A stretch of DNA of 50,020 bases. Source: a virus. The stretch spans positions 1 to 50,020 of IMG/VR virus record IMGVR_UViG_3300033144_003463; one strand, given 5' to 3'. How positions within the stretch are numbered: the first letter of the stretch is position 1; each line of letters begins with the position of its first letter. The position numbers were made by a program, and so were the translations under genes. Below, piece after piece: positions 1 to 50,020 of the stretch. The notes beneath the pieces are model-generated. The model was not told the origin of the DNA. It saw only the letters and a program-made list of their open reading frames with translations, and did not search any database.

Positions 1-114
1 CAATAAATCAATATCTCGCCGAGAATCCTTATAGAAAAGAATTGGATGAAATGGTGAAAGCAAAAGAATTTGATGAAGGTGTTTTGGAAAAGGCAGATAG
101 ATGGGAGATGGAGC
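1..114. repeat. Terminal direct repeat, left copy (circular junction)
   Basis: These 114 bases are identical to 49907-50020. The reading frame of the gene at the right end continues without a break into the left end, so the repeat is an overlap of a circular (or terminally redundant) molecule and not two genomic copies. Whether it is an assembly overlap or a short physical terminal repeat cannot be decided from sequence alone. Confidence 0.95.
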
Positions 115-3100
115 AAGTACTAAAGGATAAGCCGGCTTATTTAAATGATGGACATTTTTTATCAAAAGAAGAGGTAACGGATTTCGCTAAAAAGAATAAT
201 CTTTGGTTCAGAACAAGTGGGGAAACTGGAGATTTAATTGTCGCGAAAGACATAGATTCTCTTAATAAGGTTTTAAATGCGATAGAAAGTGGAAATCAAA
301 GAGATATTGGCATAGCTCTTGGATATGAGGATGTCAAACAACCGGCCAAGGCCACTAAAGAAGAAAAGTCTGGAGAATTAATACTAGAAGCAGTTGAATT
401 ACCTAGCCAACCAGTCCTTACCAAGAAGATGATACAAAAGAAAGTTCCAGAGATCTCTCAGAACTTCAAGGGTGGGGCTTTATTCGTGAAGATTTCCAAG
501 CAAGACTTTATGGATATTCCTCCAGAAGTGTCAACGAAATTAAAGGCCAAACCAGACAAGTTTCCTCTTATGTCTCAGAAGGCATTAAAGGAAGCGGGAG
601 TTCCAACAGAAATAGCAAAAAAGATAGGAGAATTACATGGCAAGATAGACATAACTACTGATGATTTTACAATAACAAAAAAGGGCAAGAAATATATAGT
701 TACCCTGCCAAACAAGGTGTTTGCAGAGTTTACACCAAAACGTGTTTCCACAGGACATGTGACAGCAGTTCGTAAGATTAGGGGAGAAGAAGTGCCATTG
801 TACAAACCTCCCATTACCAAAAAACAATTTAAGGACTTTGTAGAATCTAATCCAGAATTTATTGCTAATCCTGTTCTAAAAGTTGATGAAGATAAGCGGT
901 TAGTATTTGTTGGAAAGACATCTAGTTTTAAGATAAACGCAGGTGCTCTTGGATTACACGCTCAGAACCTGAAAAAGGGTCAAGAAATTGAAGTAGATTT
1001 GGAGAGTCTAAGAGATAATAAAAAGCCAGAACTAAGAGTTAGAAAATACACAGACAAGGATGTAGAAACATATGCCTTGTCTTTAGAGTTTAGCGAGGAA
1101 GAACTTAAAAATCCTAAAACTCCAGAAGCTAAAGCATATGCAAGGGCCATTCCAGATCATATGACAAAATCAAAGCTGGTGGGCAGAGAACGCTTGGCGG
1201 CAGTTAGGCTTGCTTATCATGCTTTCGCAACATCCAAAAAGACTGGAAGACTAAAGCCCAAGGACGTAGCTGCTCTTACTGGGCTAGATACAGATGTAGT
1301 AGAAAAGATTTATTTAGAAGGGCTGGGGGACTTAGTAGAAAGCTCAAGGGCCAAGGGGACTATGACAATAAAAAAGAAACATTTTCCGCATATGGCCGCT
1401 GTTGAAGATGCTCAATTGGGAGTAGATTGGAATGACTTGAGCACGGTAGAACAGAATGCAATGAGAATCTGGTCAACTAAAAATGAAGGACTTGTTCCAG
1501 GGATGAGAGAGGATTTAATAAAGCGCCAATCTAAGGCGAAGTATGATACATTCAAAATGGAAACTCCTATTACGAATCAAATAGTCAGGGATTCTCCTCG
1601 CAGAACCTATCAGTCAAAATTAATGTTAAACATTAAGCCAGAAGCTGCAGTAGAGAAACTGCGTCAGATAGCTGAATATATTGGAGCCACTGTTAATCAG
1701 AGGGTTAGAATCAACATAGATAACATTGGAAGTGCAAGGGGAGTAATTCATGTAAGAAGAGATGGTTCGTTCTTGTGGCAAATATCCTTAAAGAGATTCG
1801 ATGACTTTGTAACAATGGGGCATGAGGTGGGGCATTTGTTTGACATAATTATTTTAAGAACTAAGGGAGTTAACTCTAGGCTTGCAGGCAGAGTTAGTCT
1901 TTCAGAATCAACCGAGAAAGAGTTGATGGAAGAATTAAAAGAGGTTGCCAAGCATGCTCAAGGGTTTGCTGGGGCAAGGAAAAGCGATTACAAGAATAAA
2001 AGTGAACTATTCTCTGATTGGTTCCAGGTTTATTTGAATGATTATAAGTTTGCCAAATTAGCCGCGCCAGCCTTCACTAGACAAATGGAGAGAGTACATC
2101 CAGAAATATTAAAAATCAAAGGAATGTATGCATTTCCAGAAGAAGCTGTTTCTCATAAGGGATTGCCGATAGATAGAATTAGAGCTGGAGGGTTGTCGGC
2201 GATGGAGGCAATGAGAAAAGTTAACCCAGAGATAAATGTTGATGTTCGCAAGAGAGGATTATTTGAGGCTCGTGGGATGAGAGGTCGCGTGTGGCAATTG
2301 TTCGGAATGCCAAACTGGCATCCAGAACTTAAAAAAGTTTATAGGGTGGTTACTGACAACGCCGTTCAGGCCAATTCTGGAGCGAATATTCGGGCGCTAA
2401 GAGAATTAAATATTAAAAGGATAAGGGAAAAGGTTGTAGAGGCACGTCGCAATGATATAGCAGAGGCATTGTTTACTGGAGACGATAAGGGGGTAGAGAG
2501 ATATCATTCTGAAAAGTCCCTGAAGGAAAACTTTTTATTTAATGAAGAAGAAATAGCAACATACAATCGAGTAGTAGATGCAATAAGAACCGGTGGAAAA
2601 TACGAGGTCAAATATATAAAGCTTAAAATTGGATATGCCGGAATGACAAAACAACAAAAGGCCTTGGCTGATGAATGGATAGAGAATGAGGCGAATAGAT
2701 TGGGCGGGTATGTTCCTCGTACTAGATCTGGGAGATACGCTATCTATGCAGAACAAAAATCAATAAAGGGGCCACCAGCAACTACCTTTTATCAGCAATA
2801 TTCTAGAAAAATAACAGATAAGGTTCATCTTTCTGGATGGAGGGGTATCCCTGACAGTGTTGTTAAAGAGGGAAATAAATTAAGTAATATGGGATACGAG
2901 AAGGTGGAAATTTATGATACCAAGAATTTGAGAGACGACTTCATAAAAAACATTCCAAAACTTAGTGTTTCTCAATTAGAGATGTTGGCAATAGAAGCTG
3001 GGATTGATAGCAAAAATAAGACTGTCGAGGCTATTAAAGATTATTTAAGAAAGCAATCTTACGAGAAACATCTAATTACTAGAAAATATGTCCCAGGATA

Positions 3101-4709
3101 TTCTAGGGACTGGAATGCATTAGAGGCCGGAGTAGTCAATCATCTAAGGCATTCTATTAGAAAATATTACAGAGAAAAGGCCAGACAAGAAGCATATGAG
3201 GTTATTGACAAGCTTGATGTAGATAAATATCCAGAATCAGGCGTATTGGGTAGAGAATATATAGAAAATTTCTTCTATTCTAGCCCAGACGAATTTTATG
3301 TTATAAGAAAAGGGATATATCTATGGTATCTGGCACTAAAAACTAGTTTCCTTGTACAAAATGTAACTCAGCCGCTTTTGACACAACTACCAGCAACCGC
3401 CAACTATACGAACATGGCGAACACAGTAAAGATATTCGGCCATTCCGCGCTAAGCTCTATGAGATATATAGGGCAAAGGCTATCTGGAAAAGCCCCGAAG
3501 AAAGGTGATCCAATGCTTTGGAGACTATGTGATAAGGCTGTTGATGAGATGGTAATAAGTGGAACAATGAATAAGTTTATTTTAAGCGATCCTACTAAGA
3601 AAGATGATAAGGTCGCCAAGGGTCTTGGATTTTTTGCAACTGTTAGTGAGTATTGGAATAGGACATGGGCCGCATGTAATGCTTTTGAAATCGCAAGAGA
3701 TATTCTTGGCTATGGCGAAATGGAAACGTATAAGTTCATGGTCGAGTTTATCGAGAACACTCACTTTCCCTATGGAAGGCATGCATTACCAGGATTTATC
3801 GCTAATGCAGGTAAAATGAGGGGGTTAATGAAAACATTCTTTGTCTTTAAAACATGGATGTTCCAATATTTTCATTTTTTCAATCAGAAGGTGGCAAGGG
3901 GAACATTCGGTGCGAAAACATTCGGAGTGAGCTCTTTAATATCTGTTGCAGGCTTAAAGTCTCTCCCATTTATGGCTTTAATAACATATCTCTTTAGGGC
4001 GTTTTTCCAAAAAGATCCAGAAGTGGAGCTTCGCAAGGCACTTGGCCCAGAAAGAGACTGGCTGGCTGATGGCATATTAAACGGAGTGCCCGCGTTGTGG
4101 GGAATGAACACAACCTATTTAATCGGTGTTGGAGATATGGTTTCTCCCAATTTCGATCCGACTGGACAAATATTTGGCCCAGGATATGGATTATTGAGTA
4201 AGTTTAATTATGGTTATAAGTTATATCAAGAAGGTGATTATGATGGCGCAATTGCCAACTGGACCCCATATACATTGAGAAATATCTTAATAGCTAGCGA
4301 GTGGAGTAAGAGGGGCCTTGATTTTCGCGATAAGGTATATATTAAGCCGACAGAGGGAGATGTGTTAATGAAGGCGCTTGGGTTTACTCCACAATCTGTA
4401 GCTAGGCAATATAAAATTAGAGAGGTTGAAACATTTCTTAACAAGAGATATGTAAATCTTCGTAAAAATGTTATCAACGAATCTGCTAGGGGAACCGATG
4501 TGGTAGATATTCGCAATGAATTTGGTGATAAAATCGTCAAACACAACGAACAGGTATATGACTACCTATACATACTTTATCAAACCTCTGATGCTGTAAT
4601 AACAGAGAAAACATGGAATTCTATAGTTAAGTCTTATACGGTTAGCGAAGGAGACTTCGATAGCTTTATAGCGAAAGGTCGTCAAGAAATAATGAAAATA
4701 AAAAGATGA
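1..4709 (+). CDS. Giant polyvalent virion protein with zincin metallopeptidase motif, C-terminal part
   Basis: This is the continuation of the gene that starts at 48118; bases 1-2 finish a split codon and the frame is open to TGA at 4707-4709. In full-length numbering (2,165 aa) a zinc metallopeptidase site HEVGH lies at 1204-1208. A likely third ligand Glu is in KSELFSDWF at about 1265, so the active site looks complete. The C-terminal third has hydrophobic stretches (about 1690-1720 and 1905-1930) and resembles LPD38-type regions of phage polyvalent proteins, as I recall that family. Such proteins are packaged and injected with the DNA, and the peptidase could process virion proteins or attack host proteins. 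The ATG at 42 is internal and is not the start. The peptidase motif is firm; the role is inferred. Confidence 0.85.
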   Translation, partial: INQYLAENPYRKELDEMVKAKEFDEGVLEKADRWEMEQVLKDKPAYLNDGHFLSKEEVTDFAKKNNLWFRTSGETGDLIVAKDIDSLNKVLNAIESGNQRDIGIALGYEDVKQPAKATKEEKSGELILEAVELPSQPVLTKKMIQKKVPEISQNFKGGALFVKISKQDFMDIPPEVSTKLKAKPDKFPLMSQKALKEAGVPTEIAKKIGELHGKIDITTDDFTITKKGKKYIVTLPNKVFAEFTPKRVSTGHVTAVRKIRGEEVPLYKPPITKKQFKDFVESNPEFIANPVLKVDEDKRLVFVGKTSSFKINAGALGLHAQNLKKGQEIEVDLESLRDNKKPELRVRKYTDKDVETYALSLEFSEEELKNPKTPEAKAYARAIPDHMTKSKLVGRERLAAVRLAYHAFATSKKTGRLKPKDVAALTGLDTDVVEKIYLEGLGDLVESSRAKGTMTIKKKHFPHMAAVEDAQLGVDWNDLSTVEQNAMRIWSTKNEGLVPGMREDLIKRQSKAKYDTFKMETPITNQIVRDSPRRTYQSKLMLNIKPEAAVEKLRQIAEYIGATVNQRVRINIDNIGSARGVIHVRRDGSFLWQISLKRFDDFVTMGHEVGHLFDIIILRTKGVNSRLAGRVSLSESTEKELMEELKEVAKHAQGFAGARKSDYKNKSELFSDWFQVYLNDYKFAKLAAPAFTRQMERVHPEILKIKGMYAFPEEAVSHKGLPIDRIRAGGLSAMEAMRKVNPEINVDVRKRGLFEARGMRGRVWQLFGMPNWHPELKKVYRVVTDNAVQANSGANIRALRELNIKRIREKVVEARRNDIAEALFTGDDKGVERYHSEKSLKENFLFNEEEIATYNRVVDAIRTGGKYEVKYIKLKIGYAGMTKQQKALADEWIENEANRLGGYVPRTRSGRYAIYAEQKSIKGPPATTFYQQYSRKITDKVHLSGWRGIPDSVVKEGNKLSNMGYEKVEIYDTKNLRDDFIKNIPKLSVSQLEMLAIEAGIDSKNKTVEAIKDYLRKQSYEKHLITRKYVPGYSRDWNALEAGVVNHLRHSIRKYYREKARQEAYEVIDKLDVDKYPESGVLGREYIENFFYSSPDEFYVIRKGIYLWYLALKTSFLVQNVTQPLLTQLPATANYTNMANTVKIFGHSALSSMRYIGQRLSGKAPKKGDPMLWRLCDKAVDEMVISGTMNKFILSDPTKKDDKVAKGLGFFATVSEYWNRTWAACNAFEIARDILGYGEMETYKFMVEFIENTHFPYGRHALPGFIANAGKMRGLMKTFFVFKTWMFQYFHFFNQKVARGTFGAKTFGVSSLISVAGLKSLPFMALITYLFRAFFQKDPEVELRKALGPERDWLADGILNGVPALWGMNTTYLIGVGDMVSPNFDPTGQIFGPGYGLLSKFNYGYKLYQEGDYDGAIANWTPYTLRNILIASEWSKRGLDFRDKVYIKPTEGDVLMKALGFTPQSVARQYKIREVETFLNKRYVNLRKNVINESARGTDVVDIRNEFGDKIVKHNEQVYDYLYILYQTSDAVITEKTWNSIVKSYTVSEGDFDSFIAKGRQEIMKIKR

Positions 4710-4921
4710 ACGACATCGAAAACAAAAGATTCGAAAATATAGATAAGCATATAGCTGTGCTTAATAGTGAAATGGGCGGAGTTCAAGAGGATGTGGGTGA
4801 AATTAAGGTTGATTTAGCCGTAGTAAAAACGGATGTAAATTGGCTAAAAAGGTTCTTTTTTATCGTCGCTACGGCCTCTATTGGCAGCCTTTTGGCTACT
4901 TTATTTAGCATACTTGGTTAA
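4706..4921 (+). CDS. XhlA-like membrane protein, probable lysis accessory
   Basis: This 71-residue protein has an N-terminal heptad-rich helix (about residues 1-45), with repeated 'V..D/E..' spacing, and one C-terminal transmembrane helix (WLKRFFFIVATASIGSLLATLF). That layout matches XhlA/hemolysin-type and holin-associated proteins. The ATG overlaps the TGA of the preceding gene (ATGA), so translation is probably coupled. A strong promoter begins two bases after its stop. It is the first member of a lysis module whose endolysin now lies 1.8 kb downstream, beyond an inserted cassette. Confidence 0.6.
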   Translation: MNDIENKRFENIDKHIAVLNSEMGGVQEDVGEIKVDLAVVKTDVNWLKRFFFIVATASIGSLLATLFSILG

Positions 4922-4923
4922 AC

Positions 4924-4952
4924 TTGCATTTTTCCCTAAAGTGTGCTATACT
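4924..4952 (+). promoter_or_regulatory. Phage sigma70-type promoter P1 (drives zinc cassette)
   Basis: -35 TTGCAT at 4924-4929, a 17-bp spacer, and -10 TATACT at 4947-4952 with an extended TGC. The core GTGTGCTATACT is identical to the promoters at 7915 and 12553. It lies directly upstream of the zinc-finger phosphoesterase gene and has no DnaA box next to it, unlike the other promoters of this set. Confidence 0.85.
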
Positions 4953-5038
4953 GGAAACATATAATTAACAACATATATATGAAAACTAAGGCGGCAAATA
5001 GTTCTTTTACAACCCAAATAGGGAAGGAGATGATGGAA

Positions 5039-5959
5039 ATGTTTAAGTGTCCTATAGAAGGATGCAACAAGGTGTTCACCAAGAACTCTAATCGTAGGAG
5101 ACATATCAAGCTTGTCCACAAAGAAGACCCAGATAAATATTTGGGTCGTGGTGGAGCGATTAAAATCGTTCCGAAAGCACCTACTGGAACTAGGAAGATT
5201 GTCTTGCTTCCAGACTTTCATCACCCGCATCACAACGTTGCTGCCACTAGAGCAGTGTTCCAATTCCTTGAATGGTTCAAGCCAGACGAAGTGAACCTGA
5301 TTGGTGACGCAATGAATATGGATGCCGCTGACCACTGGTTGAGGGATAAGAGAAATCTTAGAGCCCTTGAGGGAAGGCGGATTATTGAGGGATATGATTG
5401 GTTTGACCAAGACATTCTGTCTAAGATTGAGACAATCTGTCCACAAGCACATTGGGTGTATATGGAGGGAAACCACGAAGATTGGATTAACATAGTGGTT
5501 GACCGAGACCCAGCACTTGAGGGACTTGTAGAGCCAGAGATAGTTCTCAAGCTCAAGGAAAGAGGTTGGGAGTGGATTCCTTATCTTACAAAGAAAGGGA
5601 ACGCTGTTACCAGAGGTATTAAGCAATATGGGAAACTGATTGTTTTCCACGGGCAATACACGAACAAATATCACGCAGCCAAAACTGCTGATATGTTCTC
5701 AAAATCGTGCGCCTATGGACACACTCACGACATACAGCTTTATACCAAGGTTACCGTTGATGACCATAAGGGTTATCACACCGCCCAATCAATCGGTTGT
5801 CTCTGCGAAATGAGTCCTGCCTTTATGAAGGGGAGATACAATCGTTGGGTGAACGCATTTGGCGTTCTCTACGTCAGAGAAGACGGCTCATACAATTTGT
5901 ATGTTCCAATCATTATTCGCGGGAAATTCGTATTCAACGGAATTGAATTCGGAGGCTAA
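5039..5959 (+). CDS. C2H2 zinc finger fused to calcineurin-like metallophosphoesterase
   Basis: The start is chosen at ATG 5039 because AAGGAG (5024-5029) sits nine bases upstream. In-frame ATGs at 5033, 5030 and 4979 are alternatives. Residues 4-27 form a classical C2H2 finger (Cx4C-x12-Hx4H). A metallophosphoesterase follows with all its signatures: DFH (about residue 59), GDAMNMD (about 88-94), GNHE (about 144), a His in VFHGQY, and GHTH (about 227). The family hydrolyses phosphomono- or diesters, including nucleic acids, using two metal ions. The finger suggests nucleic-acid targeting, which is an inference. The gene is the first of a five-gene cassette with higher G+C and real Shine-Dalgarno sites, unlike the rest of the genome. 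Confidence 0.85.
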   Translation: MFKCPIEGCNKVFTKNSNRRRHIKLVHKEDPDKYLGRGGAIKIVPKAPTGTRKIVLLPDFHHPHHNVAATRAVFQFLEWFKPDEVNLIGDAMNMDAADHWLRDKRNLRALEGRRIIEGYDWFDQDILSKIETICPQAHWVYMEGNHEDWINIVVDRDPALEGLVEPEIVLKLKERGWEWIPYLTKKGNAVTRGIKQYGKLIVFHGQYTNKYHAAKTADMFSKSCAYGHTHDIQLYTKVTVDDHKGYHTAQSIGCLCEMSPAFMKGRYNRWVNAFGVLYVREDGSYNLYVPIIIRGKFVFNGIEFGG

Positions 5960-5960
5960 A

Positions 5961-6203
5961 ATGGGCAAGAGCAAAAGGAGGCTCAAGAAACGATTAAAAC
6001 ACTCTAGGCGGAAGCGGGTTAAGGGAATTAACCGACACCATCTGACCCCGAAAAGTCGTGGTGGTAAGGCGAAACCTAACAACCTGCTCCGCATAGACAT
6101 TCAGAAACACGAATGCTGGCACAAAATTTTCAAGAACCGAACGCTAGAAGAGGTGATTGCTGAACTTCAACGACTTCACCGAATGAAAGGGAGGTTGCCA
6201 TGA
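5961..6203 (+). CDS. Small basic HNH-like protein
   Basis: ATG 5961 has a strong GGAGG (5951-5955) five bases upstream and gives 80 residues. A very basic N terminus (KSKRRLKKRLKHSRRKR) is followed by NRHHLTPKSRGG, then an Asn in PNNLL and two His in QKHECWH. This is the H-N-H arrangement of a minimal HNH nuclease or treble-clef-derived DNA-binding protein, without the usual CxxC pairs. Its last codons overlap the start of the next gene (ATGA at 6200). Catalytic activity is unproven; it could be a DNA-binding protein only. Confidence 0.65.
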   Translation: MGKSKRRLKKRLKHSRRKRVKGINRHHLTPKSRGGKAKPNNLLRIDIQKHECWHKIFKNRTLEEVIAELQRLHRMKGRLP

Positions 6204-6409
6204 GATGCGACATGTGTCATGAACATTGGGCATTTCAAGAATTGTGTCCAGATTGTTGGTCAGAACTCACGGAAATGATGGAAGCACAAGATTGGAAATG
6301 TTCTGTTTGCGGCGGACCAGTTGACCGCATTGGGATTACCACACCGAATGGTCAATTGATTCTCATGATGTCATGCTCAAATTGCAAGGTTGTTTATCGC
6401 CCAGCATAG
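6200..6409 (+). CDS. Zinc-ribbon protein
   Basis: This 69-residue protein starts at an ATG overlapping the previous stop, with GGGAGG just upstream. It has three CxxC knuckles (CDMC, CPDC, CSVC) and a fourth in CSNC near the C terminus, enough ligands for two zinc sites. It belongs to the same cassette of small metal-binding proteins. I do not recognise a specific family; a DNA-, RNA- or protein-binding role is likely. Confidence 0.65.
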   Translation: MRCDMCHEHWAFQELCPDCWSELTEMMEAQDWKCSVCGGPVDRIGITTPNGQLILMMSCSNCKVVYRPA

Positions 6410-6418
6410 GAGGTTAGA

Positions 6419-6601
6419 ATGGTCAGCAAATGCTGTGGGGCAAGTGTGTATGTGATGTGGCATACCCTTGGTGGAAAACGATGGCACTGTCATAAGTGCG
6501 GAAAACCCTGCGAATGCGTCAGCGAGGTGATACCATGCGACAGTCATGTTGGCTCTGCCAGGAAAGACTCGGAAGAACCTATTACCGAGTCAAGGGGATG
6601 A
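6419..6601 (+). CDS. Small zinc-ribbon protein
   Basis: ATG 6419 is preceded by GGAGG (spacer four), again a real Shine-Dalgarno site. The 60-residue product has KCCGAS near the N terminus and CHKCGKPCEC in the middle. It overlaps the next gene by 67 bases in another frame, an unusually long overlap even for a phage. That raises a little doubt about its C-terminal part. Function unknown. Confidence 0.5.
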   Translation: MVSKCCGASVYVMWHTLGGKRWHCHKCGKPCECVSEVIPCDSHVGSARKDSEEPITESRG

Positions 6602-6681
6602 AGGGGCGATACTGTAAAAAGTGCGCCATAAGAATTGCGAAAGCTCTCAATGAGAGAGTTACACGAGAACACTGTGAATGA
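6535..6681 (+). CDS. Small zinc-finger protein
   Basis: The start at ATG 6535 is supported by GAGGTG at about seven bases. The 48-residue product has CWLC and CKKC separated by about 20 residues, a compact Cx2C-Cx2C zinc finger with a basic helix after it. It is the last gene of the cassette, and a stable hairpin at 6715-6743 follows. Function unknown. Confidence 0.6.
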   Translation: MRQSCWLCQERLGRTYYRVKGMKGRYCKKCAIRIAKALNERVTREHCE

Positions 6682-6714
6682 ACACTGTTGCCAGATGAAG
6701 GCAAAATACAAAAC

Positions 6715-6743
6715 GGGAGGGTAGAGACTACATCTACCTTCCC
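6715..6743 (+). terminator. Strong hairpin closing the zinc cassette
   Basis: GGGAGGGTAGA (6715-6725) pairs with TCTACCTTCCC (6733-6743), 11 pairs with one G-U and a 7-nt loop. No T-tract follows, so it is either a weak or factor-dependent terminator or an RNA-stabilising hairpin. It lies between the last cassette gene and the endolysin. Confidence 0.55.
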
Positions 6744-6760
6744 ACTATACTTAAAAACAT

Positions 6761-7273
6761 ATGATAAAACTATTAAGAAGGCTAATAGAGCTTTACCAAA
6801 AGCTGTTGAAGCTTAAAAAGGCAGAGTTTAATGAGTTCGCTTTAGTCATAAGGTTGCGCGAATCAAGTGGAAACTATCGAATAGTAAATTCGTTAGGGTT
6901 TCTTGGCGCGTATCAATTCGGAATGGCTCGTCTTTGTGATCTTGGACTTACAAAAAGAATCAACGGAACAAGTGGTTATGCTAATAAAAACTTTGAGTGG
7001 AAGGATGGTTATAGTAAGGAAATATTCTTAGTGAGTCATAGGTTACAAGATAAAACGTTTCGTGCTCATGTGAAAGATTTAATAAAGCAAATCAAGCGAT
7101 CGGTATCAGATGGTATTATAAAAGAGTATACTCTTTCTGGGTTAGTCGCAGGAGCCCATCTAGGGGGTATAGGAGGTGTTAAGAAGTTTTTAGAGGGAAA
7201 GGATAGGGAAGACGCATATGGAACGTCTGTGGGTGATTACATTAAGAGATTTAAGGGTTACAATATTGAATAA
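6761..7273 (+). CDS. Endolysin, lysozyme/transglycosylase-like
   Basis: In this 170-residue protein the segment RLRESSGNY (Glu34 in ESSG) is followed by GFLGAYQFG. This matches the catalytic Glu and substrate-cleft signature of SLT/lysozyme-type muramidases. No signal peptide is visible; the N terminus is an amphipathic helix rich in Leu and Lys. Downstream lie small membrane proteins of holin size, which fits a lysis cassette. The stop overlaps the next possible start (TAATG). Confident as a peptidoglycan hydrolase, less so about the exact bond cut. Confidence 0.75.
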   Translation: MIKLLRRLIELYQKLLKLKKAEFNEFALVIRLRESSGNYRIVNSLGFLGAYQFGMARLCDLGLTKRINGTSGYANKNFEWKDGYSKEIFLVSHRLQDKTFRAHVKDLIKQIKRSVSDGIIKEYTLSGLVAGAHLGGIGGVKKFLEGKDREDAYGTSVGDYIKRFKGYNIE

Positions 7274-7356
7274 TGGATAACTGGAGATTAAATTCATTAA
7301 ACAATATCGATAAAAAAAGGTACGATAAGAATTATAATTTAATATTTAATAAACAA

Positions 7357-7533
7357 ATGCCAAACGGAGATAAAACAGGGCCTCAAGGAAAAGGTCCATT
7401 AACAGGAAGAGGAATGGGTTCGTGTGGGAGTTTCGTAAAAAGAGGATTCGCATCAATGAAGAACCCATGGGTATGGGCAGCATGGGGTAAAGGTTTAGTT
7501 GCTGGCTTACTTTTAGGCTGGTGGTTACTATAA
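7357..7533 (+). CDS. DUF5320-like small membrane protein
   Basis: The start is placed at ATG 7357, giving MPNGDKTGPQGKGPLTGRGMG, a typical DUF5320-like N terminus, with a TAATAAACAA leader. An in-frame ATG at 7273, overlapping the endolysin stop, would add 28 residues. The last 25 residues are hydrophobic with Trp (WVWAAWGKGLVAGLLLGWWLL), a likely transmembrane helix. A place in the lysis module makes a holin or lysis-accessory role possible. I recall this N-terminal motif from CPR genomes, which is a hint to the host and not proof. Confidence 0.6.
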   Translation: MPNGDKTGPQGKGPLTGRGMGSCGSFVKRGFASMKNPWVWAAWGKGLVAGLLLGWWLL

Positions 7534-7542
7534 AAAGGTCGG
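7534..7542 (+). promoter_or_regulatory. AAAGGTCG leader motif, copy 1
   Basis: AAAGGTCGG lies 24 bases before the ATG at 7567, immediately after the previous stop. It is one of seven copies in similar positions (others at 8457, 20504, 28372, 28766, 30999 and 45972). It is too far upstream to be the Shine-Dalgarno site of the gene. Function unknown. Confidence 0.45.
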
Positions 7543-7566
7543 ATTATAAACCAATAAAATAAAACA

Positions 7567-7746
7567 ATGATTACAGATTTATCATTTTTGGGTTCTCGTA
7601 GATTTTGGTGCTTAGTGGGAATTTCAATAGTCGGGCTCTTATCATCGGAAGGAATCCTATCTTTAGATATCGCTCAAGCGATTATAACTATCTTAGGAGG
7701 CTTCACAGTGATTGGAACTGTTGACAAATTCGCGAAAAGAAGATAA
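7567..7746 (+). CDS. Two-helix membrane protein, holin candidate
   Basis: This 59-residue protein has two hydrophobic stretches (FWCLVGISIVGLLSS and AIITILGGFTVIGTV) and a basic C terminus (KFAKRR). Size, topology and place directly after the endolysin fit a small class II holin. Leader AATAAAACA, no Shine-Dalgarno. No sequence family recognised. Confidence 0.6.
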   Translation: MITDLSFLGSRRFWCLVGISIVGLLSSEGILSLDIAQAIITILGGFTVIGTVDKFAKRR

Positions 7747-7764
7747 AAATTAACACAAAAAATC

Positions 7765-7851
7765 ATGGAAACAGAAGAAAACAAAGATTTTCATTGTGAC
7801 GTTACAATAGAAGAGGGAGAAGAAGTTAGTGATGAAGATTTAGAGTTATAA
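7765..7851 (+). CDS. Acidic microprotein
   Basis: This is a 28-residue reading frame with a leader (AATTAACACAAAAAATC) like those of other genes here. Eleven of its residues are Glu or Asp. It ends just before a terminator-like hairpin. Small size makes it uncertain; the leader match is the main support. Confidence 0.4.
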   Translation: METEENKDFHCDVTIEEGEEVSDEDLEL

Positions 7852-7866
7852 GCCATTGATTCCAAG

Positions 7867-7893
7867 CTGCCCCCCGTTTTTGGGGGCAGTTTA
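7867..7893 (+). terminator. Rho-independent-like terminator after the lysis module
   Basis: CTGCCCCC (7867-7874) pairs with GGGGGCAG (7882-7889), eight pairs with a 7-nt loop, followed by a short TTT. It separates the lysis module from the next promoter, whose DnaA box starts two bases later. Confidence 0.7.
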
Positions 7894-7894
7894 G

Positions 7895-7903
7895 TTATCC
7901 ACA
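7895..7903 (+). promoter_or_regulatory. DnaA box / operator, copy 1
   Basis: TTATCCACA is the exact consensus 9-mer bound by bacterial DnaA, here within TTAGTTATCCACAGGTGG. It begins 20 bp upstream of the -35 of promoter P2. Five copies stand at promoters in this genome. Confidence 0.7.
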
Positions 7904-7914
7904 GGTGGTTAGAC

Positions 7915-7943
7915 TTGCATTATTTCGTAAAGTGTGCTATACT
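7915..7943 (+). promoter_or_regulatory. Phage promoter P2
   Basis: -35 TTGCAT (7915-7920), 17-bp spacer, extended -10 TGCTATACT (TATACT at 7938-7943). The ATG of the first gene lies 25 bases downstream of the -10. It opens the DNA-metabolism block. Confidence 0.85.
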
Positions 7944-7968
7944 GGATTTAGATAATTAATAAAAAGGT

Positions 7969-8274
7969 ATGAAGAAATCTTTAGTAGAGGCATTTAACGA
8001 GTTTCAGCGTCAAGATCCAGGGAAATCGTCCATTATATCGTTTATGCAGGCTATTACAAACAGGAAGATGGACAGGGTTAATGTTCTAAAATACTTTCGG
8101 GCATTAGTAGATCCTGATGATTATGCGGTAAATGAGCAAAAGATATGGGAAACCCGTATGTGTAAAATTACACATTGGAAGAAGCCTCCCGTTGCAATAC
8201 GAATTAGAATGCCAGAATATATTACATCTCCCCCGGAGATTGATTTAGGGAGTAGATTCACCATAAATAGCTAA
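7969..8274 (+). CDS. Hypothetical early protein
   Basis: This 101-residue protein is the first gene behind promoter P2, with a leader TAATTAATAAAAAGGT ending directly at the ATG. The N-terminal half looks helical (KSLVEAFNEFQRQ..SIISFMQAI) and the C terminus is Pro-rich. No family recognised. Its position as the first gene of the replication block suggests an early regulatory or takeover role, which is inference only. Confidence 0.65.
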   Translation: MKKSLVEAFNEFQRQDPGKSSIISFMQAITNRKMDRVNVLKYFRALVDPDDYAVNEQKIWETRMCKITHWKKPPVAIRIRMPEYITSPPEIDLGSRFTINS

Positions 8275-8456
8275 ACACCAGAATCATTGCTATATCAACG
8301 ATGCTTAGCTTTGTAAAATATTTGGAAAAATACCCTAAATAGGCCAAAATCGTCCTTTTTGCCCCCCAGAAACGTTGATTTGACAAGGGTAAAAAGTTGT
8401 CCCTACCCATGTATGGTATATATGTACCTTCGATGGAGGGAGGGGCCTAAAAAAAC

Positions 8457-8465
8457 AAAGGTCGG
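8457..8465 (+). promoter_or_regulatory. AAAGGTCG leader motif, copy 2
   Basis: AAAGGTCGG lies 21 bases before ATG 8487. The 180 bases upstream hold no gene. They contain short inverted repeats (AGGG/CCCT around 8386-8404) and AT-rich sequence near 8411-8426, but no promoter with acceptable spacing. Confidence 0.45.
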
Positions 8466-8486
8466 AGTAAAAATAACAACAAAAAA

Positions 8487-9239
8487 ATGGCGGTAAAAAA
8501 GAAAATATATTATTGCGAATCTTGCAAAAGTTGGAGAGGAGCAAAAGCAATTTGTCCAGAATGTGGAATGGAGTGTATAGAGAGAGATCTCCCCAAGGCT
8601 AGAGGTGGATATTACTTTATAGAAGGAGTTGATATTCCATTAGTAAGGGTAACTGGAGTATTGGGGGATGTATTGGCTAAGCCTGCGCTAAGATACTGGG
8701 CTGCAAAAGAAGCTGCAACTGCTGCGCTAGCTGATCCTACAATGTCTGTCCAGCAAGCAGCTAATGCTATGTATACGAAAAGGGATGCGGCTGGTCTTAC
8801 TGGAACAGATGCTCATAAGGCAATAGAATTATTAAGTAAGGGCGGAAAGGTAAGTCAATTAAAGCTAGACATGCCTCAAGTAAAGGCATACCAAGATTTT
8901 TGTAAGGAGGTTCCGCATGAGATAATGCAATCAGAGTTAACAGTGCATTCTGTTAAATATGGGTATGCAGGAACATTAGATGCTATAATAAAGATGGACG
9001 ATGGTAGAATATGCTTGATAGACTATAAGACCTCTAAAGGAGTTTATCCCGAAACTGCCCTTCAAATGTCTGCTTATAAACAGGCAGTAGAAGAGATGGG
9101 AATTCCAGTGAAGATTGATGGGTTGGCAGTAGTTCACCTGAAGAAAGACGGAACATTTTCATTCATTAAGATGGCTGAATGTTTCGATGTGTTCGAATCG
9201 GTATTAAGAATATACCAATGGCAACAATTAACCAAATAA
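8487..9239 (+). CDS. PD-(D/E)XK nuclease, Cas4/RecB-like, with zinc ribbon
   Basis: In this 250-residue protein, residues 10-30 carry a CxxC..CxxC zinc ribbon. The nuclease core follows: His110 in GTDAH, Glu150, Asp165 in AGTLD, DYK at 179-181 and QMSAY at 193-197. That is the full RecB-type set of active-site residues. Such phage enzymes act as 5'-3' exonucleases in recombination or DNA degradation. An SSB-like gene follows two genes later, which fits a recombination or replication module. Confidence 0.8.
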   Translation: MAVKKKIYYCESCKSWRGAKAICPECGMECIERDLPKARGGYYFIEGVDIPLVRVTGVLGDVLAKPALRYWAAKEAATAALADPTMSVQQAANAMYTKRDAAGLTGTDAHKAIELLSKGGKVSQLKLDMPQVKAYQDFCKEVPHEIMQSELTVHSVKYGYAGTLDAIIKMDDGRICLIDYKTSKGVYPETALQMSAYKQAVEEMGIPVKIDGLAVVHLKKDGTFSFIKMAECFDVFESVLRIYQWQQLTK

Positions 9240-9243
9240 AAGG

Positions 9244-9492
9244 ATGACAACAGAAGCCTTAACTCAAATTGTGGAGACAATAAAAACACTCAACCTAAAC
9301 GTAGACAGTCAAAGTGCAATAGAGATAGTAGAGAACATAAGTCCAATGCTATGGGCGATGACCATAAGGCCGTATATCGAAATGGCATTATTCGCAATAG
9401 TCCCAATTATTTTAGCGGTACTTATCTTGAGATATGTTAGATGGTATTTCAAGCACTTTGAAGATTATAATAGGTATAATAAAAACGCTTAA
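9244..9492 (+). CDS. Single-pass membrane protein
   Basis: This 82-residue protein has one clear transmembrane helix (about residues 42-64: YIEMALFAIVPIILAVLILRYVRWYF) and a basic, aromatic C-terminal tail, with the N terminus probably outside. It sits between the nuclease and the SSB-like gene, four bases after the nuclease stop. Function unknown; membrane anchoring of the replication machinery is one idea. Confidence 0.6.
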   Translation: MTTEALTQIVETIKTLNLNVDSQSAIEIVENISPMLWAMTIRPYIEMALFAIVPIILAVLILRYVRWYFKHFEDYNRYNKNA

Positions 9493-9510
9493 AAGTAACT
9501 AAATAAACAG

Positions 9511-9909
9511 ATGGATGCTTCAAAAGAGTTCCTAAAGGAACAGGGCATAATGCCCAAAATATCGTTTAAGGACGGTTTAGTTCATACAATTAAGTTAATA
9601 AACGACAAGAAAGACACAATAACAACGCCAGAGGGAGAGGAAAAACCAGGACTTAGATACCTAGTAGAAGAGGATGGAGAGAAGAAGATAATTATCACAG
9701 CGAGCATATCATTGATTTCTAAGTTATCCTCAATAGAAAAGGGATCAATGGTAAAAGTTAAAATGATAAGCACAAAGGGTAGCGATGGAAAGTATAGAAG
9801 CTCATACGTAGTAGATAAAGAGATAGACAACGCGCCAAAACAGGACAATGAAGAGGTTCCCGTTATTGAAGAGGGGGATGAGTTGTTCAATATAGACGAC
9901 ATAGAATAA
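9511..9909 (+). CDS. Single-stranded-DNA-binding-like protein
   Basis: The 132-residue product is beta-rich in its first 105 residues (alternating hydrophobic strands, LVHTIKLIND, KIIITASISL, MVKVKMIST), consistent with an OB fold. It ends in a strongly acidic tail with a hydrophobic residue (DELFNIDDIE), the hallmark of phage SSBs that recruit partner proteins. Neighbours are a recombination nuclease and replication proteins. Identification rests on architecture and context, not on a conserved motif. Confidence 0.55.
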   Translation: MDASKEFLKEQGIMPKISFKDGLVHTIKLINDKKDTITTPEGEEKPGLRYLVEEDGEKKIIITASISLISKLSSIEKGSMVKVKMISTKGSDGKYRSSYVVDKEIDNAPKQDNEEVPVIEEGDELFNIDDIE

Positions 9910-9927
9910 ACACCAAACCAGTTACGT

Positions 9928-9986
9928 CCCGATTCGTGTATAAGCCTTGTCTCGGTTAGAGACTTAATATATCTTTTGCGGTCGGG
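9928..9986 (+). promoter_or_regulatory. Structured leader before the replication initiator gene
   Basis: CCCGA (9928-9932) pairs with TCGGG (9982-9986) around an inner hairpin GTCTC-GGTTA-GAGAC (9949-9963). The 100-base gap between the SSB-like and initiator genes is thus a nested RNA fold that stops 25 bases before ATG 10012. It could control initiator translation. Confidence 0.45.
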
Positions 9987-10011
9987 AGGTTTCTGGCTAA
10001 AATTAAACATA

Positions 10012-10704
10012 ATGGTTCAAAAAATAAAAAGAATTAAGGGGTTTACGTGGATACGTAATGAGGTCTTGAAAAATGCGGAGCTTAATGGCTCTGATATTAT
10101 GGTTTATTTGGTTCTTATGAGTCATGCGGATAACAAAACCTTTGAATGTTGGCCAGGCCTTGAGCTTATAGCGAAAGAATCTAGGCTTCATAAACATACA
10201 GTTTGGAAAAGTTTAGATAAGTTAGAAGAGAAAAAGCTAATTTATCGAAAAAAAGGTAGGGGAAGAGTCAACCATTATACAATTTTAGAGCCTCCCAAGA
10301 GTAGTACGAAAAAACTGACCGGGTCAAAAAGAGCACCTGCTAGAGGACCAAATGGAGACCTGCCAGAGGACCAAAAGAAGACCTCGAACTATACTAAGCT
10401 TAATAATACTAACTTAAAGAAGGACGATAAAATATCTAACAATATTTTACATCGTCAAGTTATGGATCTATTTAATTATTATAAAGATGAGTTTCTTGTA
10501 AAGATAAGTGATACGCCGCCGATGTTCAACGCCAAGCAGTGTGAGAAGTTGGCGCGCCCACATATTAAGGTATTGGGGATAGAGAGAATGAAGGAGTTAA
10601 TAGATGTCTATCTTGATTCGTACGATCGTTTTTTTAAGGATAATGCTTTTTCGTTATCATGTTTCTTATCGACTAAAATCATACATCGCCTAAACCAAAA
10701 ATAG
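10012..10704 (+). CDS. Replication initiator / replisome organiser, winged-helix
   Basis: ATG 10012 is chosen over an upstream TTG because the leader there is a folded RNA. The 230-residue product has an N-terminal winged helix of the helix_turn_helix_36 kind: residues 8-95 contain VYLVLMSHADNKTFECWPG, LELIAKESRLHKHTVWKSLDKLEEKKLI and GRVNHYTI. A polar linker (about 97-140) and a helical C-terminal domain (about 145-230) follow, which probably bind the helicase. The next replication gene is the DnaB-like helicase, separated only by an inserted homing endonuclease. Confidence 0.75.
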   Translation: MVQKIKRIKGFTWIRNEVLKNAELNGSDIMVYLVLMSHADNKTFECWPGLELIAKESRLHKHTVWKSLDKLEEKKLIYRKKGRGRVNHYTILEPPKSSTKKLTGSKRAPARGPNGDLPEDQKKTSNYTKLNNTNLKKDDKISNNILHRQVMDLFNYYKDEFLVKISDTPPMFNAKQCEKLARPHIKVLGIERMKELIDVYLDSYDRFFKDNAFSLSCFLSTKIIHRLNQK

Positions 10705-10705
10705 T

Positions 10706-11110
10706 ATGCCTACGGGAATTTATAAACATAAAAAGGGATATAAAAGACCAGAATACAGTAAAAAAATGACTGGTCATTTGGTATCCATAGAAACTAAAGA
10801 AAAAATAAGTAAAGCAATGAGGGGCGAAAATCATTGGAACTGGAAAGGGGGAATGTCTTTTAAGTCCTATTCGGCAAACTGGACAGAAGATTTAAAAAGA
10901 GCTATTAGAAAACGAGATAAGTATACTTGCCAATTACGTGGCGGGGAGCCAGCGATTTGTGTTCATCATATTGATTACGATAAGCAAAATTGTAATCCCG
11001 ACAATTTAATTACTCTTTGTCGCAAGTGTCATGCAAAGACTAATTTCAATAGAGAATATTGGGAATTATATTTTAACAATTTAACAACATGGATTACGGC
11101 GAAACAATAA
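10706..11110 (+). CDS. HNH homing endonuclease with NUMOD3 motifs
   Basis: In this 134-residue protein the N terminus holds NUMOD3-like DNA-binding repeats (SKKMTGHLVSIETKEKIS, MRGENHWNWKGG). The HNH core follows: a first Cys in YTCQL (its usual partner is not seen), VHHIDYDKQNCNPDNLITL with Asn, and CRKCHAK. It is free-standing and sits exactly between the initiator and helicase genes. Its last 22 bases overlap the helicase start, so the helicase leader is kept inside its coding sequence. A selfish element that targets a conserved replication locus. Confidence 0.85.
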   Translation: MPTGIYKHKKGYKRPEYSKKMTGHLVSIETKEKISKAMRGENHWNWKGGMSFKSYSANWTEDLKRAIRKRDKYTCQLRGGEPAICVHHIDYDKQNCNPDNLITLCRKCHAKTNFNREYWELYFNNLTTWITAKQ

Positions 11111-11964
11111 AACATTTATGGGATGTGGCAAAGGCGTATAAGCCAAACAAAGAGGTATATCCATGCGGTATACATGAGTTCGACAAGGCAATGGACGGCG
11201 GATTTAGGGATGGCGAGGTGATAGTTCTCTCCGGTCAAACGGGTCAAGGGAAAACTACATTCGCACAGGTGCTGACAAAGAACTTTACAAAGGTCAGCGT
11301 TCCCTCACTTTGGTTTTCATATGAGTGTAATCCGTGGTATCTAAAAGAGAAATTTATTCAAATGGGGTGTGATAAAAGCCTATTGGCATATAGTCCAATA
11401 GACCTAGCAACAAATACGTTAGAATTTTTAAGACAGGGGATAGTAGAGGCGATAGAAGAGAAGGCGTGTAAGGTAGTATTCATTGACCATTTACATTACC
11501 TTATTCCGTTGGATCAGAGTACTAATTCGTCATTACTTATTGGTGGGATAATGAGAGAATTAAAGAAAATGGCAGTAAAATATAACATTGTTATCTTCTT
11601 AATAGCCCACACAAAGAAAATATATCAAGACGAAGGATTGGATTTATCGTCTATTAGGGATAGTTCATTAATCGCCCAAGAGGCAGATTATGTATTCTTA
11701 ATAGAAAGATTAAAGAAAGACAAGAAAATGGGTGGTGCAAAGCATGTAGAATGGTTAAATAAAACAAAAGTTCAGATAGCCAAGAACAGAAGAACAGGAA
11801 ACATGATGTATGTATTATTTGATTTTGAGAATAATAATTTAATTGCAATTGATAAAGAACATGAAGAAATGTTTGAATCCCTGGACGAGTCTGATTCATG
11901 GGCTAGCTTTGCGAGGAACGTCCAGCATCCCGGCAAAAAGACTGGGATATATAAGAGTTATTAA
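11089..11964 (+). CDS. DnaB-like replicative helicase (RecA-fold ATPase)
   Basis: In this 291-residue protein, Walker A GQTGQGKT is at 49-56 and Walker B (VVFIDH) at about 129-134. A later RRTG/K segment (NRRTGNMMYVLFDF) resembles motif H4 of DnaB. The N-terminal primase-interacting domain of full DnaB is absent, so this is the short, helicase-domain-only form seen in many phages. It would assemble as a hexamer at the fork, loaded by the initiator encoded upstream. The start MDYGE lies inside the tail of the homing endonuclease gene. Confidence 0.85.
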   Translation: MDYGETIKHLWDVAKAYKPNKEVYPCGIHEFDKAMDGGFRDGEVIVLSGQTGQGKTTFAQVLTKNFTKVSVPSLWFSYECNPWYLKEKFIQMGCDKSLLAYSPIDLATNTLEFLRQGIVEAIEEKACKVVFIDHLHYLIPLDQSTNSSLLIGGIMRELKKMAVKYNIVIFLIAHTKKIYQDEGLDLSSIRDSSLIAQEADYVFLIERLKKDKKMGGAKHVEWLNKTKVQIAKNRRTGNMMYVLFDFENNNLIAIDKEHEEMFESLDESDSWASFARNVQHPGKKTGIYKSY

Positions 11965-11968
11965 ACAG

Positions 11969-12112
11969 ATGAGAGATATCGGGGAGGTATTGTATGAGGA
12001 ACTACCATTAGATAGAACCAAACAAAGTGTCGACTATCTGAATAATGTGGTAGAAACTTATAAGATATACCCCAAATTGGCGGATGTAATAATTAATCCA
12101 ATATATGAGTAG
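11969..12112 (+). CDS. Small hypothetical protein
   Basis: ATG 11969 lies four bases after the helicase stop and gives 47 residues (MRDIGEVLYEELPLDRTK...). A longer version in the same frame would run back into the helicase gene and is unlikely. It overlaps the next gene by eight bases, consistent with an operon. No family recognised. Confidence 0.5.
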   Translation: MRDIGEVLYEELPLDRTKQSVDYLNNVVETYKIYPKLADVIINPIYE

Positions 12113-12512
12113 TTTCAAATGGTGTATTATAGGAATTACAATAGGAATATGTATCGGAATAGTGATAGGCAGTAATGTATTCGCCAAAGAGTCCGTTAAG
12201 ACATATTCGAGTTTCTATGACTCGTCAGTAGTATGGTGGGAGTCCAATGGTCATGTTGATCCGTATCCGGAGACAAGATTAATGGATAGAATCATATTCT
12301 GCGAATCAAGGGACGATCCAAATGCGAAGAATCGAAAGTCAAGTGCATATGGATTGTGCCAATTCTTAGATAGCACATGGGGTTATGTTCAAAAGAAATG
12401 GAACATGACACTAGACAGGCAGAGTTCCTCTGATCAGAGGTATGCTTGTGAAAGGTTATTGGCGGAAGAAGGCACGAGTCATTGGTTAGAGTCAAGGCAT
12501 TGTTGGAAATAA
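12105..12512 (+). CDS. Membrane-anchored transglycosylase-like protein
   Basis: This 135-residue protein has an N-terminal signal-anchor helix (residues 5-27, WCIIGITIGICIGIVIGSNVFA). A lysozyme-like domain follows, with CESRDDPNAKN (Glu67), SSAYGLCQFLDSTW and HWLESRHCW. The catalytic Glu followed by 'yGlcQFl..tW' is the signature of SLT/Rpf-like transglycosylases. It is separate from the endolysin at 6761 and carries an export signal. It could therefore open the wall locally or act in superinfection exclusion or membrane-linked lysis. Role inferred. Confidence 0.7.
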   Translation: MSSFKWCIIGITIGICIGIVIGSNVFAKESVKTYSSFYDSSVVWWESNGHVDPYPETRLMDRIIFCESRDDPNAKNRKSSAYGLCQFLDSTWGYVQKKWNMTLDRQSSSDQRYACERLLAEEGTSHWLESRHCWK

Positions 12513-12533
12513 GGTGTATAAAGGCGGAAAAAG

Positions 12534-12542
12534 TTATCCACA
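12534..12542 (+). promoter_or_regulatory. DnaA box / operator, copy 2
   Basis: TTATCCACA within AAAAGTTATCCACAGGTTG, starting 19 bp upstream of the -35 of promoter P3. Same orientation and nearly the same spacing as the copies at 7895 and 21572. Confidence 0.7.
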
Positions 12543-12552
12543 GGTTGCACAC

Positions 12553-12581
12553 TTGTATTTTATTGCAAAGTGTGCTATACT
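12553..12581 (+). promoter_or_regulatory. Phage promoter P3 (probable leaderless mRNA)
   Basis: -35 TTGTAT (12553-12558), 17-bp spacer, extended -10 TGCTATACT (TATACT at 12576-12581). The ATG at 12588 begins seven bases after the -10, at or very near the expected transcription start. Confidence 0.85.
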
Positions 12582-12587
12582 AGAAAC

Positions 12588-13049
12588 ATGGAGACAATGG
12601 TGAAACAAAACATTATAGATATTAAGCCAAGACAAACGGAGTTGAGGGTTTATTCAATAGTTCTTAGTTCTGGGTCAACGTCAACGTATGGGAGTAAGCG
12701 TATGCTATGGCTAGGACTTAGCTATACATTAGAAGAGGCGATATTAAGGGCTAAAGAAATGGCGTTGAGAAATTATCCCGAAGAGGGTAATAGTGTGATG
12801 TTCTGGACGCCAGAGATGTATTTAAGTGCCCCAGTTTCACAAATGATGGAGGAGGGCATAGCAGTTAGTAGGCGTGAGGTCGGCGGTGTGCCTACGATAA
12901 GTGGATTTCCGAAACTAGAACGAACTAAAAATGATATAATGAATCAAATTATTGATACTAGAGATAAGGCTTTATTTAAGAAACACTTAAAGGCGTTTAC
13001 AAAAGAAGAAAGGGCGTTTTTAAGAGATTCTTTCAAAAAACATGACTGA
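12588..13049 (+). CDS. Hypothetical early protein, leaderless start
   Basis: ATG 12588 gives 153 residues. A GTG at 12570 in the same frame lies inside the promoter and cannot be used by this transcript; ATG 12597 is an alternative. The protein has a beta-rich first half (ELRVYSIVLSSGSTST) and a basic helical C terminus (FKKHLKAFTKEERAFLRDSFKKHD). No family recognised. It is the first gene of the early block controlled by P3. Confidence 0.65.
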   Translation: METMVKQNIIDIKPRQTELRVYSIVLSSGSTSTYGSKRMLWLGLSYTLEEAILRAKEMALRNYPEEGNSVMFWTPEMYLSAPVSQMMEEGIAVSRREVGGVPTISGFPKLERTKNDIMNQIIDTRDKALFKKHLKAFTKEERAFLRDSFKKHD

Positions 13050-13209
13050 AGAAGAGGTAAAAGAAAAATTAATAAAGGCTGGTAAAAATTGGGGAGACTT
13101 TATAGAATGGAACATTTGCACAACCGTAGGGATATATGATGATGGCTCGCTTGACTATTATGAGATTGATGTAGATAGATTTATAAGCGGAGGACGACCA
13201 ATTGATTAG
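13042..13209 (+). CDS. Small hypothetical protein
   Basis: This 55-residue product has an ATG that overlaps the end of the preceding gene (ATGACTGA), so it is probably translationally coupled. It begins with an acidic helix (MTEEEVKEKLIKAGKNWGDFIEW) and ends with a short beta segment. No family recognised. Confidence 0.55.
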   Translation: MTEEEVKEKLIKAGKNWGDFIEWNICTTVGIYDDGSLDYYEIDVDRFISGGRPID

Positions 13210-13310
13210 GGACTGGGGGTGCTTGAATGGAGCCAAAAAATGATTTGAACTACTATCTCAAGCTAAGTGATCTGAATGGCTGATAAATGGTCAGCCCCTA
13301 TAATAATTAA
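13210..13310. other. Structured non-coding gap with a tRNA-like 3' end on the - strand
   Basis: Read on the - strand, the gap contains a T-loop-like TTCAAAT (13243-13249) followed by TGGCT-CCA (13235 down to 13228), with AGCCA (13281 down to 13277) able to close a short acceptor-like stem about 50 nt long. Read on the + strand, GGCTGA-TAAATGG-TCAGCC (13278-13296) is a hairpin, and GCTTGA (13221-13226) can pair with TCAAGC (13258-13263). It could be a truncated tRNA or another structured RNA. Weak evidence. Confidence 0.3.
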
Positions 13311-13322
13311 TACAATAAAAAT

Positions 13323-13412
13323 ATGCCAAATAAAGATGGAAAAGGCCCTCGCAAAAGGTCTCCTCGCCCGAGTAGAAAAAAGGGAGGAAGAAAAAGGGGA
13401 AATTGTAAATAA
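13323..13412 (+). CDS. Basic microprotein, DUF5320-like start
   Basis: This is a 29-residue reading frame beginning MPNKDGKGP and continuing with a run of Arg/Lys/Gly (KKGGRKRGNCK). The start resembles the protein at 7357, and the leader AATTAATACAATAAAAAT is of the genome's standard type. It may bind nucleic acid through its basic tail. Very short, so moderate confidence. Confidence 0.45.
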   Translation: MPNKDGKGPRKRSPRPSRKKGGRKRGNCK

Positions 13413-13417
13413 AAACT

Positions 13418-13546
13418 ATGGAAATGACAAAAGAAGAAAAACTTGAATTATTAAAAAATAGGTTAGTGAGAGGAGAAATTGCCGACGAGGATTATTGGAA
13501 TGAGTATCACAAAATTAGTTGGGAGTTAACCCCTAAACGAACATAA
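13418..13546 (+). CDS. SHOCT-like small protein
   Basis: This 42-residue product contains KLELLKNRLVRGEIADEDYWNEYHKI, which matches the 'L..L...G.It..Ey...' pattern of SHOCT domains, short helical oligomerisation modules. It lies five bases after the previous gene. Function unknown. Confidence 0.5.
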   Translation: MEMTKEEKLELLKNRLVRGEIADEDYWNEYHKISWELTPKRT

Positions 13547-13563
13547 TTAACATAATAAAAGGT

Positions 13564-13779
13564 ATGGATAAAGAAGAAATAATTAAATTATTAAAGTCAG
13601 GCAATTTTACAATTGCTTATCATGATAATGGAGAAGCGAGTATATATAGAGGTCATTATGAGTATGAGGAATTGCCTGAAAAAGAACTTTATAGTGCGGA
13701 AGATTTTTTTAATGGATACATTCCTGAAGTAGTAGAAATGTTGGTTAATGTGTTGGGTGGTAAGGTTGTAACGATTTGA
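13564..13779 (+). CDS. Small acidic hypothetical protein
   Basis: This 71-residue protein has the leader AATTAACATAATAAAAGGT. Mixed alpha/beta pattern with aromatic-rich centre (IYRGHYEYEELPEKELYSAEDFF) and a hydrophobic C-terminal helix. No family recognised. Confidence 0.6.
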   Translation: MDKEEIIKLLKSGNFTIAYHDNGEASIYRGHYEYEELPEKELYSAEDFFNGYIPEVVEMLVNVLGGKVVTI

Positions 13780-13807
13780 ACCCCTAAACAAGTATAGATA
13801 AAAAAGC

Positions 13808-14227
13808 ATGAAGAAAAAGAGAAAAAAAATAATACTAGAAAAGATTGGTAAAAGAACTATTAAGATATTTGACCCCATTTTTAGACAAAGGATTTATGTT
13901 TTGCTGAATTACAACGAAAAAGATTATGAAAAATTTTTGAATAGACATAAAATAATAAACATTGAAAAAGAAGATTTGGCGTTGGATAGATTCACTGGGT
14001 TCAGTACATATTTAGAAGATAATGATGGGGTTAGGGATTATTTGATTTTACTAAAAGAATTTAATTGGAGTATATTCCATCAGGGAACATTGATACATGA
14101 GATTATTCATATTGTTATTAAGATTTTCTCTGGGAATAATATACCGTTTAATGAGGACACGCAAGAGTTTATAGCACATATGACTGGAAGAATATATGAG
14201 GAAATTGCTCATAAACTATTGGTCTAA
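13808..14227 (+). CDS. Zincin-like metallopeptidase
   Basis: In this 139-residue protein, HEIIH (97-101) is followed about 20 residues later by EDTQEFIAHMTG, in which Glu120 is a likely third zinc ligand. That gives the complete zincin pattern. The N terminus is very basic (KKKRKKIILEKIGKR). Small phage zincins of this kind have no agreed function; candidates are processing of phage or host proteins. It lies between small early genes and a tRNA-like RNA. Confidence 0.7.
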   Translation: MKKKRKKIILEKIGKRTIKIFDPIFRQRIYVLLNYNEKDYEKFLNRHKIINIEKEDLALDRFTGFSTYLEDNDGVRDYLILLKEFNWSIFHQGTLIHEIIHIVIKIFSGNNIPFNEDTQEFIAHMTGRIYEEIAHKLLV

Positions 14228-14281
14228 AAATTTATGACCGAAGAAGAGAAATAATTTAACAAGTATAGATAAAATGAATAT

Positions 14282-14372
14282 GGCACGGTGGCGGAATAGG
14301 TATCGCACAGAGATATTGCGCTACAAATCGGTAACATTGTAGTATTGTCAGGTGCAAATCCTGACCCGTGCC
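14282..14372 (+). tRNA. tRNA-like RNA, class II size, isotype uncertain
   Basis: The 7-bp acceptor GGCACGG/CCGTGCC closes a 91-nt unit. The D arm GCG-GAATAGGTAT-CGC is like that of tRNA-Leu, and the T arm TCAGG-TGCAAAT-CCTGA has a T-loop variant (G for the second T) and one extra C before the acceptor strand. The anticodon arm is not canonical. One reading is GAT(A)TT-GCGCTAC-AAATC, with a bulged A and GCT (Ser) in the loop. Another is a strong hairpin CTACAA/TTGTAG that would use the same bases. CCA is not encoded. It may be a decayed tRNA, a divergent functional one, or a tRNA mimic. Confidence 0.55.
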
Positions 14373-14399
14373 TCAATAATTAACCCCAACAAAAGAACT

Positions 14400-14645
14400 A
14401 TGAAGGAAGATTGGAGAGAACAATTTAAGAATCTATATTTTAACTGGCAGAAAAACGGAGATTTCTTTAGGTGTGTATTAATCCCATTTGTTGAAACGTT
14501 ATTGGAAAAGCAAAGGGTAGAGTTTCTGGGAAAATTGAATGATATTTTGCATAAGGACAAATTTGAAGAGAGCGGGGTTACACTTGAAGAGAGGGTAGAA
14601 GAAGTAATGGAAAGATATGAAGACCGAAATAAAAATAACAAATAA
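14400..14645 (+). CDS. Small helical hypothetical protein
   Basis: ATG 14400 gives 81 residues; an earlier in-frame start would run through the T arm of the tRNA-like RNA and is rejected. Highly charged and helical (MKEDWREQFKNLYFNWQKN...ERVEEVMERYEDRNKNNK). It overlaps the next gene by 29 bases. No family recognised. Confidence 0.6.
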   Translation: MKEDWREQFKNLYFNWQKNGDFFRCVLIPFVETLLEKQRVEFLGKLNDILHKDKFEESGVTLEERVEEVMERYEDRNKNNK

Positions 14646-14904
14646 ATGTATTTTTACAGTAGAGTTTGATCCTAAGGATTATTTTCTTGTGTATTCTAAT
14701 AATGACCCCACGATTTATAATGGTAGTGGAGAAGAGTTGTATAGGGAATATACGCTTAATCTCAAAATAGATAGATCATATAAGGGGAAAGATCCAGACG
14801 TAGGTATGCCAGTATTATTTTTAGATGTAGAAGAAGGTGAAAAATTAAAGGAATATTTTGACTTTGTGGAATATCCCGTTAACCTTGAGACAAATCATGG
14901 ATAA
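14617..14904 (+). CDS. Hypothetical protein
   Basis: This 95-residue protein starts inside the previous gene. Beta-rich (TEIKITNKCIFTVEFDPKDYFLVYS, YTLNLKIDRSYKG, VLFLDVEEGEKL). It overlaps the following start by eight bases, so the three genes 14400-15172 read as one coupled operon. No family recognised. Confidence 0.6.
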   Translation: MKTEIKITNKCIFTVEFDPKDYFLVYSNNDPTIYNGSGEELYREYTLNLKIDRSYKGKDPDVGMPVLFLDVEEGEKLKEYFDFVEYPVNLETNHG

Positions 14905-15172
14905 GAAATGGATGTTTAGTGTTGTAGAAGAGGCAATACTAAATGAAGATTTTATAAAAAAGCATCCCAATATGCGTGGGGGCAGAATAGAGATATGGCA
15001 CGAAGATGAGTCATATGATGTAGAAGAAATAAGATTTATGCTACCGGAAGAGATTTTTCTACCATTTAGAGAGGCCATTGATATGAAAGAGTGTGATTAT
15101 TTTCAATTAGGCAGAGTTCGTTCGGAAGATTTAGAAGAATTTATTAACAAAAAAAATGAACAGAGAAATTAA
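14897..15172 (+). CDS. Hypothetical acidic protein
   Basis: ATG 14897 is chosen because it overlaps the previous stop (ATGGATAA); the product has 91 residues. Rich in Glu/Asp with alternating strands and helices (GGRIEIWHEDESYDVEEIRF). It overlaps the YopX-like gene by 17 bases. No family recognised. Confidence 0.6.
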   Translation: MDKKWMFSVVEEAILNEDFIKKHPNMRGGRIEIWHEDESYDVEEIRFMLPEEIFLPFREAIDMKECDYFQLGRVRSEDLEEFINKKNEQRN

Positions 15173-15548
15173 ATTTAGAGCTTGGGATAAAAAGAATAAG
15201 AAAATGATTTATGATGATGAAAGAGATATTGATTTGTTTATTGATTTTGGCGGAACGATCTGCGAGAATGAATGTCAAACATTTTCAGGGACGAGAGGAT
15301 ATGAATTATATCTTATGCAATACACGGGACTAAAAGACAAGAACGAAAAAGAGATTTATGAGGGGGATATAGTGGATTATGGTTTCAAAATCCCAGGATA
15401 TACAGAGCTATATAAAGGTAAAGTATTTTTTGGAAAAGGAATGTTTTTAGTAGATGGCGATACTCTTAACAATGAATTTCATCAATTGAATAAGTGCTGT
15501 TATCTAAAAATAATCGGCAACATATACGAGAATAAAGAATTAATTTAA
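15156..15548 (+). CDS. YopX-family protein
   Basis: In this 130-residue protein, REIKFRAWDKKNKKMIY at the N terminus and LMQYTGLKDKNEKEIYEGDIVDY in the middle are the signature of the YopX family. The family is frequent in phages and prophages of many bacteria, and its molecular function is not established. It starts inside the preceding gene and ends five bases before the next one. Confidence 0.8.
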   Translation: MNREIKFRAWDKKNKKMIYDDERDIDLFIDFGGTICENECQTFSGTRGYELYLMQYTGLKDKNEKEIYEGDIVDYGFKIPGYTELYKGKVFFGKGMFLVDGDTLNNEFHQLNKCCYLKIIGNIYENKELI

Positions 15549-15552
15549 AAAA

Positions 15553-15753
15553 ATGAGAGACGAAAAGAGAATACCAAAAATAATTAAACTATTAGAAGAA
15601 GCGTGGACACTTGTCCCGGATTGGAGGTTGGGACAGCTTATCTCTAATTTAGTAGGGAGTGGGCGACAAGATGTGTTTCACCCCGAAGACGATCAATGGG
15701 AGGAATACTTAAAAGCATTTATAGATTATTGCCATGACCAAGAAAAAAGCTAA
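15553..15753 (+). CDS. Conserved small phage protein ('DxRLGQLI' type)
   Basis: In this 66-residue protein, KRIPKIIKLLEEAWTLVPDWRLGQLISNL followed by FHPEDDQWEEYL fits a small family widespread in phages and bacteria. Its function is unknown. It overlaps the NinG-like gene by 20 bases. Confidence 0.6.
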   Translation: MRDEKRIPKIIKLLEEAWTLVPDWRLGQLISNLVGSGRQDVFHPEDDQWEEYLKAFIDYCHDQEKS

Positions 15754-16147
15754 AACAACTACACAAAAGAAGAAGCAAGCACTTGATAAAGAGCTATTAG
15801 AATTATGGAAAATGGCCTGCTATAAAGCTTGGGGCGATGAGTGTATAATATGTGGGAACACAGACCAAACAACTTACCACCACTATATACCCAAGAGTAG
15901 AAGCATAAGATTAAAGTATGATGTAATAAACGGAGTTCCTATCTGTAATGGCAAGGCACACTATAAGCTACATCATAGCGGAACACCAGATGAGGTTTTT
16001 GAGATATGCGAAACGATTAGAATAAAAAGGGGTAAAACTTGGTGCGATTATATAGATAAGGCAAAGGCAATGGATAACCGAAGCATTTATACGCTTCGCT
16101 GGTTAGAGGAACAAAAAGAGATATTAAATAATTATTTAGATTCTTAA
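15734..16147 (+). CDS. NinG-like / HNH-type recombination protein
   Basis: In this 137-residue protein, CIICGNTDQTTYHHYIPKSRSIRLKYDVINGVPIC followed by HYKLHHSG gives a treble-clef HNH fold: CxxC, HH, and Asn in INGV. The fold and the context of small early genes resemble NinG-type proteins of phages. It probably cuts or binds branched DNA. The lysine-rich N terminus would aid DNA binding. Confidence 0.65.
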   Translation: MTKKKAKTTTQKKKQALDKELLELWKMACYKAWGDECIICGNTDQTTYHHYIPKSRSIRLKYDVINGVPICNGKAHYKLHHSGTPDEVFEICETIRIKRGKTWCDYIDKAKAMDNRSIYTLRWLEEQKEILNNYLDS

Positions 16148-16149
16148 AT

Positions 16150-16190
16150 GGCGCACCCCTACACTTGTTGGGGCGCACCCTTACACTTGT
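16150..16190 (+). repeat. Two-copy tandem repeat of about 19 bp
   Basis: GGCGCACCCCTACACTTGT (16150-16168) and GGCGCACCCTTACACTTGT (16172-16190), one mismatch, period 22 bp. It lies in the short gap between the NinG-like gene and the next gene, whose ATG follows directly. The end ACACTTGTATGCTAT recalls parts of the phage promoters, so it may be a remnant of one. Confidence 0.6.
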
Positions 16191-16424
16191 ATGCTATGCC
16201 ACCCAAAAGAGATACAAAAACTCCCCGAATATGCTAATTTCAAGGAAGATTATAAAAAATATAGGGAACTAGAATCTTCACGAAATGATCAATACCGGGC
16301 AAGGCAAAACTTAATAAAGAAATATGCCAAGTATGGGATATTTTTAACTCCAAAAGAATGTTCGGAAAAATGTCCTTATTATAAAATATGTAAAAAACAC
16401 GATAACCTATGGGGCGACTATTGA
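16191..16424 (+). CDS. Small Cys-cluster protein
   Basis: This 77-residue protein has a charged helical first half and ends with CSEKCPYYKICKKHD, four possible metal ligands (three Cys, one His). It overlaps the next gene by 16 bases. Start ATG 16191 follows directly on a tandem repeat and has no visible ribosome site. Function unknown. Confidence 0.55.
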   Translation: MLCHPKEIQKLPEYANFKEDYKKYRELESSRNDQYRARQNLIKKYAKYGIFLTPKECSEKCPYYKICKKHDNLWGDY

Positions 16425-16750
16425 AAAAATGTAAAATATGTGATATGGTGTTTGAAGACACTACTAGGAATCAAAACAAAAAGTATTGCTCTGCTAAATG
16501 TAGGTATGTAGCCGGGAACGAGCAAAAACGATTAAAAAAGAATGAACTACTTATATATAGCAGAAAATGTGGGAAATGTGGTAAGAAATGGGTATTTGAT
16601 TTTTGTCCTATTGACCATTGTAGAAAATACGCAGAAATGAAATGTCCCTATTGTGGTTATTCGGTTAGAGAGGATATTCGTAGTGCTATGGAGTATCAAG
16701 AGTTTGAAGATTTGGTAAGTTATTGTGATGATAGTTTGGCAGTAATTTAA
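16409..16750 (+). CDS. Multi-zinc-finger protein
   Basis: This 113-residue protein has three Cys pairs or clusters: CKICDMVFED with CSAKC (FCS/treble-clef-like, residues 8-31), CGKCGKKW, and CPYCG near the C terminus. The first motif recalls zinc fingers of phage HNH and terminase-linked proteins. Probably nucleic-acid binding. It ends the P3 transcription block; a terminator follows. Confidence 0.65.
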   Translation: MGRLLKKCKICDMVFEDTTRNQNKKYCSAKCRYVAGNEQKRLKKNELLIYSRKCGKCGKKWVFDFCPIDHCRKYAEMKCPYCGYSVREDIRSAMEYQEFEDLVSYCDDSLAVI

Positions 16751-16756
16751 TAAAAG

Positions 16757-16765
16757 TTATCCACA
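16757..16765 (+). promoter_or_regulatory. DnaA box / operator, copy 3
   Basis: TTATCCACA within AAAAGTTATCCACAGGTAG. Here the terminator at 16775 lies between the box and promoter P4, so the distance to the -35 is 51 bp instead of 19-20. Confidence 0.65.
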
Positions 16766-16774
16766 GGTAGCTAG

Positions 16775-16800
16775 AATCCCTTTGTTTATAAGGGATTTTT
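16775..16800 (+). terminator. Rho-independent terminator
   Basis: AATCCCTT (16775-16782) pairs with AAGGGATT (16790-16797), eight pairs with a 7-nt loop, and runs into TTTTT. It ends the block of small early genes just before promoter P4. Confidence 0.8.
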
Positions 16801-16807
16801 GGGTGGC

Positions 16808-16836
16808 TTGTATTTTTTTGTAATGTATGCTATACT
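16808..16836 (+). promoter_or_regulatory. Phage promoter P4 (amidoligase operon)
   Basis: -35 TTGTAT (16808-16813), 17-bp spacer, extended -10 TGCTATACT (TATACT at 16831-16836). The 5' leader of about 200 nt is unusually long for this genome and starts with a hairpin (16841-16867). Confidence 0.8.
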
Positions 16837-16840
16837 GATG

Positions 16841-16867
16841 TTGTTCGGGTGAGAAGACCATTTGCCC
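16841..16867 (+). promoter_or_regulatory. Leader hairpin, copy A
   Basis: TTGTTCGGGTGAG...TTTGCCC, in which GGG can pair with CCC, lies at the 5' end of the P4 transcript. A closely related sequence (TTGTCCGGGTGAG...CTTGCCC) stands at 22030-22058. The rest of the leader up to 17040 has no gene and no other clear element. Confidence 0.4.
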
Positions 16868-17040
16868 TTTTGACAATTTGCGAGTGATAACGAGAACATA
16901 GGATATTTTTTTAACAAGGGACTATCTAAATGGAATCCCTAAAATCGTTTATTTTTTAAGCACTAATCCTAATCGGTTCATTGGCTTATTGTGTTCAAAC
17001 AAGAGGGCGAAATGGTTTTATTATAATTAAACAGAAAAAA

Positions 17041-17517
17041 ATGGCAAAAAAGAAGAAAACTAGGAAGAAAATAATAGAACTAGATATTAAAAAGCGAGGA
17101 ATGTCAGTTGTATTAGGTATCAAGGCAGAAAAAAGATTAGAGGATTTTTTCCGCAATATGTCAGAGGGGAAAACTGCTGTATCTTCTAAATGGCGGGACA
17201 ATAGCGGGAATGGGTTGCTCTTCTATAAGGGGAACGATAAGTTGGAACTTTTTAGAAAGCAATTAGTTGAATCCGGGATATACTGCTTTGACGATTTTGG
17301 TAGTGGGTTTTTTCATAAAGAATTAGAAGATCCGAATGTAGCTTTATTAAGAATAGTAGGAATAGGCAAGGGGGTAAAGATCAAAACAGACGATTTTATA
17401 GCTTTTGAAGATTTGAAATTATATGTAGAGAAATTGGCAAGAGTAGTAAAAGAGATTTATCAAAACTTTTTGCTAGATACGAATGTTAAGGCAAGAATAA
17501 GCTATGATATGGACTAA
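17041..17517 (+). CDS. Hypothetical basic protein, first gene of the amidoligase operon
   Basis: ATG 17041 follows the leader ATTAAACAGAAAAAA and gives 158 residues; an in-frame upstream start at 16981 is less likely. It has a Lys-rich N terminus (MAKKKKTRKKIIELDIKKRG). Its last base is the first base of the amidoligase ATG (TAATG), so the two are translationally coupled. No family recognised; it may be a partner or substrate of the downstream enzymes. Confidence 0.6.
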   Translation: MAKKKKTRKKIIELDIKKRGMSVVLGIKAEKRLEDFFRNMSEGKTAVSSKWRDNSGNGLLFYKGNDKLELFRKQLVESGIYCFDDFGSGFFHKELEDPNVALLRIVGIGKGVKIKTDDFIAFEDLKLYVEKLARVVKEIYQNFLLDTNVKARISYDMD

Positions 17518-18317
17518 TGGAAAATATACCTAGATTATTATTATCAGATTTAGAATTGGCAGTAGAGATAGAGGGGGCTTTTTCTACCGAGTTGGCAGAA
17601 TTGGTTGATGTTAATAAATGGGGAACTTGGGCTGATGATGGTTCTGTTGATCACGACTTGATTGATGAATTAGATTATCCCATAGACGCAGAGGAGTTTC
17701 GCTCTGGGGTTGTTGGTTATAAAAAGCTATATAAGATATTGAGGGCTTTTAGCAAACCTAACTATGCTTCAAATGATAGTTGCGGAATACACCTACATAT
17801 AAGTGCCAAGGATTGTTCTCCTAAGATATTGGCAAGGATTGTAAGCGATTTAGATTTTATGGAACATATAAGAGACGTTGCTAGAAATAATTTTGGGGAA
17901 GAACAAAGTAGAAGATTAGGGGAAGATAACGAGTATTGTCAATTTTTTAAGGGTTCGGGCGATTTATCTCATTGTATCAGGAATCGTGATAAGTATAGAT
18001 TTATGCGTTATCACCCTAGCTACAATACTCTTGAATGGCGATTTTTTTCGGCTCTTGAAAATGGGAATGATAATGTTGATAACATAAGATTGTTTCTAAA
18101 AGAGTTTCTAAAACACATAAATGGTTGTAGAACTATTAAAAACATAACAGAAATTGAGGTAAATGATGAAGAGCAAGTAGTAAAATCGTTTGAGTTGAAT
18201 CTTGGAAAAGGATTTAGCCCAAGTGGCAGAGTGGTTGAGTTAGAGCATTCTTTCAAAGCGTCGGGGCATTATGTTAATATGGATATACCCTTTTATGTTA
18301 TGGCTAAAAAAGAATAA
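17517..18317 (+). CDS. Amidoligase (ATP-grasp-like COOH-NH2 ligase)
   Basis: In this 266-residue protein the characteristic elements of the putative amidoligase family are present in order: an N-terminal LAVEIEGAF Glu pair, WADDGSV (38-44), SCGIHLHIS (88-96), and the C-terminal YRFMRYHPSYNTLEWRFF (TLEWRF at 171-176). The family is predicted to form amide or isopeptide bonds at the expense of ATP. It is known to occur next to class II glutamine amidotransferases, and the next gene here is one. It may modify a peptide, protein or cell-wall component. The substrate is unknown. Confidence 0.75.
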   Translation: MENIPRLLLSDLELAVEIEGAFSTELAELVDVNKWGTWADDGSVDHDLIDELDYPIDAEEFRSGVVGYKKLYKILRAFSKPNYASNDSCGIHLHISAKDCSPKILARIVSDLDFMEHIRDVARNNFGEEQSRRLGEDNEYCQFFKGSGDLSHCIRNRDKYRFMRYHPSYNTLEWRFFSALENGNDNVDNIRLFLKEFLKHINGCRTIKNITEIEVNDEEQVVKSFELNLGKGFSPSGRVVELEHSFKASGHYVNMDIPFYVMAKKE

Positions 18318-18331
18318 TTAAAATAAAAAAT

Positions 18332-19372
18332 ATGTGCTTTATATCAAGCGTTTTCAGAACAAAGGAACGAGATAAGGAGGTTGAGAGAGTTTTGTTGAAT
18401 AATTTTGCTTCACAAATGAATATGAATAGTGAGGGGTTTTCTCTGCTATCAAAAAATCAGAATAATAAGGGGTATATAAGGAAGAGGGGACTAGATCCAA
18501 AGCTATTTTATAAAGAATTGGAAATGGCAGTTAAAAAAGAGGTTTTATTTACTCATTTTAGATTGGCTACCTCTGGGGGAATCAGTATAAGAAATACTCA
18601 TTTTTGGCAGTTGGGTGATTATTATTTCGGACACAATGGAATAATGGGCTATAATTATAACACAATGAGTTATGGCTACAAGCAAAAATATGAGAGCAAA
18701 GAGGTTGATAGTTTTGTATTTTTCAAAAAGCTATATGGAATGATAAGAACAGAAACTGATGTAAACTTGATAGCTGATTTATTAAAGGGGCTGAAAGACG
18801 AGGATTTACTCCACGGAAGAGGATTTTTGATAGACAAAAAGAATAATCTAGTTTATACCTTTGGGGATTTACACGCTTATCTTATAAATGGAAATTATCT
18901 TGTAATGTCTTCTGTTGGTATGGATTGGACAGATTATAAAATGAGAAAATATGGTGATTTATCTTTTGTTAGATTTAAGGAGTTGTTTGATGTTGAGAAA
19001 ACAAAAATACTTGAAGACGAATCTTTTGTTGCTACCCTAGGCGATTGGAAGTTTAAGAGGATTCCTAGTGGCGATTCTTTAATAGGGGCAGATTATGGGC
19101 AACCAAAATCCTTTGAGGGCGGATCAGGCAAGATAGAGTTAGAGGAAATTGACAAAGAGATTGAGGAAGAAATTAAGGAAAAGAAAGACGAGATAAAAGC
19201 AAGGGAAATGGTGATAGATTATGATAATGATGATGATTTTGCCAAAGCGTTTGGGTATGACTTAGATAGAAACCTATATGACGAACCGACTTACAATGAT
19301 AGGAATCTCCCCATAGAATCCCCGGAGGTTATAAAAGAAGTTAACCGGTTATTAGAAAAAAATGCTGGGTAA
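18332..19372 (+). CDS. Class II glutamine amidotransferase (Ntn hydrolase)
   Basis: In this 346-residue protein the chain begins Met-Cys, so Cys2 becomes the N-terminal nucleophile after Met removal. HFRLATSGG (75-83) and FGHNGIMG (99-106) are the matching GATase-II signatures that bind glutamine. The catalytic domain spans about residues 1-230. The C-terminal part is acidic and coiled-coil-like (EEIDKEIEEEIKEKKDEIKA). It could supply ammonia to, or transfer a gamma-glutamyl group with, the amidoligase encoded 14 bases upstream. Confidence 0.8.
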   Translation: MCFISSVFRTKERDKEVERVLLNNFASQMNMNSEGFSLLSKNQNNKGYIRKRGLDPKLFYKELEMAVKKEVLFTHFRLATSGGISIRNTHFWQLGDYYFGHNGIMGYNYNTMSYGYKQKYESKEVDSFVFFKKLYGMIRTETDVNLIADLLKGLKDEDLLHGRGFLIDKKNNLVYTFGDLHAYLINGNYLVMSSVGMDWTDYKMRKYGDLSFVRFKELFDVEKTKILEDESFVATLGDWKFKRIPSGDSLIGADYGQPKSFEGGSGKIELEEIDKEIEEEIKEKKDEIKAREMVIDYDNDDDFAKAFGYDLDRNLYDEPTYNDRNLPIESPEVIKEVNRLLEKNAG

Positions 19373-19610
19373 TAGATACTATTATAAAATACTTATAGGT
19401 GTCCCCTCAGGTAGTCAAATGAGGGGTGAAAACTCGTATTGGGAGGGGTTTGTTGTTAGCCCTTATGAGTTTACTCGTTTCAAAGTTGAAATCCAAGAAG
19501 CAAATAAAAAGGTTGGGGCAGGATCGGTTAGTAAAATGGTATCTTATTGTCGCAGAAATGGTATTTTCCGTAAAATTGAAATGGGGGCGTTGTCCTATAC
19601 ATTAAAATGA
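19362..19610 (+). CDS. Hypothetical protein of the amidoligase operon
   Basis: This 82-residue protein overlaps the GATase gene by 11 bases and the next gene by four (ATGA). Basic, mixed alpha/beta (YYYKILIGVPSGSQ..FEV-like strand pattern). No family recognised. The tight coupling suggests a function linked to the two enzymes. Confidence 0.6.
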   Translation: MLGNRYYYKILIGVPSGSQMRGENSYWEGFVVSPYEFTRFKVEIQEANKKVGAGSVSKMVSYCRRNGIFRKIEMGALSYTLK

Positions 19611-19927
19611 TAAAACAAGATAATATAAAACTTATAACCCTTAATTGGAGTATTGATGTAAATGTTCACGGCTATCCAGAAAATACTTTTGGTGATGTGA
19701 GGTATGAAAGAAAAGAGGATAGTGGAAATGTAGAGTATGGGACTTATACCTTTATGGCTAGGCAAAATTGTAGTGATAATGTGTTGGACAATATGATTAG
19801 AGAGCTTTATAGAACCCTTAATCATAGGCAGAATAGGCAAATGCCCTATTCTTTAATAAAGATTTTAGAGAACGCAAACTTGATTAGACATTTTAATAAG
19901 GATAATCGTTGGAGTTATAACTTATGA
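19607..19927 (+). CDS. Hypothetical protein of the amidoligase operon
   Basis: This 106-residue protein has an ATG that overlaps the preceding stop and a 3' end that overlaps the next ATG by four bases. Beta-rich first half (IKLITLNWSIDVNVHGYPE), helical second half (NVLDNMIRELYRTLNHRQNRQ). No family recognised. Confidence 0.6.
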   Translation: MIKQDNIKLITLNWSIDVNVHGYPENTFGDVRYERKEDSGNVEYGTYTFMARQNCSDNVLDNMIRELYRTLNHRQNRQMPYSLIKILENANLIRHFNKDNRWSYNL

Positions 19928-20487
19928 AAACAATAAAGCTAACAAAAGAAGAAATTGGTAGCATTGAAAAAAAACTACAAAACATATATAGGCAGTATTG
20001 TATAATCCAAGTTCCGGGAATGGATTGTGCCATTCGTGAGGTAGCTTGTAGAATGGCAAAAATAATAAGTGCCGGAAAAAAAATACAAAAAGATTCTACA
20101 AGGATATCGGAAGAAGAAGCTAGTAATGGACTAAATGTATCGCAACGAATAGCACAGAAAATGATAGAACAACAACAGCAACAGCGAGAATATGACAGGC
20201 AGTTTCGGGTTATGTTTGCGGGAAATGAGGACGATACATTAACTACATTAGACGATAACGAAATAGAAAATAGTGTGCTTAACGAACCTAGTGAGTCGGT
20301 GGGATTGTCGGGGACAACAACAGCAACAACGATTGATCCGGGAACAACTATAAATATGGGACATACCCACGAAATCCCGGAAGCAATATCAGCGTTGCCC
20401 GAAATTAGTGAAGAGCCGGGCGAAGAATTGGAAGAGCCGGACGAAGAGTTAAGGGGATTAAGGCGTTGGGTTGGTGGCTATAATTAG
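19924..20487 (+). CDS. Hypothetical low-complexity protein, last gene of the amidoligase operon
   Basis: This 187-residue protein has a helical N-terminal 75 residues with a Gln-rich stretch (KMIEQQQQQREYDRQ). A Thr/Gly/Pro/Glu-rich segment follows (GTTTATTIDPGTTIN, EEPGEELEEPDEELRG), ending in WVGGYN. The disordered tail and short conserved-looking C terminus make it a conceivable modification substrate of the amidoligase. That is speculation. Confidence 0.55.
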   Translation: MKTIKLTKEEIGSIEKKLQNIYRQYCIIQVPGMDCAIREVACRMAKIISAGKKIQKDSTRISEEEASNGLNVSQRIAQKMIEQQQQQREYDRQFRVMFAGNEDDTLTTLDDNEIENSVLNEPSESVGLSGTTTATTIDPGTTINMGHTHEIPEAISALPEISEEPGEELEEPDEELRGLRRWVGGYN

Positions 20488-20503
20488 CGAATAGTTAAAA
20501 AAT

Positions 20504-20512
20504 AAAGGTCGG
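20504..20512 (+). promoter_or_regulatory. AAAGGTCG leader motif, copy 3
   Basis: AAAGGTCGG lies 29 bases before ATG 20542, followed by the standard leader AATTAACATAATAATAAATAAA. It marks the start of the block after the amidoligase operon. Confidence 0.45.
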
Positions 20513-20541
20513 TCAAAATAATTAACATAATAATAAATAAA

Positions 20542-20757
20542 ATGAAAAACAAAAAATTAGGTGGAATGAACATAATGCTCAAAAAGGTTTTAGATCCCGA
20601 TATTAGAACATTGTTAAAAGCGGGATTTATGAATGGCGACTTGTTAATGACGATAAAGGGGATTAGAGCGTTGCGTTGGTTAGAGTTCAGAGATAGAAAA
20701 GACGAATTGGTGGAATTGGCAAAAGATCAGATAAAAGAAGATAAGGGAAAGGATTAA
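20542..20757 (+). CDS. Small hypothetical protein
   Basis: This 71-residue basic protein has a helix-rich pattern (RTLLKAGFMNGDLLMTIKGIRALRWLEFRDRK) that could be an HTH-like or adaptor fold. No family recognised. A G9/C6 hairpin follows at 20766. Confidence 0.55.
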   Translation: MKNKKLGGMNIMLKKVLDPDIRTLLKAGFMNGDLLMTIKGIRALRWLEFRDRKDELVELAKDQIKEDKGKD

Positions 20758-20765
20758 AGTAATTA

Positions 20766-20785
20766 GGGGGGGGGTTAATCCCCCC
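20766..20785 (+). terminator. G/C hairpin, terminator-like
   Basis: A run of nine G (20766-20774), TTAAT, then six C (20780-20785). The stem is very stable but is not followed by T. Homopolymers of this length are also prone to sequencing error. Confidence 0.45.
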
Positions 20786-20796
20786 TCCATAAAAGA

Positions 20797-21153
20797 ATGG
20801 AAAATATACCCATAAAAGAATCAGATCCCCTCCCTAATCCGACAAGGAAAACGATTGTAAAAGATTTAGATCGTTGGTTGAAACATTATCCAAAAATGAA
20901 TTATTTGCGTAAGATAGTAAAGTTTGCATTTGATTATATAAAGGAATATGAAACTGAGTATAGTGATTTAGAATGTGATAGGGATAATTTGAGTGATAGG
21001 TTGAATGAGCTTGAAAACGATTATGATAGTGTGTGCGAAGAGAGGAACGATTCTGATTGGGAGGTGGGCGAGCGAAATAAAACTATAACTGAATTGGAAG
21101 AAAAAGTAAGAGAATTAGAAAAAGAGATAGAAGATTTTAAGGATAGTCAATAA
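20797..21153 (+). CDS. Coiled-coil protein
   Basis: This 118-residue protein has a long coiled coil from about residue 50 to the C terminus (YSDLECDRDNLSDRLNELENDYDSV...ELEEKVRELEKEIEDF). The N-terminal 45 residues are basic and helical. No enzymatic motif. Probably a structural or scaffold-like accessory factor. Confidence 0.6.
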   Translation: MENIPIKESDPLPNPTRKTIVKDLDRWLKHYPKMNYLRKIVKFAFDYIKEYETEYSDLECDRDNLSDRLNELENDYDSVCEERNDSDWEVGERNKTITELEEKVRELEKEIEDFKDSQ

Positions 21154-21154
21154 T

Positions 21155-21257
21155 GGGCGGAAAAACAAGCTCCTGTGAATAGGAACAGCTTGTGAATGTG
21201 GGGAAACTCCATTATTCCCTATGCGGTAGAACGCAAGGTTCAACTCCTTGTCCGCCC
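21155..21257 (+). tRNA. tRNA-like RNA with oversized arms, isotype uncertain
   Basis: The 7-bp acceptor GGGCGGA/TCCGCCC and a canonical T arm CAAGG-TTCAACT-CCTTG directly before the 3' acceptor strand are clear. The total is 103 nt. In place of a D arm there is a long hairpin (ACAAGCT...AGCTTGT). A variable-arm-like hairpin TGCG-GTAGAA-CGCA precedes the T arm. A possible anticodon arm is GGGAA.../...TTCCC; with an A-A mismatch at its top the loop would be CTCCATT, with CCA (Trp). No CCA end is encoded. Not a normal cloverleaf; a tRNA mimic or an unusual tRNA. Confidence 0.5.
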
Positions 21258-21305
21258 TATACATTATATCAACTAGAAGATTTTAAGGGCTTATATGGCT
21301 ATTAT

Positions 21306-21569
21306 GTGCGTTGGAGTTATATAATTAACAAAAATACTATAAAAATTGTAAAAATAATAATAAAACTTATCAGGAAATTGTTTGCCGGAGTGGCGGGAAT
21401 TATACTATTGTTAATTGCCTTTATTGGCATTCTTGGAGTGTTGGCAGTATTGGCAGGAGTGTTGCCGGTTGCCGGGTTGCTTGTTGGAATATACAGGGGT
21501 GGGCGTTGGCTATATAGAAGAATCAAAAGGGCTTATTTGTCAGCATTTGGTATTTATGTGGAGTATTAA
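21306..21569 (+). CDS. Hydrophobic membrane protein, start uncertain
   Basis: The frame is open upstream into the tRNA-like RNA, which argues for a later start. GTG 21306 is a compromise. A standard leader (ATAATTAACAAAAATACT) ends at an ATA codon near 21340, so a non-ATG start is also possible. The product has a long hydrophobic region (FAGVAGIILLLIAFIGILGVLAVLAGVLPVAGLLVGI; two helices or a hairpin) and a basic C terminus. Holin-like or membrane-stress protein; function unknown. Confidence 0.5.
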   Translation: MRWSYIINKNTIKIVKIIIKLIRKLFAGVAGIILLLIAFIGILGVLAVLAGVLPVAGLLVGIYRGGRWLYRRIKRAYLSAFGIYVEY

Positions 21570-21571
21570 AG

Positions 21572-21580
21572 TTATCCACA
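21572..21580 (+). promoter_or_regulatory. DnaA box / operator, copy 4
   Basis: TTATCCACA within AAAGTTATCCACAGGTTG, starting 19 bp before the -35 of promoter P5 and two bases after the preceding gene. Confidence 0.7.
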
Positions 21581-21590
21581 GGTTGAGCAT

Positions 21591-21620
21591 TTGACAGCTA
21601 GTATATAAAACTGGTAAAAT
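21591..21620 (+). promoter_or_regulatory. Phage promoter P5
   Basis: -35 TTGACA (21591-21596), 18-bp spacer, extended -10 TGGTAAAAT (TAAAAT at 21615-21620). It has the best -35 of the set and a weaker -10. First gene ATG at 21662. Confidence 0.75.
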
Positions 21621-21661
21621 AAAGACAATTAAGCGAGGATCGTTCGGGGTTCTTAAAAAAT

Positions 21662-22018
21662 ATGTTCACAAAAAAACATTATAAAGAGGTAGCAGGTTTT
21701 TTCAAAAAAGCATTTGAAAGCGACAGGTCAAAAGATAATGATGATGTAAGAGACGCCCTGTTGGATATTAAGGAAGATTTTGAGGGGTTTTTCCTAGCAG
21801 ACAATAACAGCTTTGATGTATCAATTTTCAACGATGTTATTTTTCCCGATCCTGAAGAAGAATTAGAAGAGGTGGGTAGCATTGAAAACCTAACTCCAAA
21901 GAATATGGGTGATGAAGAGGTGGAAGAAGCGGAAGAACAGCAAGAATCAGAAGAAGAGGAAGAAGAGGAAGAAGAAGAGGAGGAGGAAGAAGAAGAGGAA
22001 GAAGAGAATAATAAATAA
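21662..22018 (+). CDS. Acidic protein with poly-Glu tail
   Basis: This 118-residue protein has an N-terminal helical half (FTKKHYKEVAGFFKKAFESDRSKDNDD). The last 40 residues are almost only Glu, with an uninterrupted run of about 19. Such tails mimic DNA charge or bind basic proteins. The coding DNA is a GAA/GAG run liable to slippage. It is the first gene behind P5, so it is expected early. DNA-mimic function is conjecture. Confidence 0.6.
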   Translation: MFTKKHYKEVAGFFKKAFESDRSKDNDDVRDALLDIKEDFEGFFLADNNSFDVSIFNDVIFPDPEEELEEVGSIENLTPKNMGDEEVEEAEEQQESEEEEEEEEEEEEEEEEEEENNK

Positions 22019-22029
22019 GTAATCCGAAG

Positions 22030-22058
22030 TTGTCCGGGTGAGCCGAACCTTGCCCGGA
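22030..22058 (+). promoter_or_regulatory. Leader hairpin, copy B
   Basis: TCCGGG (22033-22038) pairs with CCCGGA (22053-22058), six pairs. The sequence TTGTCCGGGTGAG...TTGCCC closely matches copy A at 16841. It lies 18 bases before ATG 22076. Confidence 0.45.
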
Positions 22059-22075
22059 TATAATTAAATAATAAT

Positions 22076-22237
22076 ATGAAAACATTTGGAGTGAAAATCT
22101 ATGCTATGCCTACTGAATATGATATAGACGCAGAAAGCAAGGAAGAAGCGGAAGAAAAGGCAGGACAAGCGTATAATGGCAATAATTTTATGGAAATATA
22201 CAAGATTGAAAGTAGAGAACTGGAAAATGACGAATAA
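22076..22237 (+). CDS. Small DpnD/PcfM-like protein
   Basis: In this 53-residue product, MKTFGVKIYAMPTEYDIDAESKEEAEEKAGQAYNG has the 'strand - A.s.eEA - helix' pattern of DpnD/PcfM-like small proteins often carried by phages and plasmids. Function of the family is unknown. Standard leader AATTAAATAATAAT. Confidence 0.5.
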   Translation: MKTFGVKIYAMPTEYDIDAESKEEAEEKAGQAYNGNNFMEIYKIESRELENDE

Positions 22238-22253
22238 TTAACTTAATAAATTT

Positions 22254-22382
22254 ATGAATAAAGAAAATAAGAAAATTACAATACCATTATCAGAGGAAGA
22301 TTTAGAAGCATTAAAAAATGGAGAATCGTTTGACTGGACTTTTGATGATGTTGATGTTCATTTGGAATTGGAAGATAATTAA
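22254..22382 (+). CDS. Acidic microprotein
   Basis: This 42-residue product follows the leader ATTAACTTAATAAATTT. Contains PLSEEDLEALKNGESFDWTFDDVDVHLELED; strand-helix-strand pattern, strongly acidic. No family recognised. Confidence 0.5.
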   Translation: MNKENKKITIPLSEEDLEALKNGESFDWTFDDVDVHLELEDN

Positions 22383-22396
22383 CTTAATAAAATAAT

Positions 22397-22537
22397 ATGG
22401 GGGATATAATAAGAGTGCCAATGAGAGTATATCATATCAAAAACAAGTGGGTGTATATTATATTTAGTCGCCTATTTAAAAAGAGGGTTCGGCATAAAGC
22501 AAACAAAATCCGGGACATTAAATGGGACAATAAATGA
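22397..22537 (+). CDS. Basic microprotein
   Basis: This 46-residue product has the leader ATTAACTTAATAAAATAAT. An aromatic beta segment (VYHIKNKWVYIIFSRLF) is followed by a basic tail (KKRVRHKANKIRDIKWDNK). Could be membrane-associated or nucleic-acid binding. No family recognised. Confidence 0.45.
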   Translation: MGDIIRVPMRVYHIKNKWVYIIFSRLFKKRVRHKANKIRDIKWDNK

Positions 22538-22576
22538 ATAAATAAATATGGGACATTATAAGTAATCAATAATACA

Positions 22577-22840
22577 ATGAACAAAGAAGAATTGAACCAA
22601 ATATCAAAGGTAATAAATGAATCATTAGGTGTTATAAAGGCGTTGGAAGAGTTAGGCAACGAGATAGAACTGAGATTAAAGGGGGATCAAACATTGAAAG
22701 AAGAAATAAATCGTTGGTTGAAAGAGATTAAAGAAAGAGATATGATAGATAGGGGATTGACGCTGGAACAAGCCGGAAGAATGTTGTCAAGTGGTTATGA
22801 TCTACTCCAACGAGCATTGAAAGAACTGCCCTGTGGATAA
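22577..22840 (+). CDS. Small helical protein
   Basis: This 87-residue protein is all-helical and coiled-coil-like (EELNQISKVINESLGVIKALEELGNEIELRL). Its last codons and stop coincide with the inverted DnaA box at 22832-22840, so coding and regulatory signals overlap. No family recognised. Confidence 0.55.
   Translation: MNKEELNQISKVINESLGVIKALEELGNEIELRLKGDQTLKEEINRWLKEIKERDMIDRGLTLEQAGRMLSSGYDLLQRALKELPCG
22832..22840 (-). promoter_or_regulatory. DnaA box / operator, copy 5 (inverted)
   Basis: TGTGGATAA on + is TTATCCACA on -, within AAAAGTTATCCACAGGG read on the - strand. It is the only inverted copy and starts 16 bp before the -35 of P6. Confidence 0.65.
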
Positions 22841-22847
22841 CTTTTGA

Positions 22848-22876
22848 TTGTTTTGTTGTGTTATGTATGCTAAGAT
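22848..22876 (+). promoter_or_regulatory. Phage promoter P6
   Basis: -35 TTGTTT (22848-22853), 17-bp spacer, extended -10 TGCTAAGAT (TAAGAT at 22871-22876). Weaker than P1-P4 but with the same TATGCTA/TGCTA core. First gene ATG at 22903. Confidence 0.55.
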
Positions 22877-22902
22877 ACAAACATAATAAGTAATAAAAAA
22901 AT

Positions 22903-23067
22903 ATGACTAAAAAAGATTTCAAAGCATTTGATAACCGGCTTGGGGAGTTGATAGAAGAATATGTAGATTGGGATAATAAGTTGTGGAAAACCGATAAATA
23001 CAAAGCAAAGTATTACAAGGTTAGAGATAAGGCAGTCAAGTTGATAGACAAAATTAAGGGGGCATAA
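22903..23067 (+). CDS. Small basic helical protein
   Basis: This 54-residue product follows the leader AATAAGTAATAAAAAAAT. Helical, Lys-rich (KYKAKYYKVRDKAVKLIDKIKG). First gene behind P6. No family recognised. Confidence 0.5.
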   Translation: MTKKDFKAFDNRLGELIEEYVDWDNKLWKTDKYKAKYYKVRDKAVKLIDKIKGA

Positions 23068-23083
23068 TAAGTAATAAAAAAAT

Positions 23084-23419
23084 ATGGAAGATAAACTAAC
23101 ATATTATAAGCTAGTGGAACAATTAAAGGAAGCGCTGGAAGACCGCCGGGAAGAGATAGAAAAGAATGGAGATTTGATTGGCGAAGCTGAAAATGAAAAT
23201 ATAATCAATGAGGTGGTAGATAATAGCGTTCCAATATACAATGGTGATTTGGTTGATGTGTGCCGGGATAACTTCGATCTAATGCTAGTTAGCCCGGAAA
23301 TGGGAGTAGCAGAAGAATCAACACCCCTTGATCTGTTAAGAATGAATGTATATGAAGCGTTAAGTGCCGAAGCATATAAATGGTTAGAAGAATTGAATGA
23401 TAGATTGGACAATACCTAG
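23084..23419 (+). CDS. Acidic hypothetical protein
   Basis: This 111-residue protein has an N-terminal coiled-coil-like helix (LVEQLKEALEDRREEIEKNGD) and a C-terminal helix (YEALSAEAYKWLEELNDRLDN). Same leader type as the gene before. No family recognised. Confidence 0.55.
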   Translation: MEDKLTYYKLVEQLKEALEDRREEIEKNGDLIGEAENENIINEVVDNSVPIYNGDLVDVCRDNFDLMLVSPEMGVAEESTPLDLLRMNVYEALSAEAYKWLEELNDRLDNT

Positions 23420-23423
23420 ACAA

Positions 23424-23525
23424 ATGTTGTTTTGGTTGCTCTTTATACTTACTTTAATGTTCTTTAATATGCTTTGGTCCATAATCATAGGTGTTGGGTT
23501 GTATCATTTATTGTATGAGGAATAG
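23424..23525 (+). CDS. Single-helix membrane microprotein
   Basis: This 33-residue product is almost entirely a transmembrane helix (LFWLLFILTLMFFNMLWSIIIGVGLYHLLY), ending EE. The ATG lies four bases after the previous stop. Its composition fits a real membrane peptide; role unknown. Confidence 0.45.
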   Translation: MLFWLLFILTLMFFNMLWSIIIGVGLYHLLYEE

Positions 23526-23548
23526 CCACAAAGATCAGAATTACCAAT

Positions 23549-23572
23549 AAACCCTCTTAAATGGGGGTTTTT
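23549..23572 (+). terminator. Rho-independent terminator before the late region
   Basis: AAACCC (23549-23554) pairs with GGGTTT (23565-23570) with an extra T-G pair possible, followed by TTGGTTTG. It separates the early microgenes from the packaging genes. Confidence 0.65.
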
Positions 23573-23635
23573 GGTTTGTCCGGGACTGAAACAATGCACA
23601 TAAATGACCTATAAGGGCTTAAAATATGGTTTAAC

Positions 23636-23665
23636 TTGCATTACCCCTTACTAATGCTTTATAAT
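23636..23665 (+). promoter_or_regulatory. Phage promoter P7 (late/packaging genes)
   Basis: -35 TTGCAT (23636-23641), 18-bp spacer, -10 TATAAT (23660-23665). The ATG at 23676 begins 11 bases after the -10, so the mRNA would have a leader of only about four nucleotides. No DnaA box is nearby. Confidence 0.75.
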
Positions 23666-23675
23666 GAATAGTGTA

Positions 23676-24119
23676 ATGGAAAATACAGCCCAAAAGGCCA
23701 CAAAGGCCAATAAATACGCCAAGTTTACCAAAGAGAATGGTGGAGCATACCCCGAAAAGAAAGTGGGGTCTTTAAGTTTAAGAAGAGATCAAGCATTAAA
23801 CGACATATTAAAGGGTAAATCACCCCATAAGTCCTTATTAGACGCTGGTTATAGTAAGTATTACGCAGAACAGCCCGGAGTATTCTTTAAGGGCAAACAG
23901 GTCCAAGATAGATTGCGCGAAAGAATAGACGAACTAAGCTATGAAAGGGATCAGGCCCTATCGGCAATGAAAGGCAAAAGAGAGGGTGCTTCATACTCTG
24001 ATCTAACTGGTGCAGTAGAGAAACTAACCAAACTAACCCAGTTATTAGAAGGTAATCCTACCGAAAGGGTAGAGATAGAAGAGATAGCACAAGGTATCCG
24101 GGACATAGCAAGTAGATAA
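23676..24119 (+). CDS. Probable small terminase subunit
   Basis: ATG 23676 is chosen; the in-frame ATG 23664 lies inside the -10 box. The 147-residue product has an HTH-like segment (LRRDQALNDILKGKSPHKSLLDAGYSKYYAEQPGV), then helices and a coiled-coil-like oligomerisation region (AVEKLTKLTQLLEGN). It is the first gene of the packaging block, two genes before the large terminase. The order and fold fit TerS, which recognises phage DNA for packaging. Confidence 0.6.
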   Translation: MENTAQKATKANKYAKFTKENGGAYPEKKVGSLSLRRDQALNDILKGKSPHKSLLDAGYSKYYAEQPGVFFKGKQVQDRLRERIDELSYERDQALSAMKGKREGASYSDLTGAVEKLTKLTQLLEGNPTERVEIEEIAQGIRDIASR

Positions 24120-24123
24120 ATAT

Positions 24124-24510
24124 ATGATTAAAAGGTGTATACAATGTAATAAAGAGTTTGATTCAAAGAGAAAAGACGCTAAGTTCTGTTCTTCAGGATG
24201 TAGGAAGGCACATAGTAGGGATGTCACAGATAATACAACAGAGGATGTCACAGATAAAGTCACAGATAAAGTCACAGATAAAGTTAGCGTAACAAAGAAT
24301 GAAATAGACAATAGTATGGCCACAAAGATAGCAAACCCAAGCAGGAAGATCAAAGGTCTAGAAGAATCATATCTAGGTAATACAATGGCCCAGATAAGGA
24401 AAATGACTACTGATGAGCTTCAGTTTGAGGTAGGTTGTTATCCGGGTAACATGTGGATAGATAGCCCAGAGTATAACCAATTAAAGAAATGCTTGAATAT
24501 ACATCATTAA
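24124..24510 (+). CDS. Zinc-finger protein with VTDK repeats
   Basis: In this 128-residue protein the N-terminal FCS-like finger is CIQCNKEFDSKRKDAKFCSSGC. A repeat region VTDKVTDKVTDKV (coded by three exact 12-bp repeats) follows, then a helical C terminus. It lies between the small and large terminase genes, so a packaging or nuclease-accessory role is possible. Function unknown. Confidence 0.6.
   Translation: MIKRCIQCNKEFDSKRKDAKFCSSGCRKAHSRDVTDNTTEDVTDKVTDKVTDKVSVTKNEIDNSMATKIANPSRKIKGLEESYLGNTMAQIRKMTTDELQFEVGCYPGNMWIDSPEYNQLKKCLNIHH
24247..24282 (+). repeat. Three tandem copies of GTCACAGATAAA
   Basis: Three exact 12-bp units in frame inside the zinc-finger gene, with a degenerate further unit upstream (GTCACAGATAAT). 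Likely to vary in copy number by slippage. Confidence 0.85.
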
Positions 24511-24656
24511 AAGACCTAATAAAAGAAATAGAACGAATGACTAGGTGTAGAGTGTCCGGGGTAAGAGAAGAGAACAGGTATTGGATATTAACCATAATAA
24601 ACCCAAAGAGTAGCGTAGTGGGTGCTAATATAACAATTAAAGTATTAATACCATAA
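24489..24656 (+). CDS. Small hypothetical protein before the large terminase
   Basis: This 55-residue product (MLEYTSLKDLIKEIERMTRCRVSG...) starts inside the preceding gene and shares one base with the terminase start (TAATG). An N-terminal helix is followed by a beta hairpin (RYWILTIINP, ANITIKVLIP). The coupled position is the main support. Confidence 0.5.
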   Translation: MLEYTSLKDLIKEIERMTRCRVSGVREENRYWILTIINPKSSVVGANITIKVLIP

Positions 24657-26107
24657 TGGAAGAAGGCGCATTAAGCAAAGGTGAAATGGGTACATTTGAA
24701 CTAGTCAAGACTCTATACAAGAATGATGAAGGTAAACCATTTGAGTTAACTACATCACAAGTAGAGTTGTTTGATTTAGTATTCAAGAAGAAGCATAAGA
24801 GATGTCATATAATGACACATACCCAGTATGGCAAGAGTCTAGTTGTAGCATTGGCTGTATTGACAAGAGTCAGTACATTCCCAGAGAAGTGGTGTATTGT
24901 AGCACCTAGCAACAAGAAGGCTGAGATCATAATGGGGTATATCATACAACATGCGTTTGATAATGCCTATACAATGAATAAAATGGAGATAGGCAAGGAA
25001 TCATCAATGGAACGATTAAGAAGAGAAAGAAGCAGTAAGAGGCTAACCTTTAGAATAGGCAAGAGGATAGGTGAGGTATTTGTACTATCAGCAGAAGCAA
25101 GAAGGACCAGTGATGTAGAAGAAGCTTTAATGGGGTTTGGTAGTCCAAACATAGTAGAAGACGAATCAGCATTGATTAAAGACAAGATTCATAGTACAGC
25201 TATGCGTATGCTCGGTGGATATCATGATAACTATCTATTTAAGATTGGTAATCCCTTTAGAAGGAATCATTTCCTTAGAAGCTTTAGAGACGATAAATAC
25301 TATAAGCTAACAGTAGACTGGAAGAAATCTGTAGCAGAAGGAAGAATCAAACAAGACTTCGTTGATGAGATGAGAAAGGAAGCATTCTTTGATGTATTAT
25401 ATGATTGTCAGTTTCCACCAGAAGATTATATAGATGAGAAGGGATGGATGCCTCTATTGAGTGAGAAAGATATACAAATGGCCCAAGAGGAAGGAGACCA
25501 TTTTGGACAAGAGAGAATGGGTATAGACGTAGCCGGTACAGGGAGTAACAATAGTGTTATAGTTAAAAGGTCGGCAGGATATGCAGAGATGCTATTCAAG
25601 AGTGATAGTATAGATCTAATGGACTTTGCTGGTAAGATAATGATAGAATCAAAGAACTTCAATACAGATAGAAGATATATAGATAACATAGGAATAGGAG
25701 CAGGAGTCTATTCAAGATTAAGAGAACAGGGGTTCCGGGTAGTCGGTGCTAACGTAGCCCTAAAAGCTGCGGACTCCCGGTTCTTCAATAAGAGGGCAGA
25801 AGTATACTGGAGGTTAAGAGAATGGATAAAGTCGGGTGGTAAGTTGTCTAAAGATAAGGATTGGAACCAATTATTGTATATAAAGTATAAAGCAGACTCT
25901 AGCGGTAAGTTACAAATAATACCAAAGATAGAACTGTTAAGAGAAGGAAAGGAATCACCAGATGCAGCAGATGCATTGGCACTAACATTCTATGATCCAC
26001 CAAGGTTAAAACTATTAACCGAAGAGGAAAAGAGATTTTATAAGCGCATATTAAGTAAAAAGCGTTCTAAAAAGGATAGAAATCCTAGAAGAATGACAGC
26101 ATATTAA
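24656..26107 (+). CDS. terL: Terminase large subunit (packaging ATPase-nuclease)
   Basis: In this 483-residue protein the ATPase has a Walker A-type HTQYGKS (55-61), a Walker B with catalytic Glu in VEDES (167-171) and a coupling motif region around KIGNPF. The RNase H-like nuclease begins with MGIDVAG (Asp291) and ends with DAADALALTFY (436-446). It drives DNA into the prohead and cuts it. It is followed after two bases by the portal gene. Full-length for the family. Confidence 0.9.
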   Translation: MEEGALSKGEMGTFELVKTLYKNDEGKPFELTTSQVELFDLVFKKKHKRCHIMTHTQYGKSLVVALAVLTRVSTFPEKWCIVAPSNKKAEIIMGYIIQHAFDNAYTMNKMEIGKESSMERLRRERSSKRLTFRIGKRIGEVFVLSAEARRTSDVEEALMGFGSPNIVEDESALIKDKIHSTAMRMLGGYHDNYLFKIGNPFRRNHFLRSFRDDKYYKLTVDWKKSVAEGRIKQDFVDEMRKEAFFDVLYDCQFPPEDYIDEKGWMPLLSEKDIQMAQEEGDHFGQERMGIDVAGTGSNNSVIVKRSAGYAEMLFKSDSIDLMDFAGKIMIESKNFNTDRRYIDNIGIGAGVYSRLREQGFRVVGANVALKAADSRFFNKRAEVYWRLREWIKSGGKLSKDKDWNQLLYIKYKADSSGKLQIIPKIELLREGKESPDAADALALTFYDPPRLKLLTEEEKRFYKRILSKKRSKKDRNPRRMTAY

Positions 26108-26109
26108 AC

Positions 26110-28107
26110 ATGTTAAATGAAGATATAAACGATCCAGGGTATAAACCATATAAGCCAAATAAACCTAAGAAAAAGGTTATTTCGATGGTTTATGAAGAAG
26201 TAGCAGAAATGGTAGATAGAAGGAATGAAACATATCCGGCGTTTAATGATATAACGCTGAAAGATTATATCGAAGATGGACACAAAAGATTAAACTCATA
26301 TGTATTAGACAAAGATTCATATGATATACCAAAGGAAGATTGGCAGGCAAATGTAGCTTTACCGACGATTAGAAACAAGCAAAAGAGAATGATTGCTGGT
26401 TTTGCATTAGATGTACCAGAATTGGAGGTTAAGGCATATGGTGAAAACAATGATATGGATGTAGATCGTGCAGAAATATCTAAGGCTTTAATCAAAGGCT
26501 CATACCTACAAGAAGAGAATCCTATCTTGGAGAGTTTTTGGGAAGCATGGGGGGCATCAACAGATGGAACAGTCATTAAATATGAAGGGTATCTAAAAAC
26601 CAGATACAAACAGAAGTTCATTAAATCTTATGATATTATAACAGGAGAGGTGGAATTTGATGAAAAGGAGGTAGATGTAGACGATAAATGTATTTCGTTA
26701 CTCTTACCCTTAACAGAGTTATTTATAAAAGACTTCTATGTACATGACATACAAGACCAAACAGCATTGGCATGGGTGAGATATTATGATCAGGGACAGT
26801 TTGATCATGAGTTTAGTAAATACGCAGATGCAAAGTTTGTGCATAAGAAAGTAGAAATCTCAGATATTGATGTAGAGACAGATTTCTTCCAACAGCAAAA
26901 ATGGGGAGATAGAGTTGAAAACAATAAAATTGAAGTAATCCGTTACTACAACAGAATCGAAGACCAATATATCATAGTTGCCAATGGAGTTCTATTATTA
27001 GATGCACCATTGCTTTGGAGAGTCAATGGTAGGAAAGTATATCCATTTGCTAAAAGCATTTGGGAACCATTTGTTAATAAGCACTTCTTTTATGGCAAGT
27101 CCTTCGCAGATATACTGATGGGTGAATATGATGTAATGAATAGTCTATGGAACACAACGATGGATAAAGGAACAAGGAGTTTAATTTCTCCATTGTTAAT
27201 CGGTAGAGTTAATCAAGATGCATTAGATTTGGAAGATGAGATTGTTACATCGTCAACAAAGATATACGTAGAAGATGTCAAGCAAGTAATCCCAATGCCA
27301 ATCAAAGAACCATCACAAGCAGATGTAAAAATGATTGAATTGGTAGCCAAGGGGATTGAAGAGTCTGCGCCATCTATTCCTGATCTAGTAGCAAAGAGAG
27401 ATGCTACGGCAAGAGAGATCGTATTGGCAGAAGAGAAGCTAAAAGAGATTAAATCATTACACAATGAAATGCTTGCAGATCTATGGAGACAGAAGTATTC
27501 TTTAAGGCTAGCAAACATTCAATTGAATTATCCACAGCCACGTAAGATTGTAAACAAAGAAGGTAAAAAGGAATCATTGTATAGAACATTCATTATACCG
27601 AATATGGTTCTTGAGCAGGACACTGGAGAACGTGGAACATTGGCAATCCAATTTAGGAATGTTAAGGGAAAGGCTAAAAAGAAACTACAAGAAGATTTGG
27701 CCGCAGAAGAAGAGATGATGAAAAGCAAGGGAATAAACTATAAGAAGATAATCGTATCAACTAATTATCTGGATAATTATAAGTTCCATATGGTAGTTGT
27801 CCCAGAGACATTATATAAAACATCATTAGCCAAGATGCAAGCGACTATAATAGAAAAGTTAGAGAATATAGCAAAGTACTTCCCACAAGTGTTTGTAATG
27901 AATCAGAAGGAATACTTTGAACAGTTAGCTAAGGCATATGATGATGATCCAAGTGCAGCAGTAGAAAAATTAAATCAAGCGGAGAAGGCGGCAGAACAAC
28001 AGCAAGGAGCACCACAAGGCGGGGGTCAAGGAGCATCACAAGGAGCGCCCCAAACCACAGGTGGAGCGTCAGGAAGTTTAGCCGGAACTCTTCCACCATT
28101 ACAATGA
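26110..28107 (+). CDS. Portal protein
   Basis: This 665-residue protein lies directly after the large terminase and before the scaffold and capsid genes, the canonical portal position. Typical features: an N-terminal region with NVALPTIRNKQKRMIAGF, a stem/clip region rich in Asp and aromatic residues, and a long C-terminal helix with ATAREIVLAEEKLKEIKSLHNEMLADLWRQ. A Gln/Gly/Ala-rich tail (QQQGAPQGGGQGASQGAP) follows. It forms the dodecameric DNA gate. Its four-base overlap with the next gene suggests coupling. Confidence 0.8.
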   Translation: MLNEDINDPGYKPYKPNKPKKKVISMVYEEVAEMVDRRNETYPAFNDITLKDYIEDGHKRLNSYVLDKDSYDIPKEDWQANVALPTIRNKQKRMIAGFALDVPELEVKAYGENNDMDVDRAEISKALIKGSYLQEENPILESFWEAWGASTDGTVIKYEGYLKTRYKQKFIKSYDIITGEVEFDEKEVDVDDKCISLLLPLTELFIKDFYVHDIQDQTALAWVRYYDQGQFDHEFSKYADAKFVHKKVEISDIDVETDFFQQQKWGDRVENNKIEVIRYYNRIEDQYIIVANGVLLLDAPLLWRVNGRKVYPFAKSIWEPFVNKHFFYGKSFADILMGEYDVMNSLWNTTMDKGTRSLISPLLIGRVNQDALDLEDEIVTSSTKIYVEDVKQVIPMPIKEPSQADVKMIELVAKGIEESAPSIPDLVAKRDATAREIVLAEEKLKEIKSLHNEMLADLWRQKYSLRLANIQLNYPQPRKIVNKEGKKESLYRTFIIPNMVLEQDTGERGTLAIQFRNVKGKAKKKLQEDLAAEEEMMKSKGINYKKIIVSTNYLDNYKFHMVVVPETLYKTSLAKMQATIIEKLENIAKYFPQVFVMNQKEYFEQLAKAYDDDPSAAVEKLNQAEKAAEQQQGAPQGGGQGASQGAPQTTGGASGSLAGTLPPLQ

Positions 28108-28409
28108 AACAATTTATTATAAAACTATTATTTCGCTTAATAGATAATAACGATACCTATAGGGATATTGATGATAAGAAAATACAGAAATGGTTAACAA
28201 GACAGCATCAAGACATGGGATTCCGCGAGTATATGAGAAAGCGAGATTTACAGTTATTAAAGACATTGGGATTGGCATTGACACAAGATGATTATAAAAC
28301 AACTTGTGGGCAACGACTAGAACTATTGCGCTTGTTACAAGTTGTAGAACAAGCGAACAAGGTACAATTAAAAAGGTCGGAGCAAATAAAAAAACGTAAT
28401 AAAAAATAA
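28104..28409 (+). CDS. Small basic head-region protein
   Basis: This 101-residue protein has an ATG that overlaps the portal stop (ATGA). Basic and helical (DIDDKKIQKWLTRQHQDMGFREYMRKRDLQLLKTLG). Place between portal and scaffold suggests head assembly. No family recognised. Confidence 0.6.
   Translation: MKQFIIKLLFRLIDNNDTYRDIDDKKIQKWLTRQHQDMGFREYMRKRDLQLLKTLGLALTQDDYKTTCGQRLELLRLLQVVEQANKVQLKRSEQIKKRNKK
28372..28380 (+). promoter_or_regulatory. AAAGGTCG leader motif, copy 4
   Basis: AAAGGTCGG lies 30 bases before ATG 28411. Unlike the other copies it is inside the 3' end of a coding sequence (28104-28409). Confidence 0.4.
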
Positions 28410-28410
28410 T

Positions 28411-28629
28411 ATGTTTGATAAAACTTATTACGAGAACAAAAGGAATTCTTTAGAGACCAGAATGGTGAAAGTAAAAGATAGATTTATTATGGAACAGGTA
28501 GAGAATGTCAAAAGACTTTTATCTGATCAACAGGAGATCCAGGCAGATTATAATGAAGTGGTAAAGAGAATGCAAGATGATAAAGAATTGGAAGACAAAG
28601 AGAATAAAAAGGGAAAGAAAAAGAAATAA
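28411..28629 (+). CDS. Small coiled-coil head-region protein
   Basis: This 72-residue protein is coiled-coil-like throughout (VKDRFIMEQVENVKRLLSDQQEIQADYNEVVKRMQ) and ends in KENKKGKKKK. Starts two bases after the previous stop with leader AATAAAAAATAAT. Possibly an internal head or scaffold-accessory protein. Confidence 0.55.
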   Translation: MFDKTYYENKRNSLETRMVKVKDRFIMEQVENVKRLLSDQQEIQADYNEVVKRMQDDKELEDKENKKGKKKK

Positions 28630-28821
28630 AGGTTTGAAAAAGGTGGAGTTAACCCATAGGGGTTAGCTTCGCCATTCGGTGAATTAATTTCACTACTTAA
28701 CGGTTGGGGTTTATCCGCCTTTCCCCTGGTTGTTGAGTGGTGAACTTAGTTCATCAGAACTATATAAAGGTCGCCATCTTGGGGTGAATGCCCAAGTCCA
28801 AATAATTAACATTTTAAAAAC
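28630..28821 (+). promoter_or_regulatory. Highly structured gap before the scaffold gene
   Basis: This 192-base gap has no gene but several hairpins: TTAACCC-ATA-GGGGTTA, GTGAA-TTAA-TTTCAC, TGAAC-TTA-GTTCA (alternatively AGTTC-ATCA-GAACT), and CTTGGG-GTGAAT-GCCCAAG. An AAAGGTCG motif (28766-28773) and a standard leader (AATAATTAACATTTTAAAAAC) precede ATG 28822. It may be a transcript-processing or expression-control region for the head genes. Confidence 0.5.
28766..28773 (+). promoter_or_regulatory. AAAGGTCG leader motif, copy 5
   Basis: AAAGGTCG lies 48 bases before ATG 28822, just upstream of the last hairpin of the structured gap. The longer distance than in other copies is accounted for by that hairpin. 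Confidence 0.4.
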
Positions 28822-29523
28822 ATGGCAGACGAAAAAACATTAGGCTTAAACACAGGAGAAGCAGAAACTCCTGCTGGTGATGGCCAACCAGAACAAAAAA
28901 CTAAGGAAGTAACATCTCCAGAAGTAGATGCTTTATCTAATGATCTTGATCGATTTATCGGTGAAGATGTAGATGATAAAGGACTTATGGAAATAGGAGA
29001 TGATGACGAAACACTTGTTATTTCCAAAACTAAGTTAGAGAAATTGCAAAAGGATCGGGACAACTATCGTGAAGGTTTAAAATCCGTGAAGGGAAAGTTA
29101 AAAGATTTCAAGAAACAGGATAAACCAGAAGATAAACCCAAACCAAAGCAACAGCCGAAGGGTGACTTTCTTAAACGGTCAGACTACTATAAGGCCATAG
29201 AGAAACAAGCTATTAGTACTGCGTGTCTAGATGAATCGTTGGAAAAGAATTGGAGTGAGATTATTCCATTCTATTCTCCAAGGCGAGGAATTGAGACAGT
29301 AGACGATATTGTTGCTGATTTAAAGGATGCACAACATCTTTTCAATAAGAACAATCCGACTGAAACTGAAGAGGACCCAGGAGTTCTCTCTGATCTTTCA
29401 GCCGATAATGCCAAACAAGTAGGCGCCTCTACTAGTGGAGATAAACAAAAGAAACGAAAGCATATTCTTCCTAGAAGAACACCCGTACAAGAATGGTACG
29501 GTAAAGTCGAAGAAAAAAAATAA
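28822..29523 (+). CDS. Probable scaffolding protein
   Basis: This 233-residue protein is acidic and disordered in its first half (Glu/Pro/Thr-rich). A coiled-coil segment follows (KTKLEKLQKDRDNYREGLKSVKGKLKDFKKQ), then a Pro/Lys-rich linker and a basic C terminus (KQKKRKHILPRRTP). Position directly before the decoration and capsid genes, together with this composition, is typical of scaffolding proteins that shape the prohead. Confidence 0.65.
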   Translation: MADEKTLGLNTGEAETPAGDGQPEQKTKEVTSPEVDALSNDLDRFIGEDVDDKGLMEIGDDDETLVISKTKLEKLQKDRDNYREGLKSVKGKLKDFKKQDKPEDKPKPKQQPKGDFLKRSDYYKAIEKQAISTACLDESLEKNWSEIIPFYSPRRGIETVDDIVADLKDAQHLFNKNNPTETEEDPGVLSDLSADNAKQVGASTSGDKQKKRKHILPRRTPVQEWYGKVEEKK

Positions 29524-29536
29524 TTACGAATTGAAA

Positions 29537-29938
29537 ATGTTTAAACCAAAACAATACGACGACGGCCAATTGGTCACATTATTGTGTGCCAGTGGTGTTA
29601 CTATAACAAAGTATGACGCTTTAGATTTCTCTAGTGGATACGTTCAGCGTGCAACTGATGCTACCACTCAGGTAAAATTTGTTGCCATGGAGGATGTTAC
29701 TGCTGCGACTGAAGGAGACGAAATTCTTTGTCTTAGTACCAAAGGAGTTAGATTTGTTGCAGATTGTACAACTGCCACCACTCAAGCCACGATGGGGACA
29801 TGTGTAGATCTCACAGATCATCTTACCATCGACGAGGATGCCGCAAGCACAGATTATGTGTTTGAAATGGAATCCATCCAAGGGGCTGTTGCAGACAAAA
29901 AGATTGTTGGATATTTTCATCAAGCCGTTAGCGCTTAA
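29537..29938 (+). CDS. Probable head decoration protein
   Basis: ATG 29537 is chosen; an earlier in-frame start would overlap the scaffold gene. The 133-residue product is beta-rich with many Thr/Ala (TTQVKFVAMEDVTAATEGDEILCLSTKGVRFVADC). It begins with an extended arm and lies five bases before the capsid gene. Size, composition and position match trimeric capsid-decoration proteins. Confidence 0.65.
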   Translation: MFKPKQYDDGQLVTLLCASGVTITKYDALDFSSGYVQRATDATTQVKFVAMEDVTAATEGDEILCLSTKGVRFVADCTTATTQATMGTCVDLTDHLTIDEDAASTDYVFEMESIQGAVADKKIVGYFHQAVSA

Positions 29939-29943
29939 TTACT

Positions 29944-30924
29944 ATGCCTATTTTATCTACAGACTTTGCTTCATTAACAGATGACTTACAGTCTATCTTT
30001 AATGAGGTTGCAAAGAGAAAAATATCAGAAAATGTTGGTTTTAGCGTGTTTGATGTTTTTGATACAAATCGTTTGACCTATGACCATTTAATCCTTCATG
30101 GATTAGCTGGTATTGAAAAGGTTGCTGAAGGACAAGATTTGCCAAAAGTAGGAACTGAAGAGGGTGATACAATCACTTATACTCAGGCTTATTATGGTGC
30201 GATTGTTCCTGTAACCAAAAAGATGAGAAAGTTTGATCTTCACGACCAAATTACAAGCGTCATTAAATCCGTTTCAGGAGATGCTTTTGATAAGGTTGAT
30301 CAGTCTTTAGCTGATGTCTTAATCCATGGCTGGGATGATTCCTATGTCGATGTGTATGGACAGACAGTTTCTTCTTTAGGCCCAGATGCTTTGTGTACAT
30401 TCAACGCTCTTCACAGTAATCCAGTCACTAGTGCCACTTATACCAATATCATAAGTGATGGTGCTGTTTCCAATCCTGCTCTTTCAAGAGCTGCTATCGT
30501 TCATATGATAGCTACAGGATTAAAGCACACCGATCCAAATGGTATTATGAGACCTATTAGATATGATACATTAATTATCTCTCCCGATCTTGCAGATCTA
30601 GCTGATAGAATTTTATATTCTACCTTGCTACCAGGGACTGCTAATAATGATATCAATGCCTTAAAGGGTAAAATATCTAATGTGGTTATATGGCCAAGAT
30701 TGGCTACTGCTGCCGACTCTACTGATGGTTCTTCGTACTGGTATCTAGCAGATTCTAGTGGATTGAAAGAATCATTGAAGTGCCTATTCGCCGAGAGACC
30801 TTCTTTGGATGCGCCAAATGAAGTATACTCGAATAAGAATTGGGAATATTCAATTGATTTCTTCTATGCATTAGGTCGCGGATTCCCAGCATATGTTGCT
30901 GGATCAGACGGGACTGGAAGTTAA
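29944..30924 (+). CDS. Major capsid protein (HK97 fold)
   Basis: This 326-residue protein is in the expected place after scaffold and decoration genes. The pattern fits an HK97-fold capsid protein: N-arm (SLTDDLQSIFNEVAKRKISENVGFSVFDVF), an E-loop-like strand pair (EEGDTITYTQAYYGAIVPVTKKMRKF), a spine helix (VSGDAFDKVDQSLADVLIHG), and P/A-domain strands (YDTLIISPDLADLADRIL, SNVVIWPRL). No other gene in the block fits better. Confidence 0.75.
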   Translation: MPILSTDFASLTDDLQSIFNEVAKRKISENVGFSVFDVFDTNRLTYDHLILHGLAGIEKVAEGQDLPKVGTEEGDTITYTQAYYGAIVPVTKKMRKFDLHDQITSVIKSVSGDAFDKVDQSLADVLIHGWDDSYVDVYGQTVSSLGPDALCTFNALHSNPVTSATYTNIISDGAVSNPALSRAAIVHMIATGLKHTDPNGIMRPIRYDTLIISPDLADLADRILYSTLLPGTANNDINALKGKISNVVIWPRLATAADSTDGSSYWYLADSSGLKESLKCLFAERPSLDAPNEVYSNKNWEYSIDFFYALGRGFPAYVAGSDGTGS

Positions 30925-30936
30925 GAGATCCTTGTA

Positions 30937-30997
30937 CTCACTAAATGATTGGATTCGTTTCTGTCTGAGACATCCAATCATTAGGACAGCGAGTGAG
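30937..30997 (+). promoter_or_regulatory. Long nested hairpin after the capsid gene
   Basis: Three stacked stems: CTCACT (30937-30942) with AGTGAG (30992-30997), a perfect 10-bp ATGATTGGAT (30945-30954) with ATCCAATCAT (30972-30981), and inner GTTTC/GAGAC. No T-tract follows. It stands 13 bases after the capsid stop and just before an AAAGGTCG motif. Likely roles are partial termination or 3'-end protection of the abundant capsid mRNA. Confidence 0.65.
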
Positions 30998-30998
30998 A

Positions 30999-31006
30999 AA
31001 AGGTCG
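30999..31006 (+). promoter_or_regulatory. AAAGGTCG leader motif, copy 6
   Basis: AAAGGTCG lies 24 bases before ATG 31031, directly after the nested hairpin, and is followed by AATAATTAATATAATAAATAT. Confidence 0.45.
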
Positions 31007-31030
31007 TTAAATAATTAATATAATAAATAT

Positions 31031-31348
31031 ATGAGCGGTATAAATTGGGCAAAATTAGTTGGGGAAAATCGTGCAAAGGCAATGGGTATTCCTTGGTCTA
31101 AAGAAGAATTAGATGCTATTCATAATAAGGGCATCAGTGTAGAAGATGTAAGAGCTGGTATCTTAAATAAAAAGGAAGTAAAGGAAGCAGACAAGAAAGA
31201 GAAGGAAGATGGTCCAGACTTAGCAAGAATGAAAAAGTCTGAACTTATAGATATAGCCAAAAAGCTTGGCGTATCATTTATCGAAGAGGACGTTATAAAG
31301 GCAGATCTTATTTTAGAAATTGAAAAAGCAGACAAGAAGGCGTTATAA
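31031..31348 (+). CDS. Head-region protein with SAP/HeH-like C terminus
   Basis: In this 105-residue protein the C-terminal part LARMKKSELIDIAKKLGVSFIEEDVIKADLILEIEK is a helix-extended loop-helix pattern as in SAP, HeH or Rho-N domains, often found at the end of small phage head proteins. The N-terminal half is basic. It may bind DNA at the head-tail junction. Its position after the capsid gene supports a head-completion role. Confidence 0.55.
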   Translation: MSGINWAKLVGENRAKAMGIPWSKEELDAIHNKGISVEDVRAGILNKKEVKEADKKEKEDGPDLARMKKSELIDIAKKLGVSFIEEDVIKADLILEIEKADKKAL

Positions 31349-31428
31349 TTAAAAAAGAAGCGGTAAAAATAGTCGAATGAGTCAACATTAAACCCTAAAT
31401 CGCTTTATCTTTTTTCGCCAAGGTAAAG

Positions 31429-31752
31429 ATGGCAGGTATGCGAAAACAACTACTCAATCTTAAAAAAGGAATATCGACTAAAGCTGAAAGACGTTTTAGT
31501 GAGATCCTGAAAGGGGCTCATATTCCATTTAGGTCGAAAGTAGTTGTAAATGGTCAGGGAGTAGGTTTCATGATTGGAAAATACGCAATAGATATCAATG
31601 GTAATAAACAAAGTGAGAAGAGAAACTTTCTTTTGTTAAATGCCGGATACGTTCCAATTTACTTTTCAGAAGAAGAGACAATGACCCCTGATCAAAAACA
31701 ATTAATTAACAAATTAAAAAAATTATGTATACAAACTTTCCGAACGGAATAA
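31429..31752 (+). CDS. Vsr/DUF559-like nuclease-fold protein
   Basis: This 107-residue protein has the pattern of short-patch-repair/DUF559-type folds: KAERRFSEILKGAHIPFRSKVVVNG, then GFMIGKYAIDINGNKQSEKRNFLLLNAGYVPIYFSEEE. The usual metal-binding Asp of the 'vDF' strand is not evident (GFMIG), although Glu19 and Asp in AIDING are present. Activity is therefore doubtful. Its presence between head genes is odd. It overlaps the next gene by 28 bases. Confidence 0.6.
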   Translation: MAGMRKQLLNLKKGISTKAERRFSEILKGAHIPFRSKVVVNGQGVGFMIGKYAIDINGNKQSEKRNFLLLNAGYVPIYFSEEETMTPDQKQLINKLKKLCIQTFRTE

Positions 31753-32681
31753 CAAGTTTTGGAGTTCCTGTAATGGGTGGCAGTTTGCCAAATACTTTTG
31801 GAACTTATTTTTTCGTGAATTATGCAACGGGTTCAGATGGTAACGATGGGTTGTCATTAGAAGCACCAAAGAAAACCATCGCCGCTGCACTCGCCTTATG
31901 CACCACTAACAAGGATGATGTTATTGTTTTAGATACAACTTCTGGTCACGCTTTATCTGCGATGCTAGATATATCAATCAATAGGGTTCATTTTGTTGGA
32001 GATGTTTATGGCAGAAGGTATGGATCAAGAGCTAGAATTACAATGGGTGTTACAACTGCTGCTACTGATGTATTCGCAGTTAAAAACACTGGTGTTGGTA
32101 ATACATTTACTGGTATTAAATTTGACTCCGGGAATACTCTAACTCAAGCCGTTGCCACAGTAGGCGAAGGTGGCGAATATGCAGTTTATAGGAATTGTGA
32201 GTTTTATAACTCTGGAAAGCAAGCATCTGATACTCACGCCGAAATGGTGTTGAATGGAGATTCAGCTCAATTCTATGGATGCACATTTGGTTCATTGGCA
32301 ACAGCAGTTTCTGGTGACAAGATCAGACCAGCTGTCCTCTTAACCAAAGCAACTGTTGCCGCTGGCAAGGTATCCAGGGATGTCTTGTTTGATGATTGTA
32401 GATTCTGGAAAAAAGCAGGCGGAACTACTACTGCATTTATTAAGGGTGCAGCTACAGATGTAGAGAGGGTTATGGAATTTCATGACTGTCAATTCATAGC
32501 AAATGTATTGGGAAGTGTCCCAGCTGTTGCTATTGATGTTGCTAACTTAACTGTTGGACAGATTATTTTAACTGGCGATACTGCAGCTTTTGAATGCACA
32601 AAGATCGCTACAGCCACGAATGTAATTTCTGGTCTTACCGAAAAGGTTGCTACAGCAACTATTGGAATACAAACTACTTAG
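31725..32681 (+). CDS. Beta-helix virion protein (fibre or decoration)
   Basis: In this 318-residue protein the segment GTYFFVNYATGSDGNDGLSLEAPKKTIAAALALC is the usual entry into a right-handed parallel beta-helix. It is followed by repeated short strands with conserved turns (FVGDVYGRRYGSRARITMG, YRNCEFYNSG, FYGCTFGS, FDDCRFWK, FHDCQFIA). Such folds occur in phage tailspikes and receptor-binding proteins. No catalytic residues can be named. Followed by a hairpin at 32698. Confidence 0.65.
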   Translation: MYTNFPNGITSFGVPVMGGSLPNTFGTYFFVNYATGSDGNDGLSLEAPKKTIAAALALCTTNKDDVIVLDTTSGHALSAMLDISINRVHFVGDVYGRRYGSRARITMGVTTAATDVFAVKNTGVGNTFTGIKFDSGNTLTQAVATVGEGGEYAVYRNCEFYNSGKQASDTHAEMVLNGDSAQFYGCTFGSLATAVSGDKIRPAVLLTKATVAAGKVSRDVLFDDCRFWKKAGGTTTAFIKGAATDVERVMEFHDCQFIANVLGSVPAVAIDVANLTVGQIILTGDTAAFECTKIATATNVISGLTEKVATATIGIQTT

Positions 32682-32697
32682 AGTTTGAATGGTATTT

Positions 32698-32736
32698 ACT
32701 GGCTTTTACCATAAAATAAGCCAGACCCTTCTGGGG
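32698..32736 (+). terminator. Double hairpin, possible terminator
   Basis: CTGGCTT (32698-32704) pairs with AAGCCAG (32717-32723), and ACCC-TTCTG-GGGT (32724-32736) forms a second small hairpin followed by TTAAC. It lies in the 85-base gap between two structural genes. Confidence 0.5.
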
Positions 32737-32766
32737 TTTAACAACAATTAAAATAACAATAACAAT

Positions 32767-33213
32767 ATGGCAAAACATTTTACCTATTCAAAGGGAATTG
32801 TTTATACCCCTACATTGATTAGTGCCGTTACTGCGACCACTACATCGATAGCTCAACTCGTTGCTGGCGCAAGAGCAGTTGGGATTGAGTTCTTTAGTTC
32901 ATTAGTTGACGATACTCAAGATCGCGCGGGAAACCTTACGGTTCAGGTATCAATGGATGGTGGAACTAATTTCCGGGCATATAATATGCTTATATCCAAT
33001 ATTACAGCTGATGCAGGGGCGGGAACTGCAGGTGAAGATATCGGGCATACAAGAGTTTCTAGTCTAGCATTGACTGCTGGATCGGCACAGAGTGGAATTC
33101 TTTGGCTTGATACGGCTACGTTAGGAGGAATTACTCATATTAAGACGATATTCACCAGAACTACAACTGGGACTAAGGGGACCTTTACCGTTAGGGCAAC
33201 AATTGCTTATTAG
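32767..33213 (+). CDS. Beta-rich structural protein
   Basis: This 148-residue protein is Thr/Ala/Gly-rich with alternating strands (NLTVQVSMDGGTNFRAYNML, IKTIFTRTTTGTKGTFTVRATIAY). The motif 'VQVSMDGGTNF' is common in small virion proteins of tailed phages. Leader AATTAAAATAACAATAACAAT. Likely a decoration or tail-attached protein. Confidence 0.55.
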   Translation: MAKHFTYSKGIVYTPTLISAVTATTTSIAQLVAGARAVGIEFFSSLVDDTQDRAGNLTVQVSMDGGTNFRAYNMLISNITADAGAGTAGEDIGHTRVSSLALTAGSAQSGILWLDTATLGGITHIKTIFTRTTTGTKGTFTVRATIAY

Positions 33214-33268
33214 ATCTTGTACAAATATGTACAGTTTAATGCAATGTATAATTAAAATAGATTAGATC

Positions 33269-33490
33269 ATGGACAGTTCAACATTAACGTCAGACCAATT
33301 ATCAGCACGAGTCGCGAAAGAGGCAAAACGCGGACGTGTTCGAGATGCAGATGGTAAAATTGTTTTTACTAAAGAACAATTGGAAGTGAGAATCAAACAC
33401 TTCAAGGCAAAAAAAGAAGGTTATAAAAAAAGGATGGAGAATATAGAGGTCGAAATAGAAAGGGCAGAAGAATTATTAAAAAATAAATAA
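33269..33490 (+). CDS. Small coiled-coil protein
   Basis: This 73-residue protein is helical and highly charged, with a heptad region EQLEVRIKHFKAKKEGYKKRMENIEVEIERAEELLK. A short TGTACA...TGTACA hairpin (33218-33233) lies upstream. Leader AATTAAAATAGATTAGATC. Possibly an adaptor or trimerisation element; function unknown. Confidence 0.5.
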   Translation: MDSSTLTSDQLSARVAKEAKRGRVRDADGKIVFTKEQLEVRIKHFKAKKEGYKKRMENIEVEIERAEELLKNK

Positions 33491-33492
33491 TT

Positions 33493-33915
33493 ATGGCAGA
33501 CGTAATTTACAACAATTTTAAGAAAAACATAATGAATGGTAATATCGATCTTGATACCGATACTATCAGGGTTATGTTAACCACTTCCGATTATACTGCA
33601 GACGCTGATACTCATGAATTCATGAATCAAGTTACCAACGAGGTAACTGGAACAGCTTATACTGCTAACGGTGAGGAATTGACAAGCGCAGCAGTGACAG
33701 CAGATACGACAGATGACGAGGGAGTATTCGATGCCGATGATGTAACTTGGGCCTCTTCAACGATTACAGCAAGATATGCTGTTATCTATAAAGACACTGG
33801 TGCATCAACTACATCACCTCTTATTTGTTGCATTGACTTTACAGAAGACAAGTCTTCTAGTAATGGTGATTTCAAGATCGCTTGGAATGCAGAGGGTATC
33901 CTTAACTTAAACTAA
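33493..33915 (+). CDS. Beta-rich structural protein
   Basis: In this 140-residue protein, VIYNNFKKNIMNGNIDLDTDTIRVMLTTSDYTADADTHEF is a recurrent opening of small phage structural proteins. It continues with a strand-rich C terminus (ITARYAVIYKDTG, LICCIDFTED). Very likely a virion protein; exact place in the particle unknown. Confidence 0.6.
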   Translation: MADVIYNNFKKNIMNGNIDLDTDTIRVMLTTSDYTADADTHEFMNQVTNEVTGTAYTANGEELTSAAVTADTTDDEGVFDADDVTWASSTITARYAVIYKDTGASTTSPLICCIDFTEDKSSSNGDFKIAWNAEGILNLN

Positions 33916-33917
33916 AC

Positions 33918-34586
33918 ATGAACTCAAAATCAAGACAAAGTGTTTTGATTGGTGTTCCTTTTAGCCGCGGTTCATTAGAGCCTGAATTTATGCTTTCGTT
34001 GATTAATAACATTTTTGATTTAACTAAAAATGGGATTGACGGGAGCATAAACACTCAGGAGTCCTCCCTGATCTCTTCCTCTAGGAATTCAATAGCTGGG
34101 AAGTGCGATTCGGATTATCTAATGTTTATCGATACTGATATGGTCTTCCCAAAAGACGGAGTCAGAAGGCTGATAAAGGCCAATAAAGACATTATCGGTG
34201 GATTATATTTCAAAAAGGGAGATGGCAATAAACCTGTCATCGCGAACATAGATCCCGAAACCAATAAATTTGTAGAGTTTTTTGAGGTATCTGATGAGAT
34301 GTTTCAATGCGATACAATTGGGACTGGATTTATGTTAATTAAGAAAAAGGTTCTTGATGCTTTTACTGAGGAATTTGTAAGGGCGAACGGGAAGCCTTTT
34401 AATTTTGGCAAAATTCCAGGGACAGATGCTGACGAAGAGTCAGAAGATTGGGCCTTTTGTAGGAGGGCTAAAAAATTGGGATTTGAAGTATGGTGCGATC
34501 CTACTATCAGAATAGGACATGTTGGTAAATATATTTATGGCAAAGAAGACTTCATCGCCAATTTAGAATTTACTAAAAAACAATGA
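33918..34586 (+). CDS. GT-A-fold glycosyltransferase 1
   Basis: This 222-residue protein has an N-terminal nucleotide-binding strand (VLIGVPFSRGSLEP), SRNSIAGKCDSDYLMFIDTDMVF with the metal-binding DTD at 72-74, and a C-terminal acceptor region (SEDWAFCRRAKKLGFEVWCDPTIRIGHVG). It would transfer a sugar from a nucleotide-sugar. It is one of two adjacent paralogs, with the same end motif. Placed among virion genes, it may glycosylate a virion protein. Confidence 0.75.
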   Translation: MNSKSRQSVLIGVPFSRGSLEPEFMLSLINNIFDLTKNGIDGSINTQESSLISSSRNSIAGKCDSDYLMFIDTDMVFPKDGVRRLIKANKDIIGGLYFKKGDGNKPVIANIDPETNKFVEFFEVSDEMFQCDTIGTGFMLIKKKVLDAFTEEFVRANGKPFNFGKIPGTDADEESEDWAFCRRAKKLGFEVWCDPTIRIGHVGKYIYGKEDFIANLEFTKKQ

Positions 34587-35233
34587 TTTCAGTAACAATA
34601 GGTACTCCACATAAAAGGAATCTTACTCCTGAATATGTTTTATCTTTAATTGATTTACTCAGTCATATTAATGGTAAAATTCGTGGAAGAGTTTTATTGT
34701 ATCAAAGTTCTATTATTAGCAAGGCAAGAAATAGCATTGCCTTTCAATCTGAATCTGATTATCTTTTATTTATTGATTCAGACACAGTATTTTCAGAGGA
34801 AGTATTAGACCAATTATTGGCACACGATAAGGATATTGTTGGAGCAATCCAACATTGTAAGAGTTATCCATATAAGCCAAGTGTCTATAACTTAAACGAG
34901 AGGAATCGTTTTACCGGAATCTTTGATGTGCCAGATAAGTTATTTAAGTGTGATGGAATAGGATTCGGAATTGTATTAATCAAAAGAAAGGTGTTCGATG
35001 CTTTTACAGATGATGTAATAAAAAAAATCGGTTATCCCTTTAACTTCTATGAAAGAGAAGATGACAAGATAGAAGAAGGAGAGGACCTCGGTTTCTGTAG
35101 AAGAGTAAAGGAATTAGGGTTTGAAATTTGGTGTGATCCCAATATAGACATTGGACACATGCATACGGTGGTTGTTAATCCGTCTCATTTCAAAATGGCC
35201 AAAAAATTAAACAAGGAAAAAAATGAAGCTTAA
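34583..35233 (+). CDS. GT-A-fold glycosyltransferase 2
   Basis: This 216-residue protein is a paralog of the preceding protein: VTIGTPHKRNLTPEYVLSLI, KARNSIAFQSESDYLLFIDSDTVF (DSD 65-67), and GEDLGFCRRVKELGFEIWCDPNIDIGHMH. Its ATG overlaps the first gene's stop by four bases, and the methyltransferase start lies inside its end. The pair probably arose by tandem duplication and may add two different sugars. Confidence 0.75.
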   Translation: MISVTIGTPHKRNLTPEYVLSLIDLLSHINGKIRGRVLLYQSSIISKARNSIAFQSESDYLLFIDSDTVFSEEVLDQLLAHDKDIVGAIQHCKSYPYKPSVYNLNERNRFTGIFDVPDKLFKCDGIGFGIVLIKRKVFDAFTDDVIKKIGYPFNFYEREDDKIEEGEDLGFCRRVKELGFEIWCDPNIDIGHMHTVVVNPSHFKMAKKLNKEKNEA

Positions 35234-35732
35234 TATAGGTGCGGGTTATCGTCAGATACCGGGATATAAAAGTGTAGACATTAGAGAGGAAACTGATCCC
35301 GACTATTTAATAAATTTAGAGGACGATAATTGTTTAGAAGATATCAAAGACAATGCCGTGGATGAAGTTATTATGTCTCATTGTTTTGAGCATATTAAAA
35401 ACATTCATGGATTTATGAAAGAGTTATATCGTGTATGCAAGGACTCTGCTATGGTGCATATTATTTCTCCTTATTGGAGTCATTATACTGCAGTAGAAGA
35501 TCCTACCCATATAAGGTTTATGACAGAGAGATCAATGATGTATTTTAGTAAGGATACTATTAGCTCAGATGGAAAGCCTTTCGTTAAGGATTATAATTTT
35601 AAAACAATGGCGGTTCAAATGCATCCAGATAAAAAATATAAAGATACTCCCATAGAGGAGTTAAAAGAACTTGCAGGAAAATATATTAATGTTATTGAAT
35701 CTGTAAGTTATGAATTAAAAGTAATAAAATAA
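35223..35732 (+). CDS. SAM-dependent methyltransferase-like protein
   Basis: This 169-residue protein has LNIGAGYRQIPGYKSVDI (SAM-binding glycine loop and acidic strand end), then DNAVDEVIMSHCFEHIKNIHGFMKELYRVCKDSAMVHIISP, a class I methyltransferase signature of the 'sugar-linked' type. It overlaps the second glycosyltransferase by 11 bases. It may methylate the sugar added by the two glycosyltransferases, or a virion component. Confidence 0.7.
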   Translation: MKLNIGAGYRQIPGYKSVDIREETDPDYLINLEDDNCLEDIKDNAVDEVIMSHCFEHIKNIHGFMKELYRVCKDSAMVHIISPYWSHYTAVEDPTHIRFMTERSMMYFSKDTISSDGKPFVKDYNFKTMAVQMHPDKKYKDTPIEELKELAGKYINVIESVSYELKVIK

Positions 35733-35736
35733 AAAC

Positions 35737-36411
35737 ATGGCAATAGAACAGCCGCAATCAACGGATAAATTAAATAATCCCAGTCATTCATTATTGCATA
35801 GACAAATTGCCTCTGACGCCTCGACAAGCGCTGGGGCTATTAGTGTTGCTAGTGATGATGTCATTACAGTTAAAAACGTTATAAGGGGGGCTACAGGTTT
35901 ATGGTATAGAGCCGTTCACGTTTGTGCCTCAAGCGTTTCGCAAGGAGCTTCTGGAGCAACTTTTACAGCACCCTCTACCGATACTTTAGGCGGATATAAT
36001 ATTGATACCAACACAGAATATCTTTATTTCGGGAATAGCATTACTTCTCAATGGGATGGGGCATCTGATTTATCAGTTAGAATTACTTGGGAAGTTAATG
36101 TAAACAACACCGGTGGAGCAGATACGGATACGGTTGATTTACGATTAAACTGTTATTATAAGGGGCATGATGACGTAGCGTGTAAGTCTCAAGTCGTAGA
36201 AGAGTCAACAATCGTAGGTAAGTCGGTGCAATATAAAAGATTTACAACTTTATTTACAATAGATTGGGACGCTAGCGATAATATAGTAGAGGTGGGAGAT
36301 AAGATGAATTTTAGATTAAATTTAGAAACCGATACAAGCGAAGTCGATAACATTATTGTAAATACAATTATGTTTAGATACCAAACGGATAAAATAAACC
36401 CAGAGGTATAA
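35737..36411 (+). CDS. Virion structural protein with beta-sandwich domain
   Basis: This 224-residue protein opens with QPQSTDKLNNPSHSLLHRQIASD, a sequence found in virion proteins that carry tail-attached domains, followed by beta-rich segments (VRITWEVNVNN, VDLRLNCYYKG, FTTLFTIDWDASDNIVEVGDKMNFRLNLET). The frame stops at 36409, but the sequence just downstream in the +1 frame looks like a further related strand segment (36398-36586). Confidence 0.65.
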   Translation: MAIEQPQSTDKLNNPSHSLLHRQIASDASTSAGAISVASDDVITVKNVIRGATGLWYRAVHVCASSVSQGASGATFTAPSTDTLGGYNIDTNTEYLYFGNSITSQWDGASDLSVRITWEVNVNNTGGADTDTVDLRLNCYYKGHDDVACKSQVVEESTIVGKSVQYKRFTTLFTIDWDASDNIVEVGDKMNFRLNLETDTSEVDNIIVNTIMFRYQTDKINPEV

Positions 36412-36433
36412 AACAGTTGATAAATTAGGAAAG

Positions 36434-36586
36434 GTGACAGAAAAAACTTCAGAAACTGCAGCAGCTTCACCAGTAATATCAGATAGTGCGATAGCGGCAG
36501 ACGCTATACTAACCTTTGATATAGACGGAATAGCAAGCGGAACAGCTGGCAAGGGATTAGTTATTCGGCTTAAAGCAACAATATAA
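36434..36586 (+). CDS. Short out-of-frame continuation or GTG-started small protein
   Basis: This open frame (from 36398; first usable start GTG 36434, AGGA three bases upstream) encodes about 50 residues: TEKTSETAAASPVISDSAIAADAILTFDIDGIASGTAGKGLVIRLKATI in pieces. Its end resembles the closing strands of the previous protein. It could be a +1 frameshift extension, a decayed gene end, or a separate small protein. A further 19-codon frame (36626-36685) overlaps the next ATG. Confidence 0.35.
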   Translation: MTEKTSETAAASPVISDSAIAADAILTFDIDGIASGTAGKGLVIRLKATI

Positions 36587-36681
36587 TGAATAAGGTTGAC
36601 AAAACAACTTGAAAAAATGTAGTAAATGATAGTAATAAGTAATCAGGACAACATAGATTTGGCGAAGTTTGAGCTAAATAG

Positions 36682-39600
36682 ATGAAAAACATATTAAATA
36701 AAATTAAAAAGTATTTTAGAAAGCCAGAGATTGAATTCAACAGACCGCTAACATCCGATGATGTTGTTAGAATGTTTAAGGAAAAGCGGTTTTATGAGTT
36801 GAAGAAACTGATGCCTAAATCAAGTTTTGGCAAAAAACAATTCAGCAGAGGGAAAACTTTGCTAATTATTTTAGGAGTTGGATTATCTGTATTATCTAAT
36901 AACCCGATTCCATTTTTTGTAATGTTGGGAATTTCTTATGGTTCGATAGTTGCATTTTTTGAAGGAACTCAAATGTATTATAATTCTTGTGCGATGTTAG
37001 ATGACACTCATTTTGTAGTTGCATATCAGGCTAGCAACCTTGGCAGAGCTTCAATAGGAGTTGTTACTGACGATGAAATAGTTTTTGGAGACGAATATAC
37101 TTTTAATTCAGCAGATTCTACTTATATTAGTTGTGCTAAAATAGATTCTACACATTTTGTAATTTCATATAGAGACGAGGGGGGCAGTGACAGAGGAGAA
37201 TCAATAATCGGAACTGTTGTCTCTGATGATGAAATATCTTATGGTTCAATATACGCTTTTAATACAGCAGGAACTAAATATGTTTCTTGTGCGGTATTAG
37301 ACTCAACACATTTTGTTGTAGCATATAGAGATGACGCAGGTGACGATAACGGTCATACAAAGATAGGAGTTATCTCAAACGATGATGAAATAGCTTTTGG
37401 TTCAGAGGACACTTTTAATGCTGGAGCAGATGTTGATTATACTTCTTGTGCTGCGTTAGATTCAACGCACTTTGTTGTAGCATATGCTGACAGCGGAGAC
37501 GATTTTGGTTATGCTCAAATCGGAGTTGTTTCTGGAAGCGACACAGTATTTGGTTCTATATATGTATTTTGTTCAGGAGCGATGTATGCTCCTATGGCTG
37601 TTTGTGCGTTAGACGCTACACATTTTGCAGTTGCTTATAGAGGAACTAATGGTGAAGCTAAAATTGGAGTTGTTTCAAACGGAAACGAAATAGCTTATGG
37701 CTCTGCATATACTTTTAATACTTCATATACCAATGATATTTCCTGTGCAAAATTAGACTCCACCAACATTGTGGTTGCGTTTAGAGACCAAGCCGATAAT
37801 GATAAAGGCAAGGCTAGAGTAGGAGTTTTTTCTTCAACTGATACAATAACTTTTGGTAGCGAAGCTACTTTTAACTCAACAAGCTCTAAAATCACCACTG
37901 TCGCAGGATTAGATGCAACTCATTTTGCGGTTTGTTATAGAGACGAGGGGGGTGCTGATTACGGAGAGGCAATAGTTGGAGTATATTCACTACCATTGGT
38001 AGTGCCAACAGTAACCACGCAAGCAGTATCAGCAATAGAAAAAACAACAGCAACAGGAAATGGAAATATAACAGATGACGGAGGAGCAACAGCAACAAGA
38101 GGTATGTGCTGGGATACTTCTTCAACTCCGACGATTACAGATAGCCACGCTACCAATGGAACAGGTGAAGGTGCTTACACGGTAGCGATGACAGGATTAA
38201 TAGCAGGGACTCATTATTATGTAAGAGCTTATGCTACTAATTCAGAGGGAACAAGCTACGGGGGCGAAGTAGAATTTGATACCGCAGAAGACGTAACGGT
38301 AAATCTAGCTGCTCAATCTCTTACATTTAGTACTATCGCGGCCACAATATTATTGGGGTGTAGCTTGGCTGTCGCCGCACAAGCTGCGACTTTTTCTATT
38401 CCAGAATATACCGTCTCTGTTAGTGATACAACCCATGAATCATCGGTTCAAGAACTTACCTTTAGTATTCCAGAGATTGAAATTCGGGGTAATTTAGTTA
38501 CAGCATGGAAATCACCTGCTACAGCAGCATCTGTTTTAATATCGGGGACAACAATACCTTGGGTTGACCCTAATAATTGTTTTTCTAGTAACGGTTCTTA
38601 CGCTACTGCAGCTCTTACTTATCCATCAACTGGCGGTGATAAAAGTTATTATCTGAAGGCAACTAATTTTAGTTGTTCTGTCCCAGCTGACGCAACTATT
38701 GAGGGGATAATAGTTGAGGTAGAAGCCAAAGGACATCTCTCAGAATATAATAAAGATGAAAGAGTCCGCATTGTAAAGGGTGACAGCATAGGTTCTACAA
38801 ATAAACCCAATGCTACTGCTTGGACACAAGATGAAACTTATTATTCTCATGGTGGTTCTGAAGATTTATGGGGAGAAACTTGGACCGCTGCTCAAATAAA
38901 CGCCTCTGACTTTGGGGTTGCTATTTCAGCTCAACAATTCACTGGTACAGCCAACTCTATGGCTTATATTGACCATGTCCGAATAAGAGTATATTATGCT
39001 TCAGACCCAGACACGGAAGTGAAGCCATCTGCCCAGGCTCTAACCTTTAGTATCCCCACTCATGGGTTTGAGATTTCAAAAACAATGGATGCCTCAGTCC
39101 AGGATTGTACATTTTCAATACCTACTCCTACATATGAATATGATTATCAAATAGATGCGACAACTCAAGGCCTAACGTTTAGCATCCCTTCTTCTGAAGT
39201 AAACATACCTAAGACCGTTGATGCGGGAGTGCAATCGGCAACCTTTAGTGTTCCCGCTTATGGGGTCAAGATTCCAAAGACCATAGACGCTAGCGTCCAA
39301 GATCTTACGTTTTCAATATTATCTCCGACCTATGAATACAGTTATCAGGTTTCGGTAAGTGCCCAGTCTGTAACGCTTAGTATCCCGACCCCTACTTATG
39401 AATATGATTATACTACGTATCCTTCGGTTCAGTCTTCAACTTTTTCCATTCCTGGATATACTGCGACAGGAGGTTCCTTGGTGTCCGTAAGTGAACAAGC
39501 GCTAACCTTTTCAATACCATCTTATGCGACTAGTGGCGGGGCTCTTTATGCCTCATCAGTACAGGAGTTAACCTTTACGATACTAGCGCCTACCTACGAA

Positions 39601-41130
39601 TATGATTATCAAATAGATGTATCTGTTCAAGATGCAACATTTAGTATTCCAACTCCTACTTACGAATACGATTACGAGATAGATGTTGCCACACAAGACA
39701 TTACTTTTACAATACCGGCAACTACAATCTCCGGCGATTCGTTAGTTAGTCCCTCAGAACAAACAATCACGGCAAGTATTCCAGCATATACTGCGGCAGG
39801 AGATTCATTGGTGTTGCCTGCCACACAAACTGTTACTTTTAGCGTACAAGAATATACAATAAGTGGAGATTGTCTTATAGAATTAGAATATGAAGTAGGT
39901 GGAGGATTAATGGTATATGATGGCGCGGCTACAAAATATGACCAAGAAAATGTTTATTACGATGGAAAGAAAGCTTTTGTAATGAGTATCCCAGAGGTTG
40001 AAATATGTCTAGAATGGTGTATCAGGCCAGATGTCCAAAATGTTACGTTTAATATTCCTGTGCCGACAATAGAATCTGATTGCATAATAGACGTTGGAGT
40101 TCAAACGGCAACATTTAGCATTCAAGAAGCAACAGCCGGAGCATTTGTAGAAGTTAGCTCAAATGTTCAAGACTTGACCTTCTCAATACCCACACCGATA
40201 TATTCATGCGATTATCAGGTGAATATATCTACTCAAGAAGTAACGTTTAGCGTCCCTACATATGCTCAAACAGGTGATTCATTATACTCGGCAAGTATCC
40301 AAGAGGCAACATTCTCTATTCCAGAATACATAATTACAGGTGATGCTCTTTATGCAAGTTTAACGCAGGAATTAACCTTTTCAATATTAACGCCAACTTA
40401 TAAATATGACTATGAGATAACTCCATCTGCCAGAACGTTAACATTAAGTGTCCCCGGATATGAAATAACTGGAGATGCGTTATCTGTATTATCAGTTCAA
40501 AATATTACCGTAAGTATCCCGTCTTTCATAGCAACTGGAAACGCCCTAGATTCACCGTCGGTTCAAGACATTACGTTTACTATCCCTGGATTTGCCATTA
40601 CTGGAGATGTGTTATATCCGGCAGGAATTCAGTCTGTTACATTTACAATCCCAACCCCAACTTACGAATACGATTATCAGGTAAATGTAAGTACTCAGAC
40701 AGGAACATTCACTGTCCCAGAATCAGCTGTGTTTATAAATATATCGACTACAACATCTGCCCAAGCAATTACTGCTAGTATTCCTGGATTTACGGTTACT
40801 GGAGAAACGTTAGTTAGTCTAGGTGCCCAAACATTAATATTCTCATTGCCATCGCTTGCCATTACGGGAGAATCAAATTATTCTTCTGGCATTCAAGAAT
40901 TAACATTCGCAATCAATGCATCAAGTGTGATAGAGGGAACCGGAACGTCCCAATCTCCATCTGTTCAAGAAGTAACGTTCAGTATTCTAAGTTATGAGGT
41001 AGAAATTCTACATCATATACAACATAGGCCAATGGGAAGCATCCAATTCTATAAACCAACATCAAGAATAATTAAGGCTAATCCAATTGTAACAATTATG
41101 AAAAACATTAATAAACCAATCGCAAGATAA
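36682..41130 (+). CDS. Giant repetitive adhesin-like virion protein
   Basis: 1,482 residues. After a basic N terminus and a hydrophobic stretch (about 55-90), residues about 85-440 hold roughly eight repeats of the kind 'SCAxLDSTHFVVAYRD..G.A.IGV', a beta-propeller pattern. A fibronectin-III-like domain (about 443-534) follows. A carbohydrate-binding-like sandwich lies at about 605-773 (WTAAQINASDFGVAIS...VRIRVYY). About 30 copies of a 20-27-residue repeat 'VQxxTFSIPxPTYEYDYxI' fill most of about 541-1450. It is probably a fibre or head-attached adhesin for host or surface binding. Start ATG 36682 overlaps a possible leader peptide. Confidence 0.75.
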   Translation: MKNILNKIKKYFRKPEIEFNRPLTSDDVVRMFKEKRFYELKKLMPKSSFGKKQFSRGKTLLIILGVGLSVLSNNPIPFFVMLGISYGSIVAFFEGTQMYYNSCAMLDDTHFVVAYQASNLGRASIGVVTDDEIVFGDEYTFNSADSTYISCAKIDSTHFVISYRDEGGSDRGESIIGTVVSDDEISYGSIYAFNTAGTKYVSCAVLDSTHFVVAYRDDAGDDNGHTKIGVISNDDEIAFGSEDTFNAGADVDYTSCAALDSTHFVVAYADSGDDFGYAQIGVVSGSDTVFGSIYVFCSGAMYAPMAVCALDATHFAVAYRGTNGEAKIGVVSNGNEIAYGSAYTFNTSYTNDISCAKLDSTNIVVAFRDQADNDKGKARVGVFSSTDTITFGSEATFNSTSSKITTVAGLDATHFAVCYRDEGGADYGEAIVGVYSLPLVVPTVTTQAVSAIEKTTATGNGNITDDGGATATRGMCWDTSSTPTITDSHATNGTGEGAYTVAMTGLIAGTHYYVRAYATNSEGTSYGGEVEFDTAEDVTVNLAAQSLTFSTIAATILLGCSLAVAAQAATFSIPEYTVSVSDTTHESSVQELTFSIPEIEIRGNLVTAWKSPATAASVLISGTTIPWVDPNNCFSSNGSYATAALTYPSTGGDKSYYLKATNFSCSVPADATIEGIIVEVEAKGHLSEYNKDERVRIVKGDSIGSTNKPNATAWTQDETYYSHGGSEDLWGETWTAAQINASDFGVAISAQQFTGTANSMAYIDHVRIRVYYASDPDTEVKPSAQALTFSIPTHGFEISKTMDASVQDCTFSIPTPTYEYDYQIDATTQGLTFSIPSSEVNIPKTVDAGVQSATFSVPAYGVKIPKTIDASVQDLTFSILSPTYEYSYQVSVSAQSVTLSIPTPTYEYDYTTYPSVQSSTFSIPGYTATGGSLVSVSEQALTFSIPSYATSGGALYASSVQELTFTILAPTYEYDYQIDVSVQDATFSIPTPTYEYDYEIDVATQDITFTIPATTISGDSLVSPSEQTITASIPAYTAAGDSLVLPATQTVTFSVQEYTISGDCLIELEYEVGGGLMVYDGAATKYDQENVYYDGKKAFVMSIPEVEICLEWCIRPDVQNVTFNIPVPTIESDCIIDVGVQTATFSIQEATAGAFVEVSSNVQDLTFSIPTPIYSCDYQVNISTQEVTFSVPTYAQTGDSLYSASIQEATFSIPEYIITGDALYASLTQELTFSILTPTYKYDYEITPSARTLTLSVPGYEITGDALSVLSVQNITVSIPSFIATGNALDSPSVQDITFTIPGFAITGDVLYPAGIQSVTFTIPTPTYEYDYQVNVSTQTGTFTVPESAVFINISTTTSAQAITASIPGFTVTGETLVSLGAQTLIFSLPSLAITGESNYSSGIQELTFAINASSVIEGTGTSQSPSVQEVTFSILSYEVEILHHIQHRPMGSIQFYKPTSRIIKANPIVTIMKNINKPIAR
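38300..41010 (+). repeat. FSIP-repeat region coding for about 30 units
   Basis: Protein-level repeats built on Q-x-x-T-F-S-I-P, often extended by TPTYEYDYQI or ATGDSLYSAS, with one unrelated domain between. DNA copies differ at many synonymous sites, so the array is old and not a product of recent slippage. Confidence 0.85.
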
Positions 41131-41145
41131 TTAAAATAAAAACTT

Positions 41146-42276
41146 ATGAGAATTATACCTATCCAAAATCAAATATTAACCCAAAACAAAAAGTCCGGAT
41201 TCCTAACCGCGGATGCTAGTTCTGGTGATAGCACACTTACCGTAGAAAGTATTGTGGGGTTTGCTGTTGACCAAATCCTTTTAGTGGGAGAACTTGGTAA
41301 TGAGGATAGTGAGATAATTCTTACGCATGCCGATACGAGTCCAACTGGATCAACCGTGACATTGGTAGAGAACTTAACGTTTGCCCATACTCAGGGATGT
41401 AGAGTATATATCATTGATTGGAGTCAGGCAAGAATATCTTGGTCTGCAACCGCCACGGGAGATAAGACAGTATTAGATACTATCGATTTACAAGCAGATC
41501 AACTAGAAACTCTTTATACAGATACGACTGAAAGTAGTGGGTATTACTTTATACAATTTAAAGAAACTATTAATGATACTTATTCCGATTATTCCGATGC
41601 AATTCCATGGGCTGGGTGGAGTACAAATCAAGTAGGATATATTATAGAAAATGCCTTAAGGCAGAATAAGACTACCTTTACCGATAGTGTAAGTCATGAT
41701 TTCTGCATAGACGAGATTAATGCATCATTAAAATATATTAATGGGAAACGTAAGAAATGGCACAGATTACAACAGTTTGATTATGATTTGGCGACAACCG
41801 TTGATGGAACAGAAAGCTATGAATGTCCTAGCGATATGTGGGGATATTCTAATAAGTCTATCTTAGATATTCATTTAGATGGAGAAGATTCTTTGATATA
41901 CCTTGATGAAAGGATGTTTAATGAAGAGGACGATGACGATACTGGAGAACCAGAATATTATACGGTTAAAGAAGGCTCTGTTTATCTGCGTCCCATTCCA
42001 GATGATGAATATGATATAAAAATAGATTATTGGAAAGAATGTCCAGAGGTAGATAGTGATGCTGATACCATTGATATGGCCCGATACGATATGGTTAAGC
42101 ATTGGTTAATGTGGAAAATAAGAGCCATGTTAAAGAATGATGGAATCATCGATATGAGAGATGGCGATTTCGTAATCTTCCAAGATATGTTAAAGGATGC
42201 ATTATGGATAGAAAGTAATACTAGTGGCCAAGGGTATAAAATGAATCCTCATATAAATAAAATTCAATATAAATAA
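41146..42276 (+). CDS. Head-to-tail adaptor-like protein with N-terminal beta domain
   Basis: In this 376-residue protein, residues 1-150 are beta-rich (ADASSGDSTLTVESIVGFAVDQILLVGE...). The C-terminal part WSTNQVGYIIENALRQNK...DFCIDEINASLKYINGKRKKWHRLQQFDYDL...DMVKHWLMWKIRAML resembles head-tail connectors that dock under the portal in podophages. It ends at the homing endonuclease start (TAATG), followed by the nozzle gene. Function inferred. Confidence 0.6.
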   Translation: MRIIPIQNQILTQNKKSGFLTADASSGDSTLTVESIVGFAVDQILLVGELGNEDSEIILTHADTSPTGSTVTLVENLTFAHTQGCRVYIIDWSQARISWSATATGDKTVLDTIDLQADQLETLYTDTTESSGYYFIQFKETINDTYSDYSDAIPWAGWSTNQVGYIIENALRQNKTTFTDSVSHDFCIDEINASLKYINGKRKKWHRLQQFDYDLATTVDGTESYECPSDMWGYSNKSILDIHLDGEDSLIYLDERMFNEEDDDDTGEPEYYTVKEGSVYLRPIPDDEYDIKIDYWKECPEVDSDADTIDMARYDMVKHWLMWKIRAMLKNDGIIDMRDGDFVIFQDMLKDALWIESNTSGQGYKMNPHINKIQYK

Positions 42277-42839
42277 TGAATGGTAATCTAGGGAAAATTA
42301 GAACGCCTGAAATGAAAAAAAGATATAGCGAGTCCAAAATGGGTGAGAAGAATCCCATGTACGGGAAAAAATATAGTAAAAAAGAAAAGGAAAAAATGAG
42401 CGAAATACTTAAGGGTAGAATGCCATGGAATCATAGGAGGAGACTATCAAAAGTTCACAAAGAAAATATTAGAATAGCAATGTTGAAACATGCCGCCAGA
42501 GGGGAAAGTCATTATCGCTGGAATTTAGATAGGGAGGCGGTGAGAAGGGATTTGAGAAATGATCCAGAGTATAAACAATGGAGGTATCGGGTTTTCAAAA
42601 GAGATAGACATGTTTGTAGAATGAATAACCAAGATTGTTTTGGAAAGGTACAAGCTCATCATATTTTGCCTTGGAAGGGTTATCCAAAAGAGAGATATAA
42701 TATTAATAATGGCATTACATTATGCCAAGCCCATCATCCAACTACGCGGGCTGAAGAGAAACGGCTGATTCCATTGTTTCAGGGATTAGTGTCAGTATCA
42801 AATGAAATAATTTGCCAAAAGTTGCACCACAAAATATAA
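42276..42839 (+). CDS. HNH homing endonuclease with NUMOD3 repeats
   Basis: In this 187-residue protein the N terminus has NUMOD3-type repeats (PEMKKRYSESKMGEKNPMYGKKYSKKEKEKMSEILKG, KVHKENIRIAMLKHAARGESHYRW). The HNH core is RDRHVCRMNNQDCFGKVQAHHILPWKGYPKERYNINNGITLCQAHH. It sits between the adaptor and nozzle genes, overlapping the adaptor stop by one base and the nozzle start by 28 bases. It appears to have displaced the normal leader of the nozzle gene, which now starts with TTG. Confidence 0.85.
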   Translation: MNGNLGKIRTPEMKKRYSESKMGEKNPMYGKKYSKKEKEKMSEILKGRMPWNHRRRLSKVHKENIRIAMLKHAARGESHYRWNLDREAVRRDLRNDPEYKQWRYRVFKRDRHVCRMNNQDCFGKVQAHHILPWKGYPKERYNINNGITLCQAHHPTTRAEEKRLIPLFQGLVSVSNEIICQKLHHKI

Positions 42840-44248
42840 GAGATTGCTCAGAGGGAATTATCCAGTCTGTTGACCCAGCCATAGTCGCACCGAATAGTGT
42901 TTACTTAGCGGTGAATTTTCTATTCCATAAATACTTAGGCAGGGCGAAATTAAGAGGTGGAACAACTCAACTTGGAACACAGATAGTTAATAATAAAACA
43001 ATCCTGGGGCTTTATCAACACATTACTGCTAGCGGGACAAAGGTTCCATTAGCTGTTATTAACGATTCAGGAGATGCAAACTCAGACGTTTTTGCTTACA
43101 CTGCTGGTACGTGGAGTATTTGTACTGGTACTGGAATCAATTTAACAAAGAATAAAAAGGCCCACCTTGTAACATTTTTAGACACAACCGCATTGGTAAA
43201 CGGATCTGAACAGATCTCAACAACTGATGGAGAGGCGTGGGTAAACACTGGTGGAAACCTAGACATAGGAAATATGCCAGCAGCCAAATATATAATAGAA
43301 TTTAAAGATAGGGTTTATGTGGCCGGAGTATCTGGCAATTTAGATACATTATATTATTCATCAATAAGAGACGCTGGTGCAATTAGTTGGACAGTAGGGA
43401 ATGGTAATATACCGATAGAAGAAGAGGAGGGGGCTGGTGCAATAACAGGGCTAGCCAAGGTTCCTGGTTATTTATTAGTTTTTAAAGAAAGATCTTTAAA
43501 GAGATGGGATGTACAATCAACATATCCAGAAAGTTTAATTGATATAGGATGTCCATCACAAGAAGGAATTGTAATGACGCGACAATTAGCATATTACTTT
43601 AATAAGAGAGGTATTTTTGAAACGAATGGTGGTTACCCCAGAAAGATCTCACGCAGGATACAAGACATTATAGATGCTATTCCATCAAGTTATTATTCAT
43701 CCGTATCTGGATGGGGAGATGGAGAGAATGTTTATTTCTCAATAGGAGATATTACAATAGATGATTTAGATATTACCAACTGTGTAATAGCATATAATAT
43801 AGATACTAAAACTTGGAGTCTGTTATCATTTCCGAATGAGTTCATGGTATGGTATCACTATGTAGATAGTAACGGAGATGAAATAGTCGTAGCAGGAGAT
43901 GATGATGGAAATGTATGGAAGGTATTTGAGGGGACGCAAGATGGAAGTTCTGATATTTCTTGGTTGCTTCAATATCATCCACAAGAATTTGGATCTCGTG
44001 GTAGATTAAAAGATATAACTAATTTAGTTGTATATACCAAAAATGTCCGTAATGGAATATTAAATTGTAGAACCAATGAAGATGGAAACTTTAAGCCAGT
44101 GGGGAACATAACAAAAGATGTTCAGCATATTACAACTGGACTAAGGGGACATTCTTTTGAATTTAGATTAAATGGAATTGGAATTAACTCACAAATAATA
44201 GGAATTGATTTACCAGACTTAAATATTAATCTTAGTTATGATGACTAG
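42812..44248 (+). CDS. Tail nozzle-like beta-propeller protein
   Basis: The start is TTG 42812 inside the homing endonuclease tail; no better ATG fits the N terminus PKVAPQNIRDCSEGIIQSVDPAIVAPNSVYLAVNFLF. 478 residues. Repeated blades with W/Y-rich strands (LGLYQHITASGT, GNLDTLYYSSIRDAG, LLVFKERSLKRWDV, RGIFETNGGYPRKIS, VYFSIGD, CVIAYNIDTKTWSL, YVDSNGDEIVVAGDDDGNVWKVF) indicate a propeller like the nozzle proteins of podophage tails. Confidence 0.65.
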   Translation: MPKVAPQNIRDCSEGIIQSVDPAIVAPNSVYLAVNFLFHKYLGRAKLRGGTTQLGTQIVNNKTILGLYQHITASGTKVPLAVINDSGDANSDVFAYTAGTWSICTGTGINLTKNKKAHLVTFLDTTALVNGSEQISTTDGEAWVNTGGNLDIGNMPAAKYIIEFKDRVYVAGVSGNLDTLYYSSIRDAGAISWTVGNGNIPIEEEEGAGAITGLAKVPGYLLVFKERSLKRWDVQSTYPESLIDIGCPSQEGIVMTRQLAYYFNKRGIFETNGGYPRKISRRIQDIIDAIPSSYYSSVSGWGDGENVYFSIGDITIDDLDITNCVIAYNIDTKTWSLLSFPNEFMVWYHYVDSNGDEIVVAGDDDGNVWKVFEGTQDGSSDISWLLQYHPQEFGSRGRLKDITNLVVYTKNVRNGILNCRTNEDGNFKPVGNITKDVQHITTGLRGHSFEFRLNGIGINSQIIGIDLPDLNINLSYDD

Positions 44249-45929
44249 TTTAACACAACCAACATATAATATATTTGATTTAGGATATGATAGGGATCTT
44301 CTAAAGCCCGATGGGTTTTATGATGCTCCATCAAGGATGCAATCCAATATGGATAGTATGAATCCGATATCTCTTGGAGGTGGTGAAATAATAGGAAATC
44401 TAGAAATAATTGATGGTTATTTACAGTCTGGCAATTTTGTATCAGGATCTACCGGATGGAAATTAACTCCAACAAGTGCCGAAATAAATGTTTCAACAGC
44501 AATCCATTCTTTAGATATTCCGGACACAACGGGCGGAGATTCTTTTCATACAGATTCAGACGGGAATAGTTGGTGGGGATGTAACGTTGCAGACTTCGCT
44601 TCTAATAATGATAATGCCGATGCTTATATTTTAAAAACTGGCGTGGCAAAACTTCAATCCTTAACCGTAGTTGGGGGGGCAATTGACGGAACATCTACTA
44701 TTGGCGGAAGAGCGGCATCAATTATAGCCTCAGCTATAGATGCTTCTGGACATTTCGCAGATGATGCCATAAACACGGCCGCTGGAACAATTTTAGGAGA
44801 ATTTGCATTCAGCGGTTCTGGGGCAATACAAATAGGAGAATATGTAAATGGAGTTACTGGAGATTTGAAACTAAGCCCATCTGGAATTTTAGCAAGAAAT
44901 TCTGCTGGTGATACTACGTTTTCTATTAACGGAAATACTGGAGTAGCTGTATTGAACGGCTTAGTTGTAGGAACGAATGTAGGATTGGGAACAGCAGAAG
45001 ATAGTGCTGGGGTTACTGCAATTGTAGGAAATACCGTAACAACGGCTTATGTTAATGCGTTAGATGTTAATGCGGCCACTGTGTCAGCGAGTATATCTAT
45101 CACAACTCCAGCTATTACTGGTGGGACTATTCAAACTGCTGCTGGAACTGGTCAAAGGATTTTAATGAGTGGCAGCGACAATACATTGGCCTTTTATAAT
45201 GGAAGCAATGAGGTCGTTACTCAACTTGGTGGTGGAACTAACATCGGAAATGCAATAAGAATAATACTTGATACTTCTACCATGGCTGGGATGAGGATTG
45301 ATTCTGATGTTGACGCAACGGCAGGCATTCAGATTGTTAATGGTGGAGCTGTTACAATGAATGGACTTGCAGTTTCAATGACGAATGCTGGTGCAGGGAA
45401 TGATGGATATGGAATGCTTATTGACCATAGGGGAACTAGTTCTGGAAAGGGATTAGAGATAATTCGTTCAAATGGTAGCGGCAATTCTATTGATATTACT
45501 CACAGCACAACTGGTTCTGCAATATCAATTTCTAATGATGCAAATTCTGCTGCAATAGATATAATCCATAGTGGAACTGGTAATGCTTCCAATGCGATTA
45601 AAATAGATTCTTCTGAATCAACTGCAATCAGTGCATTAGATATTAGTTATGGTTCTGCATATAGTGACCAGTATGCAGGGAAATTTGCTCGTTCTGGCGG
45701 AGAATCTGTTCTTTTCCTTAGCCATACTGCTGATGCTAGTGGCACAAGACGAGCTGGCATTGAGCTGGATATTGGTGATACGACTGGAACTGGTGCAGTT
45801 GCTGCAGCATTTATATTTAATGGCAAAGAGGTTGCTACTGGAGCTGTGGGCGGTAATCAAGACAGGGTGTTGAGGGTATATGTTGGAGGCACTGTTTACT
45901 ACATACCATTACATACAACATATTCATAA
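44238..45929 (+). CDS. Tail fibre protein
   Basis: This 563-residue protein overlaps the nozzle gene by 11 bases. The N-terminal region (about 1-80) probably attaches to the tail. The shaft follows, with GSTGWKLTPTSAEIN, GGAIDGTSTIGG and many Gly/Ser/Ile/Asn-rich short strands. The C terminus NQDRVLRVYVGGTVYYIPLHTTYS is a common fibre tip ending. Functions in host recognition; receptor unknown. Confidence 0.7.
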   Translation: MMTSLTQPTYNIFDLGYDRDLLKPDGFYDAPSRMQSNMDSMNPISLGGGEIIGNLEIIDGYLQSGNFVSGSTGWKLTPTSAEINVSTAIHSLDIPDTTGGDSFHTDSDGNSWWGCNVADFASNNDNADAYILKTGVAKLQSLTVVGGAIDGTSTIGGRAASIIASAIDASGHFADDAINTAAGTILGEFAFSGSGAIQIGEYVNGVTGDLKLSPSGILARNSAGDTTFSINGNTGVAVLNGLVVGTNVGLGTAEDSAGVTAIVGNTVTTAYVNALDVNAATVSASISITTPAITGGTIQTAAGTGQRILMSGSDNTLAFYNGSNEVVTQLGGGTNIGNAIRIILDTSTMAGMRIDSDVDATAGIQIVNGGAVTMNGLAVSMTNAGAGNDGYGMLIDHRGTSSGKGLEIIRSNGSGNSIDITHSTTGSAISISNDANSAAIDIIHSGTGNASNAIKIDSSESTAISALDISYGSAYSDQYAGKFARSGGESVLFLSHTADASGTRRAGIELDIGDTTGTGAVAAAFIFNGKEVATGAVGGNQDRVLRVYVGGTVYYIPLHTTYS

Positions 45930-45971
45930 AGGATTAAAAAACAATAAAAAAATAGAATTATTAAAAAAATA

Positions 45972-45979
45972 AAAGGTCG
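45972..45979 (+). promoter_or_regulatory. AAAGGTCG leader motif, copy 7
   Basis: AAAGGTCG lies 21 bases before ATG 46001 in a very A-rich gap (45930-46000) after the tail fibre gene. It opens the three-gene ejection block. Confidence 0.45.
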
Positions 45980-46000
45980 TTATAAATAAAACTAAAAATT

Positions 46001-47098
46001 ATGGCAAATACAAAACAAAAACATTGGAATTATGCTTATGGAGCTACGGGAGGAGAAGATCATAAATTCTGGGGAACAGACGAAGAGGCAGAAGCATGGA
46101 TCAAAAAGAGGGGATATGTTACTACGAAACCATCGGCTGGAGAGATGAGTGGTAATATTGAGGATAAAATGGGTGATATCCAGCAACAGATAGAATTGTA
46201 TCAAGCCCAGCTAGAGGCTGCAAAAAGTGCAGGAGTAAGCGGGGATGAACCAATTCCTCAAAGTATTTTAGATGAAGTCGTAGAAGAACAAGAACAAAAC
46301 GATCAGTCTTTTGAAGACATTTTAAAGAATGCATCAGATGAATTAAAAAATTCTCCTTATTGGCAGTATCTAACGCCTCAACAACAAACGATGATGGTCA
46401 TGAGTGAATACTCTACTCAGGCTGGAAATGAAGCATATGCAGATGCATTTCAAGAGTCATTGGTACTGGCTGGACAAGCAGTTGGCCCATATTGGCAAGA
46501 ACAAATGGATATCATAACACAGCAGTTAGGATATGCCCTTGGAACAATGGATGAGAACTTCGAGAATCAACACGATTGGTTATTAAAGCAAATTGATAAA
46601 ATAGAAAATGATTTAGAATACGAATCAGAGTATTTAACATTAGAACAACAGTCTGCGTTAGCTAGGCAAAAAGAGAAGTATGGAATACAGGTAGAACAAA
46701 TGCAAGAGAATATGGCTAGTAGAGGATTGAGTGGTTCTTCTATAAAGGCAAAGACTGCCCAAAGATTAAAGATAGCTGATGAAGATGTAATAGAAAGCAC
46801 CACAAGACATTATAATAGATTGATGAGAAATTTAACAACTGGTGGGCAATTTAATATAGATTCAATTAATCAACGAATAGGAGAATTACAAGCGAGCCTA
46901 ACTCAAAGTCAAACATCTGCAGTTCATACAGCAGAGGGCGTGATAGGGACTGAAGCGGTATTGGGAGTTGGTGGAACATCTGGTCTTACTCTTGGAACTC
47001 CAGGAAGTCCATTTTCTGGAACAATAGGTCAACAAGAGCTTGAAGATACAAAAAGCACCGCAGAATCATTAATGATGACAAATTATCCAAACTTATGA
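46001..47098 (+). CDS. Probable internal (ejection) virion protein
   Basis: 365 residues. Almost entirely helical and Gln/Glu-rich, with long coiled-coil segments (IEDKMGDIQQQIELYQAQLEAAK; QHDWLLKQIDKIENDLEYESEYLTLEQQ). It ends in a Gly/Thr-rich tail. It is followed by two more large virion genes with four-base and seven-base junctions, like the three internal proteins ejected by T7-like phages. Function inferred from position and composition. Confidence 0.55.
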   Translation: MANTKQKHWNYAYGATGGEDHKFWGTDEEAEAWIKKRGYVTTKPSAGEMSGNIEDKMGDIQQQIELYQAQLEAAKSAGVSGDEPIPQSILDEVVEEQEQNDQSFEDILKNASDELKNSPYWQYLTPQQQTMMVMSEYSTQAGNEAYADAFQESLVLAGQAVGPYWQEQMDIITQQLGYALGTMDENFENQHDWLLKQIDKIENDLEYESEYLTLEQQSALARQKEKYGIQVEQMQENMASRGLSGSSIKAKTAQRLKIADEDVIESTTRHYNRLMRNLTTGGQFNIDSINQRIGELQASLTQSQTSAVHTAEGVIGTEAVLGVGGTSGLTLGTPGSPFSGTIGQQELEDTKSTAESLMMTNYPNL

Positions 47099-48111
47099 GT
47101 TATTATATAAAAGGAGAAAAAGATCCATATCCTAGCAAGGAATGGTATGAGGCTAGTCAAAAGATGAGGGGTCGCGGAGAAACCGTGACTAGTTCTGGTG
47201 TTAATAAGGAAAGGGCTGGAGTTGGCGGAACAACCGTGACAGACCTAGAGGGAACATTGGCAAAGGCCAAGAAAGAAACACCCAAGGCATTGCCAACTGG
47301 TGGAATAGATAGTTTCACGGCAATGAATATAATGATGAGAGATATAGCTGGGAGAGCCAAGAAGAGGCGTATGAAGACTGGAATGGAGGCTGTAACTGGT
47401 GGATTAGATGAAATGGGGTTTGATAGATCAAAAATGAGCGGAAGCGTAACTAGGGGAATCATAGACTTTGTTGCAAGACAAACTGCCCCAGCGATAGATA
47501 GGCAGTTCGATAATATGGCAGACATTATTAAGAGCCTATCCACACAGCAAGATAAGATAAAAAGTGATGCCAAGAGCACCATCCAAATGATGATGAGTTC
47601 TAAGATATGGAATAGCGCAACGGATGAACAAAGGAAGATATTATGGGAACAAGCAGGAATGCCTGGAAATCCTTTAACTGTCCCATTAGATACAGAAGAT
47701 CAGGAAGATATTAGAAAAGATATTGTAGATGATGTTTACCGTTCTCGAAGTGCATATAGGGATAGTTCGGAAGAGGGATGGCGTGAGGATCTTATAGGGG
47801 TAATGGTTGCTACTTATGGACCAGAATGGGAGGGGTATATTAAAAAACAGGTTTATGTATTATTGCCAGATGATTTAACTGTTGAAACAACTACATATGA
47901 TGACTTGAAGGCCGACGAACAATCACTGGTAAATGTTATTCAGCATAGAATTGATTCTGAATATAGCGATGAAGAATCAGAACTTGATTATAGTGATTAT
48001 GAGGCAGTGGTAAAAGCCTTTCCACAATATGCTCATCTATTAAAGCCTGCGAAAATGGGCGATATGGATGAAAGAGACTTTCAAACTTGGAAACAAGAAC
48101 AAGATAAATAA
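47095..48111 (+). CDS. Probable internal (ejection) virion protein
   Basis: 338 residues. Its start overlaps the preceding stop by four bases. Helical, with a basic middle region (RDIAGRAKKRRMKTGMEAVTGG), RGIIDFVARQTAPAIDRQFDNMADIIKSLS, and an acidic C-terminal half. Second member of the three-gene ejection-type block that ends in the giant polyvalent protein. No named family recognised. Confidence 0.5.
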   Translation: MSYYIKGEKDPYPSKEWYEASQKMRGRGETVTSSGVNKERAGVGGTTVTDLEGTLAKAKKETPKALPTGGIDSFTAMNIMMRDIAGRAKKRRMKTGMEAVTGGLDEMGFDRSKMSGSVTRGIIDFVARQTAPAIDRQFDNMADIIKSLSTQQDKIKSDAKSTIQMMMSSKIWNSATDEQRKILWEQAGMPGNPLTVPLDTEDQEDIRKDIVDDVYRSRSAYRDSSEEGWREDLIGVMVATYGPEWEGYIKKQVYVLLPDDLTVETTTYDDLKADEQSLVNVIQHRIDSEYSDEESELDYSDYEAVVKAFPQYAHLLKPAKMGDMDERDFQTWKQEQDK

Positions 48112-48117
48112 ACAATT

Positions 48118-50020
48118 ATGGATTGGGTACAACAACAATATAAAAAACTTACAGGTGAAGCTCCTGTTGTAGATGAAAAACCCGAAACTAAAACCCAGGA
48201 AAAGCCTGAGGAAAAGTTAGATTGGGTGCAACAACAATATAAAAAGTTGACCAGTGGGCCTGAAAAACCAACCAGTGAACCTAATAAACCTCAGCCCACC
48301 TATGGAGAATATGGGACTATTGGAAAACAAGACTGGAAATCGGGAATTATTCCCAAGTCCGCATTAAAAGAACCAATAGATAGAAGTAAATGGATGAAGC
48401 CAGAAGAGGGGAAGTCCGAGTGGACAAAACCACCTGCGTCTCGTCCACCAGTCAAATCGGAGTGGGAGAAGAATCAGGAATTACAGGAATCGTCAAAATT
48501 AGATAAAGAGATTAGCGATACGGAAAGAATCTTAAGCCAGCTAGAGGAACGTAAAGAAAGGTTACAAACACCGCCAGAGGGGTTTGCAGAGAAGGTAAAA
48601 TGGTTCATAACGAGAGAAGACCTGAAGAAGGAAATGAAAGAAGATGTGCCAGTAACGGAAGCAATAGCTCAATATAAAAGGAAGCTTAAAAAACTTAAAA
48701 ATACCAGAGATGGTCTTGTCCCATTGCACGAGGCAATTACAAGGCCAATAGAAAGCTTCGCGGTATCTCTACCGAAGGCTATTATTACTGGACTTAGGGC
48801 TATTACTGAACCCTATAAAGAATCAAAGGTTCCAGAAGGATATGAGGATCATTGGTTCGCGAATTTTAATGTGAATTTTAACAATGCGGTTGCCAACCTT
48901 CTTGAAAGTAAGAAAACTACAGAATGGGCCAAGAAATGGATCGGTGTTATGGATTATAGGCAAAGAGAAGTAATGGCGCCAATATATAACGACAAGCCTG
49001 GACTTGATGGTATCAGAGAATATGTCGCCACAATAGCTGATGGCACTCTTTCGTTGGCTTCAGCCATTGGAATTGCTCTTGTCACAAAAAACACAAACGC
49101 TGCGGCTGGATTTCTGAGTTTTCTTGAAGCTAGCGATGAATACAACAGGGGAAGAGATGCGGGGCTTTCTCCTGATAAGGCGCTTGGTGACACCCTTATG
49201 TCGGGAATCGGAACTTATTATTTAGAAAAGATTAGTTTAGATTTCATGTTTAGTGCTGGTGGATCAAGCAGAATTATAAATGCCCTTAAGGTGTCTGGTG
49301 CAGAAACTATGCAGGAGGAAATGCAAACGGTTTATCAAAACATTGTTAGAAAATATAGTTATGATGAAGGACAAGAGGTGTGGGAGGGGCTTTGGGAAAC
49401 AGCGGTAGGAATCTCTGTTCCTTCGTTTATTGCAGGTTTATTTACCAAGGTGCCAGTCGGGGCAAGTAGAAGCATGTTGCTTAACGAGATAATGAATAAG
49501 ACAGGAGTATCTAGGAGAAAAGCTGAGAAAGTTGTTGATGAGATGATCAATATTGTCCAAGAGGATAAGGTAATCTTTGAACAAGAACTTGAAAAAACTG
49601 ATCCTGGAGAAGCTGAAATCACCCCAGAAGCTCAGGCAGAGGGAGAAAGAGAGGCACAAGAATTCCTAACAAAAGAAGATATAGCCAAAGAGAAGAAGAT
49701 TTCGAAACCTGTCGAAACGAAGCCTAAAGTTGAGCCAAAAATCGAAACGAAGGAAGGGGCTATACCTAAAAAAGATATAATAAAAAAAGCCACAGAAGAA
49801 CGTGAAAAAAGATTAGCGAAAGAAGGATGGGTTGCCCCAGTTAAAGAAGAAAAGCCAGTTGCCAAGGAAGCGCCAGAACCTGATGGATATGTTAAAGAAT
49901 GGGGGACAATAAATCAATATCTCGCCGAGAATCCTTATAGAAAAGAATTGGATGAAATGGTGAAAGCAAAAGAATTTGATGAAGGTGTTTTGGAAAAGGC
50001 AGATAGATGGGAGATGGAGC
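48118..50020 (+). CDS. Giant polyvalent virion protein, N-terminal part (continues at base 1)
   Basis: The start is ATG 48118, seven bases after the previous stop. This part gives the first 610 residues of a 2,165-residue protein that runs across the circular junction to 4709. The N terminus carries a duplicated segment DWVQQQYKKLT (residues 2-12 and about 37-47), followed by Pro/Lys/Glu-rich linkers and a charged coiled-coil stretch. Around residue 400 is a segment of the type GAETMQEEMQTVYQNI, which I associate with large polyvalent proteins of phages. The gene closes a run of three large virion genes (46001, 47095, 48118), as expected for ejection proteins of short-tailed phages. The function is inferred from size, position and the metallopeptidase site further on. 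Confidence 0.85.
   Translation, partial: MDWVQQQYKKLTGEAPVVDEKPETKTQEKPEEKLDWVQQQYKKLTSGPEKPTSEPNKPQPTYGEYGTIGKQDWKSGIIPKSALKEPIDRSKWMKPEEGKSEWTKPPASRPPVKSEWEKNQELQESSKLDKEISDTERILSQLEERKERLQTPPEGFAEKVKWFITREDLKKEMKEDVPVTEAIAQYKRKLKKLKNTRDGLVPLHEAITRPIESFAVSLPKAIITGLRAITEPYKESKVPEGYEDHWFANFNVNFNNAVANLLESKKTTEWAKKWIGVMDYRQREVMAPIYNDKPGLDGIREYVATIADGTLSLASAIGIALVTKNTNAAAGFLSFLEASDEYNRGRDAGLSPDKALGDTLMSGIGTYYLEKISLDFMFSAGGSSRIINALKVSGAETMQEEMQTVYQNIVRKYSYDEGQEVWEGLWETAVGISVPSFIAGLFTKVPVGASRSMLLNEIMNKTGVSRRKAEKVVDEMINIVQEDKVIFEQELEKTDPGEAEITPEAQAEGEREAQEFLTKEDIAKEKKISKPVETKPKVEPKIETKEGAIPKKDIIKKATEEREKRLAKEGWVAPVKEEKPVAKEAPEPDGYVKEWGTINQYLAENPYRKELDEMVKAKEFDEGVLEKADRWEME
49907..50020. repeat. Terminal direct repeat, right copy (circular junction)
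   Basis: Exact copy of bases 1-114. Joining 49906 to base 1 restores one continuous reading frame of 2,165 codons. The unique genome is therefore 49,906 bp. Confidence 0.95.

What the first reader, a model, noticed from the sequence alone, without database searches (positions are those of the whole stretch)
17041..20487. Phage operon built on an amidoligase and a class II glutamine amidotransferase
The amidoligase (17517) and the GATase-II with N-terminal Cys2 (18332) are adjacent, and the remaining genes overlap each other by a few bases. Comparative genomics by Iyer and co-workers on amidoligases predicts that such pairs form novel amide or isopeptide bonds. Here the pair has its own promoter (P4), a long leader and three extra proteins of no known family, one with a disordered acidic tail that could be the substrate. 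This looks like a self-contained modification system aimed at host wall, host protein or phage particle.
Basis: partly seen in the sequence, partly recalled or inferred. Interest (0 to 1): 0.85.

Follow-up and report, generated by a model that had tools for sequence, protein, structure and literature searches.

The report
Phage amidoligase and glutamine-amidotransferase gene pair
A virus of bacteria carries a divergent copy of a two-enzyme module, common in phages, that probably takes nitrogen from glutamine and attaches it to an unidentified acid group; the module is already known, its target is not, and the unfamiliar genes around it are not part of it.

Summary
A 266-aa amidoligase (17517-18317) and a 346-aa class-II glutamine amidotransferase (GATase, 18332-19372) are adjacent, and both keep the residues conserved in their families. 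Both proteins are very divergent: both fall below Pfam's cut-offs and are recovered by profiles built from phage relatives.

The pair is a widespread phage module. Searching IMG/VR with the GATase alone gave 52 loci; 50 have an amidoligase directly upstream on the same strand (27 of 27 after dereplication, median gap 3 nt). In GTDB genomes it was 16 of 17, nearly all Bacteroidales. Published phages (phiEco32, LUZ24, tf, RIO-1 types, OM43 phages) carry the same two enzymes. No third gene is conserved, and the four extra window proteins (158, 82, 106 and 187 aa) occur in none of these viral loci. The "self-contained operon with its own substrate protein" is therefore unsupported.

Most likely mechanism: the GATase releases ammonia from glutamine and the amidoligase activates a carboxylate with ATP and amidates it. 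The target is unknown; peptidoglycan is the published guess. A divergent new member of a known kind, interest about 0.3.

The parts
17517..18317 (+). Amidoligase (266 aa), divergent member of the phage amidoligase family, GS/GCS-like carboxylate-amine ligase fold
   Evidence: phrog_2443 E 3.7e-10; leave-one-out HMM E 2.2e-13; E17, E19, D41, S43, E51, C89-G90-x-H92-x-H94, E173, R175 conserved across 37 relatives; AF2 model matches glutamine synthetase Z 9.3, YbdK Z 7.9, plant glutamate-cysteine ligase Z 7.8, Dop Z 7.6
18332..19372 (+). Class-II (Ntn-type) glutamine amidotransferase (346 aa): catalytic core about residues 2-180, then an acidic C-terminal region without a counterpart in the aligned relatives
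   Evidence: Cys2, HFRLAT, GHNG and D126 conserved; leave-one-out HMM E 1.4e-6; family profile hits GlmS 4e-30, PurF, asparagine synthetase, EgtC; AF2 model too poor to test the fold (pLDDT 42.7)
17041..17517 (+). 158-aa basic protein of unknown family, overlaps the amidoligase start by 1 nt; not part of the conserved module
   Evidence: no match
19362..19610 (+). 82-aa protein of unknown family; not part of the conserved module
   Evidence: no match; Pfam matches below cut-off only
19607..19927 (+). 106-aa protein of unknown family; not part of the conserved module
   Evidence: no match
19924..20487 (+).
   Evidence: no match; only E 0.03 to 0.2 in PHROGs
16751..17040 (+). 290-nt non-coding gap: terminator-like repeat 16775-16797, weak promoter-like site 16808-16836 (TTGTAT-17-TATACT, TG before the second hexamer), then a leader that folds strongly (16848-17046)
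   Evidence: no Rfam family

Best explanation
A two-enzyme, glutamine-dependent amidation module carried by a phage of a probable Bacteroidota host. The GATase matures by loss of Met1, so that Cys2 is the N-terminal nucleophile; it hydrolyses glutamine to glutamate and ammonia. The amidoligase, a carboxylate-amine ligase of the glutamine-synthetase/glutamate-cysteine-ligase superfamily, phosphorylates a carboxylate with ATP-Mg and lets the ammonia attack it, giving an amide. This matches asparagine synthetase or MurT-GatD in logic but is built from other folds. Shown here: the two families, intact conserved residues, and near-obligate pairing in conserved order. Inferred: ammonia transfer between the two, and amide formation. 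Unknown: the acceptor. A carboxylate of the host peptidoglycan stem peptide, changed during infection to affect wall or superinfection, is the published guess and the leading candidate (about 35%). A protein or a small metabolite is the alternative.
For: GATase-seeded search: 52 viral loci, 50 with an amidoligase directly upstream on the same strand; 27 of 27 after dereplication, gaps -85 to 390 nt, median 3. 16 of 17 in bacterial genomes. One phage contig carries two tandem copies of the pair (L138). Amidoligase-seeded search independently finds GATase next to distant amidoligases, with at least five label changes forced on the tree. Residues conserved in the relatives are kept in both window proteins. 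Fold match to carboxylate-amine ligases. GATase profile hits ammonia-channelling enzymes GlmS, PurF and AsnB. Same enzymes in Arthrobacter phage Shrooms and in published phages.
Against: No activity is shown for any member of the phage family in the papers found. About half of phage amidoligases have a gamma-glutamyl cyclotransferase-like partner and no nearby GATase (24 of 49 dereplicated), so the ligase does not always need a GATase and may join a larger amine than ammonia. The window amidoligase is a very long branch (6.25) with changes at two otherwise conserved positions (R159 to K, N164 to R). The GATase fold could not be modelled.
Confidence: 0.6

Rival explanations
1. The amidoligase joins an amino acid or amine (gamma-glutamyl or isopeptide bond), and the Ntn enzyme is a hydrolase that trims or reverses that product rather than an ammonia donor, in the way EgtC removes glutamate from a gamma-glutamyl intermediate.
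For: In amidoligase-seeded loci the GATase and a GGCT-like protein behave as alternative partners: 24 GGCT, 13 GATase, 0 both, 12 neither of 49 (Fisher p 3e-5, which ignores relatedness). GGCT acts on gamma-glutamyl amides, so a GATase in its place could also act on one. The GATase profile also matches EgtC, an Ntn amidohydrolase. The superfamily includes gamma-glutamyl ligases.
Against: The exclusion is not absolute: L134 has GATase plus GGCT, and the published LUZ24/UFV-P2 cassette has both. The best PDB profile match is GlmS.
Confidence: 0.22
2. Auxiliary nitrogen metabolism: the pair changes glutamine/glutamate flux in the infected cell and has no dedicated macromolecular target.
For: Proposed for Planctomycetes Phage-ZRK32, which carries amidoligase, GATase, glutathione synthase and gamma-glutamylcyclotransferase (PMC10945688).
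Against: The passages read describe adding phage to cultures, not enzyme assays. A fixed two-gene order with a dedicated ligase, and Cys-rich N-terminal extensions in 12 of 27 paired amidoligases, fit a specific acceptor better than bulk metabolism.
Confidence: 0.1
3. A larger six-gene modification system in which one of the small window proteins is the substrate or a specificity factor.
For: Overlapping or closely packed genes; one protein with an acidic, low-complexity tail.
Against: No relative of any of the four proteins in the 89 loci held after the amidoligase-seeded search, in 52 GATase-seeded loci or in 50,697 phage records. No third gene is conserved beside the pair. The window is densely packed with + strand genes throughout, so tight spacing is not specific.
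Confidence: 0.05

Closest known systems
phiEco32 / LUZ24 / tf / UFV-P2 / RIO-1-type 'peptidoglycan modification cassette' (PMC5498523, PMC3890496, PMC3517423; predicted by Iyer et al. 2009)
   Same: Phage-encoded amidoligase with a class-II GATase in the early/replication region; function predicted, not shown
   Different: Those cassettes also carry a COOH-NH2 ligase (PF14395), a GGCT/AIG2 protein and an ATP-grasp enzyme; PF14395 and PF06094 gave no match in this window record
Two-gene amidoligase + GATase module of Arthrobacter Laroyevirus phages (Shrooms gp97/gp98); also OM43 phages
   Same: In Shrooms: same order, same strand, adjacent; OM43 phages carry both enzymes
   Different: The Shrooms GATase belongs to another sub-group (MCGI..., phrog_14519); only about 24% identity to the window GATase
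Amidoligase + GATase pairs of Bacteroidales (pro)phages, the 'MC[IV]I ... N-x-x-G-x-G ... HFRxATxG' GATase group
   Same: Closest GATase group; amidoligase upstream in 15 of the 16 genome loci where that GATase was called and in 50 of 52 viral loci
   Different: 19-27% identity to the window GATase; 12 of 27 paired amidoligases have Cys-rich N-terminal extensions that the window copy lacks
MurT-GatD peptidoglycan amidation pair (Staphylococcus aureus, PMC3267633)
   Same: Two co-transcribed genes, ligase plus glutamine amidotransferase, amidate a carboxylate (works like)
   Different: From general knowledge: Mur-ligase fold plus class-I-type GATase; no homology to either window protein is claimed

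Membership tests
Phage amidoligase family (Amidoligase_2 / phrog_2443) | Sequence profile match | tested here: met
   phrog_2443 E 3.7e-10; leave-one-out HMM E 2.2e-13 against best decoy 0.72. The Pfam PF12224 score is below its curated cut-off: 17.3 against 22 bits
Phage amidoligase family (Amidoligase_2 / phrog_2443) | Conserved acidic, His and Arg residues of the carboxylate-amine ligase site | tested here: met
   E17, E19, D41, S43, E51, H92, H94, E173, R175 kept; flanking R159 and N164 are K and R in the window
Phage amidoligase family (Amidoligase_2 / phrog_2443) | Glutamine-synthetase/GCS-like fold | tested here: met
   AF2 model pLDDT 66.4; glutamine synthetases, YbdK, GCL and Dop dominate the VIA list at Z 7.6-9.3, rmsd 3.8-4.9; Foldseek best YbdK, prob 0.87 but E only 0.038. 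Modest scores, consistent superfamily
Phage amidoligase family (Amidoligase_2 / phrog_2443) | ATP-dependent amide formation | not testable with these tools
   needs an assay
Class-II glutamine amidotransferase | N-terminal Cys2 after Met1, H-x-R-x-x-T, H-N-G, Asp | tested here: met
   C2, H75, R77, T80, H101-N102-G103, D126
Class-II glutamine amidotransferase | Sequence profile match | tested here: met
   leave-one-out HMM of phage GATases E 1.4e-6, best decoy 0.61; Pfam GATase_4 only 12.1 bits against cut-off 23
Class-II glutamine amidotransferase | Ntn-hydrolase fold | tested here: inconclusive
   AF2 model pLDDT 42.7; PurF at Z 4.2 over 144 residues, not above unrelated rows
phiEco32/LUZ24/RIO-1-type cassette | Amidoligase plus class-II GATase | tested here: met
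phiEco32/LUZ24/RIO-1-type cassette | COOH-NH2 ligase PF14395 | tested here: not met
   no match at E up to 1 in the record; the record may be a fragment
phiEco32/LUZ24/RIO-1-type cassette | GGCT/AIG2-type cyclotransferase | tested here: not met
   no match at E up to 1 with PF06094; the record may be a fragment
phiEco32/LUZ24/RIO-1-type cassette | ATP-grasp enzyme in the cassette | tested here: inconclusive
   no Pfam match to one among the operon proteins; the whole record was not scanned for every ATP-grasp family
phiEco32/LUZ24/RIO-1-type cassette | Peptidoglycan as target | not testable with these tools
   only predicted in the literature too
   the fold search ranks GS-like ligases throughout; absence of a fold from such a list does not exclude it formally, but the family assignment is GS-like
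Pup-type protein conjugation (PafA/Dop) | Small modifier ending in G-G-Gln/Glu | tested here: not met
   the 187-aa protein ends ...WVGGYN

The most novel reading that the evidence does not exclude
The amidoligase, from the superfamily that includes PafA/Dop, covalently attaches a protein tag, such as the acidic 187-aa protein encoded nearby, to host or phage proteins; the Ntn enzyme deamidates the tag or removes it. This would be a phage-encoded conjugation system analogous to pupylation.
Probability: 0.03. Interest if true: 0.85.

Novelty: new member of a known kind. Interest (0 to 1): 0.3.

Why it matters
The pair itself is known, but its chemistry has stayed a prediction since 2009 in the papers found here. 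The comparison narrows the question: the minimal unit is exactly two genes, the GATase of this group rarely occurs without the amidoligase, and a gamma-glutamyl cyclotransferase tends to replace the GATase in other phages. Many relatives lie in Bacteroidales genomes, some from cultured isolates, where a two-gene deletion and wall or proteome mass spectrometry could find the target.

Tried and rejected
Single-sequence scans with the amidoligase, GATase, TerL and the 158-aa protein in viral contigs found no relatives, and the GATase alone found none in genomes; the alignment-based scans did. A two-row GATase alignment (A2) also failed. phmmer against PDB sequences gave nothing useful for either protein alone, and the amidoligase profile gave none either. 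The GATase model was too poor for a fold search to mean anything. PADLOC: no match, so a known defence system is not indicated. A special promoter was rejected as evidence: the counts equal chance. The Pfam Methyltransf_3 and RWP-RK matches of the 82-aa protein were rejected as below cut-off. Rfam: no family in the window; the one sub-threshold leader match (SNORD62, E 0.32) was rejected. Pupylation-like conjugation was considered: the tail of the 187-aa protein does not end in GGQ/GGE, and it has no relatives to test. No ATP-grasp fold appeared among the fold matches listed for the amidoligase. Iyer et al. 2009 (PMC3268129) and the mycobacteriophage Marvin paper are not held and are cited only through papers that quote them.
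Full report
What is there. The window is a 50,020-base viral record from IMG/VR with a terminase, a DnaB-like helicase, an exonuclease and head genes of a tailed phage. The six ORFs of the finding exist as described and score best in their own frame by codon usage. The region is not an island: nearly the whole window is packed with + strand genes, and another gene starts 54 nt after the last of the six. The gap of 290 nt upstream is real. It holds a terminator-like repeat and a weak promoter-like site, but promoter-like sites in the region are no more common than in shuffles.

The amidoligase. The 266-aa protein matches phrog_2443 (E 3.7e-10) but falls short of Pfam's cut-off. A profile of 36 phage relatives, built without the window protein, finds it at E 2.2e-13 among all ORFs of the window and shuffled copies, where the best decoy scores 0.72. 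Invariant E, D, S, C-G-H, H, E and R residues are all kept. The AlphaFold model (pLDDT 66) matches YbdK and glutamine synthetase in Foldseek, though weakly (E 0.04-0.05). With VIA-align it matches glutamine synthetases, YbdK, plant glutamate-cysteine ligase and depupylase Dop at Z 7.6-9.3. This is the glutamine-synthetase-like carboxylate-amine ligase superfamily, not ATP-grasp. The protein is very divergent: its branch in the family tree is the longest.

The amidotransferase. The 346-aa protein has Cys2, HFRLAT, GHNG and the downstream Asp in the right order. A leave-one-out profile finds it at E 1.4e-6. The profile of its family hits GlmS at 4e-30, then PurF, asparagine synthetase and EgtC. 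The fold itself could not be modelled. The acidic C-terminal part has no clear counterpart in the aligned relatives.

The pair is a module. Starting from the amidoligase and dereplicating to 49 loci, 13 have a GATase nearby, 24 have a gamma-glutamyl-cyclotransferase-like gene, none has both within 2.5 kb, and 12 have neither, some of them near contig ends. On the tree the partner labels change several times, so pairing with GATase is not a single inheritance. Starting from the GATase sequence alone, 50 of 52 viral loci have an amidoligase directly upstream on the same strand. One exception, L108, begins 17 nt before the GATase; the other, L139, gave no GATase call at that threshold. After dereplication it is 27 of 27, with a median gap of 3 nt. 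In bacterial genomes it is 16 of 17. A clear exception is the Bifidobacterium phage L007, with a GATase and no amidoligase. One contig has two tandem pairs. No third gene is conserved next to the pair.

The extra genes. The 158-, 82-, 106- and 187-aa proteins have no relative in these viral loci, in viral contigs (158-aa protein) or in annotated phages. They share the neighbourhood with the pair, but nothing ties them to it. The 187-aa protein is acidic with a low-complexity tail, which by itself is not evidence of being a substrate.

Host. The window uses almost no Shine-Dalgarno sites (2 of 55 genes) and has A-rich sequence before its start codons, as expected for Bacteroidota (general knowledge). 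The nearest GATases in GTDB genomes are in Bacteroidales in 15 of 17 cases. A Bacteroidota host is likely but not proven.

Mechanism. By family logic (established knowledge of class-II GATases and the GS superfamily), the GATase supplies ammonia from glutamine and the amidoligase activates a carboxylate as acyl-phosphate and amidates it. That step is inferred. The acceptor is unknown. Published authors suggest peptidoglycan and superinfection exclusion (PMC5498523, PMC10580990, PMC11318856) or nitrogen metabolism (PMC10945688), without enzyme assays in the passages read. Two weak hints on the target came up. Twelve of 27 paired amidoligases have Cys-rich N-terminal extensions against 5 of 149 other ORFs, which fits recognition of a macromolecule. 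In five or six of 27 loci the pair sits just upstream of a scaffold-like gene, with the major capsid gene about 2.6 kb away, which leaves virion modification open.

Verdict. It is a divergent member of a known and widespread phage module whose biochemical target remains open.

Noticed in passing
window 16848-17046: The leader upstream of the 158-aa gene folds to -53.9 kcal/mol (z -4.5) with a near-continuous closing stem of about 19 bp; no Rfam family. About six of 499 genome windows are similarly structured, so it is notable but not unique.
   Followed up: partly
window 28601-28800: Strongest predicted RNA structure of the window (-70.9 kcal/mol, z -6.3), mostly in the non-coding gap before the gene at 28822, near the head genes.
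   Followed up: no
window, all genes: Shine-Dalgarno motifs are nearly absent (2 of 55 genes) and A-rich tracts precede starts, pointing to a Bacteroidota-like host.
   Followed up: partly
L103, L127, L129, L132, L133, L140 and others: Amidoligases paired with this GATase group often carry Cys-rich, zinc-ribbon-like N-terminal extensions with up to nine CxxC motifs; Pfam does not recognise the extension in the two scanned (L103, L127).
   Followed up: partly
L138:3448-9484: Two tandem, diverged amidoligase-GATase pairs in one viral contig.
   Followed up: no
L090, L095, L100, L110, L114, L118: The amidoligase-GATase pair lies upstream of scaffold-like, decoration-like and major capsid (Phage_cap_E) genes in this group of phages.
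   Followed up: partly
amidoligase-seeded loci L004-L089: GGCT-like cyclotransferase and GATase behave as near-exclusive alternative partners of phage amidoligases (24, 13, 0 both), with exceptions such as L134 and the LUZ24-type cassette.
   Followed up: partly
window 16409-16750: A small protein with several CxxC pairs (zf-CGNR-like, just over the Pfam cut-off) sits just upstream of the leader; whether it relates to the Cys-rich extensions of other amidoligases is unknown.
   Followed up: no
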